Shown here: positions 1 to 64,000 of the stretch, in pieces
Layout: each line of letters starts with the position of its first letter
Position numbering within the stretch: position 1 is the first letter of the stretch
Assembly: GCF_036607905.1 (NCBI RefSeq)
Contig: NZ_CP144555.1
Coordinates: 3,410,001-3,474,000, forward strand
Source: Streptomyces sp. SCSIO 75703
Lineage (GTDB): Bacteria; Actinomycetota; Actinomycetes; Streptomycetales; Streptomycetaceae
Direction: 5' to 3'
DNA length: 64,000 nt
Position numbers and translations under genes: made by a program
The notes under the pieces: model-generated
What the model was told of the DNA's origin: nothing
The model's database searches: none
What the model saw: the letters and a program-made list of their open reading frames with translations, nothing else

Positions 1-258
1 CGCTACGCGACGGACGGTTCGGGCCGGGCGGTGTTCGCCGCCGCCTGCGAGAAGGCGGGCGTGCCCTTCCAGACCTTCGTCTCGAACAACTCCATGCCCT
101 GCGGCACCACCATCGGCCCGATCACCGCGGCCCGGCACGGCATCCACACCGTCGACATCGGCGTGGCGATCCTGTCGATGCACAGCGCGCGGGAGCTGTG
201 CGGCGGCGAGGACCCCCACCTCCTCGCCGCCGCGCTGACGGCGTTCCTGACGGGCTGA
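1..258 (+). CDS. M18 family aminopeptidase, C-terminal fragment
   Basis: The gene enters from the left edge, so only its last 85 residues are present. The segment around NNSMPCGTTIGPITAARHGI and the following VDIGVAILSMHSARE is the conserved C-terminal part of M18 metallo-aminopeptidases. In that family it contributes a late metal-binding or active-site His and helps hold the dodecameric cage. The enzyme removes N-terminal residues from peptides in the cytoplasm. It ends with TGA. The start and the first two-thirds, including most metal ligands, lie outside the window, so integrity cannot be judged. Confidence 0.85.
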   Translation, partial: RYATDGSGRAVFAAACEKAGVPFQTFVSNNSMPCGTTIGPITAARHGIHTVDIGVAILSMHSARELCGGEDPHLLAAALTAFLTG

Positions 259-397
259 GGGCCATAGGGCCGCGGGAGGCCCGCCGCGCGCGGCGGGCAA
301 CACCCCCCGGCCGCATGGGCGTTCCGCCCGGGGGTACCCGAACGGACCGGATCGGCCGGAGAGTCCGGCCGACCGGACCTACAGGGAGGCGACGCTC

Positions 398-649
398 ATG
401 GGCCTCGGCGGGTGCATCATCCTCATCGCCGTGGGAGCCATCCTCACGTTCGCGACCGACTGGGAGATGCGGGGCGTCGACCTCGACCTGGTCGGCGTCA
501 TCTTCATGGTCGTCGGACTGATCGGGGTCGCCACGTTCGGCAGCATCGCCCGGCGCCGCCGGGTGGTGATGCCGCCGGCGACCCCGATCGTCGAGGACCG
601 GCCCCACCACCACCCCCGCGACGGGTACGACGACGGCTACGGCGTCTGA
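398..649 (+). CDS. DUF6458-type small membrane protein
   Basis: An 83-residue protein with two hydrophobic segments, residues about 3-20 (CIILIAVGAILTF) and 27-48 (VDLDLVGVIFMVVGLIGVA). A basic RRRR turn and a hydrophilic His/Asp-rich tail follow. This arrangement matches the actinobacterial DUF6458 family, whose function is unknown. A good ribosome site, AGGGAGG, lies 8 bases before the ATG. Its 3' end overlaps the end of the convergent thioredoxin-NHL gene by 13 bp, so the two transcripts must overlap. Confidence 0.8.
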   Translation: MGLGGCIILIAVGAILTFATDWEMRGVDLDLVGVIFMVVGLIGVATFGSIARRRRVVMPPATPIVEDRPHHHPRDGYDDGYGV

Positions 650-2490
650 CCCGCGCCGGCGCCCGTGCCCTCGGCGCCGTCCGCGCCGCCTTCGTCGAGT
701 CCGGCGAGGACCAGCGGCAGCCGGGTCGCGCCGGACGCGGTCAGCCGGACCGGGACGCCCCAGTCCTGCTGGTGGACGTGGCAGGCCGGGTACGCGTTGG
801 CCGGGTCGTCGTCGCAGGACGCGGCCATCGCGGAGACGTGCAGGACCCCCTCCGTCACCTCGGGGTCCAGCTCCAGCACGCGGCCCAGGCCGGTCCCCGC
901 GCCCTCGCCCGAGCGCAGCAGGCCGGGCGGCGTGGCGGAGACCAGCAGCCGGGTCGAGGGCCCGTAGCGGGTGTCGAGCTTCTGCCCGGCGGGCGCCTGG
1001 AAGACCACGTCGAGCAGGAGGGTGCCCGGGGCCACCTCGGTCGCCTCGCGCCGCGTGCGGTGGGCGACCGCCTCGACGCGGACCGCCTCCTCGGGCAGCC
1101 GCAGCCGGGTCAGCCGGTGCCGGGCCGACTCCACGACCACGATGTCGTCGCCCACCAGGACGGCGTCGCTCGGCTCGCGCAGATCGGTGGCGAGCGTCGT
1201 CACCTCCCCGCTCGCCGGGTCGTAGCGGCGCAGGGCGTGGTTGTAGGTGTCGGCGACGGCGACCGAGCCGTCGGGCAGCACGGTGACGCCCAGCGGGTGC
1301 TGGAGCAGGGCCTGGCCCGCCTCCCCGTCGCGGTGGCCGAAGTCGAACAGGCCGGTGCCGACGGCGGTGTGGACCGTGCCGTCGGTGTCCACGAAGCGCA
1401 GGGCGGAGGTCTCGGAGTCGGCGACCCAGAGCCGGTCGGTACCGGCCGCGAGCCCGGACGGCTGGGCGAACCACGCCTCGGCGCCGGGCCCGTCGACCAG
1501 GCCCTCGTTGGTGGTGCCGGCGGTCACGCCCACGCTGCCGTCGGCCGGGTCGTAGGCCCAGAGCTGGTGGACGCCGGCCATGGCGATCCACACCCGGTCC
1601 CGCCACCAGGCCACGTCCCAGGGCGAGGAGAGGGCGACCTCGCGGCCGGGGCCCGCGGTGGGCTCGCCCTGCATCCACTGGCGGCCGGTGCCGGCCAGGG
1701 TGGTGACCTCGCCGGTCGCCGGGTCGAAGCGGCGCAGCGCGTGGTTGACCGTGTCGGCGACGACGACGGTGCCGTCGGGCAGCGGCGCGAGGCCCTGCGG
1801 CTCCTGGAAACGGGCGCGGTCCGCCGGGCCGTCGGCCAGGCCCCGGGTGCCGTCGCCGATCCGGCGCAGGACGCTCTCGCCGTCCTCGTCCAGCTCGACG
1901 AGCTGGTGCCGGGTGGTGTCGGTGACCAGGAAGGTCCCGGAGGGCAGCAGCAGCGCCTTGCCCGGGAAGCGCAGCACGGTCGGCTCGGGCTCCGGCGCCA
2001 CGTAGGGCCCGTCGCCACGCCGCAGCGTGCCCTTCGCCCCGTGCTCCGCCTCCAGCTCCGCCACCAGCTTCTCGATGGCGTGCGCGTGCCCCTCGCCGGC
2101 GTGCTGGGCGACGACGTGGCCCTCGGGGTCGATGACGACCAGGGTGGGCCAGGCCCGCACCGCGTACTGCTTCCAGGTGGCCAGCTCCGGGTCGTCGAGC
2201 ACCGGGTGCTCCACGCCGTACCGCTCGACCGCGTCGACCACCGCCCGGTGCTCGGCCTCGTGCGCGAACTTCGGCGAGTGCACGCCGACGATCACGACGG
2301 TGTCCCGGTGCTTCTCCTCCAGCTCCCGCAGCTCGTCGAGGACGTGGAGGCAGTTGACACAGCAGAAGGTCCAGAAGTCCAGCACCACGATGCGGCCCCG
2401 GAGGCCCGCGAGGGACAGCTCCTTGCCGCCGGTGTTGATCCAGGACCGTCCTCGCAGCTCAGGGGCGCGGACGCGGGCACGCTTACTCAT
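637..2490 (-). CDS. thioredoxin-like NHL-repeat protein
   Basis: A 617-residue cytoplasmic-looking protein with no signal peptide. Residues about 15-150 are a TlpA/AhpC-like thioredoxin fold with the redox motif C44-V-N-C47 inside FWTFCCVNCLHVL. A six-bladed NHL/SMP-30-like beta-propeller then runs from about 190 to 500, with repeated units such as PDGTVVVADTVNHALRRFDP. A C-terminal domain resembles the thiol-reductase tail seen in NHL-containing thioredoxins. It probably acts as a thiol-disulfide oxidoreductase whose propeller binds a partner; the substrate is unknown. The ATG has GGAGG only one or two bases upstream, which is close. No other in-frame start looks better. Confidence 0.85.
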   Translation of the reverse strand: MSKRARVRAPELRGRSWINTGGKELSLAGLRGRIVVLDFWTFCCVNCLHVLDELRELEEKHRDTVVIVGVHSPKFAHEAEHRAVVDAVERYGVEHPVLDDPELATWKQYAVRAWPTLVVIDPEGHVVAQHAGEGHAHAIEKLVAELEAEHGAKGTLRRGDGPYVAPEPEPTVLRFPGKALLLPSGTFLVTDTTRHQLVELDEDGESVLRRIGDGTRGLADGPADRARFQEPQGLAPLPDGTVVVADTVNHALRRFDPATGEVTTLAGTGRQWMQGEPTAGPGREVALSSPWDVAWWRDRVWIAMAGVHQLWAYDPADGSVGVTAGTTNEGLVDGPGAEAWFAQPSGLAAGTDRLWVADSETSALRFVDTDGTVHTAVGTGLFDFGHRDGEAGQALLQHPLGVTVLPDGSVAVADTYNHALRRYDPASGEVTTLATDLREPSDAVLVGDDIVVVESARHRLTRLRLPEEAVRVEAVAHRTRREATEVAPGTLLLDVVFQAPAGQKLDTRYGPSTRLLVSATPPGLLRSGEGAGTGLGRVLELDPEVTEGVLHVSAMAASCDDDPANAYPACHVHQQDWGVPVRLTASGATRLPLVLAGLDEGGADGAEGTGAGAGQTP

Positions 2491-2621
2491 GCCTCCAAGA
2501 GTGCCACTACCGCCGCGCTCCCCCGCGCGCGCCCGCCCCCGCCCGTCCGCCGGGCGCCCGGGGGACCGGCCGTCGGTGTGGCGGCCGGGTTTCGCGGAGG
2601 CGGAACGGGAAGCGATCCGGC

Positions 2622-3113
2622 ATGAGATTCCTCGTGTACGACCGGCTCCTCGGCATCGGCGACGACTACTGGATCGAGGACGCCGACGGCAACAAGGTGT
2701 TCCTCGTCGACGGCAAGGCCATGCGGCTGCGCGACACCTGGGAGCTGAAGGACACCCGGGGCCGCGTCCTGATCGACATCCACCGGAAGATGTTCGCGCT
2801 GCGGGACACCATGGTGATCGAGCGCGGCGGCGAACCGCTCGCCACCCTGAAGCGCAAGCGGCTCTCCCTGCTGCGCAACCACTACCGGGTCACCATGGCC
2901 GAGGGCACCGAACTGGACGTCAGCGGCAAGGTGCTCGACCGCGAGTTCGCCATCGAGTACGACGGTGAGCTGCTCGCGGTCGTCTCGCGGCGTTGGCTGA
3001 CCCTGCGCGACACCTACGGCGTGGACGTGGTCCGCGAGGACGCGGACCCCTCGCTGCTGATCGCCCTGGCGGTCTGCGTGATCCACCTGGCGGAGAAGGA
3101 ACGGGAGGGCTGA
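2622..3113 (+). CDS. LURP-one-related (scramblase-fold) protein
   Basis: A 163-residue protein of the LURP-one/Tubby-like fold. A 12-strand beta barrel is suggested by the repeated pattern 'D.DG.....DGKA...RDTWEL.D..G..L..I.RK', and the most hydrophobic segment is at the C-terminus (ALAVCVIHLAE). Bacterial members have no proven activity; phospholipid scramblase-like binding is an analogy only. The ATG is the first plausible start after the purine-rich run GGAGGCGGAACGGGAAG. It is transcribed away from the thioredoxin-NHL gene and ends 20 bp before the convergent nitrilase-fold gene. Confidence 0.8.
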   Translation: MRFLVYDRLLGIGDDYWIEDADGNKVFLVDGKAMRLRDTWELKDTRGRVLIDIHRKMFALRDTMVIERGGEPLATLKRKRLSLLRNHYRVTMAEGTELDVSGKVLDREFAIEYDGELLAVVSRRWLTLRDTYGVDVVREDADPSLLIALAVCVIHLAEKEREG

Positions 3114-3132
3114 CCGGGGCGGCCCCCGGGTG

Positions 3133-3933
3133 TCAGGCGCGGGGGGCCGGCCGGTCCAGGCCCAGGACGCGGTCCCTGAGGGCCGGGAAGCGCTCCCGGG
3201 TCCGGGCCACCTCCGCCGGGTCGAACTCCACGGTGAGGACCTCCTCGCCGGAGCCCGCCTCGGCCAGCACCTCGCCCCAGGGGTCGACCACGAGCGAGTG
3301 GCCCGCCTGCGGCACCCCGGCGTGGGTCCCGGCCGTGCCGCAGGCCAGGACGAACGCCTGGTTCTCCACCGCCCGCGCGCGGGCCAGCAGCGTCCAGTGC
3401 GCGCGGCGGCGCTCCGGCCAGCCCGCCGGCACGACGAGCGTCTCGGCGCCGGCGTCGACCAGGGCGCGGAACAGCTCGGGGAAACGGAGGTCGTAGCAGG
3501 TGGCCACGCCCAGGGTGGTGCCGGGCAGGGCGGCCGTCACGAGCGCGTCGCCCGCGCTCATCAGCACGGCCTCGCCCTTGTCGAAGCCGAAGCGGTGGAT
3601 CTTGCGGTACGCGGCGGCCAGGTCGCCGGAGGGGGAGAAGACGAGGGAGGTGTTGTAGAGGGCGCCGTGCTCGTCGCGTTCGGGGAAGGAGCCCGCGTGC
3701 AGCCAGACGCCGGCCTCGCTCGCGGCCTTCGCCATCGCCTCGTGGGTCGGCCCCTCCAGCGGCTCGGCCCGCGCGGCGAACTCCTCGAAGGCGAACGCCC
3801 CCGTGGTCCACAGCTCGGGCAGCACGACGAGGTCGGCCCCCGCCTGGGCGCGGACCAGCGACGCCGCCCGCAGGCGGCGGGCTTCGGCCGTTTCGTCCTC
3901 GTTCACGGCGATTTGGATCAATGAAGCGCGCAC
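3133..3933 (-). CDS. carbon-nitrogen hydrolase (nitrilase superfamily, Nit-like)
   Basis: A 266-residue amidase of the nitrilase superfamily. The catalytic triad is visible: E40 in VVLPELWTTG, K111 in YRKIHRFGF and C146 in GVATCYDLRFPELFR. The last block is typical of Nit2/omega-amidase and deaminated-glutathione amidase branches, so small omega-amides are likely substrates. The reading frame stays open further upstream, but GTG at 3933 is preferred because it is preceded by AGGACGG and starts directly with the family's VRASLIQIAV strand. A divergent gene begins about 220 bp upstream. Confidence 0.88.
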   Translation of the reverse strand: MRASLIQIAVNEDETAEARRLRAASLVRAQAGADLVVLPELWTTGAFAFEEFAARAEPLEGPTHEAMAKAASEAGVWLHAGSFPERDEHGALYNTSLVFSPSGDLAAAYRKIHRFGFDKGEAVLMSAGDALVTAALPGTTLGVATCYDLRFPELFRALVDAGAETLVVPAGWPERRRAHWTLLARARAVENQAFVLACGTAGTHAGVPQAGHSLVVDPWGEVLAEAGSGEEVLTVEFDPAEVARTRERFPALRDRVLGLDRPAPRA

Positions 3934-4151
3934 ACTACCACCGTCCTGGCATGCGAGTCGTCGACTCGGGCCTACGATCGTCACACGAAAGCACTGCCGG
4001 GGTGCCGCACAGCAGCGTAACTTGGGGGTCCCTCCCGGCTCGAGCGGAGGCGAGAGCTCGGGGGGCCCACGACGCCCGACGACCGCAGCCACTCCCACTG
4101 GCACCGCCGCCACCACCTGCCCGTGTACCGACCGCCGAGGGGTCCCGTTCC

Positions 4152-4976
4152 GTGAGTCTGCATCCCACCCTCCAGCCCTACGCCGACGCCTGGACTCACT
4201 CCATCGAGGCGATATCCGCGCTGGTCCAGCCGCTCGTGGAAGCAGATTGGAACCGTCGAACCCCCTGCCCGGGGTGGTCCGTGCGGGACATCGTCTCGCA
4301 CGTGATGGGCCTGGACTCGGAGATGCTGGGCGACCCGCGGCCGATCCACGCCCTGCCGCGTGACCTCTTCCACGTCACCAACGACCACCAGCGGTACATG
4401 GAGATGCAGGTCGACGTGCGCCGCCACCACACGGCGCCCGAGATCACCTCCGAGCTGGAGTACATGATCATCCGGCGCAACCGGCAGCTCCGGAACGAGA
4501 CCCGGATCCCGTCGGCCACGGTGCGCGGCCCCCTCGGCACCGAACTGACGCTGGAGGAGTCCATGCGCCGGCACGCCTTCGCGGTGTGGGCGCACGAGCA
4601 GGACCTGCGCACGGCCCTCGGCGAGCCGGGCAACCTCGACTCCCCGGGCGCGTACGTCGCCCGCGACGTGCTCCTGGCCGAGCTGCCGCGGGTGGTCGCG
4701 GACGACGCGCAGGCGCCCCGCAGTTCGGCCGTCGTCTTCGACGTGCACGGCCCGGTCGAGTTCCTGCGCACGGTCCGCGTGGACATCCAGGGCCGCGGCA
4801 CCCTGGAGACCTCCCCCGCGCTCGGCCCGGCCGCGAGCCTCTCCCTCGACTGGGAGACGTACGTACGGCTGGCCTGCGGCCGGATCACCCCGGAGGCGGC
4901 GGGGGACCGGGTCAAGACCGACGGCGACCCGGAGCTGGCGGCGGCGATCCTGCGGCACTTCACGGTCACCCCGTAG
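4152..4976 (+). CDS. maleylpyruvate isomerase family (mycothiol-dependent, DinB-like) protein
   Basis: A 274-residue protein with an N-terminal DinB/MDMPI four-helix domain (about residues 8-150). Its motif TPCPGWSVRDIVSHVMGLD is characteristic of actinobacterial mycothiol-dependent metal enzymes. A C-terminal SCP2-like MDMPI_C domain follows (about 185-270). Family members transfer or isomerise substrates with mycothiol; this substrate is unknown. GTG at 4152 was chosen because GAGGGG lies 9 bases upstream and the longer open frame has no family similarity. A strong hairpin follows the stop. Confidence 0.82.
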   Translation: MSLHPTLQPYADAWTHSIEAISALVQPLVEADWNRRTPCPGWSVRDIVSHVMGLDSEMLGDPRPIHALPRDLFHVTNDHQRYMEMQVDVRRHHTAPEITSELEYMIIRRNRQLRNETRIPSATVRGPLGTELTLEESMRRHAFAVWAHEQDLRTALGEPGNLDSPGAYVARDVLLAELPRVVADDAQAPRSSAVVFDVHGPVEFLRTVRVDIQGRGTLETSPALGPAASLSLDWETYVRLACGRITPEAAGDRVKTDGDPELAAAILRHFTVTP

Positions 4977-4979
4977 CGC

Positions 4980-5037
4980 GGCGGCCCGCGCCGCCCTCCC
5001 CGTGCCCGGGTGGGCCGGGGAGGCGGCGCGGGCCGCC
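4980..5037. terminator. bidirectional terminator hairpin
   Basis: A near-perfect stem: bases 4980-5001 pair with 5017-5037 with a single bulge, and the loop is about 15 nt. It sits exactly between the convergent MDMPI-like gene and the MFS transporter, so it can end transcription from both sides. There is no T-run, as is usual in Streptomyces. Confidence 0.75.
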
Positions 5038-5038
5038 G

Positions 5039-6370
5039 TCAGACGGGAACGTGCACCGTCTCCACGCGGCTGGCGACCAGCCGTTCCCGCTCGCGGCGGA
5101 CGGCCCGGCCGCGCAGGCGCAGGATCTGCGAGAGGCCGAGCGCCTGGAGCACGAAGACGGAGGAGAAGGCGACGGTGTAGTTCTGGCCGGTCGCGTCCAG
5201 CAGCACACCCACGGCGAGCAGCGTCGTCATGGAGGCGACGAAACCGCCCATGTTGGTGATGCCGGAGGCGGTGCCCTGACGTTCGGGCGGGTTGGCGGGG
5301 CGCGCGAAGTCGAAGCCGATCATCGACGCCGGTCCGCAGGCGCCCAGCACCACGCAGAGCGCCACCAGCAGCCACATCGGGGCGCGGTCGGCCGGGTGGA
5401 GGAGCGTCGCGGCCCACAGGGCGGCGGTCGTGCCGACCGTGCCGAGGACCAGCGGCATCCGGGCGTTGTGGTGCCGGCCGACGATCTGTCCGTAGACCAG
5501 GCCGACGCTCATGTTGGAGACCACGACCACGGTCAGCAGTTCGCCGGCCCTGGCCTGGGAGAGGCCCTGCGCCTCCACCAGGAACGGCATCCCCCACAGC
5601 AGCAGGAAGACCATCGCCGGGAACTGGGTGGTGAAGTGCACCCACAGGCCGAGCCGGGTGCCCGGCTCCCGCCAGGAGGTGGCGATCTGCCGCCGGACGT
5701 ACGCGGCGCCGTGGTGCGGCAGCGGCTCCGGCTCGTGGCCCTCGGGGTGGTCCTTGAGGAAGAGCAGCAGCAGGACGAGGACGACCACGCCGGCCAGGGA
5801 GCTTCCCGCGAAGGCCGCGGTCCAGCCGATGCCGTGCAGCAGCCGGGCGATGACGAGCGTGGAGACGAGGTTGCCGGCCATGCCGACCAGCCCGGCGAGC
5901 TGGGCGACGAGGGGGCCGCGCCGGGCCGGGAACCAGCGCGAGCCGAGCCGCAGCACGCTGATGAAGGTCATGGCGTCGCCGCAGCCGAGCAGGGCGCGCG
6001 CGGCCAGCGCCGTCCCGAAGCTCGGGGAGAGGGCGAAGCCGAGCTGGCCGGCCGTGAACAGCACCACGCCGATGCCCAGCACCTTCCTGGTGCCGAGCCG
6101 GTCGACGAGCAGCCCGACGGGTATCTGCATGCCCGCGTAGACGAGCAGTTGGAGGATGGAGAAGGTGGACAGCGCCGAGGCGTTGACGTGGAAGCGGTCG
6201 GCCGCCTCCAGTCCGGCCACGCCCAGCGAGGTGCGGAAGATGACGGCGACGAAGTAGACCGCGACGCCGACGCCCCAGACGGCCAGGGCGCGGCGCCCGC
6301 CCGGCGGATCGCCGGGGAGCGCGCGCCGGCGGCCGGGGCCCGGGAACCGCGCGGAGTCCGCCGGGTTCAT
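5039..6370 (-). CDS. major facilitator superfamily transporter
   Basis: A 443-residue integral membrane protein with about 12 hydrophobic helices. It carries the MFS motif A-like loop DRLGTRKVLGIG after TM2 and a conserved RALLGCGDAMTFISVLRLGSRWF block (TM4-5), as in NNP/ACS-like transporters of organic anions. The substrate is not evident. ATG 6370 overlaps the stop of the GntR/FCD regulator by 4 bp (ATGA), so the pair is translationally coupled and the regulator probably controls the transporter. Confidence 0.88.
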   Translation of the reverse strand: MNPADSARFPGPGRRRALPGDPPGGRRALAVWGVGVAVYFVAVIFRTSLGVAGLEAADRFHVNASALSTFSILQLLVYAGMQIPVGLLVDRLGTRKVLGIGVVLFTAGQLGFALSPSFGTALAARALLGCGDAMTFISVLRLGSRWFPARRGPLVAQLAGLVGMAGNLVSTLVIARLLHGIGWTAAFAGSSLAGVVVLVLLLLFLKDHPEGHEPEPLPHHGAAYVRRQIATSWREPGTRLGLWVHFTTQFPAMVFLLLWGMPFLVEAQGLSQARAGELLTVVVVSNMSVGLVYGQIVGRHHNARMPLVLGTVGTTAALWAATLLHPADRAPMWLLVALCVVLGACGPASMIGFDFARPANPPERQGTASGITNMGGFVASMTTLLAVGVLLDATGQNYTVAFSSVFVLQALGLSQILRLRGRAVRRERERLVASRVETVHVPV

Positions 6371-7017
6371 CGCACCTCGCCCCGGGCCAGGTGGGAGAAC
6401 CAGCCCACGTGCCGGTGGACGGCCTCGACGGCCGCCTCCGCGTCGCCCTCGCGCAGCGCCCGGAGGATCTCGGCGTGCTCGACGAGGGTCTTGGCGATGC
6501 GGTCGGGGTGGGAGTGCATCACGGCGACGCCCATGCGCAGTTGGCGGTCGCGGAGCTGGTCGTAGAGGCGGGAGAGGATCTCGTTGCCGCCGCTGCGGAC
6601 GATCTCGGCGTGGAAGCAGCGGTCGGTGACCGCGGCGGCGGCGAAGTCCCCGGCGGCGGCCTGCTCGCGCTGCCGGGCGAGGAGTTCCTCCAGCCGGTCC
6701 AGGAGGCCGGGCGGGGCCGGTACGGCCTTGCGGGCCGCGTGCTCCTCGACGAGCAGCCGGGTCTCCACCACGTCGGCGATCTCCTGCGCGGAGACCGGCA
6801 GCACCAGGGCGCCCTTCTTCGGGTAGAGCCGGAGCAGCCCCTCGACCTCCAGCCGGAGCAGGGCCTCGCGCACCGGCGTGCGGGAGACGCCCACGGCCTC
6901 CGCCAGCTCCCCCTCGGTGAGCAGCGTGCCGCCCTCGTAACGGCGTTCCAGGACGGCTTGTTTGACGTGGGCGTAGACGCGGTCGGCGGCGGGGGGTTGC
7001 TTCACGGCCAGGGACAT
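6367..7017 (-). CDS. GntR/FadR-type (FCD) transcriptional regulator
   Basis: A 216-residue repressor. An N-terminal winged helix (about residues 9-75, with LAEAVGVSRTPVREALLRLEVEGLL) is followed by an all-helical FCD ligand domain (about 90-210). The FCD metal/ligand pattern includes RCFHAEIV and HAEILRAL..GD...A. Such regulators sense organic acids. ATG 7017 was chosen because the winged helix begins about ten residues later. Upstream sequence in its own direction contains TTGCAC and TTGTAT about 30 bases before the start, which could be promoter or autoregulatory site. It is first in a two-gene unit with the MFS transporter. Confidence 0.85.
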   Translation of the reverse strand: MSLAVKQPPAADRVYAHVKQAVLERRYEGGTLLTEGELAEAVGVSRTPVREALLRLEVEGLLRLYPKKGALVLPVSAQEIADVVETRLLVEEHAARKAVPAPPGLLDRLEELLARQREQAAAGDFAAAAVTDRCFHAEIVRSGGNEILSRLYDQLRDRQLRMGVAVMHSHPDRIAKTLVEHAEILRALREGDAEAAVEAVHRHVGWFSHLARGEVR

Positions 7018-7222
7018 GCCCACAGGATAGATACAACAGGGGTGCAACGAGGCCGCCGTCCACCATGCGGACGGCGCGCACCCGACCTGGGATGCCCCGA
7101 TTTCCCCCGCGGGGGGTGCAACCATCCCGCCCGCCCGGATGTCGCACTGTTGCGGACCCCTCCGCGCTCCACCCACCACCCGGCCGCCCCGCAGGCGACT
7201 TCACACAATCGGGGTATATCTC

Positions 7223-8125
7223 TTGATCAATGGCATTCCGGGCATCCGTCTCCGCAGAGCCGCCGTCGTCACCGTGACCACCGGCGCCGTGCTCGCCGGC
7301 GGGGCTCTCGCCACCGCGCCCGCCCAGGCCGCCACCGCGCCGGCGATCGCCGCCAAGGGCGGCTTCGTGATGAACGACGCGAACGGCTCCGCGCTCTACA
7401 CCAAGGCGGCGGACACCAAGCTGTCGACCGGGTCCACGACGAAGATCATGACCGCCAAGGTCGTGCTCTCCCAGCCCAAGCTGAACCTGGACCGCAAGGT
7501 CACGATCCAGATGGCGTACAGCGACTACATCGTGTCGAAGAACGCCTCCTCCGCCCGGCTGATCGTGGGCGACAAGGTCACCGTCCGGCAGCTCCTCTAC
7601 GGGCTGATGCTGCCCTCCGGCTGCGACGCGGCCTACGCGCTGGCCGACGCCTACGGCACCGGCTCGACGCGGGCGGCCCGGGTGAAGTCGTTCATCGGCA
7701 AGATGAACACCACCGCCAAGGGCCTCGGGATGAAGAACACCCACTTCGACTCGTTCGACGGCATCGGCAACGGCACCAACTACTCCACGCCGCGCGACCT
7801 GACGAAGCTCGCGAGCAGCGCGATGAAGAACCCCACCTTCCGCACGATCGTCAAGACCAGGTCGTACACCGCCAAGACGACCACCAAGACCGGCGGCACC
7901 CGCACCATGGCGGCCTGGTCCAACACCAACACCCTGCTCGGCAGCTACCGGGGCGCGACCGGGGTGAAGACCGGCTCGGGCCCGGCGGCCAAGTACTGCC
8001 TGGTCTTCGCCGCGACCCGGAACGGCAAGACCGTGATCGGCACCGTCCTGGCGTCCTCGTCCGCCACCCAGCGCGGCAAGGACGCGACCCGGCTCATGGA
8101 CTACGGCTTCGCCCGGCTGGGCTGA
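7223..8125 (+). CDS. secreted D-alanyl-D-alanine carboxypeptidase (PBP5-like, S11)
   Basis: About 300 residues from the TTG start. A Sec-type signal peptide (RLRRAAVVTVTTGAVLAGG, probable cleavage after APAQA near residue 36) precedes an S11 peptidase domain. Motifs are S71-T-T-K74 (nucleophile), S132-G-C134 in place of SxN (a known variant in this family) and K249-T-G. It trims the terminal D-Ala of peptidoglycan stem peptides outside the membrane. No in-frame ATG precedes the signal peptide. TTG 7223 has GGGG 8 bases upstream, but the start is not certain. It lacks the usual C-terminal membrane-anchor helix, so it is likely secreted. Confidence 0.85.
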   Translation: MINGIPGIRLRRAAVVTVTTGAVLAGGALATAPAQAATAPAIAAKGGFVMNDANGSALYTKAADTKLSTGSTTKIMTAKVVLSQPKLNLDRKVTIQMAYSDYIVSKNASSARLIVGDKVTVRQLLYGLMLPSGCDAAYALADAYGTGSTRAARVKSFIGKMNTTAKGLGMKNTHFDSFDGIGNGTNYSTPRDLTKLASSAMKNPTFRTIVKTRSYTAKTTTKTGGTRTMAAWSNTNTLLGSYRGATGVKTGSGPAAKYCLVFAATRNGKTVIGTVLASSSATQRGKDATRLMDYGFARLG

Positions 8126-8142
8126 CGCCCGCACACCGCTGC

Positions 8143-8177
8143 CCGGAGGGCCCGTCGCGCGGCGACGGGCCCTCCGG
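8143..8177 (+). terminator. intrinsic terminator after D,D-carboxypeptidase
   Basis: A perfect 16-bp stem (8143-8158 with 8162-8177) with a 3-nt loop, followed by CGTTT. It lies 18 bp downstream of the carboxypeptidase stop. Confidence 0.85.
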
Positions 8178-8205
8178 CGTTTCCCGCCCTCCTCGAATGG
8201 AGCAC

Positions 8206-8230
8206 ATGGTGATAGTGTCATTAGCACCAT
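8206..8230 (+). promoter_or_regulatory. operator-like dyad overlapping the gntR start
   Basis: The 25-bp dyad begins ATGGTGATAGT and ends ATTAGCACCAT. It has 6-bp perfect outer arms (ATGGTG/CACCAT) and partly symmetric inner bases. It overlaps the ATG of the following YtrA-type regulator. TAGTGT inside it could be a -10 hexamer, which would give a leaderless or nearly leaderless transcript. No ribosome site precedes the ATG. Autoregulation by the encoded protein is inferred from position. Confidence 0.6.
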
Positions 8231-8576
8231 GCTGCTGAGTCTCGACAAGAACGACACCCGCCCTCTGCACGAGCAGGTCGCCGGAGCGATCCGGCGGGCC
8301 ATCGCCGAGGGCGAGTGCGGGCCCGGCGACCGCCTGCCGTCGGCACGCGACCTCTCCGAGGCCCTGGACGTCAACGTCAACACCGTGCTGCGCGGGCTGC
8401 GCGGGCTGCGGGACGAGGGCCTGCTCGACTTCCGCCGGGGCCGGGGCGTCACCGTCGCCGCGGGCGCCGACGCGCGCTCCGTCCTGCACCTGCGGGCACG
8501 GGAGCTGGTCGCCGAGGCGGCCCGGCTGGGCTACAGCAGGAACGATGTCGTCGACATGATCAGGGGGCTGCCGTGA
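8229..8576 (+). CDS. YtrA-subfamily GntR transcriptional regulator
   Basis: A 115-residue short GntR protein. The winged helix covers residues about 8-75 (PLHEQVAGAIRRAIAEGECGPGDRLPSARDLSEAL...VNVNTVLRGLRGL). A short C-terminal two-helix dimerisation tail replaces a ligand domain, as in YtrA. Such regulators usually control the membrane protein or ABC transporter encoded next to them. Its stop overlaps the GTG of the DUF1648 protein by 4 bp (GTGA), so the two are coupled. The start codon lies within its probable operator. Confidence 0.88.
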   Translation: MLLSLDKNDTRPLHEQVAGAIRRAIAEGECGPGDRLPSARDLSEALDVNVNTVLRGLRGLRDEGLLDFRRGRGVTVAAGADARSVLHLRARELVAEAARLGYSRNDVVDMIRGLP

Positions 8577-9685
8577 CGGACAGGACGAACGGGACGCCGG
8601 GCGCGAGGCGCGGACCCGGGACACCGGCCACGCCGAGGACGGCCGGCCACGGCCCGGACGGGCCCGCCGGCACCGGCGCGGGCGGGCTCGGCACCGGCAG
8701 CGGGACGGGCACGGGCAGCGGGGGCGGCTCCGCCGCGCGCCGGGCCGGGCCGGCCTGGCCCGCCTGGCTCTGGACGGCCGGGATCACGGCGGTGCTCGCC
8801 GGGGCCCCGCTCCTGGTGCGCGGGCGGCTGCCCGAACGCCTGGCGACCCACTGGAACTCCTCCGCCCCGGACGGGTCGATGCCGTTGTGGGCGGCGTCCG
8901 TCGTGCCCGCGCTGATCTGGCTGGCGACGGCGGCCGTGGTGATCCTGACGGCCCGGCGGACCGCCGGACTGTGGGCGGTCGTCCTGCTGCCGACCGGAAT
9001 CGTGCTGGGCGGGGCGCAGGCCGCCGTCGTGCGGTCCAACCTCGACCTCGCCGACTGGCACCAGGCCAGGATGCCGGGCTGGTGGGTCGCCGCGGTGCTG
9101 ATCGCCGCGACGCTCGCCGGGGTGGCGGGCTGGCTCCTCGTCACCCGGCGCCACGGCGACACCCACGGCGGCGGGGGCGGCGCGCCGGCGCTGGAGATCC
9201 CCGAGGGCCGTCGGATGGTGTGGTTCTCCCGCGCCGCCAACCCCTGGCTGCAACTGCTGGCCGCCGTCACCGGTCTCGGCGCCGTCGCCACGCTGGCCGC
9301 GCTCGCCGGGGGCCTCGCCGACCCGGGCGGACTGTGGGGGCTGTTCGCCGGACTGGCCGTCGCCTCGCTGGCAGGGGGCCTGTGCTCCTCGGTGCAGGCC
9401 CGGGTCTCGGAGCGGGGGCTGGAGATCTCCTTCGGGCCCTTCGGCCTGCTCCGGCGGCGCTGGGCCGCGGCCGACATCGTCACCGCCCGCGCGGAGCGGC
9501 GCACGCCCTCCCAGACCGGAGGCTGGGGGTACCGCTTCAGCGACCTGGGCACGACGGTCATGCTGCGCGCCGGGGAGTGCCTGGTGGTACGCCCCCGCGG
9601 GCGCCGTTCGGACTTCGCGGTGAGCGTCGACGACGCGGAACGGGGCGCGGCCCTGCTCAACGCGCTGGCCGGCCGCACGCGCTGA
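8573..9685 (+). CDS. DUF1648-containing multi-pass membrane protein
   Basis: A 370-residue protein. A Gly/Ala/Pro-rich cytoplasmic N-terminus of about 60 residues is followed by a DUF1648 signature (PERLATHWNSSAPDGSMPLW) between the first two of five or six predicted helices. A C-terminal PH-like soluble region (about 285-365) follows. Function is unknown; related proteins in Bacillus act as membrane sensors or immunity-like factors beside YtrA regulators. GTG 8573 overlaps the regulator stop. A long hairpin follows. Confidence 0.78.
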   Translation: MTDRTNGTPGARRGPGTPATPRTAGHGPDGPAGTGAGGLGTGSGTGTGSGGGSAARRAGPAWPAWLWTAGITAVLAGAPLLVRGRLPERLATHWNSSAPDGSMPLWAASVVPALIWLATAAVVILTARRTAGLWAVVLLPTGIVLGGAQAAVVRSNLDLADWHQARMPGWWVAAVLIAATLAGVAGWLLVTRRHGDTHGGGGGAPALEIPEGRRMVWFSRAANPWLQLLAAVTGLGAVATLAALAGGLADPGGLWGLFAGLAVASLAGGLCSSVQARVSERGLEISFGPFGLLRRRWAAADIVTARAERRTPSQTGGWGYRFSDLGTTVMLRAGECLVVRPRGRRSDFAVSVDDAERGAALLNALAGRTR

Positions 9686-9744
9686 CCGGCCGCACGGGCC
9701 GGCCGGCGCCCAGGCGCCGGAGCCGGCCGTCCGCCGCGGAGACC

Positions 9745-9784
9745 GGAACGCCGGGGCGGCCCGACTGGGCCGCCCCGGCGTTCC
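9745..9784. terminator. bidirectional terminator hairpin
   Basis: A perfect 18-bp stem (9745-9762 with 9767-9784) around a 4-nt loop, GACT. It lies between the DUF1648 gene and the convergent E2 gene of the first bkd operon, so it can serve both. Confidence 0.85.
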
Positions 9785-9800
9785 GTGTCCTGTCCCGCGC

Positions 9801-11261
9801 TCAGCCCCAGGTGAGCAGGCGCTTGGGGCGTTCCAGGATCGCCGCCACGTCGGCGAGGACCTTGGAACCCAGCTCCCCGTCGACCAGGCGGTGGTCGAAG
9901 CTGAGCGCCAGGGTGGTGACCTGGCGCGGCTTCACCTTGCCCTTGTGCACCCACGGCTGGAGCTTGATCGCGCCGACCGCGAGGATCGCGGACTCCCCCG
10001 GGTTGAGGATCGGCGTGCCGGTGTCGACGCCGAAGACGCCGACGTTGGTGATGGTCACCGTGCCGCCCTGCATCGCGGCCGGGGAGGTCTTGCCCTCCCG
10101 GGCCGTCGCCACCAGTTCGCCCAGGGACGCGGCCAGTTGCGGCAGCGTCCGGCTGTGGGCGTCCTTGATGTTCGGCACGATCAGGCCGCGCGGGGTGGCC
10201 GCGGCGATGCCCAGGTTGACGTAGTGCTTGACCACGATCTCCTGGTTCGCCTCGTCCCAGGAGGCGTTGATCTCCGGGTTGCGCCGGATGGCGACCAGCA
10301 GGGCCTTGGAGATCAGGAGCAGCGGGTTGACCCGCAGGCCCTCGAAGTCGCGGTCCTGCTTCAGCTCCTCGACCAGCTTCATGGTGCGCGTCACGTCGAC
10401 GGTCACGAACTCCGTGACGTGCGGCGCGGTGAAGGCCGAGCCGACCATCGCCGCGGCCGTCGCCTTGCGGACGCCCTTGACCGGCACGCGGGTCTCGCGC
10501 CCCGTGTCGTACGACACCGCCGCCGGGGACGCGGCGGCCGCCGGCGCGGCCGGGGCCGGTTCGGCGGCCGGCGCGGGAGCGGGGGCGGGCGCCGCCGCGG
10601 CGTGCACGTCCTCGCGGGTGATGACGCCGTCCGGGCCGGAGGGCACCACGGTCGTCAGGTCGACGCCGAGGTCCTTCGCCAGCTTGCGCACCGGCGGCTT
10701 GGCCAGCGGGCGTTGCGGGGCGGCGGGGGCCCGCCCGTTCGCCGGGGCCCGCCCGTTCGGCGCGGCGGGCCCGGCGGCCGGCTCCGCGGCGGCCGGCTCC
10801 GCGGCGGCCGGGGCGCCCTTGCGGGGGCGGCGGCGGGTCGAGGAGGTGGCCACGCCGTAGCCGACCAGGACGGGCTGGCGGCCCTCCTTGCGCGGCTCCC
10901 CGGCGGCCTCGGCCGGCGCGGCGGCCGGCTCCGGCGCGGTCCCGGCCGCGGCCTCCCCCGCCGGGGCGGGGCCCTGCGCGGCGGCGGGCGCCGCGGCGCC
11001 GCCGCCGACGGCGACCGCGATGATCGAGGTGCCCACGTCGACCGTGGTGCCCTCGGGGAAGTGCAGGGCGCTTACCACGCCGTCGTAGGGGATGGGGAGT
11101 TCGACGGCGGCCTTGGCCGTCTCGACCTCGCACACCACCTGGCCGTCGGTGACCGTGTCACCGGGCTTGACGTACCACGTGAGGATCTCGGCCTCGGTCA
11201 GCCCCTCGCCCACGTCGGGCATCTTGAACTCGCGTACCGAGCTGTCGGTCATCGTCGTCAC
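9801..11261 (-). CDS. bkdC: branched-chain 2-oxoacid dehydrogenase E2 (dihydrolipoamide acyltransferase), operon 1
   Basis: A 486-residue acyltransferase, the core of the complex that converts branched 2-oxoacids to acyl-CoAs. An N-terminal lipoyl domain (about 10-85) has K50 in VETAKAAVE as lipoylation site. An Ala/Pro-rich linker, a peripheral-subunit-binding domain (about 190-225, VRKLAKDLGVDLTTVVPSGPDGVITREDV) and a catalytic domain ending with the active motif DHRLVDGE follow. The acyl-CoAs prime branched fatty acids and supply polyketide precursors. GTG 11261 has GAGGAGAGG upstream; ATG 11252 is an alternative. It is last of three genes, 9 bp after bkdB. No E3 gene is nearby. Confidence 0.92.
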   Translation of the reverse strand: MTTMTDSSVREFKMPDVGEGLTEAEILTWYVKPGDTVTDGQVVCEVETAKAAVELPIPYDGVVSALHFPEGTTVDVGTSIIAVAVGGGAAAPAAAQGPAPAGEAAAGTAPEPAAAPAEAAGEPRKEGRQPVLVGYGVATSSTRRRPRKGAPAAAEPAAAEPAAGPAAPNGRAPANGRAPAAPQRPLAKPPVRKLAKDLGVDLTTVVPSGPDGVITREDVHAAAAPAPAPAPAAEPAPAAPAAAASPAAVSYDTGRETRVPVKGVRKATAAAMVGSAFTAPHVTEFVTVDVTRTMKLVEELKQDRDFEGLRVNPLLLISKALLVAIRRNPEINASWDEANQEIVVKHYVNLGIAAATPRGLIVPNIKDAHSRTLPQLAASLGELVATAREGKTSPAAMQGGTVTITNVGVFGVDTGTPILNPGESAILAVGAIKLQPWVHKGKVKPRQVTTLALSFDHRLVDGELGSKVLADVAAILERPKRLLTWG

Positions 11262-11270
11262 GGCCTCTCC

Positions 11271-12257
<987 letters not shown>

Positions 12258-12258
12258 C

Positions 12259-13455
12259 TCAGACCCCCTCGGAGTCCGCGAACGACGCCTGGTAGGCGGC
12301 GAACTGGGCCCGTTCCTCGTCGACGAGCGCGTGCCCGTCCGCGTACACGTTCTCGAAGACGGCGAAGCGGTCCGGGTCCGGCATGGCGCGGACCGCCTCC
12401 CGCACCCGCCTGCCCAGCGTCTCGCTCTCGGCCTCCAGCTCGCCGAAGAACGCCTCGTCCGCGTGGCCGTCGGCCTCCAGGTGGCGGCGCAGGCGCAGGA
12501 TCGGGTCCTTGGCCTCCCAGGCGGCCCGCTCGTCGTCGTGGCGGTAGCGGGAGGGGTCGTCGGAGGTGGTGTGGGCGCCCATGCGGTAGGTGAACGCCTC
12601 GATGAGCGCCGGGCCCTCGCCGCGCCGGGCCCGCTCCAGCGCCCAGCGGGTGACCGCGAGGGAGGCGAGCACGTCGTTGCCGTCCACGCGGACGCCGGGG
12701 AAGCCGAAGCCCTGGGCGCGCTGGTAGAGCGGCACCCGGGTCTGCTTCTCGTTGGACTCGGAGATGGCCCACTGGTTGTTCTGGCAGAAGAACACGACGG
12801 GGGCGTTGTAGACCGCGGCGAAGTTGAACGCCTCGCTGACGTCGCCCTGGCTGGAGGCGCCGTCGCCGAAGTAGGCGATCACGGCCGAGTCGGCGCCGTC
12901 CTTGGCGACGCCCATGGCGTAGCCGGTGGCGTGCAGCGCCTGGGAGCCGATGACGATCGTGTAGAGGTGGAAGTTGTTGCCGTTGGGGTCCCAGCCGCCG
13001 TTGTTCACCCCGCGGAACATGCCGAGGAGGTTGGTCGGGTCCACCCCGCGGCACCAGGCGACACCGTGTTCGCGGTAGGTGGGGAAGACGTAGTCGTCCT
13101 CGCGGGTGGCCCGGCCGGAGCCGATCTGGGCGGCCTCCTGGCCGAGCAGCGAGGCCCACAGGCCCAGCTCGCCCTGGCGCTGGAGAGAGGTGGCCTCGGC
13201 GTCGAAACGCCGGGTCAGCACCATGTCGCGGTAGAGGGCGCGCAGCTCGTCGGCGGTGATGCCGTCGACGTACGACGCGTACTCCGCGTCGGCGGCGTTC
13301 TTGACGCGCTTGCCCTCGGGCGTCAGCAACTGCACGAGCTGCGTCTCGGAGCCCTTCTTCGCGGTGGTGCGGGTGGTGCGTTTGGTGCCGGTGGTGCTGG
13401 CCTTGCCTCCGGCGCTGCGTCGCGGCTTGCGCGCGGCAGTGCTCTCCACGGTCAC
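12259..13455 (-). CDS. bkdA: branched-chain 2-oxoacid dehydrogenase E1 alpha, operon 1
   Basis: A 398-residue TPP-binding alpha subunit. The TPP-binding region is visible around [42 protein letters not shown] (GDG...NN motif, about residues 205-245). The first 45 residues are Lys/Arg/Thr-rich and look disordered. GTG 13455 was chosen because GGAGGA precedes it; an upstream extension of the frame lacks family similarity. It is the first gene of the operon and faces the divergent DosR-like regulator across a 335-bp intergenic region with a sharp AT-rich palindrome. Confidence 0.92.
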
Positions 13456-13674
13456 GTGTGCTCCTCCGTCGGTCCGGCGCCCGGGTTCGCCGGGTGCTGG
13501 GATTCCCCCGGCTCCGTTCAGGAGACGGGGGAGCGGCTCGCCCGAGCCCCTCCGACGCACAGGGTGGGTGCGGACCGGACGGGGTCAGGCGTGACAGGTG
13601 CCCCGGCGAGCGCCCTGCACAAGGCACGTTACCCAGTGCTCCACATTTCTGTGAAACCCTGCCTGACCTGCGTT

Positions 13675-13696
13675 TTTACTTGGGTTTCCAAGTAAA
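13675..13696. promoter_or_regulatory. palindromic operator-like site between bkdA and the response regulator
   Basis: Perfect 9-bp arms, TTTACTTGG and CCAAGTAAA, separated by GTTT. The site is strikingly A/T-rich for this genome. It lies 220 bp upstream of bkdA and 95 bp upstream of the response-regulator start, so one bound protein could affect both. It does not resemble the sites in front of the second bkd operon. It is not followed by a T-run, so an operator is more likely than a terminator. Confidence 0.6.
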
Positions 13697-13790
13697 TCGG
13701 CACAGTCCGGAACAGGTGCTGGTCAACAGCCTCGCAGGGGGCCGGAACAACGGCACGTTATCCCGGCCACCCCGGGCACGGGAAGACTTG

Positions 13791-14465
13791 GTGTGTTTGA
13801 CTGACCTCGTGCGCGAAAGTGAACAAATCCGGGTATTCCTCCTTGATGACCACGAGGTGGTCCGCCGGGGGGTGCACGAGCTGCTCGCCGGGGAGCCCGA
13901 CATCGAGGTGGTCGGCGAGGCCGGGACGGCGGCCGACGCCCTGGCGCGCATCCCCGCTGCCCGGCCCGACGTGGCCGTGCTGGACGTCCGGCTGCCGGAC
14001 GGCAGCGGGGTGGAGGTCTGCCGCGAGATCCGCTCCGGCGACGAGTCCGTGCGGTGCCTCATGCTCACCTCCTTCTCCGACGACGAGGCCCTCTTCGACG
14101 CGATCATGGCCGGGGCGGCCGGCTACGTCCTCAAGGACATCCGGGGCACCGAACTGCTCTCCGCCGTACGGGACGTCGCCGCCGGCCGGTCGCTGCTGGA
14201 CCCCTCGGCCACCGCGCGGGTGCTGCAACGGCTGCGGGAGGGCGAGCGGCGCGGCGACGACCGGCTGGCCCGCCTCACCGAGCAGGAGCGGCGCATCCTG
14301 GAGCTGATCGGCGAGGGGCTCACCAACCGCGCCATCGGCGAGCGCCTGCACCTCGCCGAGAAGACCATCAAGAACTACGTCTCCAGTCTGCTGGCCAAGC
14401 TGGGGATGCAGCGGCGCTCCCAGGCCGCCGCGTTCGTCGCCCGGATGCAGGCCGAGCACCGCTGA
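13791..14465 (+). CDS. orphan NarL/LuxR-type response regulator, DosR/DevR-like
   Basis: A 224-residue regulator. The receiver domain (about 12-130) has acidic pair D19/D20, phospho-acceptor D65 in [12 protein letters not shown]93 and K115. A LuxR-type HTH (about 158-215) contains [29 protein letters not shown]. Long blocks match mycobacterial DosR/DevR. It corresponds in position to the S. coelicolor orphan regulator SCO3818. No histidine kinase is adjacent. GTG 13791 has GGAAG 5 bases upstream; TTG 13797 and GTG 13809 are weaker alternatives. It is divergent from bkdABC. Confidence 0.88.
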
Positions 14466-14523
14466 CCCGGGGCGCCGGCCGGCCGTACGGGCGGGGGCCG
14501 TGGGTGCCGGTGCGGACGCGGAC

Positions 14524-14589
14524 CGACGGGTGACGGACCCGGGCCGGTGGCGCGGTGCGACGGGTGACGGACCCGGGCCGGTGGCGCGG
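14524..14589 (+). repeat. tandem direct repeat, 32 bp x 2
   Basis: Bases 14524-14555 and 14558-14589 are identical 32-bp copies separated by 2 bp. They lie in the intergenic stretch between the response regulator and the PPOX-like gene, about 100 bp upstream of the latter's start. Confidence 0.85.
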
Positions 14590-14686
14590 AGCGCCTGCCC
14601 GGTCCGCCGCATTCGGGACTTACGTCCCCCCGCACCGGGGGCGGGCGACTCTGTGCGGGACGCGTCCGCTCACGCACAGTGAGTAC

Positions 14687-15133
14687 ATGCGTTCCGACGA
14701 ACAGCTCGCGGTCGGCCTGCTGGGCCGCACCGCCTACGGCCGGGCGGCCACCAGTCTGCGCGCCCTGCCCACCCTCGCCTTCGCGCGGCACATCGTGGCC
14801 GACGGCCACGTCCTGCTGCGCATGCCCCGAAGCTGCGGATACCACGAGGTCTGCGCCGGGAGCGTCGTCGCCTACGGCTCGGACAACCTCGGCTCGGCCC
14901 GGCCGGGCGAGGGGCTGTGGGCCGTGCAGGTGGTGGGCCGCTGCGAGCCGCACGAGCCGACCGCCGCCGAGATCGAGCGGTTCGGCCCGGCCCCGCTCCA
15001 GGTGGACGGCGAACCGTACGACCCCGTCTACCTGCGCATCGAGCCGCGCTTCGGCACCGTGCACTCCGCGGAGGGCGTCCCGGGACAGCAGTCCGCCTCC
15101 GCGCTGCGGACCACCGCCCCCGGCGAGCGCTGA
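14687..15133 (+). CDS. pyridoxamine 5'-phosphate oxidase-like (FMN-binding split barrel) protein
   Basis: A 148-residue protein of the PPOX/FMN split-barrel type. The pattern LAFARHIVADGHVLLRMPR...GSVVAYGSDNL..ARPGEGLWAVQVVGRCEPHEP fits this fold. Members use FMN or F420, or only bind heme/flavin; this one's activity cannot be assigned. ATG 14687 is preferred over a longer open frame because the barrel begins at once. No clear ribosome site is present. The next gene is convergent, across a strong hairpin. Confidence 0.75.
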   Translation: MRSDEQLAVGLLGRTAYGRAATSLRALPTLAFARHIVADGHVLLRMPRSCGYHEVCAGSVVAYGSDNLGSARPGEGLWAVQVVGRCEPHEPTAAEIERFGPAPLQVDGEPYDPVYLRIEPRFGTVHSAEGVPGQQSASALRTTAPGER

Positions 15134-15159
15134 GCGCCCGGGACCGCACCCCCGACGTG

Positions 15160-15197
15160 CCGCGCGCGTGCGCCCTCGTCGGGGCGCACGCGCGCGG
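15160..15197. terminator. bidirectional terminator hairpin
   Basis: A perfect 16-bp stem (15160-15175 with 15182-15197) with a 6-nt loop, followed on the plus strand by TCGTTTA. It separates the PPOX-like gene from the convergent kinase. Confidence 0.8.
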
Positions 15198-15227
15198 CGG
15201 TCGTTTAAGGGGTCCGGCGGGCCCGGG

Positions 15228-16811
<1,584 letters not shown>

Positions 16812-17157
16812 CAGTCCTCGCCGTCGTTTCTGCCCGCGGTGCGCGCGGTGTTGTCACGGTCTCCGTCGGCCACGCTACAGCCTTCGCAGGGGCCTCCGGT
16901 CCGAGATGGGCGCCAGGACCGGCACGAGACGGACCGGTCATGAAACCCCGCTCCCGCGCCGTCGTGCAAATTCCGCGCACCGGCCGTGTGCCCGCTGTAA
17001 CGCTTCCGCGACGCTTCTTTCGCGTACGGTCACGGAACGGGCACCGCGCTTGACGTGTCGGTGCCCTGGGGCAGACTTGGCCGGGAATAACACTTTCGAT
17101 CAACGAGCGCTCGCGTCGCTGCCTCCGGCGCCGGAGCGCCGACGGGGGACACGGATC
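16812..17157. promoter_or_regulatory. divergent promoter region between two kinases
   Basis: A 346-bp gap between divergent kinase genes with no supported gene. On the plus strand TTGACG (17050-17055) and CAGACT (17072-17077), spaced 16 bp, make a plausible sigma-70-type promoter about 80 bp before the downstream kinase. I did not identify a clear minus-strand promoter. Confidence 0.45.
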
Positions 17158-18786
17158 ATGAGCCAGGACGCCGGACAGGGCCGGTACGCGGGGCGCGCGC
17201 TCGCCGGCGGCCGCTACCAGCTTCGCGACTTGCTCGGCGAGGGCGGCATGGCCTCGGTCCACCTGGCGTACGACTCGGTACTGGACCGGCAGGTCGCCGT
17301 CAAGACCCTCCACACCGAGCTGGGCCGCGAGCAGGCGTTCCGCGAGCGTTTCCGCCGCGAGGCACAGGCCGTGGCGAAGCTCACCCACACCAACATCGTC
17401 TCCGTCTTCGACACCGGCGAGGACGACGTCGACGGTCTCACCACGCCGTACATCGTCATGGAGTACGTGGAGGGCCGCCCGCTCGGCTCCGTGCTCGACG
17501 AGGACGTCCGGCGCCAGGGCGCCATGCCCGTCGACCAGGCCCTTGAGGTCACCGCCGACGTGCTGGCCGCCCTGGAGATCAGCCACGAGATGGGCCTGGT
17601 CCACCGGGACATCAAGCCGGGCAACGTGATGGTGACCAAGCGCGGCGTGGTCAAGGTGATGGACTTCGGCATCGCCCGCGCCATGCAGTCCGGCGTCACG
17701 TCCATGACGCAGACCGGCATGGTCGTCGGCACCCCGCAGTACCTCTCGCCGGAACAGGCCCTCGGCCGCGGCGTGGACGCCCGCTCCGACCTGTACTCGG
17801 TCGGCATCATGCTCTTCCAGCTCGTCACCGGGCGGCTGCCCTTCGACGCGGACTCGCCGCTGGCCATCGCCTACGCCCACGTGCAGGAGGAGCCGGTCGC
17901 CCCCTCCTCGGTGAACCGCTCGGTGCCGCCGGCCGTGGACGCGCTGATCGGCCGCGCGCTGCGCAAGAACCCCAACGAACGCTTCCCCAGCGCCGAGGCG
18001 ATGCGGTCCGAGTGCCTGCGGGTGGCGGCCTCCGTCCAGGCGGCCCCGCCGAGCATCGTCCCCGGCGCCGCCACGGGCAGCGGCGCGGGCGTCGGCTCCG
18101 CCGTGTTCCCTCCCGTCGACCAGGGCACCCCGGCGCCGACCGGCCCGGTCCAGACGCCCTACCAGCCCGCCCCCCAGCAGCAGCACCCCTACGGCACCCC
18201 GGCACCGACCCCGTCCTACGGCTACCCGCAGCAGGGCGGCTACCCGACGCCGCACGGCACGGGCTACCCGCAGCAGGGCACGCCGACGCCCCCGCCCTAC
18301 GCCGTCGGGCCCCCCTCGCAGGGCGGCGGCGGCCGGGGCGGCAAGGGCATGCTCGTCGGGATGGTCGCGGGGGCCGTCCTGGTGGCCGGCGGTCTGATCG
18401 GCGCGCTGATGTACGCCAACGCGGGCGACGGCAAGGACGACCGGGCCGGGGGCGGCGCCTCCGCGTCCGCCTCGGCGTCGAAGGCCGAGGGGTACCGGGG
18501 CCCGGACAAGAGCAAGCAGATCGACTCCGACAAGTGCACGGAGCCCGACGAGTCGTACAACGACCCCGACAAGGTCAAGGTGCCCGACTTCACCTTCAAG
18601 CACATCGACTCGGTCAAGGAGTGCTTCCAGGCCGCGGGCTGGCAGATGAAGATCGTCCACGTGGACGAGAACACCTACGGCGAGGGCTCGGTCCGCGACC
18701 AGTTCCCCTCGGCGGGCACGGACGTCGACCCCGACGACATGCCGGAGATCCAGCTCAAGGTCTCGACGGGCAACCCCGCCTCCTGA
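17158..18786 (+). CDS. transmembrane Ser/Thr protein kinase with one PASTA domain
   Basis: A 542-residue kinase. The catalytic domain covers about 18-285, with LGEGGMASV, K49, D151 in LVHRDIKPGN, D169 in MDFG, and SMTQTGMVVGTPQYLSPE in the activation loop. A Pro/Gln/Tyr-rich linker with YGTPAPTPSYGYPQQ-like repeats follows, then one helix (MLVGMVAGAVLVAGGLIGALMY, about 397-420). The external region includes one PASTA-like unit (VKVPDFTFKHIDSVKECFQAAGW...). PASTA units bind peptidoglycan fragments or lipid II, so wall sensing is possible. The first ATG after the purine-rich GGGGGAC site was used. Confidence 0.92.
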   Translation: MSQDAGQGRYAGRALAGGRYQLRDLLGEGGMASVHLAYDSVLDRQVAVKTLHTELGREQAFRERFRREAQAVAKLTHTNIVSVFDTGEDDVDGLTTPYIVMEYVEGRPLGSVLDEDVRRQGAMPVDQALEVTADVLAALEISHEMGLVHRDIKPGNVMVTKRGVVKVMDFGIARAMQSGVTSMTQTGMVVGTPQYLSPEQALGRGVDARSDLYSVGIMLFQLVTGRLPFDADSPLAIAYAHVQEEPVAPSSVNRSVPPAVDALIGRALRKNPNERFPSAEAMRSECLRVAASVQAAPPSIVPGAATGSGAGVGSAVFPPVDQGTPAPTGPVQTPYQPAPQQQHPYGTPAPTPSYGYPQQGGYPTPHGTGYPQQGTPTPPPYAVGPPSQGGGGRGGKGMLVGMVAGAVLVAGGLIGALMYANAGDGKDDRAGGGASASASASKAEGYRGPDKSKQIDSDKCTEPDESYNDPDKVKVPDFTFKHIDSVKECFQAAGWQMKIVHVDENTYGEGSVRDQFPSAGTDVDPDDMPEIQLKVSTGNPAS

Positions 18787-18803
18787 CCCCCTCCCGCCCG
18801 CGA

Positions 18804-18839
18804 CGAAGGGCCCGGCAGCCGGTGCTGCCGGGCCCTTCG
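18804..18839. terminator. bidirectional terminator hairpin
   Basis: A perfect 16-bp stem (18804-18819 with 18824-18839), loop CGGT, between the kinase stop and the convergent Bpa gene. Confidence 0.85.
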
Positions 18840-18864
18840 CGCACGTGGTGCGGTGAGGGGTGTC

Positions 18865-19404
18865 TCAGAGGTAGGGCCCGCCGGTACGACCGCCGGGGTG
18901 GGGTTCGTCGCCGTCGTGCCCGGCGCCGGGCGGCAGGGCGCGGCGCATCTGCTCGAGCTGGGCGCGGGCGGCCATCTGCTGGGCGAACAGCGTGGTCTGG
19001 ATGCCGTGGAAGAGCCCCTCCAGCCAGCCGACCAACTGGGCCTGCGCGATCCGCAACTCGGCGTCGGTGGGCGTGGCTCCGTCCGTGAAGGGCAGCGAGA
19101 GCCGCTCCAGCTCCTCGACCAGCTCGGGCGCCAGGCCGTCCTCCAGTTCCTTGACGGAACTGGCGTGGATCTCCTTGAGCCGGACCCGGCTCGCCTCGTC
19201 CAGCGGCGCGACCCGCACCTCCTCGAGCAACTGCTTGATCATGCTGCCGATCCGCATGACCTTGGCAGGCTGCTCGACCTGCTCCGTCACCGGGATCTCC
19301 CGGTCCTCGCCGCCGTCTCCGCCGCCGCTGAGCGCCATTCCGTCCTGGCCGACGACCAGGATCTGGGGCTTCTCCGGCGACCTGTCGTTCCTCGGCATCT
19401 CCAT
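18865..19404 (-). CDS. bpa: bacterial proteasome activator (Bpa/PafE, DUF2587)
   Basis: A 179-residue, mostly helical protein. The conserved core EQPAKVMRIGSMIKQLLEEVR...ELRIAQAQLVGWLEGLFHGIQTTLFAQQ (about 45-150) is the DUF2587 four-helix bundle of Bpa/PafE. The C-terminus GPYL corresponds to the GQYL motif with which mycobacterial Bpa docks into the 20S proteasome alpha ring. It would open the gate for ATP-independent degradation of unfolded proteins. ATG 19404 (MEMPRN) or ATG 19398 are both possible. The Pup-proteasome genes are not in the window. Confidence 0.88.
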   Translation of the reverse strand: MEMPRNDRSPEKPQILVVGQDGMALSGGGDGGEDREIPVTEQVEQPAKVMRIGSMIKQLLEEVRVAPLDEASRVRLKEIHASSVKELEDGLAPELVEELERLSLPFTDGATPTDAELRIAQAQLVGWLEGLFHGIQTTLFAQQMAARAQLEQMRRALPPGAGHDGDEPHPGGRTGGPYL

Positions 19405-19583
19405 GCGTCCATTGTCGCGCACCCGGCGTTCCTGTCCGAGTGGCGCCCCCCGGTCCGGCGCCGTTCTCGCGTTCGGCGGCATCCGGAATGCCGCGAGGTC
19501 CGGGGAATGTGACGCTTGTCCCGTCGACCGCGCCGGCGGACCGGGGTCGACCGAGCCGATCCGGACCGGGAGGGGGTCTCCGT

Positions 19584-20546
19584 ATGACTCCGTGGCGCCG
19601 CACCCTGCACGCGTCGGGCCTCGCGGGCGCCCTGACCCTGGGCACCCTCGCGACGGCCCCCGTCCCCGCCGGAGCACACGCGGCGGGTCCGGGGACGCTG
19701 ACAGCGGCGGTGGAGGGGACGGGCGCCCGGTCGGAGGCGGGGACGGGAGCCGGGCCGGGGGTTTCGGTGCGCGGGGACGGCGGCGGGGCCGGGGTGGGGT
19801 CGGGGCCCGGGGGCGGGAACGAGACGGCGCCGCGGTCCGCGGGCGGGTCCGGGTCCGGGCCGACGTACGGGAACGGGGGCGGCGGCGACGGTGGGGTGAG
19901 GGCCGGTACCGCTGGGGCGAGGGCCGCCGGGCCGGCCTCGGCGGCGCCGTCTCCGGGCGGGGCCGTCCCACCGACGGCGGGCCCTCCGGCCGGGGACGCC
20001 GACGGCACGGACCGGGAAGACCGGGAGGAGACGGACGGCGGGGCCGTTCCGCCGGGGCCCGGGAACGCCGTGGGCGGCGACGGCGGGGACGACGCCGGGC
20101 GGGGCGGCACGGAGACGGCCGCGCCTGCCGACGACGGACCGGTGCCCGCCCCCGGGCCCCCGTCCACCGACCCCTCCGGCCCGGCCGCGTCCCCGTCCGC
20201 CTCGGCCGAGCCCTCCCGGGCGGGCAGCCGGCCCGGTGAGGGACGACCGCGGCCGGGACGCCCCGAACCGGAGGAGAACGCCGACGCCGACGCCGACGCC
20301 GCGGTCGAGGACGGCGACGCCCAGGCCGGGGGCAGCGGCGTCCCCGACGGTCCGGACACCCCCGTCCCGCCCTCCGCGGCCTTCCACGTGCCCTCCGCGA
20401 CCCCGTCGGCCACGGAGGTGGACACCGGCACGCCCGCCGCGGCCGGCGCACCGGTCCGGCGGCTGCTGCCGCTCGGCACCGGACTGGTCCTGGTCGGCCT
20501 CGGCCTGGCCCTCGCCTTCGTCGGCCTCCGCCTGCGCCGTCACTAG
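19584..20546 (+). CDS. secreted low-complexity protein with C-terminal membrane anchor
   Basis: A 320-residue protein not assigned to a family. A signal peptide (about 1-34, RRTLHASGLAGALTLGTLATA, cleavage near AHAAG) is followed by about 240 residues of Gly/Ala/Pro/Asp/Glu low-complexity sequence without recognisable domains. A C-terminal helix (LPLGTGLVLVGLGLALAFVGLRL) with RRH tail would leave it anchored outside the cell. LPLGTG resembles but does not match sortase LPXTG or LAXTG signals. A ribosome site AGGGGG lies about 8 bases before the ATG. It may be a wall-spanning stalk. Confidence 0.65.
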   Translation: MTPWRRTLHASGLAGALTLGTLATAPVPAGAHAAGPGTLTAAVEGTGARSEAGTGAGPGVSVRGDGGGAGVGSGPGGGNETAPRSAGGSGSGPTYGNGGGGDGGVRAGTAGARAAGPASAAPSPGGAVPPTAGPPAGDADGTDREDREETDGGAVPPGPGNAVGGDGGDDAGRGGTETAAPADDGPVPAPGPPSTDPSGPAASPSASAEPSRAGSRPGEGRPRPGRPEPEENADADADAAVEDGDAQAGGSGVPDGPDTPVPPSAAFHVPSATPSATEVDTGTPAAAGAPVRRLLPLGTGLVLVGLGLALAFVGLRLRRH

Positions 20547-20861
20547 GGTCTGCTGTCCGGACAGGTTGGTGACACGGCCGGCGGGTGTCTGGCCGTCGAT
20601 GCCGGTGTGGGGCCGGACCGGGGCCGTCCGCGTGTGCCCGGGACGCGGACGGCTCTCCGTGGCGCGGCCGGCCGCGCGGTCTGGAGGCCGGGGCGGGCCC
20701 CCGCTCTCCAGGCGGCGACCCCGGCCCCGGGCGGTCTCCCGAGCCGGGGCCGCGGCGGCTTGAGCCGGGGCGGATCGGTGGGCGGGGCCGGGGCCGGGGC
20801 CAGGGCCGGGGCGGGGCCGGTGGCCAGGGCGGGCGCCGGGCCGGGTGGCCCGGGGGAGCCG
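20547..20861. other. intergenic region with G-rich run
   Basis: A 315-bp gap between the secreted protein and the convergent quinone reductase, with no supported gene. It contains a 12-bp perfect palindrome (20553-20564, CTGTCCGGACAG) just after the stop. From about 20775 to 20820 there is a series of GGGG runs separated by CC, which could form a G-quadruplex on the plus strand. Confidence 0.6.
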
Positions 20862-21845
20862 CTACGCGCCGGCGATCAGCAGCACCTTGCCGATGTGCCC
20901 GCTCTCCTCCAGCACCCGGTGCCCGTCCGCCGCCGCGCTCAGCGGCAGCTCACGATCGATCACCGGCCGCACGTGGCCCCCGGCGATCAGCGGCCAGACG
21001 TGCTCCCGTACGGCCGCCACGATCGCCGCCTTCTCCTCCAGCGGGCGGGCCCGCAGGGAGGTCGCGCTGACGGCGGCGCGCTTGGTGAGCAGGGCCCCGA
21101 TGTTCAGCTCGCCCTTCACGCCGCCCTGGAGGCCGATGATGGCGAGGCGGCCGTTCACGGCGAGGGCCCGCACATTGCGGTCGAGGTACTTGGCGCCCAT
21201 GTTGTCGAGGATGACGTCGGCGCCCGCGCCGCCGGTGGCCTCCCTGATCTCGGCGACGAAGTCCTGCTCCCGGTAGTTGATCAGGATGTCGGCGCCCAGC
21301 GCGGCGCACCGCTCCAGCTTGGCCGCGGTGCCCGCCGTGACGGCGACCTTCGCGCCGACGGCCTTGGCGAGCTGGATCGCCATGGTGCCGATGCCGCTGG
21401 AGCCGCCGTGCACGAGAAGCGTCTCCCCGGGGCGCAGGTGGGCGACCATGAAGACGTTGGACCAGACCGTGCAGACCACCTCGGGCAGCGCCGCCGCCTC
21501 CGTCAGGCCGACGCCCTCGGGCACCGGCAGGAGCTGTCCGGCCGGGACGACGACCTTCTCGGCGTATCCGCCGCCCGCGAGCAGCGCGCACACCTCGTCG
21601 CCGACCGCCCAGCCGGAGACACCGGTGCCGATCGCGGTGATGCGCCCGGAGCATTCCAGGCCGGGGTAGGGGGAGGAGCCGGGCGGCGGGTCGTAGAAGC
21701 CCATGCGTTGCATGATGTCGGCCCGGTTGACGGCGCTCGCCGCCACCTCGACCAGGACCTCGCCCTCGCCGGGCACCGGATCGGGGACCTCGGCCCACAC
21801 CAGCGCCTCGGGGCCTCCGGGTTCGGGAATCGTGATCGCATGCAT
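20862..21845 (-). CDS. NAD(P)H quinone oxidoreductase, PIG3-like MDR
   Basis: A 327-residue medium-chain reductase without the zinc ligands of alcohol dehydrogenases. The GroES-like domain (about 1-125) has the PIG3-type block VNRADIMQRMGFYDPPPGSSPYPGLECSG. The Rossmann domain (about 126-265) has the nucleotide-binding motif HGGSSGIGTMAIQLAKAVGA. It reduces quinones or enones with NADPH in the cytosol. The ATG follows a short 60-bp gap containing the terminator of the upstream potassium-channel unit, so it probably has its own promoter there. Confidence 0.9.
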   Translation of the reverse strand: MHAITIPEPGGPEALVWAEVPDPVPGEGEVLVEVAASAVNRADIMQRMGFYDPPPGSSPYPGLECSGRITAIGTGVSGWAVGDEVCALLAGGGYAEKVVVPAGQLLPVPEGVGLTEAAALPEVVCTVWSNVFMVAHLRPGETLLVHGGSSGIGTMAIQLAKAVGAKVAVTAGTAAKLERCAALGADILINYREQDFVAEIREATGGAGADVILDNMGAKYLDRNVRALAVNGRLAIIGLQGGVKGELNIGALLTKRAAVSATSLRARPLEEKAAIVAAVREHVWPLIAGGHVRPVIDRELPLSAAADGHRVLEESGHIGKVLLIAGA

Positions 21846-21858
21846 GGGGCCGACGCTA

Positions 21859-21897
21859 CCCTTCCGCCACCGTCCGGGAACCGGTGTGGCGGAAGGG
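21859..21897 (-). terminator. terminator after the potassium-channel gene
   Basis: A 12-bp stem (21859-21870 with 21886-21897) and 15-nt loop, located just past the minus-strand channel gene's stop at 21906 and before the quinone-reductase start. Confidence 0.6.
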
Positions 21898-21905
21898 AAA
21901 ACGCG

Positions 21906-23012
21906 TCAGTCGCGGGGCAGCGGGCGGATGTCGGGCGTCACCTGCCGGCCCGGGGTGGCCCGGACAATGGTGATCAGGCGGTCCGTCAGCTCCAGTCCGC
22001 CGACGGCCGGATCGTCGTAGCCGAGCACCCGGTGTCCGCGCAGGACGCTCACCACGAGGTCGTCCAGCTCGCGGGGGTTCCGGCCCACCTCGGCCTTTAT
22101 GACGGGGCGTTCCACGAGGTCGAGCCCGGTGCCCTGGTGGATGAGATCCTCTATCACCATGCCCGCGGCGGGGCTGAGCACGGAGAGCCCGAGCAGCCGG
22201 CCGGCGGCGCTGGCGCTGGTGATCACCGCGTCGGCGCCGGACTGCTTCAGCAGCGGCGCGTTCTCCTCCTCGCGGACCGCGACCACGATCTTCGCGCCGC
22301 GGTTGATCTGCCGGGCGGTCAGCGTCACCAGCACGGCCGTGTCGTCGCGCTGGGTGGCGATGATGATCTGCCGGGCCCGCTGGACCTCGGCGCGCTTCAG
22401 CACATCGCTGCGGGTGGCGTCGCCGACCACCCCGGCGAAGCCGTCGGCCGCGGCGGCGTCGATCACCTTGCTGCTCGGGTCCACCACGACGACCTGCTCC
22501 TTGCGGAGCCCCGCCGCGCAGACGGTCTGGAGCGCCGAGCGTCCCTTCGTACCGAAGCCGACGACGACGGTGTGGTCGCGCAACGCGGACCTCCAGCGGT
22601 TCAGGCGCCATTCCTCCCGGGTGCGTTCGGTGAGGACTTCCAGCGTGGTGCCGACGAGGATGATCAGGAAGAGCACCCGCAGCGGCGTGATGACGAGGAT
22701 GTTGGTCAGCCGGGCGGCGTCCCCGACCGGGGTGATGTCGCCGTATCCGGTGGTGGAGAGCGTGACGGTGGCGTAGTAGCAGGCGTCGAGGAAGTCCACG
22801 GAGTCGCCCGCGCCGTCGTGGTAGCCGCCCCGGTCGGCGTAGACGATCACCGAGGTGACCATCAGGACGAGCACCGCCATCGAGAGCCGCTTGGCGACCT
22901 GGCGGAACGGCCGTTCCACCGCCTTCCTCGGGAGTTTCACCCGGTGGGTCACGAGGTGTTCGTCCGCCTGGCGGGCGATCGCGTCCTGGCCCGGAAGTTT
23001 CACGTGAAACAC
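21906..23012 (-). CDS. potassium channel family protein with RCK (TrkA-N) domain
   Basis: A 368-residue two-helix channel. TM1 (about 44-60) and TM2 (about 105-125) flank a pore loop with filter T88-G-Y-G-D92. A Rossmann-type RCK domain (about 145-270, VVVGFGTKGRSALQTV) and a TrkA-C-like C-terminus (about 280-360) follow. It probably conducts K+ and is gated by a nucleotide or ion at the RCK ring. GTG 23012 overlaps the moeA 3' end by 13 bp; a second GTG at 23003 has better ribosome-site spacing. The start is built from a parS sequence, so the first residues, MFHVKL, are dictated by it. Confidence 0.88.
   Translation of the reverse strand: MFHVKLPGQDAIARQADEHLVTHRVKLPRKAVERPFRQVAKRLSMAVLVLMVTSVIVYADRGGYHDGAGDSVDFLDACYYATVTLSTTGYGDITPVGDAARLTNILVITPLRVLFLIILVGTTLEVLTERTREEWRLNRWRSALRDHTVVVGFGTKGRSALQTVCAAGLRKEQVVVVDPSSKVIDAAAADGFAGVVGDATRSDVLKRAEVQRARQIIIATQRDDTAVLVTLTARQINRGAKIVVAVREEENAPLLKQSGADAVITSASAAGRLLGLSVLSPAAGMVIEDLIHQGTGLDLVERPVIKAEVGRNPRELDDLVVSVLRGHRVLGYDDPAVGGLELTDRLITIVRATPGRQVTPDIRPLPRD
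22997..23010. other. parS centromere site (ParB-binding), 14-bp perfect palindrome
   Basis: GTTTCACGTGAAAC is the perfect 14-bp Streptomyces parS core. ParB nucleates here, and ParA-driven segregation organises origin regions at sporulation. The site lies entirely within coding DNA where moeA ends and the channel gene begins. Confidence 0.93.
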
Positions 23013-24532
23013 ACTCCGATTCCACCGGCCGCCCAGGGCAGGTCGAGGATCTCGGTCTCCTGTCCCGGCCGCACGCCGCCGGGCGGGACGACCGCCAGGG
23101 CGTCGGCCGCGGCCATGCCGCGCAGCATCGCCGGACCGTTGTAGTGCAGCGGCACGGCGCCGCCGCCGCGCAGGGCGACGGGAACCAGCCGGGTGTCGTA
23201 CGGATGGCCCGGCACCGCGCCCCGGGCCGGCAGCGCGCGGGGCGCGGGGGCGGGCCGGGCGGCGAGAATGCGCAGCAGCGGCTCGGCCAGCGTGAGCAGG
23301 CCGGATACGGCGGCGAGGGGGTTGCCGGGCAGCCCGACGAGGTGCTGGGCCTCCCCGGTCCGGGCCAGCAGCATGGGGTGCCCAGGACGCACCCTGACCC
23401 CGTCCACCAGCAGGTCGGCGCCGATCCGCGCGAGGACCGGGTGGACGTGGTCGACGGGGCCCGCCGCGGTGCCGCCGGTCGTGACGATCAGGTCGGCGGT
23501 CGATTCCGTGATCGCCCGGTGCAGGGCCTCGGCGTCGTCACCGATCCGGCGGACGGCGCCCGTCTCGCCGCCCAGGGCCCGGATCCAGGGCGGCAGCATC
23601 GGGCCGAGGGCGTCCCGGATGAGGCCCTCGCGGGGCAGTCCGGCGGTGAGCAGTTCGTCGCCGAGGACGAGGAGGTCGACGCGCGGCCGGGGGACCACGT
23701 CGAGGGTGTCGTAACCGGCCGCCGCCGCGAGCCCGAGCACGGCGGGGGTCACCAGGGTGCCGAGGGGCAGCAACTGGTCGCCGCCCCGGCACTCCTGGCC
23801 CCGGGGGCGGATGTCCTGGCCGTGCACGACCTCGTGGGTGGCGTGCAGCCGGTCGGGACCGCCGGTGCCCCGGGACGCGGCGCTCTCGTGTCCGGTACGG
23901 CCGTGCTCGGCGTGGCCGCCGCCGGGACCGCTGTCGGGACGACTGCCGGGATGGCCGTCGTCGGTGACCGCGGGCCCGGTGCGGCCCTGCACTCCGCGGC
24001 CCGCCCCCGGGCGCCCGTGGTCGACGCGCCCGTGTTCGGTGCGCAGGACGGCCGTGGTGTCCGGGGGGACGCGGGCACCGGTGGCGATACGGACGGCCTC
24101 GCCGTCGGTGAGGGGCGGGGCCGCCGCGTGCCCGGCGAGCACCCCGTCCTCGCGGACGGTCCACGGGCCCGGTCCGGCGACCGCCCAGCCGTCCATCGCG
24201 GAGGTGTCGAAGGAGGGCAGGTCCGTGAGGGCGGGCAGGGCCGTGGCCAGGGTGAGGCCGAGGGCGGCGTCGAGGGGGACGGTGAGCGGTGCCCGGCCGG
24301 CCGCGCGGACGGCGGTGCGCGCGGCGCGCTCGGCGGTCGCGCGGGCCTCGGGCCAGGGCGTGGCCCGGTGGCGGTGGTCCGGCGTACGGGCCGGGGCGCC
24401 GTCGTGGGTGTGCGGTGCGCGGGACGCGGGCGCCGGGTCGTGCGGGGGGCGGTTCTCCTTCACCAGGGCGAGTGCTTCCTCGGCGCCGAGATCGTCCGCT
24501 TCCTCGCCGGCCCGCGTGCCCGGGGCGGTCAT
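23000..24532 (-). CDS. moeA: molybdopterin molybdotransferase MoeA
   Basis: A 510-residue enzyme that inserts molybdate into adenylylated molybdopterin. The MoeA N-domain motif FDTSAMDGWAVAGP, the molybdopterin-binding domain (about 290-430, VDLLVLGDELL and LIVTTGGTAAGPVDHVHP) and GLPGNPLAAVSG are present. It is longer than typical MoeA (about 400-430) because of an unstructured Gly/His/Arg-rich N-terminus (about 20-60) and an insertion of about 80 residues (about 185-270). The usual GGTSxG reads GGTAAG. ATG 24532 overlaps the MobA-like stop by one base. Confidence 0.88.
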   Translation of the reverse strand: MTAPGTRAGEEADDLGAEEALALVKENRPPHDPAPASRAPHTHDGAPARTPDHRHRATPWPEARATAERAARTAVRAAGRAPLTVPLDAALGLTLATALPALTDLPSFDTSAMDGWAVAGPGPWTVREDGVLAGHAAAPPLTDGEAVRIATGARVPPDTTAVLRTEHGRVDHGRPGAGRGVQGRTGPAVTDDGHPGSRPDSGPGGGHAEHGRTGHESAASRGTGGPDRLHATHEVVHGQDIRPRGQECRGGDQLLPLGTLVTPAVLGLAAAAGYDTLDVVPRPRVDLLVLGDELLTAGLPREGLIRDALGPMLPPWIRALGGETGAVRRIGDDAEALHRAITESTADLIVTTGGTAAGPVDHVHPVLARIGADLLVDGVRVRPGHPMLLARTGEAQHLVGLPGNPLAAVSGLLTLAEPLLRILAARPAPAPRALPARGAVPGHPYDTRLVPVALRGGGAVPLHYNGPAMLRGMAAADALAVVPPGGVRPGQETEILDLPWAAGGIGVCFT

Positions 24533-25512
24533 CAGACGTCCGGCTGGCTGTCGGGACGCGCCCCGGTTCCGTCGCCGCCCGGCGGGACGGTGTTTGTGGC
24601 CGGGCCGGGGGGCGCCGGCTCCGCCGCCTCCTCGGCCCAGCGCAGGGCCAGTGCCTCGGCCTTGCGGACGGCCTCGGCGACGGCCTCCGGTCCCCCCGCG
24701 GCCCGTCCCGCGGCGTAGCCGACGAGGAAGGTGGTCAGCGGGGCGGCCGGGCGGGCGACACCGTGCGCGGCGTCGCGGGCGAGGTCGAGCAGGAGGGTGA
24801 TGTCGACGTCGAGGTCGATGCCCAGCTCGTCCTTGGCTGCGGAGATCCATTCATCCAACACGTGACCATGCTCCCTGATACGTGCCCTTGCGGTGGCGAT
24901 GTCGTCCCAGGTGTCGCAGTCGAAGGACGCGACGGCGTCGGGGACGCGGCTGAGGTGGAGTGCGGCGGTGAGCCGGCGCAGGGGGAGCCCGGCCAGGCCG
25001 CCCCGTTCGTCGGAGAGCCCGGCCAGGACGCGGCGCACCGCACCGGCGCGGTAGGCGGCGACGAGGGGCTGGTCGCGGCCCTCGGCGTCGGTGAGCAGCA
25101 CGGCGTCGGCGGGGCCCGCGGCGAGTTCCGCCAGCAGCCGGCCGACGACCGCGGCGTCGAGGAAGGGCAGGTCGGCCGAGACCACGAGGACGTGCTCGGC
25201 CGTGGTGTGCCGCAGTCCGGCGGCGAACGCGGCGAGCGGTCCGCCGCCCGGCGGGTCCTCGCGCGCCCAGACCACGGGCCGGGCGGTGGGCCGGGGGTCG
25301 GCGACGACGACGGTGGTGTTCGCCCCGGCCGCCGCGGCGAGCACCCGGTCGAGCAGGGCCCGGCCGCCGACGCGGAGACCGGGCTTGTCGGCGCCGCCCA
25401 GCCGCCGTGCGGCCCCTCCGGCGAGCACGACGGCGTCGTACGCGACGGCCGCCGTCCCCGGCGCGGGGGCGGGGCCGGCTCCTGGGTCACCGGGCGGTCG
25501 GTACGCGGTCAC
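24532..25512 (-). CDS. MobA-like NTP transferase fused to DUF6457 domain
   Basis: A 326-residue two-domain protein. Residues about 22-205 form a nucleotidyltransferase domain of the MobA/GlmU fold, with AVVLAGGAARRLGGADKPGL, SADLPFLD and FDCDTWDDIATAR. MobA transfers GMP to molybdopterin to make the guanine dinucleotide cofactor. Residues about 215-300 match an actinobacterial DUF6457-type helical domain (LDEWISAAKDELGIDLDVDITLLLDLARDAAHGVARPAAPLTTFLVGYA). It is followed by moeA in a TGATG overlap, consistent with molybdenum cofactor synthesis. GTG 25512 has no good ribosome site; CATACT 6 bases upstream could be a -10 for a leaderless mRNA. Confidence 0.85.
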   Translation of the reverse strand: MTAYRPPGDPGAGPAPAPGTAAVAYDAVVLAGGAARRLGGADKPGLRVGGRALLDRVLAAAAGANTTVVVADPRPTARPVVWAREDPPGGGPLAAFAAGLRHTTAEHVLVVSADLPFLDAAVVGRLLAELAAGPADAVLLTDAEGRDQPLVAAYRAGAVRRVLAGLSDERGGLAGLPLRRLTAALHLSRVPDAVASFDCDTWDDIATARARIREHGHVLDEWISAAKDELGIDLDVDITLLLDLARDAAHGVARPAAPLTTFLVGYAAGRAAGGPEAVAEAVRKAEALALRWAEEAAEPAPPGPATNTVPPGGDGTGARPDSQPDV

Positions 25513-26225
25513 CCCCCGAGTATGCGTGTCCGCGCGATCACAGGGAACGTGGGGGCGCCCGCCGCCCTCCTCCCGGGCCCGTCGGCTGCGGGGCGGCGCC
25601 CGCCGCCGAGCGGAGACGACACGCCCGGTGCGCCCACCCGCCCCCGGGAAAGGGACCGCCGGCGGCCCGGTCACCCGGCGGGCCGCCCCGCAGCAGCGCG
25701 AGCACCCGCCCCGGGGAGACCCCGCCCCGGATGCCGCCCCCGCCCGGCCCGGTGGCCCGGCGGGGCGACGGAGCGACGGGGCGGCGGGGCGACGGGGCGG
25801 CGCCACCGGCACCCGGGCCGACACCGCGTGCCGGGCGGGACCCCGCCGACCGGCCACCGGCGCCACCGGCGGCAACAACGGCAGGGGGACGAGACCGGCA
25901 TCCCCGGCACCGCGTGCGGGGTCACGCTCGGGCGACCGGCTGCCCGGCGTCACCCCGCCGGCACCGGTCCGTGGCGTCCGGCCTGGCCGGATGCCACGGA
26001 CCGGCCCCCCCGCCCCGGCCCACCGCCTTGGTGCGGCGCGGGCGGGTCGGGGCCCGTATCCGAGCACCGGGGCACACCACGGCACGCTCCGCGCACACGC
26101 CGGGCCGGACACCGCGCGCCGGGCGGAGCCTCCCGGTGCCGCTCCCACGGCCGCGCGGACGGTGGAGGAGACGGAGGAGACGGAGGAGACGGGGACGAGG
26201 TGGGGCGACGGTCCCCGTCACCCGG
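25513..26225. other. 713-bp low-complexity intergenic region
   Basis: No gene is supported here. The open frames are Pro/Arg/Gly-rich shadows without ribosome sites or family similarity. It contains a 20-bp inverted repeat with one mismatch and 1-nt centre (25964-25983 with 25985-26004), and many GGCGGGGCGACG-like near-repeats around 25750-25800. A 9-bp tandem repeat, GGAGGAGAC x3, lies at 26164-26190. A short stem, 26188-26195 with 26212-26219, directly follows the E2 stop on the minus strand and may be the bkd terminator. Confidence 0.6.
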
Positions 26226-27629
26226 TCACAGGGTGCGCAGGAGCACCGCCGGCTGTTCGACGCAGTCCGCCACGTACCGCAGGAAGCCGCCCGCGGTGCC
26301 GCCGTCGCAGACCCGGTGGTCGAAGGTGAGCGAGAGCTGTACGACCTGGCGGGCCGCCAGCTCGCCCTCGTGGACCCAGGGTTTGGGGACGATGCGGCCG
26401 ACGCCGAGCATGGCCGCCTCGGGGTGGTTGACGATCGGCGTGGAGCCGTCGACGCCGAACACGCCGTAGTTGTTGAGGGTGAAGGTGCCGCCGCTCAGCT
26501 CCCCGGGAGTCAGCCGACCGGCGCGGCCGGCCTCGGTGAGCCGGGCGAACTCGGCGGTGAGTCCCTCGGCGTCCCGCGTGTGCGCGTCCCGGATGACGGG
26601 CACCACCAGGCCCCGGTCGGTCTGGGCGGCGAAGCCCAGGTGGATCCGGTCGAGGCGGACGACCTCCCGGGCCTGGGTGTCGACGGTGGAGTTCAGCTCG
26701 GGGAAGCGGGCGAGGGCGGCGGTGCAGATCCGGGCCAGCAGCGCGATCAGGGAGACCTTCGGACCGCCCGCGGCGTTCATCGCGGTGCGGGCCCGCATCA
26801 GCTCGGTCGCGTCGGCGTCCACCCAGCAGGTGGCGTCGGGGATCTCGCGCCGGCTGCGGGAGAGCTTGTCGGCGACGGCGCCCCGGACGCCCTTGAGCGG
26901 GATGCGCGTCCCCTCGGCGGGCGGCGGCGCCGCGACCGGCGCGGCGGGGCGCGGCCCGGCCTCGGCGGCGGTCCTGCCGCCCTGTGCGGCGGCGGCGCGC
27001 AGCGCGTACTCCACGTCGGCGCGCAGGATCAGCCCGTCGGGTCCGGAGCCGGTCATCTCGCGCAGGTCGAGGTCGTTCTGCCGGGCGAGCCTGCGCACCA
27101 GGGGGGAGATGACGGGGACCGGGCCGTCCGGCTGCTCGGCGGGGGCCGGGTGGCTGTCGGCCCGCGCCGGTAGGCGGGCGGCGGGGCCGGTGCGCTCCGG
27201 CCGCACCCGGCGCCGGCGGGCGGGGGCCTTTGAGGTGCCGTAGCCGACCAGGACGTTGCCCGAGCCCTCGGCCGGTGCCGCCTGCCCGCGCTCCGCCTCG
27301 GGCGCCCGCTCCCCCTCCGGGGCCTGCCGGGTGCCGGCGGCCCCGGTGCCCGGACCGGTCGCCGCGGTCCCCTCCGGCGCCGGCTCGCCCACGGCGACCG
27401 TGATCAGCGGCGCCCCGACGGGCAGCTCCGTGCCCTCCTCGCCGAAGCGGGCGGTGACCACTCCGGCGTAGGGGCAGGGCACCTCGACCATCGCCTTGGC
27501 GGTCTCCACCTCGACGACCGGCTGGTCGACGGCGACCGGCTCGCCGACCTCGACCAGCCAGCGCACGATCTCCGCCTCGGTGAGCCCCTCACCGAGGTCG
27601 GGGAGCTTGAACTCCAGCACCTGTGCCAT
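26226..27629 (-). CDS. bkdC: branched-chain 2-oxoacid dehydrogenase E2, operon 2
   Basis: A 467-residue dihydrolipoamide acyltransferase. The lipoyl domain has K45 in VETAKAMVE. The E3/E1-binding domain (about 180-215, VRRLARQNDLDLREMTGSGPDGLILRADV) and catalytic domain ending in DHRVCDGG are present. The domain plan matches the operon-1 E2, but the linker and active-site neighbourhood differ (DHRVCDGG against DHRLVDGE), so these are paralogues, not a recent copy. ATG 27629 overlaps the E1-beta stop by one base (TGATG) and is chosen over an upstream ATG. Confidence 0.92.
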   Translation of the reverse strand: MAQVLEFKLPDLGEGLTEAEIVRWLVEVGEPVAVDQPVVEVETAKAMVEVPCPYAGVVTARFGEEGTELPVGAPLITVAVGEPAPEGTAATGPGTGAAGTRQAPEGERAPEAERGQAAPAEGSGNVLVGYGTSKAPARRRRVRPERTGPAARLPARADSHPAPAEQPDGPVPVISPLVRRLARQNDLDLREMTGSGPDGLILRADVEYALRAAAAQGGRTAAEAGPRPAAPVAAPPPAEGTRIPLKGVRGAVADKLSRSRREIPDATCWVDADATELMRARTAMNAAGGPKVSLIALLARICTAALARFPELNSTVDTQAREVVRLDRIHLGFAAQTDRGLVVPVIRDAHTRDAEGLTAEFARLTEAGRAGRLTPGELSGGTFTLNNYGVFGVDGSTPIVNHPEAAMLGVGRIVPKPWVHEGELAARQVVQLSLTFDHRVCDGGTAGGFLRYVADCVEQPAVLLRTL

Positions 27630-28633
27630 CAGCTCTCGGCCTCCCACTGCAAGCGCCCCACGGCGTCCAGGATGCGGTCCACACCGGGCAGGTGGTGGCG
27701 CTCCAGCATCGGCGGCGGGTACGGGACGTCGAACCCGGCCACGCGCAGCACCGGCGCCTCCAGGTGGTGGAAGCAGCGCTCCGTGACCCGGGCCGCGATC
27801 TCGCCCCCGGGGCCGCCGAAGGCGTGCGCCTCGTGGACGACGACCGCGCGTCCGGTCCGCCGCACCGAGGCGCAGACCGTCTCGTCGTCGAACGGCACCA
27901 GCGAGCGCAGGTCGACGACTTCGAGGTCCCAGCCCTCGGCTCGGGCCGCCTCGGCGGCCTCCATGCAGACGGCGACCGAGGGCCCGTACGTGAGGAGCGT
28001 GGCGCTCCGGCCGGAGCGCCGCACCACCGCGCGGCCTATCGGCTCAACGGGTGAGGGCCGCTCCGGGTTCCAGGAGTCCTTCGACCAGTACAGCCGCTTG
28101 GGTTCGAGGAAGACCACCGGGTCGTCGGAGGCGATGGCGGCGCGCAGCAGCCCGTAGGCGTCGGCGACGGTCGCGGGCGTGACGACATGGAGCCCCGGGG
28201 TCGCCATGTAGTACGCCTCGGAGGAGTCGCTGTGGTGCTCGACGCCGCCGATGCCGCCGCCGTAGGGGATGCGGATGGTCAGCGGCAGGGGCAGCGTGCC
28301 GCGGGTGCGGTTGCGCATCTTGGCGACATGGCTGGCGAGCTGCTCGAACGCCGGGTAGGCGAAGGCGTCGAACTGCATCTCCACGACCGGGCGCAGCCCG
28401 TACATCGCCATGCCGACGGCCGCGCCGAGGATGCCGGCCTCGGCGAGCGGGGTGTCCGCGCAGCGGTCCTCGCCGAACTCGGCGGCGAGCCCGTCGGTGA
28501 TCCTGAAGACGCCGCCGAGGGTGCCGACGTCCTCGCCGAGGACGTGCACCGCGGGGTCGTCGGCCATGGCGTCGCGCAGCGCCCGGGTCAGGGCCTGCGC
28601 CATGGTGGCCGGCTTCGCGGCGACGGTCGTCAT
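27629..28633 (-). CDS. bkdB: branched-chain 2-oxoacid dehydrogenase E1 beta, operon 2
   Basis: A 334-residue beta subunit with LGEDVGTLGGVFRITDGL, DTPLAEAGILGAAVG and RIPYGGGIGGVEHHSDSSE. It is collinear with the operon-1 E1 beta throughout. It pairs with the adjacent E1 alpha for TPP-dependent decarboxylation of branched 2-oxoacids. ATG 28633 overlaps the E1-alpha stop (ATGA), so translation of all three subunits is coupled, which would help fix stoichiometry. Confidence 0.92.
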   Translation of the reverse strand: MTTVAAKPATMAQALTRALRDAMADDPAVHVLGEDVGTLGGVFRITDGLAAEFGEDRCADTPLAEAGILGAAVGMAMYGLRPVVEMQFDAFAYPAFEQLASHVAKMRNRTRGTLPLPLTIRIPYGGGIGGVEHHSDSSEAYYMATPGLHVVTPATVADAYGLLRAAIASDDPVVFLEPKRLYWSKDSWNPERPSPVEPIGRAVVRRSGRSATLLTYGPSVAVCMEAAEAARAEGWDLEVVDLRSLVPFDDETVCASVRRTGRAVVVHEAHAFGGPGGEIAARVTERCFHHLEAPVLRVAGFDVPYPPPMLERHHLPGVDRILDAVGRLQWEAES

Positions 28634-29823
28634 CGGGGTCCTTCCGTGCTCGCGGCGGTCCCGGTGGTCCGGCCGGTCCCGGTGGTCGGGGCGGTCTCTG
28701 CTTCGGCCTCGGCCGCCAGCTCCGCCCGCAGCAGGTCCCGCTGCTCGCGCAGTTGCGGGGTCGGCTCGGCGTAGACGTGTGCGAAGAGGTCCATCGGGTC
28801 CAGGCGCGCGTCCTCGTTCATCCGCGCGCGCAGGTCGGCGGCCATCGCCTCGGCGTCCTCGCGCGCGCCGCGCACGGCGTCCTCGGTGAGCAGCCCGCGC
28901 CGGGTCAGCTCCTCCTCCAGCAGGGCGATCGGGTCGTGCCGCCGCCAGGTCTCGACCTCGTCGTCGCCCCGGTAGCGGGTGGCGTCGTCGGCGTTGGTGT
29001 GGGCGTCGACGCGGTAGGTGAGCGCCTCGACCAGGGTGGGGCCGCCGCCCGCGCGGGCGTGGCGCACGGCGTCCGCGAGGACCTCGTGCACGGCGACGGC
29101 GTCGTTGCCGTCGACGAGGCGGCCGGGCATCCCGTAGCCGACGGCCTTGTGGGCCAGCGAGGGGGCCGCGGTCTGCTTGGCGAGGGGGACGGAGATGGCG
29201 AAGCCGTTGTTCTGCACGAGGAAGACGACCGGGGCCTGCCAGACGGCCGCGAAGTTCAGCGCCTCGTGGAAGTCGCCCTCGCTGGTGCCGCCGTCGCCGA
29301 CCATGGCGAGCGCGACCACGTCGTCGCCCTGGAGGCGGGCCGCGTGCGCGAGGCCGACGGCGTGCGGGAGCTGGGTGGCGAGCGGCGTGGACAGCGGGGC
29401 GACCCGGTGCTCGCGGGGGTCGTACCCGGTGTGCCAGTCGCCGCGCAGCAGGGTGAGGGCCTCGACGGGATCGACGCCGCGGGCGATGACGGCGAGGGTG
29501 TCGCGGTAGCTCGGGAAGAGCCAGTCCCGCTCGGCCAGCACGAGGGCGGCGGCGATCTCGCACGCCTCCTGGCCGGTGCTGGAGGGGTAGACGGCGAGCC
29601 GGCCCTGCTTGGTGAGGGCGGTGGCCTGCGCGTTGTACCGGCGGCCCTTGACCAGCTCCGCGTGGAGCCGGAGCAGCAGTGCGGGGTCGGCCCCGGCGGC
29701 GGCCTCGGTCCCCAGGACGCGGTGGGGTTCCGCGTCGGGCAGCAGGGGCGCGGGATCGGTACGGGGCTGCCAGGCGGGCGGCGGTGTGGGCCGGTAAGCG
29801 CCCCGCTGCTCCATGACCGTCAT
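28630..29823 (-). CDS. bkdA: branched-chain 2-oxoacid dehydrogenase E1 alpha, operon 2
   Basis: A 397-residue alpha subunit with the TPP motif region VVALAMVGDGGTSEGDFHEALNFAAVWQAPVVFLVQNNGFAIS (about 175-215) and the phosphorylation-loop equivalent TYRVDAHTNADDATRYR. ATG 29823 has an excellent ribosome site, GAGGAGGT, about 6 bases upstream; ATG 29814 is an alternative. It is the first gene of operon 2 and diverges from the Lrp-type regulator. In S. coelicolor the equivalent operon is controlled by BkdR. Confidence 0.92.
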   Translation of the reverse strand: MTVMEQRGAYRPTPPPAWQPRTDPAPLLPDAEPHRVLGTEAAAGADPALLLRLHAELVKGRRYNAQATALTKQGRLAVYPSSTGQEACEIAAALVLAERDWLFPSYRDTLAVIARGVDPVEALTLLRGDWHTGYDPREHRVAPLSTPLATQLPHAVGLAHAARLQGDDVVALAMVGDGGTSEGDFHEALNFAAVWQAPVVFLVQNNGFAISVPLAKQTAAPSLAHKAVGYGMPGRLVDGNDAVAVHEVLADAVRHARAGGGPTLVEALTYRVDAHTNADDATRYRGDDEVETWRRHDPIALLEEELTRRGLLTEDAVRGAREDAEAMAADLRARMNEDARLDPMDLFAHVYAEPTPQLREQRDLLRAELAAEAEAETAPTTGTGRTTGTAASTEGPR

Positions 29824-29925
29824 GACGGCACCTCCTCGTGGGAGCGGCTTCGGGCTCGCCACGGGTGTGACGGGCCTCACCTACCGATTGTTCGGTCGTC
29901 GGTGCATTTTGGCTACAGGCGGCCC

Positions 29926-29957
29926 CAGGCTGTGGACAATCGGTTCTCCACAGCCTG
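29926..29957. promoter_or_regulatory. inverted DnaA-box pair forming an 11-bp inverted repeat upstream of bkdR
   Basis: The arms CAGGCTGTGGA (29926-29936) and TCCACAGCCTG (29947-29957) are perfectly complementary across 10 nt. They include TGTGGACAA (29931-29939, complement of the Streptomyces DnaA box TTGTCCACA) and TTCTCCACA (29944-29952). A second small dyad, TGGACG-5-CGTCCA (29961-29977), lies between it and bkdR. Either could be the BkdR operator, and DnaA binding is equally possible. A further ACCGA/TCGGT dyad is at 29883-29896. Confidence 0.6.
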
Positions 29958-29997
29958 TGATGGACGCAGTACGTCCATGGTAGGAAGGCGGGGGGAC

Positions 29998-30498
29998 ATG
30001 GCATCTGAACAAATGGCCGAGCGCCCGGAGGAGTCCGGCACCCCGCCGCCCCCGCGCCCGCTGGACGCGGTGGACCACGACATCCTGCGCATGCTCCGCG
30101 CGGACGGCCGCGCCTCGGTCCGCTCGGTCGCCGAACGGGTGCACGTCTCGCGCGCCAACGCCTACGCGCGCATCAACCGGCTCATCGAGGACGGCGTCAT
30201 CCGGGGCTTCGGCGCCCGCGTCGACCACGAGCGGGCCGGCCAGGGCACCTCGGCCTACATCACTCTGAAGATCGTCCAGAATTCCTGGCGCACGGTGCGC
30301 GAGCAGCTCAGGCAGCTTCCCGGCGCCTCCCACATCGCCCTGCTGGGCGGTGACTTCGACGTCCTGCTGCTGGTGCACACGCAGGACAACCGGGCCCTGC
30401 GCGAGCTGGTGCTCACCCGCATCCAGGCGATACCCCAGGTGCTCAGCACCCGCACGCTGCTGGTGTTCGAGACGGAGGACCTGGAACCGCAGGGCTGA
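29998..30498 (+). CDS. bkdR: Lrp/AsnC family regulator BkdR
   Basis: A 166-residue regulator. An N-terminal HTH (about 20-70, LDAVDHDILRMLRADGRASVRSVAERVHVSRANAYARINRL) is followed by an alpha-beta RAM ligand and oligomerisation domain (about 85-160). The position, divergent from the second bkd operon, is that of bkdR in S. coelicolor, which controls the branched-chain dehydrogenase genes. ATG 29998 was used; GGAAGG and GGGGG lie upstream. It ends 13 bp before the convergent TetR gene. Confidence 0.88.
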   Translation: MASEQMAERPEESGTPPPPRPLDAVDHDILRMLRADGRASVRSVAERVHVSRANAYARINRLIEDGVIRGFGARVDHERAGQGTSAYITLKIVQNSWRTVREQLRQLPGASHIALLGGDFDVLLLVHTQDNRALRELVLTRIQAIPQVLSTRTLLVFETEDLEPQG

Positions 30499-30511
30499 GG
30501 CCCGAGGCGGG

Positions 30512-31108
30512 TCAGGCCGTCCGGTCGCCGCGCAGCCCGCCGAAGACCAGCCGCGCCACGGCGTCGGCCACCTCGCGCTCGGCCGCGCCGCGGCCGTCGG
30601 GCCGGTACCACTCGACGATCGAGTTGATCATGCCGAAGACGAGCCGGGTGGCGAGCCGCGGCTCCACGTCGGCGCGCACGTCCCCCTCGGCCGCCGCGGC
30701 CCTCATCAGCGCGGCGACCCGGTGGTCGAACTCGCGCCGCCGCTCCAGCGCCCACCGCTCGGTGCCGGTGTTGCCCCGCACCCTCAGCAGCAGCGTCACG
30801 TACGGCAGTTCGGCCATCAGCACCTCGACCATGCGCCGCACGACGTGCTCCAGGCGCGCGGCGGCGCCGCCCTCGCGCGCCCGCTCCTCGTCGAGGATGG
30901 CGAAGAGGCCGTCCAGGGCGCGGCTCACGGCGCGTCGCAGGAGTTCCTCCTTGCCGGCGACGTGGTGGTAGATCGACGACTTGGAGATGCCGGCGGCCTT
31001 GGAGAGGTGCTCCATGGAGGTGCCGTCGTAGCCGCGTTCGTTGAAGACCTGGACGGCGACGGAGAGCAGCGTCTCGGGGGTGTACGTGTCGCGCTTGGCG
31101 GTGGTCAT
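30512..31108 (-). CDS. TetR family repressor, probable paa/fatty-acid type
   Basis: A 198-residue TetR protein. The HTH is at about 15-55 (LSVAVQVFNERGYDGTSMEHLSKAAGISKSSIYHHVAGKEELL), followed by a helical ligand domain. Its start overlaps the 3-hydroxyacyl-CoA dehydrogenase stop (ATGA), so it lies in the same operon. A near-perfect 18-bp palindrome between that operon and paaN is the obvious operator. PaaR-type repressors respond to phenylacetyl-CoA, so that or another acyl-CoA is the likely ligand; this is inference from context. Confidence 0.87.
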   Translation of the reverse strand: MTTAKRDTYTPETLLSVAVQVFNERGYDGTSMEHLSKAAGISKSSIYHHVAGKEELLRRAVSRALDGLFAILDEERAREGGAAARLEHVVRRMVEVLMAELPYVTLLLRVRGNTGTERWALERRREFDHRVAALMRAAAAEGDVRADVEPRLATRLVFGMINSIVEWYRPDGRGAAEREVADAVARLVFGGLRGDRTA

Positions 31109-32622
31109 GGGGCGCTGCCCTCCGTTGCGTCGCGGGCGTGTGCGTGGCGGTGCAGCGCGAGGGACGGGGCGCAGCGCCCCGCGGGCTCGCGCCGGTGCAC
31201 CTCGGTGAGCAGGGCGTGGGCCCATCCGCGGCCGAGCCGGTCGCCCCACGCGAAGGGACCGAGCGGGTAGTTGACGCCGAGCCGCATGGCCGTGTCGACG
31301 TCCTCGCGCGTGGCGACGCCCTGGGCGACGGCGTCGTGCGCCAGGTCGACGATCCGCGCGACCGTACGGGCGACGATCATGCCCGGGACGTCTCCGACGA
31401 CGCTGACCTCCTTGCCGAGCGCCTGGAACAGGCCGGTGGCCTCCGCCAGGGTGCGCGGCGCGGTGCCCTCCCCGGCGGCCAGGGCGATCCGGCCGGCCGC
31501 GCCGTAGTCGAGCGCCAGGTCGAACTGGACGGTGTCCCCCAGCTCGGCGGAGGTGCGCCCGTCCGCGAGACGGAGGCGGCCCCCGCCGGGCAGGAGCAGC
31601 GCGCCCGCGCCGTCCGGTGCCCCGTCGCGGACCTCGATCCCGGCCTCGCGGAGCAGTCCGGGCAGGCCGGCGGCGGGGCCCAGGCCGCCGGTGACGGCGA
31701 CGTGCGCGGGCGGGTCCGCGGGGGCGGCGGTGTGCGGGGCGGGGCGCTCGGCGCCCTCCCCGTACGCGTACCAGCCCCGGCCGCTCTTGCGGCCGAGCCG
31801 GCCGGACTCGACCAGCCGGCGCTGGGCGAGCGACGGGGTGAACCGCGCGTCCCGGAAGAAGGAGCGCCACACGGAGTGCGTGACGGACTCGTTGACGTCC
31901 TGCCCGATCAGGTCGGTCAGCTCGAAGGCGCCCATCCGGAAGCCGCCCGACTCGCGCAGCACGGCGTCCACGGTGGCCGGGTCGGCGCCGCGCGCCTCGT
32001 GCACCGCGAGGGCCTCGGCGTAGAAGGGCCGGGCGATGCGGTTGACGATGAAGCCGGGCGTGTCCGCGCAGTACACGGGCGTCTTGCCCCAGGCGCGGGC
32101 CGTCTCGTACGCGCGCGTGGCCGCCGCCGGGGCGGTGGCGAAGCCGGAGACCACCTCGACCAGCGGCAGGAGCGGCGCCGGGTTGAAGAAGTGCAGGCCG
32201 ACGAAGCGTTCCGGCCGGTCGAGGGCCCCGCCGACGGCGGTGACCGACAGGGAGGAGGTGTTGGTGGCGAGCAGGCACTCCTCGCCGACGGCGGACTCCA
32301 GCTCGCGCAGCAGTTCCTGCTTGGCGTCGAGGCGTTCCACGACCGCCTCCACGACCAGGCCGCAGCCGGCCAGCCCCGCGAGGCTCCCGGCGGGCTCCAG
32401 GCGGGCGCGCGCCGCGTCCCGCTCGGCGCCGGTGAGCCGCCCCTTCTCGACGAGGCGGTCGAGCCGGGCGCCGATCGCCTCGGCCGCCTGGCCGGCCCGT
32501 CCGGGAAGGGCGTCGTGCAGCCGCACGGGATGCCCCGCGATCAGCGCCACCTGGGCGATCCCCTGCCCCATGGTGCCGGTGCCGACCACGCCCACGGGGC
32601 TGCCGAGGTCGAGTGCTGTCAT
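31105..32622 (-). CDS. 3-hydroxyacyl-CoA dehydrogenase (PaaH/PaaC-like, two C-domains)
   Basis: A 505-residue NAD-dependent dehydrogenase. The Rossmann domain (about 8-185) has GVVGTGTMGQGIAQVA and the catalytic-type block FVGLHFFNPAPLLPLVEVV (His-Glu pair). A first 3HCDH C-domain (about 190-285, DTPGFIVNRIARPFYAEALAV) and a second, shorter one (about 415-485, DVPGMIVARTVARIVDLAHDAV) follow. This two-C-domain plan is typical of phenylacetate-pathway 3-hydroxyadipyl-CoA dehydrogenases. It is coupled to the TetR gene downstream and is divergent from paaN. Confidence 0.88.
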   Translation of the reverse strand: MTALDLGSPVGVVGTGTMGQGIAQVALIAGHPVRLHDALPGRAGQAAEAIGARLDRLVEKGRLTGAERDAARARLEPAGSLAGLAGCGLVVEAVVERLDAKQELLRELESAVGEECLLATNTSSLSVTAVGGALDRPERFVGLHFFNPAPLLPLVEVVSGFATAPAAATRAYETARAWGKTPVYCADTPGFIVNRIARPFYAEALAVHEARGADPATVDAVLRESGGFRMGAFELTDLIGQDVNESVTHSVWRSFFRDARFTPSLAQRRLVESGRLGRKSGRGWYAYGEGAERPAPHTAAPADPPAHVAVTGGLGPAAGLPGLLREAGIEVRDGAPDGAGALLLPGGGRLRLADGRTSAELGDTVQFDLALDYGAAGRIALAAGEGTAPRTLAEATGLFQALGKEVSVVGDVPGMIVARTVARIVDLAHDAVAQGVATREDVDTAMRLGVNYPLGPFAWGDRLGRGWAHALLTEVHRREPAGRCAPSLALHRHAHARDATEGSAP

Positions 32623-32673
32623 GGCGGAATCCTCCCCCACGGGGTTTTCCACAGAAGCGGCGGACCCCCTTGT

Positions 32674-32691
32674 ACCGACCGATCGTTCGGT
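32674..32691. promoter_or_regulatory. TetR-type operator between paaH-like and paaN
   Basis: An 18-bp palindrome, ACCGACCGATCGTTCGGT, symmetric except for one base pair. It lies about 50 bp before the dehydrogenase start and 225 bp before paaN. The CCGA..CG..TCGG pattern is that of acyl-CoA-responsive TetR repressors of the PaaR/FadR kind. The TetR gene is in the adjoining operon. Confidence 0.7.
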
Positions 32692-32916
32692 TACTCTAGC
32701 CCTGTCCGCCCGTTCCTGCCCAGGGCCGTGCCGGGTCGTGGAGACCGCGCACACCGTGAAGGCTGTGGACACGGCGGACGCCCCGCCCGCCCCGCGGACC
32801 GTGCGCGCCGTGCACACCACGGGCCCATGGACCACAGGGACCCGCGGGCGCGGGACGGACGGCGTACGCAGCCCGCATCGCCCAGACGCAGAGCCGAGAC
32901 GAGGAGTTGGTCCCGC

Positions 32917-34608
32917 ATGGCCGCCGCACTCACCGCGCCCGAGCTGACCGCCCAGCACCGGTCCACCCTCGACCGGGCGCTGGAGACGATCCGCACGCGC
33001 GCGTACTGGTCCCCCCACCCCGAACACCCCAAGGCGTACGGGGAGGGCGACAGCCTCGACCTCGCGGCGGGCAAGGCCGCCTTCGACGCCCTGCTCGGCA
33101 CCCGCCTCGACCTCGGCCAGCCCGGCACCGACGACTGGGTGGGCGGCGAGGTCTCCCCGTACGGCGTCGAGCTGGGCGTGACCTACCCGCACGCCGACGT
33201 CGACGTGCTGCTGCCCGCCATGCTGGCCGGGCGGCGGGCCTGGCGGGACGCGGGCCCCGAGCTGCGCGCCATGGTCTGCCTGGAGATCCTGCGGCGGATC
33301 GCCGACCGGACGCACGAGTTCGCGCACGCGGTCATGCACACCTCCGGGCAGGCGTTCATGATGGCGTTCCAGGCGGGCGGCCCGCACGCCCAGGACCGCG
33401 GCCTGGAGGCGGTGGCGTACGCCTACGCGGAGCAGGTCCGCACCCCCGGGGAAGCCGAGTGGACCAAGCCGCAGGGCAAGCGGGACCCGCTCGTGCTCAC
33501 CAAGGAGTTCACGGCGGTCCCGCGCGGCATCGGCCTGGTCGTCGGCTGCAACACCTTCCCGACGTGGAACGGCTACCCGGGCCTCTTCGCCTCCCTGGCC
33601 ACCGGCAACGCCGTCCTGGTCAAGCCGCACCCGCGGGCGGTGCTGCCGCTCGCGCTCACCGTGCGCATCGCGCGCGAGGTGCTCGGCGAGGCGGGCTTCG
33701 ACCCCAACCTGGTCGCGCTCGCCGCCGAGCGGCCCGGCGAGGGCATCGCCAGGACGCTCGCCACCCGGCCGGAGATCCGGATCATCGACTACACCGGGTC
33801 GACGGAGTTCGGGGACTGGCTGGAGGCCCACGCCCGCCAGGCCCAGGTGTACACGGAGAAGGCCGGCGTCAACACGGTGATCGTGGAGTCGACCGGGAAC
33901 TACCGGGGCATGCTCGCCAACCTGGCGTTCTCCCTCTCGCTCTACAGCGGCCAGATGTGCACCACCCCGCAGAACCTGCTGGTCCCGCGCGACGGCATCG
34001 CCACCGACCAGGGCCCGAAGACCTTCGACGAGGTCGCCGCCGACCTCGCCGCCGCGGTGGACGGACTGCTCGGCGACGACGCCCGCGCCACCGGGATCCT
34101 CGGCGCGATCGTCAACCCGGGCGTGCGGGAGCGACTGGAGGACGCCGCCGGTCTCGGCGAGGTCGCCCTCGCCTCCCGCGCGATCGCCCACCCGGAGTTC
34201 CCGGACGCCACCGTGCGCTCCCCGCTGATCGTCAAGCTGGACAGCGCCAAGCCGGCGGACGCGGCGGCCTGCGCCACCGAGTGCTTCGGCCCCGTCTCCT
34301 TCCTCGTCGCCGTCGACTCCGCCGAGCACGCGGTGGAGCTGCTGCGCCGCAGCGTCCGGGAGCAGGGCGCGATGACCGTCGGCGCCTACACCACCGACCC
34401 CGGAGTCGAGGAGGCGGTGCGGGAGGCGTGCCTCGACGAGGCCGCCCAGCTCTCGCTGAACCTCACCGGCGGGGTCTACGTCAACCAGACGGCCGCCTTC
34501 TCCGACTTCCACGGCTCGGGCGGCAACCCGGCGGCCAACGCGGCCCTGTGCGACGGCGCGTTCGTCGCCAGCCGCTTCCGGATGGTGGAGGTCCGCCGGG
34601 AGGCGTAG
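32917..34608 (+). CDS. paaN: phenylacetic acid degradation protein PaaN (aldehyde dehydrogenase)
   Basis: A 563-residue aldehyde dehydrogenase superfamily protein matching the stand-alone PaaN branch. It shows VGCNTFPTWNGYPGLFASLATGNAVLVKPHP, a dinucleotide-binding region DYTGSTEFGDWLE and catalytic C348 in YSGQMCTTPQN. PaaN oxidises ring-opened CoA aldehydes in phenylacetate catabolism, but no other paa genes are near, so its role here could be another acyl-CoA aldehyde. ATG 32917 has GAGGAG 10 bases upstream. It shares a divergent promoter region with the 3-hydroxyacyl-CoA dehydrogenase-TetR operon. Confidence 0.9.
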   Translation: MAAALTAPELTAQHRSTLDRALETIRTRAYWSPHPEHPKAYGEGDSLDLAAGKAAFDALLGTRLDLGQPGTDDWVGGEVSPYGVELGVTYPHADVDVLLPAMLAGRRAWRDAGPELRAMVCLEILRRIADRTHEFAHAVMHTSGQAFMMAFQAGGPHAQDRGLEAVAYAYAEQVRTPGEAEWTKPQGKRDPLVLTKEFTAVPRGIGLVVGCNTFPTWNGYPGLFASLATGNAVLVKPHPRAVLPLALTVRIAREVLGEAGFDPNLVALAAERPGEGIARTLATRPEIRIIDYTGSTEFGDWLEAHARQAQVYTEKAGVNTVIVESTGNYRGMLANLAFSLSLYSGQMCTTPQNLLVPRDGIATDQGPKTFDEVAADLAAAVDGLLGDDARATGILGAIVNPGVRERLEDAAGLGEVALASRAIAHPEFPDATVRSPLIVKLDSAKPADAAACATECFGPVSFLVAVDSAEHAVELLRRSVREQGAMTVGAYTTDPGVEEAVREACLDEAAQLSLNLTGGVYVNQTAAFSDFHGSGGNPAANAALCDGAFVASRFRMVEVRREA

Positions 34609-34668
34609 GCACCCCGGCAGGCCCCCCTCGGCGCCCAGCCGGTCCGGCGGTCTTGCGGTCCGGCGGCA

Positions 34669-34701
34669 GGCGGTCCGGTGCCGCGGCGGCACCGGTCCGC
34701 C
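34669..34701. terminator. bidirectional terminator hairpin
   Basis: A 15-bp stem with one mismatch (34669-34683 with 34687-34701) and 3-nt loop, between convergent paaN and the TrmH-type gene. Imperfect GGTCCGGCGG repeats flank it. Confidence 0.7.
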
Positions 34702-34768
34702 GTACCGCGGGTTCACCCGTCCCGGGCCGGCGCCCGCCCCCGGGCAGGCGCACCCGGCACGGGCCGGT

Positions 34769-35644
34769 TCACCCGCCCTGGGCCGGTGCTCCCGGCACGG
34801 GGCGGGCTCCGACGGCGCCGCCCCCGCCGGAGCCGTCCACGCCGCCCCCGCCGGAGCCGTCCACGGCGCCTCCGGCGGCACCTCCCGGGGCGCCGCCGGA
34901 CGTGGCGCTCCAGTGGTAGAGGGTCATGGCGACACTGGTCGCCAGGTTGTAGCTGGAGACCTGGGGCCGCATGGGCAGCGCCACCAGGTGGTCGGCCCGT
35001 GCGCGCAGCTCGGGCGTGAGGCCGCCGCGTTCCGAGCCGAAGGCCAGCAGCGCGTCGTCCGGCAGGACCGTCCCCCGGATGTCCTCGCCCCCCGGGTCGA
35101 GCGCGAAGACCGGGCCGGGCGGCAGCTCCGCCGTGGTCAGCCGTTCCACGACGGTCGCGTAGTGCAGCCCCGCCCCGCCGCGCACCACCGTCGGGTGCCA
35201 GGGGTCGAGGGTGCCCGTGGTGCACACGCCGGTCGCGCCGAAACCGGCGGCGAGCCGGATCACGGCCCCCGCGTTGCCGAGATTGCGCGGCTGGTCGAGG
35301 ACGACGACGGGCGCGGTGCGCGGCAGCGCCGCCAGCCTGCGCAGCCCCTCCTCCCGCGCGGGGCGCACCGCCAGCGCGGCCACCGCGGTCGGGTGCGGAC
35401 GCGGCACCAGCGCGGCGTACGCGTCCCGGTCCACCGGTACCAGGAGCCCGGCCAGGGCGTCCCGCACGTCCGGCGCCAGCTCGTCGGCGAGGGCCAGGGC
35501 GCCCGCGCGGTCGGCGGTGACGGCCACGGGCACCTCGGCGCCGAAGCGCAGCGCGTGCTTGAGGGCGTGGAAGCCGTCCAGCAGCACGCAGCGGGCGGCG
35601 TGGCCACGCCAGGCGGCCAGGGCCTCGGAGACGGGGTCGGTCAT
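34769..35644 (-). CDS. TrmH/SpoU family RNA 2'-O-methyltransferase
   Basis: A 291-residue SPOUT methyltransferase. Motif 1 VVVLDQPRNLGNAGAVIRLAAGFGATGV, motif 2 LLAFGSERGGLTPELRARADHLVALPM and motif 3 VSSYNLATSVAMTLYHW form the trefoil knot that binds S-adenosylmethionine. The target is probably tRNA or 23S rRNA. The last about 40 residues are a Gly-rich repeat (GGAVDGSGGGGVDGSGGGG), encoded by a 24-bp tandem repeat and unlike the family end. ATG 35644 overlaps the HTTM-protein stop (ATGA). Confidence 0.88.
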   Translation of the reverse strand: MTDPVSEALAAWRGHAARCVLLDGFHALKHALRFGAEVPVAVTADRAGALALADELAPDVRDALAGLLVPVDRDAYAALVPRPHPTAVAALAVRPAREEGLRRLAALPRTAPVVVLDQPRNLGNAGAVIRLAAGFGATGVCTTGTLDPWHPTVVRGGAGLHYATVVERLTTAELPPGPVFALDPGGEDIRGTVLPDDALLAFGSERGGLTPELRARADHLVALPMRPQVSSYNLATSVAMTLYHWSATSGGAPGGAAGGAVDGSGGGGVDGSGGGGAVGARPVPGAPAQGG

Positions 35645-36855
35645 GCCGGGAAGCCTACGCGCGCCCCCTCGGCCCCCTCCCCGGAGCGCGGGGCGGGCAC
35701 CTCGGCGGGCGGCCGTTCCCCCGCGCCGGCGCGCCGGCCGAGGCGGGCCACCCGGGCACCCAGGCCGCGCAGGAAGGACGTCGGCAGGAAGACCGCGTCG
35801 GCCGCGATCATCGCCAGCGAGAAGAACGGCAGCCCCAGCACCACGGCGATCACGGCGTGCTCGGTCATCATCACGGCCAGCAGGACGTTCTTGACCCGCC
35901 GGTTGAACAGCGTGAACGGGAAGGCGACCTGCACCACGACGGTGCCGTAGGTGATGAGCATGACCATGGTGCCGCTGGCCGCCAGCGCCTGCGACAGGGC
36001 GGGCCACGGGGCGAAGTAGTCGAGGTGCAGCGGGTAGTAGACGGCGGTGCCGTCCTGCCAGCGCGAACCCTGGATCTTGTACCAGCCGGCGGTGGCGTAG
36101 ATCAGGCAGGCCTCCGCCATGATGACCAGCAGGGCGCCGTTGTGCACCACGCGGGCGACGACGTCGAGCAGGATGCGCGGCTCCTCGCTCCGCGCCCGGC
36201 GGCGCACGGTCCGGCACAGCGCCTGGGCGAGCCACACCGTCCACAGCAGGACCGGCACGAGGCGGTCGCCGTCGAGCCGCCCGGCGAGCGTCACGGCGAC
36301 CAGCACGCAGCCGAGGACGGTCCACAGCACGGGCCCCGTCCGGTCGGTGACGCGCTCGCCCCGCGCGCGGGCCGCCTCCTCACGGCGGGCCCGGCGCGCG
36401 TCCAGGGACCACACCTGCGCGCAGCGGGTGAACACCAGGTAGATGCTCATCAGGTGCAGGACGTTGTCGCCGCCGTCGCCCATGAAGATGCTGCGGTTCT
36501 GGAGCGAGAGCACGCCGATCATGAAGAGCACGGACGTGGTGCGGGTGCGCCAGCCGAGCAGCAGCAGCACGCTCGCCAGAACGGCGAGGACGTAGACCGT
36601 CTCGAACCAGAACCGGCCGTCCCACCACAGCAGCGCCGTGAACGCGCCGTTGTCCGCGATCAGTTGCTCGGCGAGATCGCGGCTCCAGGGGCCGTCGGGG
36701 CCGTACAGCTCGTGCCGGTGGGGCAGTTCACGCAGCAGGAAGAGCAGCCAGGTGAGGCTGAAGCCGATCCGGATCACCGCGGTCTGGTACGGGCCGAGCG
36801 CGGACCCGGTGACACGGGCGATGCCGCGCGAGAGCGACAGGGCGAGGGCGTTCAC
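35641..36855 (-). CDS. HTTM-domain membrane protein (vitamin K carboxylase-like)
   Basis: A 404-residue multi-pass protein with seven to nine hydrophobic helices. It carries an HTTM (horizontally transferred transmembrane) domain related to vitamin K-dependent gamma-carboxylase, with NRSIFMGDGGDNVLHLMSIYLVFTRCA and LIYATAGWYKIQGSRWQDGTAVYY as conserved blocks. The enzymatic role of bacterial HTTM proteins is not established. GTG 36855 overlaps the DUF5819 stop (GTGA). Pairing of HTTM and DUF5819 genes is, as far as I know, recurrent in actinobacteria, suggesting a two-part membrane system. Confidence 0.85.
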   Translation of the reverse strand: MNALALSLSRGIARVTGSALGPYQTAVIRIGFSLTWLLFLLRELPHRHELYGPDGPWSRDLAEQLIADNGAFTALLWWDGRFWFETVYVLAVLASVLLLLGWRTRTTSVLFMIGVLSLQNRSIFMGDGGDNVLHLMSIYLVFTRCAQVWSLDARRARREEAARARGERVTDRTGPVLWTVLGCVLVAVTLAGRLDGDRLVPVLLWTVWLAQALCRTVRRRARSEEPRILLDVVARVVHNGALLVIMAEACLIYATAGWYKIQGSRWQDGTAVYYPLHLDYFAPWPALSQALAASGTMVMLITYGTVVVQVAFPFTLFNRRVKNVLLAVMMTEHAVIAVVLGLPFFSLAMIAADAVFLPTSFLRGLGARVARLGRRAGAGERPPAEVPAPRSGEGAEGARVGFPA

Positions 36856-37922
36856 GCGGCGCCCCCTTCCGGGTCGCGGGCGGGCATCGGCCACCAGGGC
36901 AGTTCGCGGTATTCGGGCCGCTGGGCGGAGACCTTCTCCCCGCTCCACGGGGGCGGGGAGACGGCGGTGGTGCGGGAGCGGTACTGGACGCGGTCGACCG
37001 AACCGCCCGGACCGGCGACGCCGTCGCGTGCCAGGCGCAGGGCGGCGATGCGCAGCAGGTAGTTCTCGGAGAGGGCGCCCCGCAGGCCCACGGGGCGGTT
37101 CTCGGAGTCGTGGGTGGCGACGAAGAAGTCCCAGGCGCGGCGGAGTTCGTTCTGCTGGGTGTGGCTCGGCAGCGGGTTGCCGCGGATGGCCCGGCCGTCC
37201 TGGGCGGACAGGTCGTACCAGCCGGTGGTGCGCACCCCGCCGTCCGCCGTGCTCACCTCGGCGCGGACCTGGACGGAGACGTTCTGCTGGAGCGGGTTGG
37301 GCGCGAACAGCTTCCAGTTCTGCTCGAACTCGGGGTAGATCCACTCGTCGACCACGGCGCCGTGCTGCTTGGTGAGGGTGTTCGAGGGGGCGACGTGCAG
37401 GAACATCAGGCCGACGTGGGCGCAGACGACGACGGCGACGACGCCGAGCGCGAGCGCGGCGCCGACCTGGTAGCGCGGGGAGAGCGCGGCGACCCCGGCG
37501 CGGGGCCCCGCGGGCAGTGGGGCCGGGCGACCGCCCGCCTCGGCGCCGGCCGTGCCGTGGCCCGCCGCCGCCTCCCGGTCCGGAACCCCCGCGGCCGCCG
37601 TCCCGCCGGTCACACCGGCCACACCAGTCAAACCGGCCACGTCGTCCCCGCCGAACTCGTCCGCCCCGGCAGCCCCACCAGCCTCGGCAAGCGCAGCAGA
37701 CACACCAGGCCCAACGACCCCGCCAGGCCCAACGACCCCGCCAGACCCACCAGGCCCAGCCCCACCGCCAGCCCCGCCGGCCTCCTCGGCCTCGGCGGAG
37801 CCGGAGCCCTCCGGCGGGCCTATCCGGCCGGCCGGGGCCTCGGGCACCTCGGGGGGCACCCGCCCCGCCGGCCCCGCGGGTGCGCCCCGCCCGGCGTTCG
37901 CGCCTGTCTCGTCCGCGTCCAT
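36852..37922 (-). CDS. DUF5819 family membrane-anchored protein
   Basis: A 356-residue protein. The first about 140 residues are Gly/Ala/Pro-rich and disordered. One helix (about 150-172, YQVGAALALGVVAVVVCAHVGL) is followed by an extracytoplasmic domain (about 175-350) with the DUF5819 signature VAPSNTLTKQHGAVVDEWIYPEFEQNWKLFAPNPLQQN. Function is unknown. It is coupled to the HTTM protein and so is a candidate partner or substrate. The N-terminal coding DNA (37650-37780) has AC-rich imperfect repeats unlike the neighbouring genes. Confidence 0.83.
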   Translation of the reverse strand: MDADETGANAGRGAPAGPAGRVPPEVPEAPAGRIGPPEGSGSAEAEEAGGAGGGAGPGGSGGVVGPGGVVGPGVSAALAEAGGAAGADEFGGDDVAGLTGVAGVTGGTAAAGVPDREAAAGHGTAGAEAGGRPAPLPAGPRAGVAALSPRYQVGAALALGVVAVVVCAHVGLMFLHVAPSNTLTKQHGAVVDEWIYPEFEQNWKLFAPNPLQQNVSVQVRAEVSTADGGVRTTGWYDLSAQDGRAIRGNPLPSHTQQNELRRAWDFFVATHDSENRPVGLRGALSENYLLRIAALRLARDGVAGPGGSVDRVQYRSRTTAVSPPPWSGEKVSAQRPEYRELPWWPMPARDPEGGAA

Positions 37923-38086
37923 TCCCGCCCCGTCCCCGGTCTCCGGTACCGATCCGTCGTTCCGTCCGTTCCCCGGCGCTCGAACGCGAACGGTACTCAG
38001 GACCGCCCGCCCGCACAGCCCCGGGCGGAAACCGCACCGCGGCCCCGGACCGCGCGCGGGGACCGGCGGGGCCGCCGGACGGATCC

Positions 38087-38149
38087 AGGGCCTTCCGTTT
38101 GGATCACGCCGGGCTCGCGGGGTCCGGCCTGATCCAAACGAAAGACCCT
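38087..38149 (-). terminator. long A/T-containing inverted repeat after the rhodanese gene
   Basis: Bases 38087-38106 pair with 38130-38149 at 18 of 20 positions, with a perfect 11-bp core (CGTTTGGATCA/TGATCCAAACG) and a 23-nt loop. It overlaps the TAG of the rhodanese gene and lies about 160 bp before the DUF5819 start. It could be the rhodanese terminator or an operator for the DUF5819-HTTM-trmH unit. Confidence 0.5.
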
Positions 38150-38495
38150 AGAGGACCTGTCCCGGCTCGCCCCGCTCGTCGCGGACGGGCCGGCCCGCCG
38201 CGGCCCAGCTCTGCATGCCGCCGTCGACGTTCACCGCGTCGATGCCCTGCTGGACGAGGTACTGGGTGACCTGGGCGGAACGCCCGCCGGAGCGGCAGAT
38301 CACGTGCACCCGGCCGTCGGCCGGCGCGGCCTCGGTCAGCTCGCCGTACCGGGCGACGAACTCGCTCAGCGGCAGGTGCAGCGCACCGTCGGCGTGACCT
38401 GCCCGCCACTCGTCGTCCTCGCGGACGTCCAGCAGGAAGTCGTCGTCCTTGAGGTCCGCGACCTCGACCGTGGGCACACCAGCTCCGAAACTCAT
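38148..38495 (-). CDS. rhodanese-like domain protein
   Basis: A 115-residue single-domain rhodanese. The substrate-binding/acceptor loop HVICRSGGRSAQVTQYL contains the catalytic Cys within CRSGGRS, the six-residue loop of sulfurtransferases (not the seven-residue phosphatase type). The N-terminal strand VEVADLKDDDFLLDVREDDEWRAGHADGALHLP is typical. It probably carries persulfide sulfur in the cytosol. ATG 38495 directly precedes the fold. Confidence 0.9.
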   Translation of the reverse strand: MSFGAGVPTVEVADLKDDDFLLDVREDDEWRAGHADGALHLPLSEFVARYGELTEAAPADGRVHVICRSGGRSAQVTQYLVQQGIDAVNVDGGMQSWAAAGRPVRDERGEPGQVL

Positions 38496-38607
38496 GCCCC
38501 CGACGCTACCGGAGCCCCGCGTCCCCGCCCGCGCCCCACCCGGCCGGGGCGGCCCGCCGGGGCGCCGCCGCGGACCGGGGCGTCCGCCGGCCGGGCGGCC
38601 TCCCGGC

Positions 38608-39459
38608 TCACGCCCGTCCGAGCGCCGCCGCCAGTTCGGCCTCCCGCTCGCGCACCTGCCGCGCGAGCTGCTCGCCGATCTCGTCCAGCAGCCGGTCGGG
38701 ATCGTCCGGGGCCAGCCGCAGCATGGCGCCGATCGCGCTGTCCTCCAGCTCCTTGGCGAGCACGGTGAGCAGTTCCTTGCGCTGGGCGAGCCACTCCAGG
38801 CGGGCGTACAGCTCCTCGCCGTGGCTCGGCCGCCGCTCGGGCACCGGACCGGCCTCCCACTCCGCGGCCAGCTCACGCAGCTCGGCGGCGTCGCCGCGGG
38901 CGTAGGCGGCGTTGACGCGGGTGATGAACTCCTCGCGCCGGGCCCGTTCCCGCTCCTCCTGGGCGAGGTCCGGGTGGGCCTTGCGGGCCAGCTCGCGGTA
39001 CAGCTTGCGGGCCTCCTCGCCGGGCCGCACCCGCTGCGGGGGGCGTACGGCCTGGTCGGTGAGCATCGCGGCGGCCTCCGGGAACAGCCCGTGGCCGTCC
39101 ATCCAGCCGTGCATCAGTTCCTCGACCCCGGGTATCGGCATCAGCCGGGCCCGTGCCTCGTCGGCGCGGCGCAGGTCGTCGGGGTCCTGGGTGCGGGCGG
39201 CGCGGGCCTCCAGGATCTGCGCCTCCAGCTCCTCCAGACGCGCGTAGACCGGGCCGAGCCGCTGTTCGTGCAGGCGGGAGAAGTTCTCGACCTCCACGCG
39301 GAAGGTCTCCAGCGCTATCTCGTACTCGATGAGTGCCTGCTCGGCGGCGCGAACGGCCCGTTCCAGGCGTTCCTCGGGCCGCGGCGCACCGTTACCGGGC
39401 GGCGCCGCCGAGTCCGCGCCCGCGCCGTCGCCCCCCTGCTCAGCTTCCGGGGTCGTCAC
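38608..39459 (-). CDS. J-domain-containing coiled-coil protein
   Basis: About 283 residues. A long helical coiled-coil region (about 30-115, RAAEQALIEYEIALETFRVEVENF...) is followed by a J-domain-like segment (about 140-185) with the HPD motif in LYRELARKAHPDLAQEERERA and NAAYARGD. Another helical region follows. The HPD suggests it stimulates an Hsp70. GTG 39459 is preceded by TACGCT ending 7 bases upstream, a good -10 for a leaderless transcript. GTG 39477 is an alternative with no spacer to GGAAAG. The client is unknown. Confidence 0.75.
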   Translation of the reverse strand: MTTPEAEQGGDGAGADSAAPPGNGAPRPEERLERAVRAAEQALIEYEIALETFRVEVENFSRLHEQRLGPVYARLEELEAQILEARAARTQDPDDLRRADEARARLMPIPGVEELMHGWMDGHGLFPEAAAMLTDQAVRPPQRVRPGEEARKLYRELARKAHPDLAQEERERARREEFITRVNAAYARGDAAELRELAAEWEAGPVPERRPSHGEELYARLEWLAQRKELLTVLAKELEDSAIGAMLRLAPDDPDRLLDEIGEQLARQVREREAELAAALGRA

Positions 39460-40221
39460 CCGGACAGCGTAGGCCACCTTTCCGGGGCCCCGGCCGCTCC
39501 CGGTGGCCCGCGGGGGACGCCGGAGCCCTTCGCCGGGGCCCCCGGACGCCGGCCTCGGCCGCGGCCCGACCGGAACGCGCCGCGCGAGCAGAACGGCGTG
39601 GCCGGCCTCCGTACGGTCGGCGGGGGCGAAGGCGACCGCGGCCCCGCCCTGTCCCCCGCCCCTGCCGCGGTACCCGGAGACCAGGCGCGGGCCGGCGCCG
39701 ACGCGCGCGGGCGCGGGCCAACGAGGTGCCGGTCGTGCGGGGTGGTCACCGGTCCGGCCGGCGGCGAACGCGGCGGGGGTGACGCCGCCCTCGCGGTCGC
39801 GGAGCCGCCGTACCCGGAAGGGCCGCCCGGCGACCGGGGACCGGCCCGCGGCGGATCACCGCCCCGCGGGCGCCGCCGGACCCGCACGGCCCGCCCGCCC
39901 CCTGCCGCGCACCGGCGCCACCGCCCGCCGGGCCGGCGCCACCGCCCGCGACCAGCCGGAACATCCGGCCGCCGGGCACCTCTGGCGGTACCCCCGCGGC
40001 CCCGTATAACGCCGGGCAGAGGGCGGTCCGGGAGGTGCCGCGGCGCCGCGCGGCGGGCTTACGGTTCCGGCGATCGCCCACGGAGCGCGTCCCCCGGACC
40101 ACAGCAGCCTGCCCCGCGTCCCGGCGGGGCGCGCTCCCCCGCGAGCGCCCGTCATGCACACCCGTCCACCCTCCCCGGGGGCCTTCCCCGCCGGGGAGAC
40201 CGAGGAGAACGAGGAACCGCC
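39460..40221. other. 762-bp region without a supported gene
   Basis: The region is very G+C-rich. Every open frame is Arg/Pro/Gly/Ala-rich with no start context or family similarity. The first 60 bp hold the probable promoter of the J-domain gene (minus strand). The last 30 bp hold the purine-rich ribosome-site region (GAGGAGAACGAGG) of the dioxygenase. It may contain decayed coding sequence, but I cannot show it. Confidence 0.55.
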
Positions 40222-41052
40222 ATGACACCCACCACCCCCGGCGACCCCGGCGGCATCAGCCGCAAGGCGCTGCTCAAGGCGGCCGTCGCCGCCGGCGCCG
40301 CCGTCCCGCTGCTGGTCGGCGGCGGCAGCGCCCTGGCCCGGGACGCCGCCCGCACCCCGGGCCGCACGCTGGCGCCGACCCCGTACTGCGACGACGGCGA
40401 CGACCCGACGCCCGACCAGATGGAGGGCCCGTACTTCAAGCCGAACTCGCCGCTGCGCACCGACCTGGTGACATCGAGCACCCCCGGCACCCGGCTCACC
40501 GTCAGCGGCTACGTCTTCGGCCGCGACTGCGCCCCGCTCCCCGGCGTCCTGCTGGACTTCTGGCAGGCGGACGTGGCCGGCGCCTACGACATGACCGGCT
40601 ACGCCTTCCGCGGCCACCAGTTCACCGACGCCACCGGCGCGTTCGTCCTGCGCACGATCGTCCCGGGCCTCTACCCGGGCCGCACCCGGCACCTCCACGT
40701 CAAGGCGCAGGCCCCCGGCAAGCCGGTCCTCACCACCCAGCTCTACTTCCCCGGCGAGCCCCGCAACGCCACGGACGCGATCTTCGACCCGGACCTGCTG
40801 ATGACCGTCCGGGACGCGGGCGGCGGCAAGCAGGGGACCTTCGACTTCGTGCTCAACGTGAAGGGCGGCTCGGGTCCCGGCCCCACCGACCCGCCGACCG
40901 ACCCGCCGTCCGGCACCTGGGCGGTCGGCCGCCCCTACACGGCCGGCGACCGGGTCACGTACAACGGCGCCGCCTACCGCTGCCTCCAGGCGCACACCTC
41001 GATGGCCGGCTGGGAGCCCCCCGTCGTCCCGGCACTGTGGCGCCGCGACTGA
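40222..41052 (+). CDS. secreted intradiol ring-cleavage dioxygenase with CBM5/12 module
   Basis: A 276-residue exported enzyme. The N-terminus GISRKALLKAAVAAGAAVPLLVGGGSALA is a Tat-like signal in which RK replaces RR. The catalytic domain (about 55-222) has ferric ligands Y122 (GAYDMTGY), Y151, H157 and H159 (YPGRTRHLHVK) of the intradiol family, which cleaves catechols between the hydroxyls. After a Pro/Thr linker (GPTDPPTDPPSG) there is a C-terminal CBM5/12-like module (about 231-276, WAVGRPYTAGDRVTYNGAAYRCLQAHTSMAGWEPP). This plan is known from plant-biomass-degrading Streptomyces, where it acts on lignin-derived catechols outside the cell. Confidence 0.9.
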   Translation: MTPTTPGDPGGISRKALLKAAVAAGAAVPLLVGGGSALARDAARTPGRTLAPTPYCDDGDDPTPDQMEGPYFKPNSPLRTDLVTSSTPGTRLTVSGYVFGRDCAPLPGVLLDFWQADVAGAYDMTGYAFRGHQFTDATGAFVLRTIVPGLYPGRTRHLHVKAQAPGKPVLTTQLYFPGEPRNATDAIFDPDLLMTVRDAGGGKQGTFDFVLNVKGGSGPGPTDPPTDPPSGTWAVGRPYTAGDRVTYNGAAYRCLQAHTSMAGWEPPVVPALWRRD

Positions 41053-41232
41053 CCGGAGCGGTCCGCCAACTCCGCCGCGCACGCGCGGACTTGCTCTCCC
41101 ACGCCCGCCGGGTCCGCGAAGCGGCCGGGACACCGCCGTCCCGGCCCGTCCGGCCGTGAGAGGTTCCTCACACACCCGCCACCGGCCCCCCGGCCCCGGC
41201 CCGCCCCACGACCGGGGCCGGGGACACGAGAA

Positions 41233-41266
41233 AGAGGGCGGCATCGCCTCAGCGATGCCGCCCTCT
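41233..41266 (-). terminator. terminator of tRNA-Leu
   Basis: A perfect 15-bp stem (41233-41247 with 41252-41266), loop 4 nt. On the minus strand it is followed by TTTCTCG. It begins 4 bp after the tRNA 3' end and can also end the dioxygenase transcript. Confidence 0.85.
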
Positions 41267-41269
41267 TCA

Positions 41270-41356
41270 TGGTGCGCGAGGGGGGAGTTGAACCCCCACG
41301 CCCTTGCGGGCACTGGAACCTGAATCCAGCGCGTCTGCCTATTCCGCCACCCGCGC
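41270..41356 (-). tRNA. tRNA-Leu (anticodon CAG)
   Basis: On the minus strand the gene runs from GCGCGGGTGG to an encoded CCA. The seven-pair acceptor stem is GCGCGGG with CTCGCGC (one G-U), discriminator A. The anticodon stem CTGGA/TCCAG encloses TTCAGGT, giving anticodon CAG for CUG codons. The long variable arm (TGCCCGCAAGGGCGT) is typical of class II tRNA-Leu. The T arm contains GTTCAAC. Confidence 0.95.
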
Positions 41357-41412
41357 ATTTGGGTGTGTCCTCCGGCTCCGTCCCCTTCGGTCCGGCGCCT
41401 TCCGACACGAGA

Positions 41413-41441
41413 ACATTAGCACGCTGGAAGGCGTGCCTTCA
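41413..41441 (-). promoter_or_regulatory. candidate tRNA-Leu promoter
   Basis: On the minus strand TAATGT (41413-41418) is a good -10, with TGAAGG (41436-41441) 17 bp upstream as a weak -35. Transcription would begin about 50 nt before the tRNA. The remaining 405 bp to fhaA contain no supported gene. A plus-strand TACGAT at 41600-41605 may be the -10 for the fhaA operon. Confidence 0.4.
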
Positions 41442-41846
41442 CATCCCTTTCCCCGGGTCCACGGGCGCCCGGGGGGCTCCCCGGGCACTCCCGGCGGCCC
41501 CGGCGCGTTCACGTATCAACCTCGTACCGGTCGGGCCCGTCTCCCCCACGACGGTCGGGGTCCACGGCCCGGTGCGGGACACTGGTCCTCGGGCGCCTCT
41601 ACGATCCTGGGCACGAGGGCGCGCGCGAGCGCGCACCGACGGAGCCGAGGAGTTCGAGGGGAGGCCCCACCGGGAACTCCGAGAGGCGTCGACACCCGTC
41701 GACCGGGCCGACAGGGGGAACCAGCCGATCGACCGGCGCGTGGATACGATCAGTAAGCAGTACCAGGTAGGCAGTGCGCGGACATCCGGCACGGCAGGCA
41801 GTACGCAAGACAGTGGACAGGGCGGCAGCGACGGAGGAGGTGCCCC

Positions 41847-42698
41847 ATGGGAGTCCTGAAGAAGTTCGAGCAGCGTCTCGAAGGTCTGGTCAACGGCACC
41901 TTCGCGAAGGTGTTCAAGTCCGAGGTGCAGCCGGTGGAGATCGCGGGAGCGCTGCAGCGCGAGTGCGACAACAACGCGACCATCTGGAACCGCGACCGCA
42001 CCGTCGTGCCCAACGACTTCATCGTGGAACTGAGCACGCCCGACTACGAACGGCTCAGCCCCTACTCCGGCCAGCTCGGCGACGAGCTGGCGGGCATGGT
42101 CCGCGACTACGCCGGCCAGCAGCGCTACACCTTCATGGGCCCCATCAAGGTCCACCTGGAGAAGGCGGACGACCTCGACACCGGCCTGTACCGGGTGCGC
42201 AGCCGCACGCTCGCCTCCTCCAGCAGCCAGCCGGGCGGCCCCGCCCACCCCGGGGCCGGCGCGCCCCCCGGACGGCCCCCGGGCCCCCCCGGCCATCAGC
42301 CGGGCGGCTACGGTTACCCCCCTGCCGCCCCGCCCGGCGGCGCCCCGCCGATGCCGGCCGCGCCCCCGCCGGGCGGCGGCTACGGCTACCCGCCCCCCGC
42401 GGGTCCCCCCGGCGGACGCACCCGCCACTGGATCGAGATCAACGGCAACCGCCACCAGATCTCCCGCGCGACGCTCGTGCTGGGCCGCAGCACCGAGGCG
42501 GACGTGCGGGTCGACGACCCCGGCGTCTCCCGCCGGCACTGCGAGATCCGGACCGGAACGCCCTCGACGATCCAGGATCTCGGATCCACCAACGGCATCG
42601 TGGTGGACGGGCAGCACACCACCCACGCTACGCTCCGCGACGGCTCGCGAATCGTCGTGGGCAGCACCACCGTTATCTACAGGCAAGCCGAAGGGTGA
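41847..42698 (+). CDS. fhaA: FHA-domain protein FhaA (DUF3662-FHA)
   Basis: A 283-residue protein. The N-terminal DUF3662 domain (about 1-120, MGVLKKFEQRLEGLVNGTFAKVFKSEVQPVEIAGAL) is followed by a Pro/Gly/Tyr-rich linker and a C-terminal FHA domain (about 192-280). The FHA phosphothreonine-binding residues are visible in LVLGRSTEADVRVDDPGVSRRHCEIR and DLGSTNG. In mycobacteria FhaA binds phosphorylated MviN and wall-synthesis partners and is a PknB substrate. It is the first gene of the fhaA-pknB unit; GGAGG lies before the ATG. Confidence 0.92.
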   Translation: MGVLKKFEQRLEGLVNGTFAKVFKSEVQPVEIAGALQRECDNNATIWNRDRTVVPNDFIVELSTPDYERLSPYSGQLGDELAGMVRDYAGQQRYTFMGPIKVHLEKADDLDTGLYRVRSRTLASSSSQPGGPAHPGAGAPPGRPPGPPGHQPGGYGYPPAAPPGGAPPMPAAPPPGGGYGYPPPAGPPGGRTRHWIEINGNRHQISRATLVLGRSTEADVRVDDPGVSRRHCEIRTGTPSTIQDLGSTNGIVVDGQHTTHATLRDGSRIVVGSTTVIYRQAEG

Positions 42699-42708
42699 TC
42701 CGGGGGCA

Positions 42709-43221
42709 ATGTCAGAGCTGACCCTCACGGTCATGCGGCTGGGTTTTCTCGCCGTACTGTGGCTGTTCGTCATCGTGGCCGTGCAGGTCATCCGCAGCGA
42801 CCTGTTCGGGACACGGGTCACCCAGCGCGGCGCGCGGCGCGAGGCCGGACGGCCCCAGCAGGCCGCGCGCCAGGGCCAGGCGCCCCCGCAGCAGCGCCAG
42901 CAACCGGGCGGGCGGGCCCGCCGCAACGCCCCCACCAAGCTGGTGGTGACGGAGGGGACCCTCACCGGCACCACCGTCGCGCTCCAGGGGCAGACCATCA
43001 CCCTGGGCCGGGCGCACGACAGCACGATCGTGCTGGACGACGACTACGCCTCCAGCCGGCATGCCAGGATCTACCCCGACCGCGACGGCCAGTGGATCGT
43101 CGAGGATCTCGGCTCCACCAACGGCACCTACCTGGACCGGTCCCGGCTGACGACCCCGACACCGATTTCGCCGGGGGCGCCGATCCGCATCGGCAAAACC
43201 GTCATCGAGCTGCGGAAGTAG
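42709..43221 (+). CDS. fhaB: FHA-domain protein FhaB (FipA)
   Basis: A 170-residue membrane-tethered FHA protein. An N-terminal helix (about 5-27, LTVMRLGFLAVLWLFVIVAVQVI) and a Gln/Arg-rich linker precede the FHA domain (about 80-168) with LGRAHDSTIVLDDDYASSRHARIY and DLGSTNGTYL. In mycobacteria its equivalent links FtsZ and FtsQ under oxidative stress and is phosphorylated by PknA. It starts 11 bp after fhaA. Confidence 0.9.
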   Translation: MSELTLTVMRLGFLAVLWLFVIVAVQVIRSDLFGTRVTQRGARREAGRPQQAARQGQAPPQQRQQPGGRARRNAPTKLVVTEGTLTGTTVALQGQTITLGRAHDSTIVLDDDYASSRHARIYPDRDGQWIVEDLGSTNGTYLDRSRLTTPTPISPGAPIRIGKTVIELRK

Positions 43222-43362
43222 TGCTACACCAATGAATCAGCGCGAGCGGAGCGAGCACGCGGAGGCGGCCGTCACCCCCGGCCCCGGCGCGCTCCCGACC
43301 GGAGGGTGGGCAGTGTGGCTCGACACGACCGGCTGCATGCGGAGCCGACGGGCGAGGTGCGC

Positions 43363-44913
43363 ATGAGTCTGTCACTGCGCTTCGCCGCCGGATCGCACAA
43401 AGGCATGATCCGGGAGGGCAACGAGGACTCCGGTTACGCCGGTCCCCGCCTGCTCGCCATCGCGGACGGCATGGGCGGCCAGGCCGCCGGCGAGGTCGCC
43501 TCCTCCGAGGTGATCTCCACCATCGTCGCCCTCGACGACGACGTGCCCGGCTCCGACCTCCTCACCTCCCTCGGCACCGCCGTGCGGCGGGCCAACGACC
43601 AGCTCCGGCAGATGGTCGAGGAGGACCCCGCCCTGGAGGGCATGGGCACCACGCTCACCGCCCTGCTCTGGACCGGCCAGCGCCTCGGCCTCGTCCACGT
43701 CGGCGACTCGCGCGCCTACCTGCTGCGCGACGGCGTGCTGACCCAGATCACCCAGGACCACACCTGGGTGCAGCGCCTGGTCGACGAGGGGCGCATCACC
43801 GAGGAGGAGGCGGGCACCCACCCCCAGCGCTCCCTGCTCATGCGCGCCCTCGGCAGCGGCGACCACGTCGAACCCGACCTCTCCATCCGCGAGGTCCGGG
43901 CCGGCGACCGCTACCTCATCTGCTCCGACGGGCTCTCCGGCGTCGTCTCCCACCAGACCCTGGAGGAGACCCTCGCCGGCTACCAGGGCCCCCAGGAGAC
44001 CGTGCAGGAACTGATCCAGCTCGCGCTGCGCGGCGGCGGCCCGGACAACATCACCGTCATCGTCGCGGACGTCCTCGACCTCGACACCGGCGACACGCTC
44101 TCCGGGCAGTTGTCCGACACGCCGATCGTGGTCGGCGCCGTCGCGGAGAACCAGCTCCAGGTCAACGACAACGGCATCATGCAGACCCCGGCCGGCCGCG
44201 CCGCCGGCCTCGGCCGCCGGGGACAGCGCCGCGGCGGCGGCGAGTTCGGCCCGCCCGGCAGCGGCGACGGCGCCGGCTACACCCCGGCGGACGGCTTCGG
44301 CGAGTACGACCGGGACGACTTCGTCAAACCCCGCAAGAACCGCCGCTGGCTCAAGCGGTCCCTCTACGGCGCGCTCGCCCTCGCCGTCATCGGCGGCGGG
44401 CTCTACGGCGGCTGGCGCTGGACCCAGACCCAGTACTACGTGGGCACCAACAACGACCACGTCGCGCTCTACCGGGGCATCAGCCAGGACCTCGCCTGGG
44501 TCTCGCTCTCGAAGGTCCAGAAGGACCACCCCGAGATCGAACTCAAGTACCTCCCGCCCTACCAGCAGAAGCTGGTGGAGGCGACCATCGCCGAGGGCGA
44601 CCTGAACGACGCCCGCGCGAAGATCGAGGAGCTGGCCGTCCAGGCGTCCGCCTGCCGCAAGCAGGCCGAACTGCGGGCCGCGGAGAGCGAGAACGCCAAG
44701 TCCGGCGAGGGCCAGGCCGGAGGCACCACGGGAACCACCCCGGCCTCCCTCACGTCCAGGGCCACGGCCGCCCCGACCGCGCCCGCCGCGCCGGAGCAGC
44801 CCACGGAACCCGGATCGTCCCCGTCCCCGTCCACGACCGCACCCACTTCCAGCCCCGGCCCCAGCCTCTCGGAGGAGGAGCAGAAGGTCGTCTCGCTGTG
44901 CGGTAAGCAGTAG
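43363..44913 (+). CDS. pstP: PP2C-type Ser/Thr phosphatase PstP
   Basis: A 516-residue membrane phosphatase. The PP2C domain (about 1-240) has the metal-binding acidic residues of REGNEDSGYAG (D22), AIADGMGGQAAGE (D35), ICSDGLSG and GGGPDNITVIVAD. A Gly-rich linker, one helix (about 337-355, SLYGALALAVIGGGLYGGW) and an external Ser/Thr/Pro-rich tail follow. It would dephosphorylate PknB and its substrates. ATG 43363 has GAGGTG close by. GTG 43315, with GGAGG 9 bases upstream, would add 16 residues and is a real alternative. Confidence 0.9.
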   Translation: MSLSLRFAAGSHKGMIREGNEDSGYAGPRLLAIADGMGGQAAGEVASSEVISTIVALDDDVPGSDLLTSLGTAVRRANDQLRQMVEEDPALEGMGTTLTALLWTGQRLGLVHVGDSRAYLLRDGVLTQITQDHTWVQRLVDEGRITEEEAGTHPQRSLLMRALGSGDHVEPDLSIREVRAGDRYLICSDGLSGVVSHQTLEETLAGYQGPQETVQELIQLALRGGGPDNITVIVADVLDLDTGDTLSGQLSDTPIVVGAVAENQLQVNDNGIMQTPAGRAAGLGRRGQRRGGGEFGPPGSGDGAGYTPADGFGEYDRDDFVKPRKNRRWLKRSLYGALALAVIGGGLYGGWRWTQTQYYVGTNNDHVALYRGISQDLAWVSLSKVQKDHPEIELKYLPPYQQKLVEATIAEGDLNDARAKIEELAVQASACRKQAELRAAESENAKSGEGQAGGTTGTTPASLTSRATAAPTAPAAPEQPTEPGSSPSPSTTAPTSSPGPSLSEEEQKVVSLCGKQ

Positions 44914-44940
44914 GCAAGCCGTGAGAGGCCCCGTCACACG

Positions 44941-46386
44941 ATGAGCAGTACTACGAACTCGCCGACCCACCACACGTCCACGATCGGTGCCATCGGCGCG
45001 CCCAGCCGCCGCAACACCGAACTGGCCCTGCTGGTCTTCGCGGTCGTCATCCCGGTCTTCGCCTACGCCAACGTGGGCCTGGCCCTGCACGGCGAGGTCC
45101 CCACCGGGCTGCTGAGCTACGGCCTGGGCCTCGGCCTGCTGGCCGGCGTCGGCCACCTGGTGGTGCGCAAGTTCGCCCCGTTCGCGGACCCGCTGCTGCT
45201 GCCGCTGGCCACGCTGCTCAACGGGCTGGGCCTGGTCGCCATCTGGCGGCTGGACCAGTCGGAGCTGCTCCAGGCCATCAACCAGGCCGGGAACGCGGCC
45301 CCGCGGCAGCTCATGTACACCGCGATGGGCATCGCGCTCTTCGTCGTCGTGATGGTCTTCCTCAAGGACCACCGCGTCCTGCAGCGCTACACGTACATCT
45401 CCATGGCCGGCGCGCTGGTCCTGCTGCTGCTGCCGCTCGTGCCGGGCCTCGGCCTCGACGTCTACGGCGCCAAGATCTGGATCCAGATCGGCTCCTTCAG
45501 CATCCAGCCCGGCGAGTTCGCCAAGATCGTGCTGGCGATCTTCTTCGCCGGCTACCTGATGGTGAAGCGCGACGCGCTGGCCCTGGCCAGCCGCCGCTTC
45601 ATGGGGCTCTACCTGCCCCGCGGCCGTGACCTCGGCCCGATCGTCGTGGTCTGGGCGATCTCGATCCTGATCCTCGTCTTCGAGACCGACCTCGGCACCT
45701 CGCTGCTCTTCTTCGGCATGTTCGTGATCATGCTGTACGTCGCCACCGAGCGGACGAGCTGGATCGTCTTCGGTCTGCTGATGTCCGCGGTCGGCGCGGT
45801 CGGCGTGGCCAGCTTCGAACCGCACATCCAGACCCGGGTGCACGCCTGGCTCGACCCGATGCGGGAGTACCAGCTCAGCCGGTCCGGCGCCACCGACGGC
45901 ATGGTCCACTCCGAGCAGGCGATGCAGGCGCTGTGGGCCTTCGGCTCCGGCGGCACCCTCGGCACCGGCTGGGGCCAGGGCCACTCCGAGCTGATCCGCT
46001 TCGCCGCCAACTCCGACTTCATCCTCGCCACCTTCGGCGAGGAACTGGGGCTGGCCGGCATCATGGCCCTGCTGCTGCTGTACGCGCTGATCGTGGAGCG
46101 CGGCGTGCGCACCGCCCTCGCCGCCCGCGACCCCTTCGGCAAGCTGCTCGCCATCGGCCTGTCCGGCGCCTTCGCCCTCCAGGTGTTCGTCGTCGCCGGC
46201 GGTGTCATGGGCCTCATCCCGCTCACCGGTATGACGATGCCCTTCCTCGCGTACGGAGGTTCCTCCGTCATCGCCAACTGGGCCCTGATCGGCATCCTGC
46301 TGCGGATCAGCGACACCGCCCGCCGCCCGGCCCCGGCCCCCGCCGCCAACCCCGACGCCGAGATGACCCAGGTGGTCCGACCGTGA
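44941..46386 (+). CDS. rodA: SEDS glycosyltransferase RodA/FtsW family
   Basis: A 481-residue polytopic protein with about ten to twelve helices and the SEDS signatures (GAKIWIQIGSFSIQPGEFAKIVLAIFFAGYL, ETDLGTSLLFFGMF, FAANSDFILATFGEELGL, MPFLAYGGSS). SEDS proteins polymerise lipid II into glycan with a partner class B PBP. The partner, PbpA, follows with a GTGA overlap. Its place in the fhaA-pknB cluster identifies it as the RodA-like paralogue rather than the dcw-cluster FtsW. Confidence 0.92.
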   Translation: MSSTTNSPTHHTSTIGAIGAPSRRNTELALLVFAVVIPVFAYANVGLALHGEVPTGLLSYGLGLGLLAGVGHLVVRKFAPFADPLLLPLATLLNGLGLVAIWRLDQSELLQAINQAGNAAPRQLMYTAMGIALFVVVMVFLKDHRVLQRYTYISMAGALVLLLLPLVPGLGLDVYGAKIWIQIGSFSIQPGEFAKIVLAIFFAGYLMVKRDALALASRRFMGLYLPRGRDLGPIVVVWAISILILVFETDLGTSLLFFGMFVIMLYVATERTSWIVFGLLMSAVGAVGVASFEPHIQTRVHAWLDPMREYQLSRSGATDGMVHSEQAMQALWAFGSGGTLGTGWGQGHSELIRFAANSDFILATFGEELGLAGIMALLLLYALIVERGVRTALAARDPFGKLLAIGLSGAFALQVFVVAGGVMGLIPLTGMTMPFLAYGGSSVIANWALIGILLRISDTARRPAPAPAANPDAEMTQVVRP

Positions 46387-47855
46387 ACAAGCCTCTGCGC
46401 CGTATCGCGATCTTCTGCGGCCTCCTGGTGCTGGCCCTGCTGCTGCGCGACAACTGGCTCCAGTACGTCCAGGCCGACACCCTGAAGAACGACGAGAACA
46501 ACCGCCGCGTCGCCATCGAGCGGTACGCCAGCCCGCGCGGCGACATCATCGTGGACGGCAAGGCCATCACCGGCCACGCCACCACCAAGGGCGACTTCAA
46601 GTTCAAGCGCACCTACAAGGACGGCGCCATGTGGGCGCCGGTGACCGGCTACGTCTCCCAGGCGTACGGCGCCACCCAGATCGAGGCCATCCACGACGGC
46701 ATCCTCACCGGCAACGACGACCGGCTCTTCTTCCGCAACACGCTCGACATGATCACGGGCAAGAAGCGCGAGGGCGGCAACGTCGTCACCACCCTGAACG
46801 CCGCCGCCCAGAAGGCCGCCTACGAGGGCCTGGCCAAGCGGGGTGGCAAGGGCGCCGTCGCGGCGATCGAGCCGTCCACCGGCAAGATCCTCGCGCTCGC
46901 CTCGTACCCCTCGTACGACCCCTCGGTCTTCGCCGGCGGTTCCAACGCGGACGGCGAGGCGTGGAACAAGCTGCAGAAGAAGAACGACAAGAACGACCCG
47001 ATGCTCAACCGGGCGCTGCGCGAGGTCTACCCGCCCGGCTCCACCTTCAAGGTGGTCACCGCCGCCGCGGCCCTGGAGAACGGGCTGTACTCCTCGGCCG
47101 AGGAGAAGACCGACTCGCCGCTGCCGTGGACCATGCCGGGCACCACGACCGAGCTGCCCAACGAGGGCAACATCCCCTGCGAGAACGCCACGCTGCGCGA
47201 GGCGCTGCGGGTCTCCTGCAACACCGTCTTCGGCAAGATCGGCTCCGACCTCGGCAACGAGAAGATGCTGGAGCAGACGAAGAAGTTCGGCTTCACCGAG
47301 GAGCAGTTCGTCCCGGTCCGCTCCAGCGCCTCGGTCTTCTCCGACGACATGAACCCCTCGCAGACCGCGCTCTCCTCCATCGGCCAGTTCAACACCGCGG
47401 CCACCCCGCTCCAGATGGCCATGGTCACCGCGGCCATCGCCAACAACGGCACGCTGATGAAGCCGTACATGGTCGACGAGCTGCAGGCCCCGAGCGTCGA
47501 CACGATCGAGAAGACGGACCCGCAGGAGATGAGCAAGCCGCTCTCCGCGCAGAACGCCCAGATCCTCCAGTCCATGATGGAGACCGTGGTCAAGGACGGC
47601 ACGGGAACCAACGCGCGGATCCCCGGCGTCACCGTCGGCGGGAAGACCGGTACCGCACAGCACGGTGTCGACAACAGCGAGAACCCGTACGCCTGGTTCA
47701 TCTCCTACGCCAAGGGCCCGGACGGCAGCTCGCCGGTGGCCGTGGCCGTGGTCATCGAGGACGAGGCCGCGGTCCGCGACGACATCTCCGGCGGCGGCCT
47801 CGCGGCGCCGATCGCCAAGAGCGTCATGCAGGCCGTGCTCGACGGCAAGAGGTGA
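46383..47855 (+). CDS. pbpA: class B penicillin-binding protein PbpA
   Basis: A 490-residue transpeptidase. A short cytoplasmic end and one helix (about 7-25) precede a dimerisation domain with RGDIIVDGK. The transpeptidase domain (about 155-490) has S220-T-F-K223, S278-C-N280 and K421-T-G423. It crosslinks peptidoglycan together with RodA. GTG 46383 overlaps the rodA stop by 4 bp. In actinobacteria PbpA is phosphorylated by PknB and acts at septa and poles. Confidence 0.93.
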   Translation: MNKPLRRIAIFCGLLVLALLLRDNWLQYVQADTLKNDENNRRVAIERYASPRGDIIVDGKAITGHATTKGDFKFKRTYKDGAMWAPVTGYVSQAYGATQIEAIHDGILTGNDDRLFFRNTLDMITGKKREGGNVVTTLNAAAQKAAYEGLAKRGGKGAVAAIEPSTGKILALASYPSYDPSVFAGGSNADGEAWNKLQKKNDKNDPMLNRALREVYPPGSTFKVVTAAAALENGLYSSAEEKTDSPLPWTMPGTTTELPNEGNIPCENATLREALRVSCNTVFGKIGSDLGNEKMLEQTKKFGFTEEQFVPVRSSASVFSDDMNPSQTALSSIGQFNTAATPLQMAMVTAAIANNGTLMKPYMVDELQAPSVDTIEKTDPQEMSKPLSAQNAQILQSMMETVVKDGTGTNARIPGVTVGGKTGTAQHGVDNSENPYAWFISYAKGPDGSSPVAVAVVIEDEAAVRDDISGGGLAAPIAKSVMQAVLDGKR

Positions 47856-48045
47856 CCGGGGACCGGACGGAACGTGACTCCGGTCACGCCGCCTTCACAT
47901 CGGCGCACGTTGCGATACCGGTCCCGTATCGGCTGACAGGCTTGGCCGGGTGACGCAAAGCGAGCCGGGTACGGTAGGCCGGACGGCAGCCTCCGACCGT
48001 ACAAGCAGGCCGGTCGGGACCGACGGAGAGGGCTGGTAGGTAGCT

Positions 48046-50028
<1,983 letters not shown>

Positions 50029-50048
50029 GCCCCGCGGCCACCCCGCTC

Positions 50049-50097
50049 ACGACGGAGCCCCGGCACCCCTCCTGCGAGGGGGCCGGGGCTCCGTCGT
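50049..50097. terminator. bidirectional terminator hairpin
   Basis: A perfect 16-bp stem (50049-50064 with 50082-50097) with a second small stem in the loop. It ends the fhaA-pknB operon and faces the convergent sortase operon. Confidence 0.85.
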
Positions 50098-50172
50098 GTC
50101 CCGTGTCCCGCGTGCCTCCCGGCCGAGGGGAGGCCCGGCCGGCAAAGACTCCGCCGGCGGCCGGGGGAAGGC

Positions 50173-50937
50173 TCAGCCGAGTTCCTTCGGCGGCGTCCGG
50201 TCGGCGTCCACCTTCTCCGTGCGGACCAGCTCGCCCCAGACCACGTACCGGTACCGGCTGGTGTACACCGGCGTGCAGGTGGTCAGGGTGATGTAGTGGC
50301 CGGCCTCCGTGCGGCCGGACTCCTCCGGCACCGGGGCGATGGCGTCGACGTTGTACTTCGAGGTCTCCGGGAGGATGCTGTAGACCTTGTAGACGTACCA
50401 GGTGTCCTTCGTCTCGAAGACGATCGGGTCACCCTTCTCGATCTTGTGGATGTCGTGGAACTTCGCGCCGTGCCCGTCGCGGTGGGCCGCCAGCGAGAAG
50501 TTGCCCTCCTTGCCGGAGGACGGCAGCGTCGCCTCGACGGGGTCCGTGTAGTAGCCGGCCACGCCGTCGTTCAGGATCTCGCTCGACGTGCCCTTCTCCA
50601 CCAGGACCTCGCCGTCGCCCATCGCGGGCACGTGCAGGAAGCCGACGCCGGCCTTGGTGTCCAGCGCGCCCGGCCCGGACGGCCCGGCGTCGCGCGCCCA
50701 GGTGTCGCGGACCCGTTCCGCCTGCCGGTCGGCCGCCCGGTCGGCGACGACGTTCGTCCACCACAGCGAGTAGACGACGAACAGGCCGAGCACCAGGCCC
50801 GCGGTGATGAGCAGTTCACCGAGGAAGCTGACGGCCAGGGCGACGAAGCGTCCGGCGCCGCGTCTTCGGCCCGCGGGCGGCGGTGAGCCGGGCGCGGCGG
50901 TGTGCTCTTCGTGGTCCGTGTCGGTGGTCGCTGCCAC
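50173..50937 (-). CDS. srtE: class E sortase (short form)
   Basis: A 254-residue membrane transpeptidase. An N-terminal helix (about 31-58, FVALAVSFLGELLITAGLVLGLFVVY) is followed by the sortase barrel. Catalytic residues are H152 (SLAAHRDGHG), C221 (YITLTTCTP) and an Arg at 228 or 230. Class E sortases cut LAXTG-type signals and attach chaplins and other proteins to the wall, a step needed for aerial hyphae. It lies 14 bp after a second sortase. The tandem pair corresponds to the S. coelicolor srtE1/srtE2 locus. I cannot say which member this is. Confidence 0.92.
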   Translation of the reverse strand: MAATTDTDHEEHTAAPGSPPPAGRRRGAGRFVALAVSFLGELLITAGLVLGLFVVYSLWWTNVVADRAADRQAERVRDTWARDAGPSGPGALDTKAGVGFLHVPAMGDGEVLVEKGTSSEILNDGVAGYYTDPVEATLPSSGKEGNFSLAAHRDGHGAKFHDIHKIEKGDPIVFETKDTWYVYKVYSILPETSKYNVDAIAPVPEESGRTEAGHYITLTTCTPVYTSRYRYVVWGELVRTEKVDADRTPPKELG

Positions 50938-50951
50938 TGGTCATCCGCCCT

Positions 50952-52277
50952 TTATCTGACGAGCGCATCCGGCTTGCCCTTGCTGCGCGGCCGTTCCTCG
51001 TCCATCTTGCCCCAGACGATCATCCGGTACTTGCTGGTGAACTCCGGAGTGCACGTGGTGAGCGTGACGTAGCGGCCGGGCTCGGTGAACCCCGCCTCGG
51101 CGGGCACCGGGTCGAGGACGCCGATGTTGCTCGGCGGGGTCACCGGCAGGATGGACGCCATCTTGTACACGAAGTACGTGTCCTGTGTCTCCACCACGAT
51201 CGGGTCGCCCGGATTCAGCTTGTTGATGTACCGGAACGGCTCGCCGTGGGTGTTGCGGTGGCCCGCCAGTCCGAAGTTCCCGGTCTTCGCCTCGGGCATC
51301 GCGGTCTTCAGCCCCTCCTCGGCGTAGTGCCCGACCATGCCCCGGTCGAGCACCTTCTTGCTGTCGATGCCCTCGGCGATCGGCACGACGACGTCCAGCT
51401 TGGGGATGTGCAGGATCGCGAAGCCCTGCCCCGGTTCGAAGGCGCCCGGGTTGCGCTTGCCGTTGGCCCAGTCGTCCTGGAGGCTGCTGGTCGCCTGGTC
51501 GGCCTGGGCGTGCGCGCGCACGTTCGTCCACCAGAGCTGGTAGGTGACGAAGAGCAGCATCAGCACGCCGGTCGTGATGAACACCTCGCCCACGGCCCGG
51601 CTGGCGACGGCGGCGGCGCCGGGCTTGCGGGCCCGTGCCCGGCGGCGGGCCTCGACGCGGGAGAGGGGCGCCTCCGGCTCCTCCCCGCCCTCCGGGGCGG
51701 CCGGGACCCGTCCGCCGGCCGCGCGGCGCCCCTGACGCCGTCTGGCCGCCTTCCTGCGGGCCGCGCGACCGCCGCCCGGGGGGCCGTCCGCGGCGGGTAC
51801 GGCGGCCGGGGCCGGTTCGGGGGGCGCCTCCGGCAGGCGCAGGGCCATGGTCTCGTCATCGGCGACGGGCGGGTGAGCGGCCGTTGCGGAGGAGAAGTAC
51901 GGGTCTCCCGCGAAGGCGGTGTACGGGTCTCCCGCGCCCGGGTGTCCGTAGGCGTCACCGGGGTGGGCCCGGCCGCCCGGGGGATGCCCGGGGTCGGGGT
52001 CGGGGTGGCCGGGTGCTCCGCCGGGGTAGGCGTGCGCCCCGCCGGGATGACCGTGGGTCCCCGGGTGCCCGTGGGCCCCGCCGGGATGACCGTGCGTGTC
52101 GCCGGGGTGCCCGTGGGCCCCGCCGGGGCCGCCCTCCGCGCCGGGCGGATGGGCGCCTGCCCCCGGGTCCCCGTACAGGCCGTCCCCGAGCGCACCGGAC
52201 CCCCCGTACGCCCCCGCGTACGAGGCCGCCTCGTCACCGGCCGCGCCGGACGCGCGCTCGGGGCGCAGCGCGGTCAC
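50952..52277 (-). CDS. srtE: class E sortase with long repetitive N-terminus
   Basis: A 441-residue sortase. About 220 cytoplasmic residues precede the helix (about 232-252, VASRAVGEVFITTGVLMLLFVTYQLWW). They include a His/Gly/Pro repeat (HGHPGGAHGHPGTHGHPGG, about 55-85) and an Arg/Lys-rich stretch (RRKAARRRQGRRA). The catalytic domain has FGLAGHRNTHG, YVTLTTCTPEFTSKYRM and the same topology as its neighbour. GTG 52277 overlaps the pabA stop (GTGA), while the stop is TAA, rare in this window. The long tail is about 100 or more residues beyond a typical SrtE and may bind metal or a partner. Confidence 0.9.
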   Translation of the reverse strand: MTALRPERASGAAGDEAASYAGAYGGSGALGDGLYGDPGAGAHPPGAEGGPGGAHGHPGDTHGHPGGAHGHPGTHGHPGGAHAYPGGAPGHPDPDPGHPPGGRAHPGDAYGHPGAGDPYTAFAGDPYFSSATAAHPPVADDETMALRLPEAPPEPAPAAVPAADGPPGGGRAARRKAARRRQGRRAAGGRVPAAPEGGEEPEAPLSRVEARRRARARKPGAAAVASRAVGEVFITTGVLMLLFVTYQLWWTNVRAHAQADQATSSLQDDWANGKRNPGAFEPGQGFAILHIPKLDVVVPIAEGIDSKKVLDRGMVGHYAEEGLKTAMPEAKTGNFGLAGHRNTHGEPFRYINKLNPGDPIVVETQDTYFVYKMASILPVTPPSNIGVLDPVPAEAGFTEPGRYVTLTTCTPEFTSKYRMIVWGKMDEERPRSKGKPDALVR

Positions 52278-52912
52278 GCCGTGGCCCTGCCCACCACCGG
52301 GGCGAGCCCCGCCGACCTCGCCACGGCCCCCTCGTCACCGCACGCGGCCAGCCAGTTGGCCAGCATCCGGTGGCCGTGCTCGGTCAGCACCGACTCGGGG
52401 TGGAACTGCACGCCCTCGACGGACAGTTCGCGGTGGCGCAGGCCCATCACGATGCCGTCGGGGGTGCGCGCCGTCACCGTCAGCTCGGCGGGCACCGTCT
52501 CGGGCCGCGCCGCGAGCGAGTGGTAACGGGTCGCGGTGAACGGCGACGGCAGCCCGGCGAAGACGCCCTCGCCCTCGTGCAGCACCGGCGAGGTCTTGCC
52601 GTGCAGCAGCTCGGGGGCCCGGTCGACCACGCCCCCGTAGGCCACCTGCATGGACTGCATGCCGAGGCAGACGCCGAAGACGGGGACGCCGGTGGCCGCG
52701 CAGTGGCGGACCATCTCGACGCAGACGCCCGCCTGTTCGGGGGTGCCGGGGCCGGGGGAGAGCAGTACGCCGTCGAAGCCGTCCCGCGCGTGCGCGGTGG
52801 ACACCTCGTCGTTGCGCAGCACCTCGCACTCGGCGCCGAGCTGGTAGAGGTACTGGACCAGGTTGAAGACGAAGCTGTCGTAGTTGTCGACGACGAGGAT
52901 GCGCGCACTCAC
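52274..52912 (-). CDS. pabA: anthranilate/aminodeoxychorismate synthase component II (glutamine amidotransferase)
   Basis: A 212-residue class I glutamine amidotransferase. It carries the nucleophile Cys in VFGVCLGMQSMQVAYGG and the His-Glu pair in VQFHPESVLTEHG; the N-terminal VVDNYDSFVFNLVQYL is typical of TrpG/PabA. It supplies ammonia from glutamine to chorismate-using enzymes for folate or tryptophan. No component I is nearby, so it probably serves a distant partner. GTG 52912 overlaps the stop of the small membrane protein (GTGA). Confidence 0.9.
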   Translation of the reverse strand: MSARILVVDNYDSFVFNLVQYLYQLGAECEVLRNDEVSTAHARDGFDGVLLSPGPGTPEQAGVCVEMVRHCAATGVPVFGVCLGMQSMQVAYGGVVDRAPELLHGKTSPVLHEGEGVFAGLPSPFTATRYHSLAARPETVPAELTVTARTPDGIVMGLRHRELSVEGVQFHPESVLTEHGHRMLANWLAACGDEGAVARSAGLAPVVGRATA

Positions 52913-53070
52913 TGGTTGTCCACCGTCACATCGTTGAAGGGAAGCAGCGGTTCGGCCCATGGGAAGACGTACTGGAACAGTGCGTAGACCACGGCCACGA
53001 CGAGCACGAGCGAGATCAGCGCCTTCGCCCACGCGTTCCCCGGCAGATGCCGCCAGATCCAGCCGTACAT
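52909..53070 (-). CDS. 53-residue single-pass membrane protein
   Basis: A short protein with one clear helix (about 16-38, ALISLVLVVAVVYALFQYVF) preceded by the basic, aromatic start MYGWIWRHLPGNAWAK and followed by an acidic external tail. Conserved small membrane proteins occupy this place between crgA/DUF881 and pabA in Streptomyces; the function is not known. ATG 53070 has AAGGGG 6 bases upstream. It is coupled to pabA. Confidence 0.75.
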   Translation of the reverse strand: MYGWIWRHLPGNAWAKALISLVLVVAVVYALFQYVFPWAEPLLPFNDVTVDNQ

Positions 53071-53151
53071 GCCGCCCCTTCCGTCGCACCACGGCACCAG
53101 ACTCACGCCGTACGAGACCAGACTAACGGCGAGAGGCCGTCCGGAAGGGCG

Positions 53152-53931
53152 TCACTGGACAGGCCGTGCGTAGTGCAGGTCCACCGTGCCCGAGTAACCG
53201 GGCAGCTTCACGGTCCGCTGGTCCTCGACCTTCCAGCCGAGACCGTAGACGTTGACGTAGACCATGTAGTTCTGGATCGCCGGGGACTCGGCGAGGGCCC
53301 GCTTGAGCCGCTTCGGGTCGCCGACCGCCTGGATCGTGTACGGCGGCGAGTAGACGCGGCCCTGGAGGATCAGGGTGTTGCCCACGCAGCGGACGGCGCT
53401 GGTGGAGATCAGCCGCTGGTCCATGACCTTGATGCCCCGGGCGCCGCCCTGCCAGAGCGCGTTGACGACGGCCTGGAGGTCCTGCTGGTGGATGACGAGG
53501 TAGTCGGGCTGCGGATCGGGGTAGCCGGGGAGCCTGGCGGTGGCGCCGGGCGGGGCGTCGTCGAGCGTGACGGTGAGGGCCTCGCCCTCGACCGGCTGGG
53601 TGCCGGCCCGGTCCTCCAGCTCGGCCAGCTTGGCGTCCTCCTCCCTGGTGCTGCCGTCGTCGCGGCGGGCCAGGGTGTCGACGTCCCGGCGCAGGGCGGC
53701 GTTGGCCTCCTCCAGCTCGCCGTTCTTGCGGCTGCGGTCCTGGACGAGGTCGGACAGCCGCAGCAGTGAGGCGTCGGTGCGGATGTTCGTGCCCTTGGCG
53801 GTGTCGAAGCTGGTGAAGAAGATGAGCCCGGCGAGTGCGAAGACGGCCGCGGTGAGCACCCGCACGGGCCGGAAGCGGCGCCCGGGGCCCGGGCCGGCCC
53901 CCGTCCCCGGGGAGTCGGCAGAATTGCTCAA
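53152..53931 (-). CDS. DUF881 family membrane protein
   Basis: A 259-residue protein. One N-terminal helix (about 25-44, [18 protein letters not shown]), a coiled coil (about 55-100, [29 protein letters not shown]) and an external alpha/beta DUF881 domain (about 110-255, with [33 protein letters not shown]) match the actinobacterial DUF881/YlxX family found near crgA. The function is unknown; the fold resembles division-linked periplasmic domains. The start is TTG 53931 with AAGGG upstream; no ATG or GTG fits better. It is divergent from crgA. Confidence 0.88.
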
Positions 53932-54073
53932 CGTACCCTTATCTCCTTCGGCGCCGCGGAAGCACTACGCTAACGGACGCCCGGGGGAGCGCTCAGAGTC
54001 CCCTTGCCCACCCGCCCCCGAGCCCGACCCGTTCCCTGCGCGGTCACGCAGCGCATCGACAGGAGAGACCCTC

Positions 54074-54328
54074 GTGCCGAAGTCACGTATCCGCAAGAAG
54101 GCCGACTACACGCCGCCGCCCGCGAAGCAGACCGCGGCCATCAAACTGAACAGCCGCGGCTGGGTCGCACCGGTGATGCTGGCCATGTTCGTCCTCGGCC
54201 TGGCCTGGATCGTCCTCTTCTACGTGACCGACGGTTCGCTGCCCGTCGAGCAGCTCGGCAACTGGAACATCGTGGTGGGCTTCGGCTTCATCGCCGCCGG
54301 GTTCGGCGTCTCCACCCAGTGGAAGTAG
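54074..54328 (+). CDS. crgA: cell division protein CrgA
   Basis: An 84-residue two-helix membrane protein. A basic start ([18 protein letters not shown]) precedes helices at about 33-53 ([21 protein letters not shown]) and 64-80 ([17 protein letters not shown]). CrgA restrains FtsZ-ring assembly and coordinates growth with septation in aerial hyphae. GTG 54074 has AGGAGAG upstream. The stop codon lies in the first half of an exact 15-bp tandem duplication. Confidence 0.93.
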
Positions 54329-54350
54329 CTCTGCGGGAAGTAGCTCTGCG
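54321..54350 (+). repeat. exact 15-bp tandem duplication over the crgA stop
   Basis: GGAAGTAGCTCTGCG occurs twice back to back (54321-54335 and 54336-54350). The first copy contains the last bases of crgA and its TAG. The second copy repeats AAG-TAG in the same frame, giving a second in-frame stop 15 bp later. Confidence 0.95.
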
Positions 54351-54367
54351 CAGCGCTCTCCCCTGAG

Positions 54368-54376
54368 TTATCCACA
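54368..54376 (+). other. DnaA box (TTATCCACA)
   Basis: A perfect match to the classical DnaA box. It is the first of four boxes within 200 bp between crgA and the rhomboid gene. Confidence 0.8.
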
Positions 54377-54380
54377 GCGG

Positions 54381-54389
54381 TTTTCCACA
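54381..54389 (+). other. DnaA box variant (TTTTCCACA)
   Basis: One mismatch to TTATCCACA, same strand and 4 bp after the first box, so the two centres are 13 bp apart. Confidence 0.55.
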
Positions 54390-54409
54390 TGGGGAAAAGA
54401 AAGACGATC

Positions 54410-54418
54410 TGTGGATAA
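54410..54418 (-). other. DnaA box (TTATCCACA on minus strand)
   Basis: The plus strand reads TGTGGATAA. It is a perfect box in inverted orientation to the first two, with the A-rich stretch GGGGAAAAGAAAGA between them. Confidence 0.8.
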
Positions 54419-54558
54419 CTCACGGGAGGTTGACGCCGGTACGACGGACATACCGGTAACCGAAAACACCTTCGCCCCCTGCCTGACCTGCGGTAACGCT
54501 GGCCATCAGCAGGGGGCGCCGCGCTGTCCGCACCCTGTGCACAAGATCCGCAACACGC

Positions 54559-54567
54559 TGTGGACAA
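54559..54567 (-). other. DnaA box (TTGTCCACA on minus strand)
   Basis: The plus strand reads TGTGGACAA, the complement of the preferred Streptomyces box TTGTCCACA. It lies 10 bp downstream of the rhomboid gene's stop. Confidence 0.7.
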
Positions 54568-54576
54568 CCGATGCGC

Positions 54577-55500
54577 TCAACTGAGCTGGACGGTTCTCAC
54601 CAGGGTGAGGACGAGGACGGCCACGAGGACCAGTCCGCAGACTCCGTACTGCACCAGGGCCCGCCGCTCGCGCGGTGCGTGGAGCATGCCGTAGCCGATC
54701 ACCACACCGGCGGCGAGACCCCCGATGTGCGCCTGCCAGGCGATGTTCCCCACGGTGAAGGTGAAGATCAGGTTGATCGCCAGCAGGACCATGATCGGTC
54801 GCATGTCGGCGTTGAGCCGGCGCAGCAGCATCGCGGTCGCGCCGAAGAGCCCGAAGACCGCGCCGGAGGCCCCGAGCGAGGGCTGCACCGGCGAGGCGAG
54901 CAGATAGGTGAGCGCGCTGCCGGCCAGCCCCGAGACCAGGTAGAGCGTCAGGTACCGGGCGCGTCCGAGGGCCGCCTCCAGGGGACCGCCGAGCCACCAC
55001 AGGCTCAGCATGTTGAAGGCGATGTGCCAGATCTCCTGGTGCGCGAACATCGAGGTCACCAGGCGGTACCACTGGCCGCCCGCGACCCCCTCGGTCGCCG
55101 TGAAGGGCTCCGGGGGCCAGCGCCCGATGAGGACCAGATCGGCCACGAGGGACTCGTGGACCTGGATGGCGAGGAAGACCGCCACGTTGATCCCGACGAG
55201 GATCTTGGTGATCAGCCGGGGGTCGGCGGCGATCGTGCCACCGGCCAGGGTGCGCGGCCGGGAGGCCGCGAAGTGGGAGCCGGTGCCGGAGCCGGACCGG
55301 CCGCGGACGCACTCGGGGCAGTGGAAGCCGACGGCCGCGTCGACCATGCACTCCGGGCAGATCGGCCGCTCGCAGCGGGTGCAGCGGATGCCGGTCTCAC
55401 GGTCCGGGTGGCGATAGCAGCCGGGCAGGCTGTGGGCGGGCGTCGGTGCCTGGCCTCCGGGGCCCTCCGGCGTCCCTGGTGTGCCCGGTCCCTGGTCCAT
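54577..55500 (-). CDS. rhomboid intramembrane serine protease with N-terminal zinc finger
   Basis: A 307-residue protein. A B-box-like zinc-binding region (C28, H31, C40, C43, C48, C51, H60, C61, C64) precedes six or seven helices. The rhomboid catalytic dyad is S212 in GASGAVFG and H258 in AHIGGLAAG, with the oxyanion-side motif HIAFNMLSLWWLG. It cleaves single-pass membrane proteins inside the bilayer; the substrate is unknown. ATG 55500 is the natural start. The gene lies downstream of the cyclophilin on the same strand, about 140 bp away. Confidence 0.92.
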   Translation of the reverse strand: MDQGPGTPGTPEGPGGQAPTPAHSLPGCYRHPDRETGIRCTRCERPICPECMVDAAVGFHCPECVRGRSGSGTGSHFAASRPRTLAGGTIAADPRLITKILVGINVAVFLAIQVHESLVADLVLIGRWPPEPFTATEGVAGGQWYRLVTSMFAHQEIWHIAFNMLSLWWLGGPLEAALGRARYLTLYLVSGLAGSALTYLLASPVQPSLGASGAVFGLFGATAMLLRRLNADMRPIMVLLAINLIFTFTVGNIAWQAHIGGLAAGVVIGYGMLHAPRERRALVQYGVCGLVLVAVLVLTLVRTVQLS

Positions 55501-55603
55501 GAGGTCCCCTCAGTCGTGTCCGTGTCCGATGTCCGCCCCTGTCCGGAACGTGCACCGCCCCGCCCATCCATACGGACGAGCGGGGCGTTTGGTTCCCCGG
55601 GGC

Positions 55604-55619
55604 ACGCCCCTTGGGGCGT
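55604..55619 (-). terminator. probable terminator after the cyclophilin gene
   Basis: The stem ACGCCCC/GGGGCGT with TT loop, extended by partial CCCC/GGGG pairing on each side, follows the minus-strand cyclophilin stop by about 20 bp. A second stem (55556-55563 with 55580-55587) lies further along. Confidence 0.5.
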
Positions 55620-55640
55620 CGGGGAGCCCGCGTGCGCGGT

Positions 55641-56174
55641 TCAGCCCTCGCGGGTCTCGACGACGACCGACTCGATGACGACGTCCTTGACGGGACGGTC
55701 GGTCCGCGGGTTGGTCTGCACGGCGGCGATGGCGTCGATGACCTTCTGGCTCGCCGCGTCCGCCACCTCGCCGAAGATGGTGTGCTTGCGGTTCAGCCAC
55801 GTCGTCGGGGAGACGGTGACGAAGAACTGCGAGCCGTTGGTGCCCGGACCGGCGTTGGCCATGGCCAGCAGGTAGGGCTTGTCGAAGGAGAGGTCCGGGT
55901 GGAACTCGTCCTCGAACTGGTAGCCGGGACCGCCGGTGCCGTTGCCCAGCGGGTCACCGCCCTGGATCATGAAACCGCTGATCACCCGGTGGAAGACCGT
56001 ACCGTCGTAGAGCTTGTCCGTGGACTTCTCACCCGTGGCCGGGTTCGTCCACTCACGCTCGCCCTTGGCGAGCTCGACGAAGTTCTTGACCGTCTTGGGG
56101 GCGTGGTTCGGCAGGAGCCGGACGTCGATGTCGCCGTGGTTGGTCTTCAGGGTGGCGTAGAGCTGCTCAGCCAC
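55641..56174 (-). CDS. ppiA: cyclophilin-type peptidyl-prolyl cis-trans isomerase
   Basis: A 177-residue single-domain cyclophilin without signal peptide. Catalytic and binding residues lie in FHRVISGFMIQGGDP (Arg), MANAGPGTNGSQFFVTVS (Gln/Phe) and WLNRKHTIFGEV (Trp, His). It speeds proline isomerisation in cytosolic folding. GTG 56174 has GGAAGG 6 bases upstream and begins directly at the barrel (AEQLYATLKTNHGDI), so it is preferred over the longer frame. Confidence 0.93.
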   Translation of the reverse strand: MAEQLYATLKTNHGDIDVRLLPNHAPKTVKNFVELAKGEREWTNPATGEKSTDKLYDGTVFHRVISGFMIQGGDPLGNGTGGPGYQFEDEFHPDLSFDKPYLLAMANAGPGTNGSQFFVTVSPTTWLNRKHTIFGEVADAASQKVIDAIAAVQTNPRTDRPVKDVVIESVVVETREG

Positions 56175-56428
56175 GATGTGCCTTCCGTCGTCTTGTTGTG
56201 CCCCCCGATCCTCGCACGCCGGACGGCGTGCGGCGGCCAACCGGGAATTCCCGTTCCGTATCCGCCGGAATCGCTTGCGGAATCCCTCCCGGGTACCCAC
56301 CGATCACGCGCCCGCCCCGCCGCCGTGACCCGGATGCCCGTCCACGCATGCCCGTCGGCGCCGTGGCAGGCATGATCCGGAAAAGGGAGGAAAGTCGAAT
56401 GACCGTACGCCACCGAGGAGGAGGAACC

Positions 56429-57121
56429 GTGACCCGCATCGACAGCGTGCGCGCCGCGACCGGTTCGGCGAAGGACAGCGTGCTGCACGCCGCGGACGTG
56501 GTGGCGCCCTACGCCGACACCGCCAAGGACAGGGCCGCGCACTACGCGCACGAGGCGCGCGTACGGCTGGCGCCGAAGGTGTCCCAGGCGGCCGACCAGG
56601 CCCGCCTCCAGTACGACGCCCATGTCGCGCCCCGGCTGGAACAGGCCCGTACGCATGTGCCGCCCAAGGTGGACCAGGCCGCTCAGGACGCCGCCGCCCG
56701 CGCCAGGATCGCCGCCCGGCAGGCCGCCGACTACTCCCGCCCGAGGATCGAGCAGGCGGTGGCCGCGGCCGGCCCCGTCGGGAACGAGGCCGCCGCCCGG
56801 GGCGCCGCCGCGGTCGCCGCGATGCGGTCCGGGGTCTCGGCCCAGGAGATCCACAAGCTGGCCCACCGGCAGCGCTGCCGGGCCAAGGCGGGCCGCGTGG
56901 CCCGCTTCGTCGCCCTGGCCGGTCTCGTCGCGGGCGGGGTGTTCGCCGCCTGGAAGTGGTGGGACAAGCAGGCCAACCCGGACTGGCTGGTGGAACCGCC
57001 CCCGGCGACGGAGGTCCCCGAGTCCGGTCGGCTGACCTCGGTGGACGGCACCGGCGCCTCGGCCCTGGACGCCGAGGCACGGGCCCAGCAGGACCGGGAG
57101 GACGGCGACGAGCCGCGCTGA
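56429..57121 (+). CDS. DUF5324 family helical protein
   Basis: A 230-residue protein beginning TRIDSVRAATGSAKDSVLHAADVVAPYADTAKD, the hallmark of DUF5324. About 150 residues of amphipathic, Ala-rich helices with 11-residue-like periodicity (resembling LEA or apolipoprotein repeats) precede a basic segment, one helix (about 168-186, FVALAVLVAGGVF-like) and an acidic tail. It may coat or tether membranes; the function is unknown. GTG 56429 is preceded by GAGGAGGAGG, so the in-frame ATG at 56399 is less likely. Confidence 0.82.
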   Translation: MTRIDSVRAATGSAKDSVLHAADVVAPYADTAKDRAAHYAHEARVRLAPKVSQAADQARLQYDAHVAPRLEQARTHVPPKVDQAAQDAAARARIAARQAADYSRPRIEQAVAAAGPVGNEAAARGAAAVAAMRSGVSAQEIHKLAHRQRCRAKAGRVARFVALAGLVAGGVFAAWKWWDKQANPDWLVEPPPATEVPESGRLTSVDGTGASALDAEARAQQDREDGDEPR

Positions 57122-57146
57122 CCCCCGTCACCGACACCGCGCCTGC

Positions 57147-57192
57147 CGCCGCGGGGGCGGAGGACCCGCCCGGGTCGTCCGCCCCCGCGGCG
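57147..57192. terminator. bidirectional terminator hairpin beside parS
   Basis: A perfect 15-bp stem (57147-57161 with 57178-57192) with a further small stem inside its 16-nt loop. It lies between the convergent DUF5324 and prenyltransferase genes, ending 1 bp before the parS site. Confidence 0.75.
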
Positions 57193-57193
57193 A

Positions 57194-57209
57194 TGTTTCA
57201 CGTGGAACA
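57194..57209. other. parS centromere site (canonical 16-bp form)
   Basis: TGTTTCACGTGGAACA is the exact complement of the widely conserved parS TGTTCCACGTGAAACA. It lies in the intergenic space between convergent genes, the most common kind of place for parS. ParB would bind here. Confidence 0.93.
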
Positions 57210-57262
57210 CGGGCGGCCCCGTCCGGCCGGTCCGGCCGGTCCGGCCGCCAAAGACGTACGGC

Positions 57263-58039
57263 TCAGCGGCCGTAGCGGCGTTCGCGCAGCGAATAGGAGC
57301 GCAGGGCGCGCAGGAAGTCGATCTCCCGGAAGTCGGGCCAGTAGCACTCGCAGAAGTAGACCTCGGCGTACGCGGACTGCCAGAGCAGGAAACCGGAGAG
57401 CCGCTGCTCGCCACTGGTCCGGATGATCAGGTCCGACTCCGACCGGGCCTTGGAGTACAGGTGCTTCGAGATGTGTTCCATGGTGAACGTCTCGATGAAC
57501 TCGTCGATGTCACCGCCCTGGGCGCTGTGCTCGGTGAGGGCGGAGCGCACCGCGTCGACGATCTCCCGCCGGCCGCCGTACCCGACCGCGACGTCGACCC
57601 TCGTACCGCCTTTGCGTCCGTGGGTCGCCGTGGTCGCGTTCTTCAGCCGGGCCGCCGACTCGGCGGGCAGCAGGTCCAGGGCACCGACCACCTCCACGGG
57701 CCAGGGGTTGCCCGGGGCGGCCAGGTGCTCCACCACCTCGGCGATGATGTCGATCAGCGGGACGAGCTGGTCCTCGGGGCGGCGCAGGTTGTCGTCGGAG
57801 AGCATGAAGAGGGTGACGTGCTCGATCTGGGCGGAGTCGCACCAGCGCAGGAAGTCCATCACCTTGGCGCCACCGGCCCGGTAGCCCTCGCGGGGGTCCT
57901 CGATCCCGGACATCTTGGCCCAGCGGCGGTTGCCGTCCAGCATGATGCCGATGTGCTGGGGTCGTGGGCGCCCGTCCAGTTCCCTGACGAGACGCTTCAT
58001 GTACAACGCGTCGAGAGCGGCCCGTACCTTCGCCCGCAT
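57263..58039 (-). CDS. uppS: isoprenyl transferase (cis-prenyltransferase, UppS family)
   Basis: A 258-residue cis-prenyltransferase. The pyrophosphate-binding motif HIGIMLDGNRRWAK has catalytic D35. Further family blocks are FMLSDDNLRRPEDQL and the C-terminal SDLIIRTSGEQRLSGFLLWQSAYAEVYF. It adds isopentenyl units in Z configuration to make a carrier lipid; Streptomyces often has two such enzymes, one making short Z,E-farnesyl diphosphate and one making the long undecaprenyl type. Chain length cannot be read here. ATG 58039 has GGAAGGGG upstream. Confidence 0.9.
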   Translation of the reverse strand: MRAKVRAALDALYMKRLVRELDGRPRPQHIGIMLDGNRRWAKMSGIEDPREGYRAGGAKVMDFLRWCDSAQIEHVTLFMLSDDNLRRPEDQLVPLIDIIAEVVEHLAAPGNPWPVEVVGALDLLPAESAARLKNATTATHGRKGGTRVDVAVGYGGRREIVDAVRSALTEHSAQGGDIDEFIETFTMEHISKHLYSKARSESDLIIRTSGEQRLSGFLLWQSAYAEVYFCECYWPDFREIDFLRALRSYSLRERRYGR

Positions 58040-58395
58040 GGTGTTCCCCTTCCAAGCTCGTCGGCGGCGGTCGCAGGCGCCGACGGCGATGAGCCACGTG
58101 GCACCGCCCCGCAGGGGTGTGGCGCTGGTGCCCTGTGGAGTGACGATATCAAGAGCAGACAGCCCGGCTCGGGCGCCGATCGGCCGTCTGCCAAGGGCCT
58201 GTTCAGGCTCCCGGGGCCGCTCCGGACAAGGGCCCTGAGCCCTCAACCCACCCGCCGGCGAACGCCGTTGTCCCCCGCCCCGGCACGGCCCCGCCCGGGT
58301 CGCCCCGGACGGGCACCCGGCCCCCGGCGACCCCGTCCGCGCGCTCTCGGCCGGCCTCCGCGCACCCGGCCCACCGCACGGCGGCCCTGACGCAG
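58040..58395. other. intergenic region upstream of uppS
   Basis: About 355 bp with no supported gene. On the minus strand TTGATA near 58150 could be a -35 for uppS. The rest is G+C-rich sequence leading to the tRNA-Ala terminator. A CCACGTGG palindrome inside 58093-58102 resembles, but is not, parS. Confidence 0.5.
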
Positions 58396-58437
58396 AGAGC
58401 CCGTCCGACCTGCGTCGACGCAGGAGGAACGGGCTCT
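58396..58437 (-). terminator. tRNA-Ala terminator
   Basis: A 9-bp outer stem AGAGCCCGT/ACGGGCTCT (58396-58404 with 58429-58437) encloses a second perfect hairpin CCTGCG-TCGA-CGCAGG (58409-58424). It lies 7 bp after the tRNA 3' end. Confidence 0.7.
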
Positions 58438-58444
58438 TCGAGAG

Positions 58445-58517
58445 TGGAGCCTAGGGGAGTCGAACCCCTGACATCTGCCATGCAAAGACAGCGCTCTACC
58501 AACTGAGCTAAGGCCCC
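58445..58517 (-). tRNA. tRNA-Ala (anticodon TGC)
   Basis: On the minus strand, 73 nt from GGGGCCTTAGCTCAG. The acceptor stem GGGGCCT/AGGCTCC (one G-U), D arm with AGCTCAGTTGGTAGAGC, anticodon stem around TTTGCAT (anticodon TGC) and T arm AGGGGTTCGACTCCCCT all fold. Discriminator A is followed by CTC, so CCA is not encoded, unlike the tRNA-Leu gene. TACTCT (58571-58576 complement) upstream is a plausible -10. Confidence 0.96.
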
Positions 58518-58699
58518 GGAGAAGGAAGCGTCCGGCCGGAGCAACCGCCGGCCGGCGGACGCCGCAGACCAGAGTACCGGGTCGTCCCCGATATCTCACA
58601 AATGACGGGGGGTCCCCGTCGACGACCACGCTCCGTAAGATGCTCGGCGTGGTTCGCTGGAGCGAACTGCGGTCGATGGGGAAGCGATGGGGAGACGCA

Positions 58700-59248
58700 A
58701 TGGACGCCGCACAGCAGGAAGCCACCGCAAGAGCGCGGGAACTGCAGCGGAACTGGTACGGGGAGCCGCTGGGGGCGCTCTTCCGCAAGCTCATCGATGA
58801 TCTCGGCCTCAACCAGGCGCGTCTCGCGGGGGTCCTGGGGCTGTCCGCGCCGATGCTGTCCCAGCTCATGAGCGGCCAGCGGGCCAAGATCGGCAACCCG
58901 GCGGTGGTCCAGCGGGTGCAACTCCTCCAGGACCTGGCGGGCCAGGTCGCGGACGGCCGGGTCAGCGCGGCCGAGGCGACCGAGCGCATGGACGAGATCA
59001 AGAAGTCCCAGGGCGGCTCGGTCCTCAGCAACACCGGTCAGAGCACGAGCGGTTCCGGCGCGCCCACGGTCAAGCGGGTGGTCCGCGAGATCCAGTCGCT
59101 GCTGCGCTCGGTGGCGGCGGCCGGCGACATAATCGACGCGGCGGACTCCCTCTCCCCCTCCCACCCGGAGCTGGCGGAGTTCCTCCGGGTCTACGGCGCC
59201 GGACGCACCTCCGACGCGGTCGCCCACTACGAGTCCCACCAGAACTGA
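58700..59248 (+). CDS. helix-turn-helix DNA-binding protein
   Basis: A 182-residue protein. An XRE/Cro-like HTH (about 20-75) contains LGALFRKLIDDLGLNQARLAGVLGLSAPMLSQLMSGQRAKIGNPAVVQRVQLL. A charged linker and a C-terminal helical segment (about 120-180) with no known ligand domain follow. It is conserved in Streptomyces at this place before a Ser/Thr kinase 78 bp downstream, so it could be a kinase substrate or co-regulated. ATG 58700 has GGGGAGA upstream; longer in-frame starts lack a site. Confidence 0.82.
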   Translation: MDAAQQEATARARELQRNWYGEPLGALFRKLIDDLGLNQARLAGVLGLSAPMLSQLMSGQRAKIGNPAVVQRVQLLQDLAGQVADGRVSAAEATERMDEIKKSQGGSVLSNTGQSTSGSGAPTVKRVVREIQSLLRSVAAAGDIIDAADSLSPSHPELAEFLRVYGAGRTSDAVAHYESHQN

Positions 59249-59326
59249 CCCGCCGGGCCCGGTCGCCGCACGCGCCGGCGGCCGGGCCCGGGGACGTGGC
59301 GCGAGGGGGAGGAGCGGCGCACAGCC

Positions 59327-61117
<1,791 letters not shown>

Positions 61118-61180
61118 CCCCGGCCCACGGCCCGTACGGTGCCGTCCGCGCCCACCCCCAGGACGACGCGGGGCCTCCGC

Positions 61181-61207
61181 GTATACGCGGTATACGCGGT
61201 ATACGCG
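61181..61207. repeat. 9-bp tandem repeat GTATACGCG x3
   Basis: Three exact head-to-tail copies (61181-61189, 61190-61198, 61199-61207) lie between convergent genes. Each contains the palindrome GTATAC, notable A/T content for this genome. Confidence 0.9.
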
Positions 61208-61254
61208 GCGGACGAGATGGACGTGACCGACGAGGACGCCGCCGCCCCACCGCC

Positions 61255-62589
61255 TCACCCGTGCCGGATCGTACGGGCGCCGCCGCCCCGTCGGGCCACG
61301 ACGGTCCACACGCCGAGGACGAGCAGCAGCGCGGTGCCGGTGGCGAAACCGCCGGCCGCGACCGCCCGCATGACGGGATCGCCGCCGGAACCCGCGGCGC
61401 CGGCCGCCGCCGGCCCGTCGCCCGCCGACACCTCGAAGGCCCCCGGCGGGACGGGCTCGCCCGCGTAGTCGGGACCCGAGCGCGCGGCCCCGTCGACCCG
61501 CACCCGCAGGGTCACCGTGAACGGGCCCTCGCCGAAGTCCTCGGCCACCTGCGCGGCGAGGTGCACCACGAGGTAGTAGCGGCCCGCCACGCGCATCGTG
61601 CCCGCCGTCCGGCCGCCGGCGCGGCGGTTGGCGTGGTCGACCGGCGGCAGCGCGGCGAGGGCGACGGAGATCCGGCGTCCGGCGTAGCTGCGCGCGGCGG
61701 CGTCGGCCTCGCCGCGGGCGGGGTCGTGGAGCGCCAGGCGCAGGGCGTTGGTGGCGAAACCGGAGCGGCCGTCGGTGGCGTCGAGTTCGGCGGTGGCCGA
61801 CAGGCGGCGGCCCCAGTCGAGGGGGACGGCGTAGAAGAGGGTCTGCCCGGGGCGGAGACCGTCGCGCCAGACCCCCTGCCCGAGGGGGGCCGCCTCGGCG
61901 AAACCGGCACCGCCCGGGCGGTTCACCGGCTCGCCGGAGAGGGGTTCGGGCGAGGAGGAGTCCCAGGCACCGGGCCTGCCCGTCGCGCCGTCCTTCCGGA
62001 GCGGGGGCTCGGTGGCGGTGGTGAGTTCGAGGTCCCAGGCGTCCGACGGGGCGTCCGGTGTGCGGGAGCGCTCGACGACGAGGCGGTACGTGCCGGCGTC
62101 CTGGCAGCGGGTCCGGCCGGAGGAGATCTCGCGCAGGACGAGGGCGGTGACCGGGCGGGGGCTGCGGGCGGCCCCGAAGGTCGCGCTGTCGGAGGAGCAG
62201 GAACCGCCGGCCGCGTCCTGGAGGGAGACCCGGATGCCGTCGGCGGCGGCGACCTCGGCGCCGGGGGCCGGGACGGCGGTGACGGACACGTAGGCGGTCG
62301 AGGCCGCGTCCAGGTCGACGCGGAAGTGGACGGGTCCGCCCGGCGACAGGGAACTGCGGTGGACGGCGCCCGGTTCGAGCGCCACGGCGTCCGCGGGGTC
62401 GTTCGCGCCCTCGACGGGCACGGCGTCCCCGGCGAAGGCGTAGCCCGGGTTCCCGGCCGCGAGGGCGGCTCCGCCCGGCAACACCGCCGTCGTGGCCAGC
62501 GCGGCACCCGCGGCGACCAGCCGTACGAGCCCCCTCGTGCCGGCGCGCCCCGGCGCCGCCCCCCGGCGCGCCCCGTTGCCTCGCCCCAT
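61255..62589 (-). CDS. secreted, C-terminally anchored protein of unknown function
   Basis: A 444-residue protein I do not recognise. A signal peptide (about 18-44, GLVRLVAAGAALATTAVLPGGAALA) is followed by an external region of about 350 residues rich in beta-strand patterns (HFRVDLDAASTAYVSVTAVP, GTYRLVVERSR, GQTLFYAVPLDWGRRLSATAEL, RYYLVVHLAAQVAE), suggesting two or three jelly-roll domains. It has two cysteines near SCSSDS and TRCQDAG. A C-terminal helix (about 413-432) and RRGGGARTIRHG tail anchor it. ATG 62589 has GAGGGG upstream. It is convergent with the kinase. Confidence 0.7.
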   Translation of the reverse strand: MGRGNGARRGAAPGRAGTRGLVRLVAAGAALATTAVLPGGAALAAGNPGYAFAGDAVPVEGANDPADAVALEPGAVHRSSLSPGGPVHFRVDLDAASTAYVSVTAVPAPGAEVAAADGIRVSLQDAAGGSCSSDSATFGAARSPRPVTALVLREISSGRTRCQDAGTYRLVVERSRTPDAPSDAWDLELTTATEPPLRKDGATGRPGAWDSSSPEPLSGEPVNRPGGAGFAEAAPLGQGVWRDGLRPGQTLFYAVPLDWGRRLSATAELDATDGRSGFATNALRLALHDPARGEADAAARSYAGRRISVALAALPPVDHANRRAGGRTAGTMRVAGRYYLVVHLAAQVAEDFGEGPFTVTLRVRVDGAARSGPDYAGEPVPPGAFEVSAGDGPAAAGAAGSGGDPVMRAVAAGGFATGTALLLVLGVWTVVARRGGGARTIRHG

Positions 62590-62691
62590 CGCCGCCACCC
62601 CTCGCGCCCACCGTCGTCCCGGGCCGGAACGGGCCCCGGACCATCCTGCCGCGCGCCGCGCCAGCACCGGGCAGCTTCCGGACAACACAAA

Positions 62692-62716
62692 ACCCCGACC
62701 GCAGGACGGCCGGGGT
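62692..62716 (-). terminator. intrinsic terminator of the DLW-39 gene
   Basis: A 10-bp stem (62692-62701 with 62707-62716; one G-U) with a 5-nt loop, followed on the minus strand by TTTGTTGT. It is one of few hairpins in the window with a T-rich tail. Confidence 0.8.
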
Positions 62717-62745
62717 CTGCTCGGGACCGGATGTGCCGGTCGTGC

Positions 62746-62874
62746 TCAGGAACCCGTGGGCACGGAGTCAGTCGCCTCCGTCCACAGGTCCTGCTCGGCG
62801 CGATCCGCCTGGATCTGGCGGTACACGAGGAGCCCGCCGATGGCGGCCAGTGCGACCAGGAGAAGCTTCTTCAC
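62746..62874 (-). CDS. DLW-39 family small protein
   Basis: A 42-residue protein beginning KKLLLVALAAIGGLLVYRQ and containing the family-naming residues DLW in RAEQDLWTEATDSV. A single helix anchors it in the membrane; the acidic tail is outside or inside, unknown. DLW-39 proteins are conserved across actinobacteria close to gyrA and the origin, with no known function. GTG 62874 has GAGG 7 bases upstream and TGA at 62746. It is easily missed because of its size. Confidence 0.87.
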   Translation of the reverse strand: MKKLLLVALAAIGGLLVYRQIQADRAEQDLWTEATDSVPTGS

Positions 62875-63103
62875 CGCGCGACCTCGTCTTTCTTGACGTA
62901 GGGGACCTCTGGCGCCCGACTATACACACCGGCCGATACCGATCAGTGACCTGATGGGCTTGTCAACTGGCCGTCTTCGCACCTCAGTAGGCGACACCCC
63001 ACCCGTTCCGATCGGAGGGTGATCACACCCCCACGGACGGTGACTTCACCCGACTTCCTCCCGCCTGCACCCCTTTTCATCCCTCTTGCGGCCATCCGAG
63101 TGG

Positions 63104-63117
63104 TGTTCATCTGAACA
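63104..63117. promoter_or_regulatory. palindrome TGTTCA-TC-TGAACA
   Basis: Perfect 6-bp arms 94 bp upstream of the small secreted-protein gene, within the 336-bp divergent gap 62875-63210. A second dyad, ATCAG-4-CTGAT, is at 62942-62955 nearer the DLW-39 start. Either may be an operator. No gene is supported in this gap. Confidence 0.4.
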
Positions 63118-63210
63118 TCGCGGCGGCGCGGGCGTCGGTCCACCACTTCACGATCCACATACACATCATGAGGAAAGTACGCAAATCGCCCAACCTGAAA
63201 GTGAGGGGCC

Positions 63211-63561
63211 ATGGCCCGGAACAAGGTCATGACGCTGTGGACCGCCATCGTCACCGCCTTCCTCGCGCTCTGCGCGGCGCTCGGCTTCGTCTCCACGACG
63301 GCCGCCGCGGCCGTACCGCAGACCGGCACCCACAGCAACACGGAGCGCGCGGCCGAGCGGACCGCACCCGCGGCGGCGTCCCGGCCCTGGTCCCGACCCG
63401 GCTCCCTGCCCCCCACGATGAAGCAGCGCATCCGCGCCGAGGCCCACGGCTCGGCTCCCCGGTGCCGGCACATCCCCCCGGCCGACACGGCCCGCTCCGC
63501 CGGCCCCCTGTGCGGCGTCCCCGAGCCCCCGGCCCAGCACACGGCACCGCTCCAGCGCTGA
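63211..63561 (+). CDS. small secreted protein, DUF6344-like
   Basis: A 116-residue protein with a signal peptide (about 1-34, NKVMTLWTAIVTAFLALCAALGFVSTTAAAA) and a short mature part rich in Ala, Pro and Arg. It includes LPPTMKQRIRAEAHGS and three cysteines, and resembles a Streptomyces-specific family I recall as DUF6344. The function is unknown. ATG 63211 has GTGAGGGG 5 bases upstream. It is divergent from DLW-39. Confidence 0.68.
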   Translation: MARNKVMTLWTAIVTAFLALCAALGFVSTTAAAAVPQTGTHSNTERAAERTAPAAASRPWSRPGSLPPTMKQRIRAEAHGSAPRCRHIPPADTARSAGPLCGVPEPPAQHTAPLQR

Positions 63562-63627
63562 GCACCCCTTCGCGGACCCCGTCCGCGCCCGACGCCCCGG
63601 CGATTGCGTACCCCGAACCACGCGTCC

Positions 63628-63660
63628 AAGGCCCGGCAGCTCCCAGAGCCGCCGGGCCTT
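63628..63660. terminator. terminator hairpin
   Basis: A 10-bp stem AAGGCCCGGC/GCCGGGCCTT (63628-63637 with 63651-63660) with 13-nt loop, about 67 bp after the small secreted-protein gene. Confidence 0.65.
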
Positions 63661-64000
63661 CGCCGTTCCCCAAGGCCCCCGCCCTCGCCGAGCACCCGGG
63701 CGCGGGAGAGTCCAGCGGGAGACGGGACGCCGGGAGCACGGGGCCGGCGGACGCACCGCCGACCGGCTGTCAGACCGCGACCGGCACGGCGCTGCCCGTC
63801 ATCGCCCTCATGTCCATCGCGCGCCCCGCCTACGACCACGGCGTCGCGGGCCGCACCGACGGCCCCGCGAGCAGCGGCACCCGCGCCCCACCCGTCCACC
63901 GGGGCCGCCCCCGCACGGCACGTGACAGCCGCCGGTGTCAGCGCAGAGTGCCGGCCTTGAAAGATCCGACCTGGGTGCCTCAGGAGAGCGGCGCCTCTGA
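63661..64000. other. right-edge region, nothing assigned
   Basis: I see no supported gene in the last 340 bp. The open frames are Arg/Pro-rich, lack ribosome sites and have no recognisable family features. A gene running off the right edge cannot be excluded. Confidence 0.5.

Follow-up and report, generated by a model that had tools for sequence, protein, structure and literature searches.

Why does a dense group of DnaA boxes lie between the division gene crgA and a rhomboid-family protease gene in Streptomyces sp. SCSIO 75703, and what might it do there? We analysed this locus within a 64,000-nucleotide stretch of the chromosome (contig NZ_CP144555.1, positions 3,410,001 to 3,474,000), hereafter the window. 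Coordinates are those of the window unless the genome is named.

Four DnaA boxes cluster between two convergent genes

crgA (54074..54328, + strand; 84 aa; Pfam PF06781 CrgA, E 1.8e-29) and the gene of a rhomboid-family membrane protease (54577..55500, - strand; Pfam PF01694, E 7.4e-38) form a convergent pair, the left gene ending at 54328 and the right one at 54577. The boxes lie 3' of both genes, and the cluster is therefore not a crgA promoter. The first-pass annotation had reported four DnaA boxes within 200 bp in this gap, and all four were recovered as exact matches: box1 (TTATCCACA, + strand, 54368-54376), box2 (TTTTCCACA, + strand, 54381-54389), box4 (TTATCCACA, - strand, 54410-54418) and box5, its fourth box (TTGTCCACA, - strand, 54559-54567). 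Two additional, weaker boxes were found on the - strand of the gap, namely box3 (TTTTCCCCA, which reads TGGGGAAAA on the + strand; 54390..54398) and TTGTGCACA (54536..54544), which lies inside a conserved TGCACAAGATCCG.

The pattern TTNTCCACA occurred seven times in the window, against 0.23 occurrences expected from shuffling, and 67 times in the genome (6.886 Mb, one contig), against 22 for the same pattern read backward. The density check proposed with the original observation was carried out by placing the 67 sites at random. Four sites within 200 bp were reached in 0/20,000 trials, and the largest random cluster, of three boxes, was seen in 6/20,000 placements; the four-box cluster is thus beyond chance. 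The suspected A/T-rich patch was also borne out, as the GC content was 45% at 54369-54408, compared with 74% for the window and 61% for the entire 248-bp gap. When a model of the element was searched against its own genome, a single copy was found, the next match (E 0.04) being the opposite strand of the same site.

Architecture of the element

The two perfect TTATCCACA boxes form a 14-bp perfect inverted repeat (TGAGTTATCCACAG/CTGTGGATAACTCA), which was recognized by eye and also appears as a stem in the RNA fold. Box4 lies within CGATCTGTGGATAAC, and its letters were invariant in 34 aligned elements; alignment A1 and model R1 were built on 34 of 95 full elements and A2 on 35 of the 95. The letters of box2 differ among species. 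An GGGGAAAA-like tract at box3 is common across the genus, and in 108 elements we counted 65 one-mismatch matches (third base free) on the minus strand at -19 to -22 from box4. The number of perfect boxes over the span counted was three in 61 of these 108 elements, four in 33, two in 12 and five in 2.

To the right of box4 is a motif that is not a DnaA box, GTTGACGCCGGT(G/A)(T/C)GAC (54429..54445, + strand). This is a consensus of near-invariant columns, of which the copy in the window reads GTTGACGCCGGTACGAC. The motif is an 11-bp direct repeat of GAC (GTTGACGCCGGTGTGAC) at a near-fixed distance from box4. A GC-rich inverted repeat, CGCCCCCTGC...GCAGGGGGCG, follows at 54473..54518. In the RNA fold its energy was -31.8 kcal/mol on the + strand and -36.9 kcal/mol on the - strand (z -3.6 and -3.8), and the consensus stem had just 5 pairs in 35 sequences, one of them changed on both sides. 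This repeat is possibly a bidirectional transcription stop.

Conservation within Streptomyces

The box1-box4 pattern was present in 116/121 genomes of the genus, and its backward control in none. CrgA was located in 120 of the 121 genomes, and for each of these we inspected the sequence 3' of crgA. Conservation in the crgA-rhomboid gap, the check suggested by the annotation, was evident: box4 (TGTGGATAA) was kept directly 3' of crgA in 117/120 CrgA-bearing genomes (108/110 plus 9/10). It was accompanied by a convergent rhomboid gene in 108/110 loci and by an upstream box on the + strand in 116/117, the exception being L148.

The other three genomes departed from this arrangement. In G010, the sole box retained is one TTGTCCACA, which is probably box5. 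In G002, no perfect box was found across the ~11 kb examined beyond crgA, although the pattern is present somewhere in that genome. In G021 (L407, G021:C19:15000-26700), a block of crgA, DUF881, GATase and sortases (the last three names taken from translations) is inverted, so that 5 kb now separates crgA from the element. There the element adjoins the rhomboid gene intact, with box1, box4, the direct repeat and box5 all kept, which argues against a role as a regulator of crgA.

A scan of the genome collection with the pattern gave at least 120 stretches. Among the 80 listed, 77 sit 3' of crgA in the same orientation; in L344 the pattern adjoins crgA on the opposite strand, in L305 (Streptomyces mesophilus) crgA is ~5 kb away, a separation similar to that in G021, and L364 is a Loigolactobacillus record without crgA. 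Further, ten genomes (L098, L099, L107, L112, L121, L124, L125, L130, L134 and L135) lack box5 over a range of 260 bp from box4. In these the rhomboid gene ends right after the direct repeat, leaving a gap too short for the hairpin, and box1-box4 and the direct repeat are retained. The ten are alike, and we make no assumption that they are monophyletic.

Conservation beyond the genus

A crgA/rhomboid gap with perfect boxes was found in all 21 genomes from 16 other genera of Streptomycetaceae. In a first sample from other families, the 900 bp that follow crgA contained a perfect box in 7/9 genomes and none in 2/9. A second sample consisted of 29 genomes, one per family, in which CrgA was located, from 30 searched. 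Over the 450 bp that follow crgA, 18 of the 29 had at least one perfect box and 11 had none, against 0.019 boxes per 450 bp of flanking DNA at these loci. At two loci in this count less sequence was available, 283 bp at L260, where a box was present, and 139 bp at L263, where none was.

The pattern from box4 to the direct repeat was found in 58/121 genomes of the family, in 6/17 genera, the own genus included. Outside the genus, the whole-element model R1 gave weak matches in 18/268 genomes of the class sample (best E 3e-6), and the box1-box4 pattern occurred in 9/268 genomes, counted irrespective of position relative to crgA. Boxes 3' of crgA across families, taken with weak whole-model matches outside the genus, suggest an old box association and a narrower full architecture: within the class Actinomycetes, the presence of one or more boxes next to crgA looks ancient, and the full element seems confined to part of the family.

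Box4 and box5 are helically phased

The distance between box4 and box5 was 146-150 bp in 68/108 elements, and most of the others that have box5 differ from this by whole helical turns. We therefore placed the length changes on a tree of crgA and rhomboid sequences with 96 of the 108 elements, that is, without the ten genomes lacking box5, L138 (box5 out of range) and L116 (box5 at 149, just beyond the called gap end). Indel events were assigned by parsimony on a single FastTree tree without support testing. Between box4 and box5 there were 21 indels of at least 5 bp, with sizes of 9-13, 20, 31, 31 and 33. Twenty of these 21 were within 2 bp of whole turns, compared with 50/87 in two neighbouring spacers (resampling P 2e-5, Fisher P 5e-4). 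This comparison with control spacers supersedes a null of uniform indel sizes, which is crude.

A bias towards whole turns is what one would see if proteins bound at box4 and box5 had to share one face of the helix. Since box1-box4 and the repeat persist in the ten genomes that lack box5, neither box5 nor a loop can be required everywhere. Phasing between box1 and box4 was less clear (mean cosine 0.46, 16 indels), and we make no claim for it because the 31-33 bp class largely reflects box2 as the perfect box and not an indel.

The cluster is close to oriC

The annotation had described the cluster as away from oriC, with no dnaA in the window. This is formally right but misleading, since oriC, though beyond the window, is only ~30 kb from the cluster: in genome coordinates the cluster lies at 3464.37 kb, the oriC boxes at ~3494.7-3495.2 kb and a dnaA match, immediately beside these boxes, at 3495.7-3497.5 kb. 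The cluster is therefore origin-proximal. Further, 20 of the 67 boxes of the genome are within 100 kb of oriC (1.9 expected; those of oriC itself and of the crgA cluster are counted), as are 6 of the 11 copies of TTATCCACA. The distance between crgA and dnaA was 18-44 kb in 24/25 single-contig genomes, the own genome included. In G012:C1 the two genes are 6.3 Mb apart in contig coordinates, owing to a large rearrangement or an assembly artefact.

At oriC we counted 16 box matches with at most a single mismatch, of which two overlap, and a TAGTAGTAG stretch adjoins one of the boxes. Genome positions 3494721-3494760 (L034) show AGTAGTAGTAGGGCCTGTGGATA, a DnaA-trio-like stretch next to a box. The features by which a replication origin is recognized, namely a DnaA-trio/DUE beside a box, many boxes and flanking dnaA/dnaN, were not seen at the crgA-rhomboid element.

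Two other clusters lie across oriC, on its opposite side. The second, +36.5 kb from oriC, consists of two perfect boxes in 44 bp (G000:C1:3531769-3531812, L035), ~180 bp upstream of a dnaB-like gene. The third, at +82 kb, has three TTATCCACA (G000:C1:3576937-3577284, L036) between serS- and pheA-like genes; all these gene names were taken from translations. The left half of model R1 matched the third cluster with E 0.26, the match including AAGATCTGTGGA as in box4. In the window itself, two inverted boxes 4 bp apart (TTGTCCACA on the - strand and TTCTCCACA on the + strand) were seen at 29931-29952, ~50 bp upstream of an ATG frame, and a lone TTTTCCACA at 32645. Near the cluster, GTTTCACGTGAAAC occurs as a perfect and a one-mismatch copy (22997-23010 and 57195-57208). 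This sequence is parS-like and would fit an origin-proximal parS array.

Relation to known DnaA-box clusters

Three DnaA-box clusters around oriC of S. coelicolor, H69, H24 and D78, were reportedly described by Smulczyk-Krawczyszyn and colleagues in 2006, and the strong phenotype is said to come from D78, not H69. The clusters at -30 kb, +36.5 kb and +82 kb presumably match H69, H24 and D78, judging by cosmid positions. Because these positions agree with the three clusters found here, the crgA/rhomboid cluster is probably the orthologue of H69, a locus already known in S. coelicolor. It shares with that kind an above-chance cluster of near-consensus boxes outside oriC, in a short segment around oriC. 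A D78-like tandem-box pattern was found in 38/121 genomes of the genus; the patterns compared are not equivalent, and the difference is no more than a hint of greater constancy in the crgA element. What we add is the depth of conservation, the architecture and the box4-box5 phasing of the crgA-gap element. The open-licence PMC papers searched gave no description of the direct repeat, of box5 and its phasing, of the architecture across the genus or of the link to crgA across the class.

The element also resembles datA of E. coli, with no homology claimed. Both are non-coding, near oriC and intergenic 3' of the flanking genes, and both are box clusters with constrained spacing. Excerpts of two papers place the datA core in an intergenic region downstream of genes (PMC5742627, PMC10380432) and indicate that the spacing between its IHF site and the essential boxes matters, a loop being postulated (PMC10380432, PMC5742627). 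The constraint thus differs: in datA it is between the IHF site and the boxes, whereas in the Streptomyces element it is between box4 and box5, with the GAC direct repeat GTTGACGCCGGTGTGAC as the middle motif. It is seen in the near-whole-turn indels described above (20/21), with ten genomes lacking box5. DnaA-box clusters near oriC of B. subtilis, a member of a different phylum, likewise repress initiation (Okumura 2012, via an excerpt of PMC4585315), and we liken them by description. DARS1 and DARS2 of E. coli, according to a passage of PMC5742627, are also DnaA-box clusters that set DnaA activity, with IHF and Fis as partners.

A putative datA-like reservoir of DnaA

The boxes, their conservation, their location and the phasing of box4 with box5 are established. 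On these grounds we favour, with a probability of about 0.6, the reading that the crgA-gap element is an origin-proximal, non-coding, datA-like reservoir of DnaA that limits re-initiation; what is predicted in it is that DnaA binds, that a loop forms and that initiation is affected. DnaA would assemble on box1-box4, and DnaA on box5, ~14 helical turns off, would be brought to the same face via a DNA loop. Soon after the fork duplicates the element, this complex would titrate DnaA away from oriC, perhaps also stimulating ATP hydrolysis, and this withdrawal would limit re-initiation. The convergent position would keep the element clear of the promoters of both neighbours.

Of the two functions that had been suggested for the cluster, datA-like titration is thus the best supported, by conservation, proximity to oriC, phasing and published precedent, whereas the suggested link of DnaA to crgA expression found no support, given that the element lies 3' of both genes and is intact after the inversion of crgA. 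As to precedent, passages of three papers state that DnaA-box clusters of S. coelicolor repress untimely initiation (PMC4585315, PMC10950094, PMC5742627). In S. coelicolor DnaA, domain I dimerises and the very long domain II is thought to join distant boxes, and no protein partner of this DnaA was known at the time of a 2017 review (excerpts of PMC5448010).

The direct repeat and candidate regulators

The direct repeat is conserved, and pure titration does not explain a motif that is not a box. We compared it with binding patterns of known regulators in 105 elements with GATCTGTGGATAA, without the last 10 loci; some scores were low because gaps end at the rhomboid stop. The S. coelicolor MtrA consensus is given as [GT]T[GA]ACC-N5-GT[GT]AC in an excerpt of PMC5650626. 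The repeat agreed with it at 10/11 positions in 61/105 elements, which are not 61 independent facts because the rows are related, and 0.14% of background 45-bp segments equalled that agreement. The copy in our genome agreed at 8/11 positions only. MtrA binds oriC, dnaA and dnaN in S. venezuelae and M. tuberculosis, according to a passage of PMC5487470. In the main-text passages of open-licence MtrA papers that were searched, neither crgA nor the rhomboid gene was named as an MtrA target. As a binder of the direct repeat, MtrA is a lead that the motif likeness makes suggestive only.

Other candidates were also compared. A 'BldD-like' pattern, one base longer than the BldD consensus, matched in 75/105 elements, and two BldD-like half-sites with a wider centre are a weak alternative for the direct repeat. 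For AdpA, parS and GlnR, the density of matches in the elements did not exceed that of the window. The LexA and CRP patterns were denser per kb than in the window, yet they occurred in just 5 and 6 of the 105 elements, and we rejected them.

A composite element, conserved throughout Streptomyces, may be imagined, in which DnaA and an OmpR-type regulator, with MtrA as the best candidate, bind side by side. DnaA would connect box1-4 with box5 along one side of a loop that spans the regulator site, and a two-component system tied to division or osmotic stress would set the amount of DnaA held near oriC. Such an element would derive from an ancestral cluster of boxes that much of the class Actinomycetes has retained next to crgA. 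We offer this elaboration tentatively and think it rather unlikely to be right as it stands.

Alternative explanations

The inverted repeats could have been selected as terminators or mRNA-stabilising hairpins for crgA and the rhomboid gene, with the likeness to DnaA boxes incidental. The fold of box1 with box4, a 14-bp stem of -27.6 and -30.8 kcal/mol (z -5 to -6), fits such a role, as do the strong hairpin at 54473-54518 and the convergent gap. But the pairs just outside the boxes are poorly kept, the second pair being broken in 41/106, and it is the box letters that are kept. In four genomes of other families (L241, L244-L246) the boxes found all have a single orientation, a scan of the gap gave no terminator-like site, and termination does not need helical phasing. 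A search of Rfam gave no family above its gathering score (one sub-threshold hit, mir-3938, E 0.87, 18.7 bits vs 94). We consider this explanation improbable. To the same low degree we credit the idea that DnaA, with or without another factor, acts at the element to control expression of crgA or the rhomboid gene and so couples replication to septation. CrgA is a septation factor (excerpt of PMC4255298), and boxes accompany its 3' side across the class, but a site 3' of both genes that stays whole where crgA is 5 kb off (G021) is poorly placed for this, and no sigma70-like promoter was found in 53900-54700, with a consensus that misses many Streptomyces promoters.

Somewhat less improbable, though still unlikely, is a site with another task, either reloading DnaA with ATP, as DARS does, or an architectural one in organising the oriC domain, instead of an inhibitory reservoir. 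Both tasks would be compatible with the inverted boxes, the additional conserved motif and the phased box5, and parS-like sites occur nearby (22997 and 57195); the published statements on Streptomyces clusters, in the excerpts cited above, favour repression of initiation over a DARS-like role. An A/T-rich patch beside DnaA boxes might finally suggest a second, cryptic origin of replication or the remnant of an oriC. We give this hardly any credence: the genuine oriC, with its 16 matches at no more than one mismatch and its TAGTAGTAG stretch, is 30 kb off, whereas the region at crgA is short and by eye has no TAGTAGTAG-like stretch.

Implications

The datA-like reservoir thus remains our preferred reading of the crgA-gap element. 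The limits on initiation in actinobacteria are poorly known, and a single-copy, constant 200-bp element with a defined architecture and a conserved motif would give a direct handle on the control of initiation. Further, its lasting association with crgA raises the question of why a likely replication-control site stays beside a division gene.
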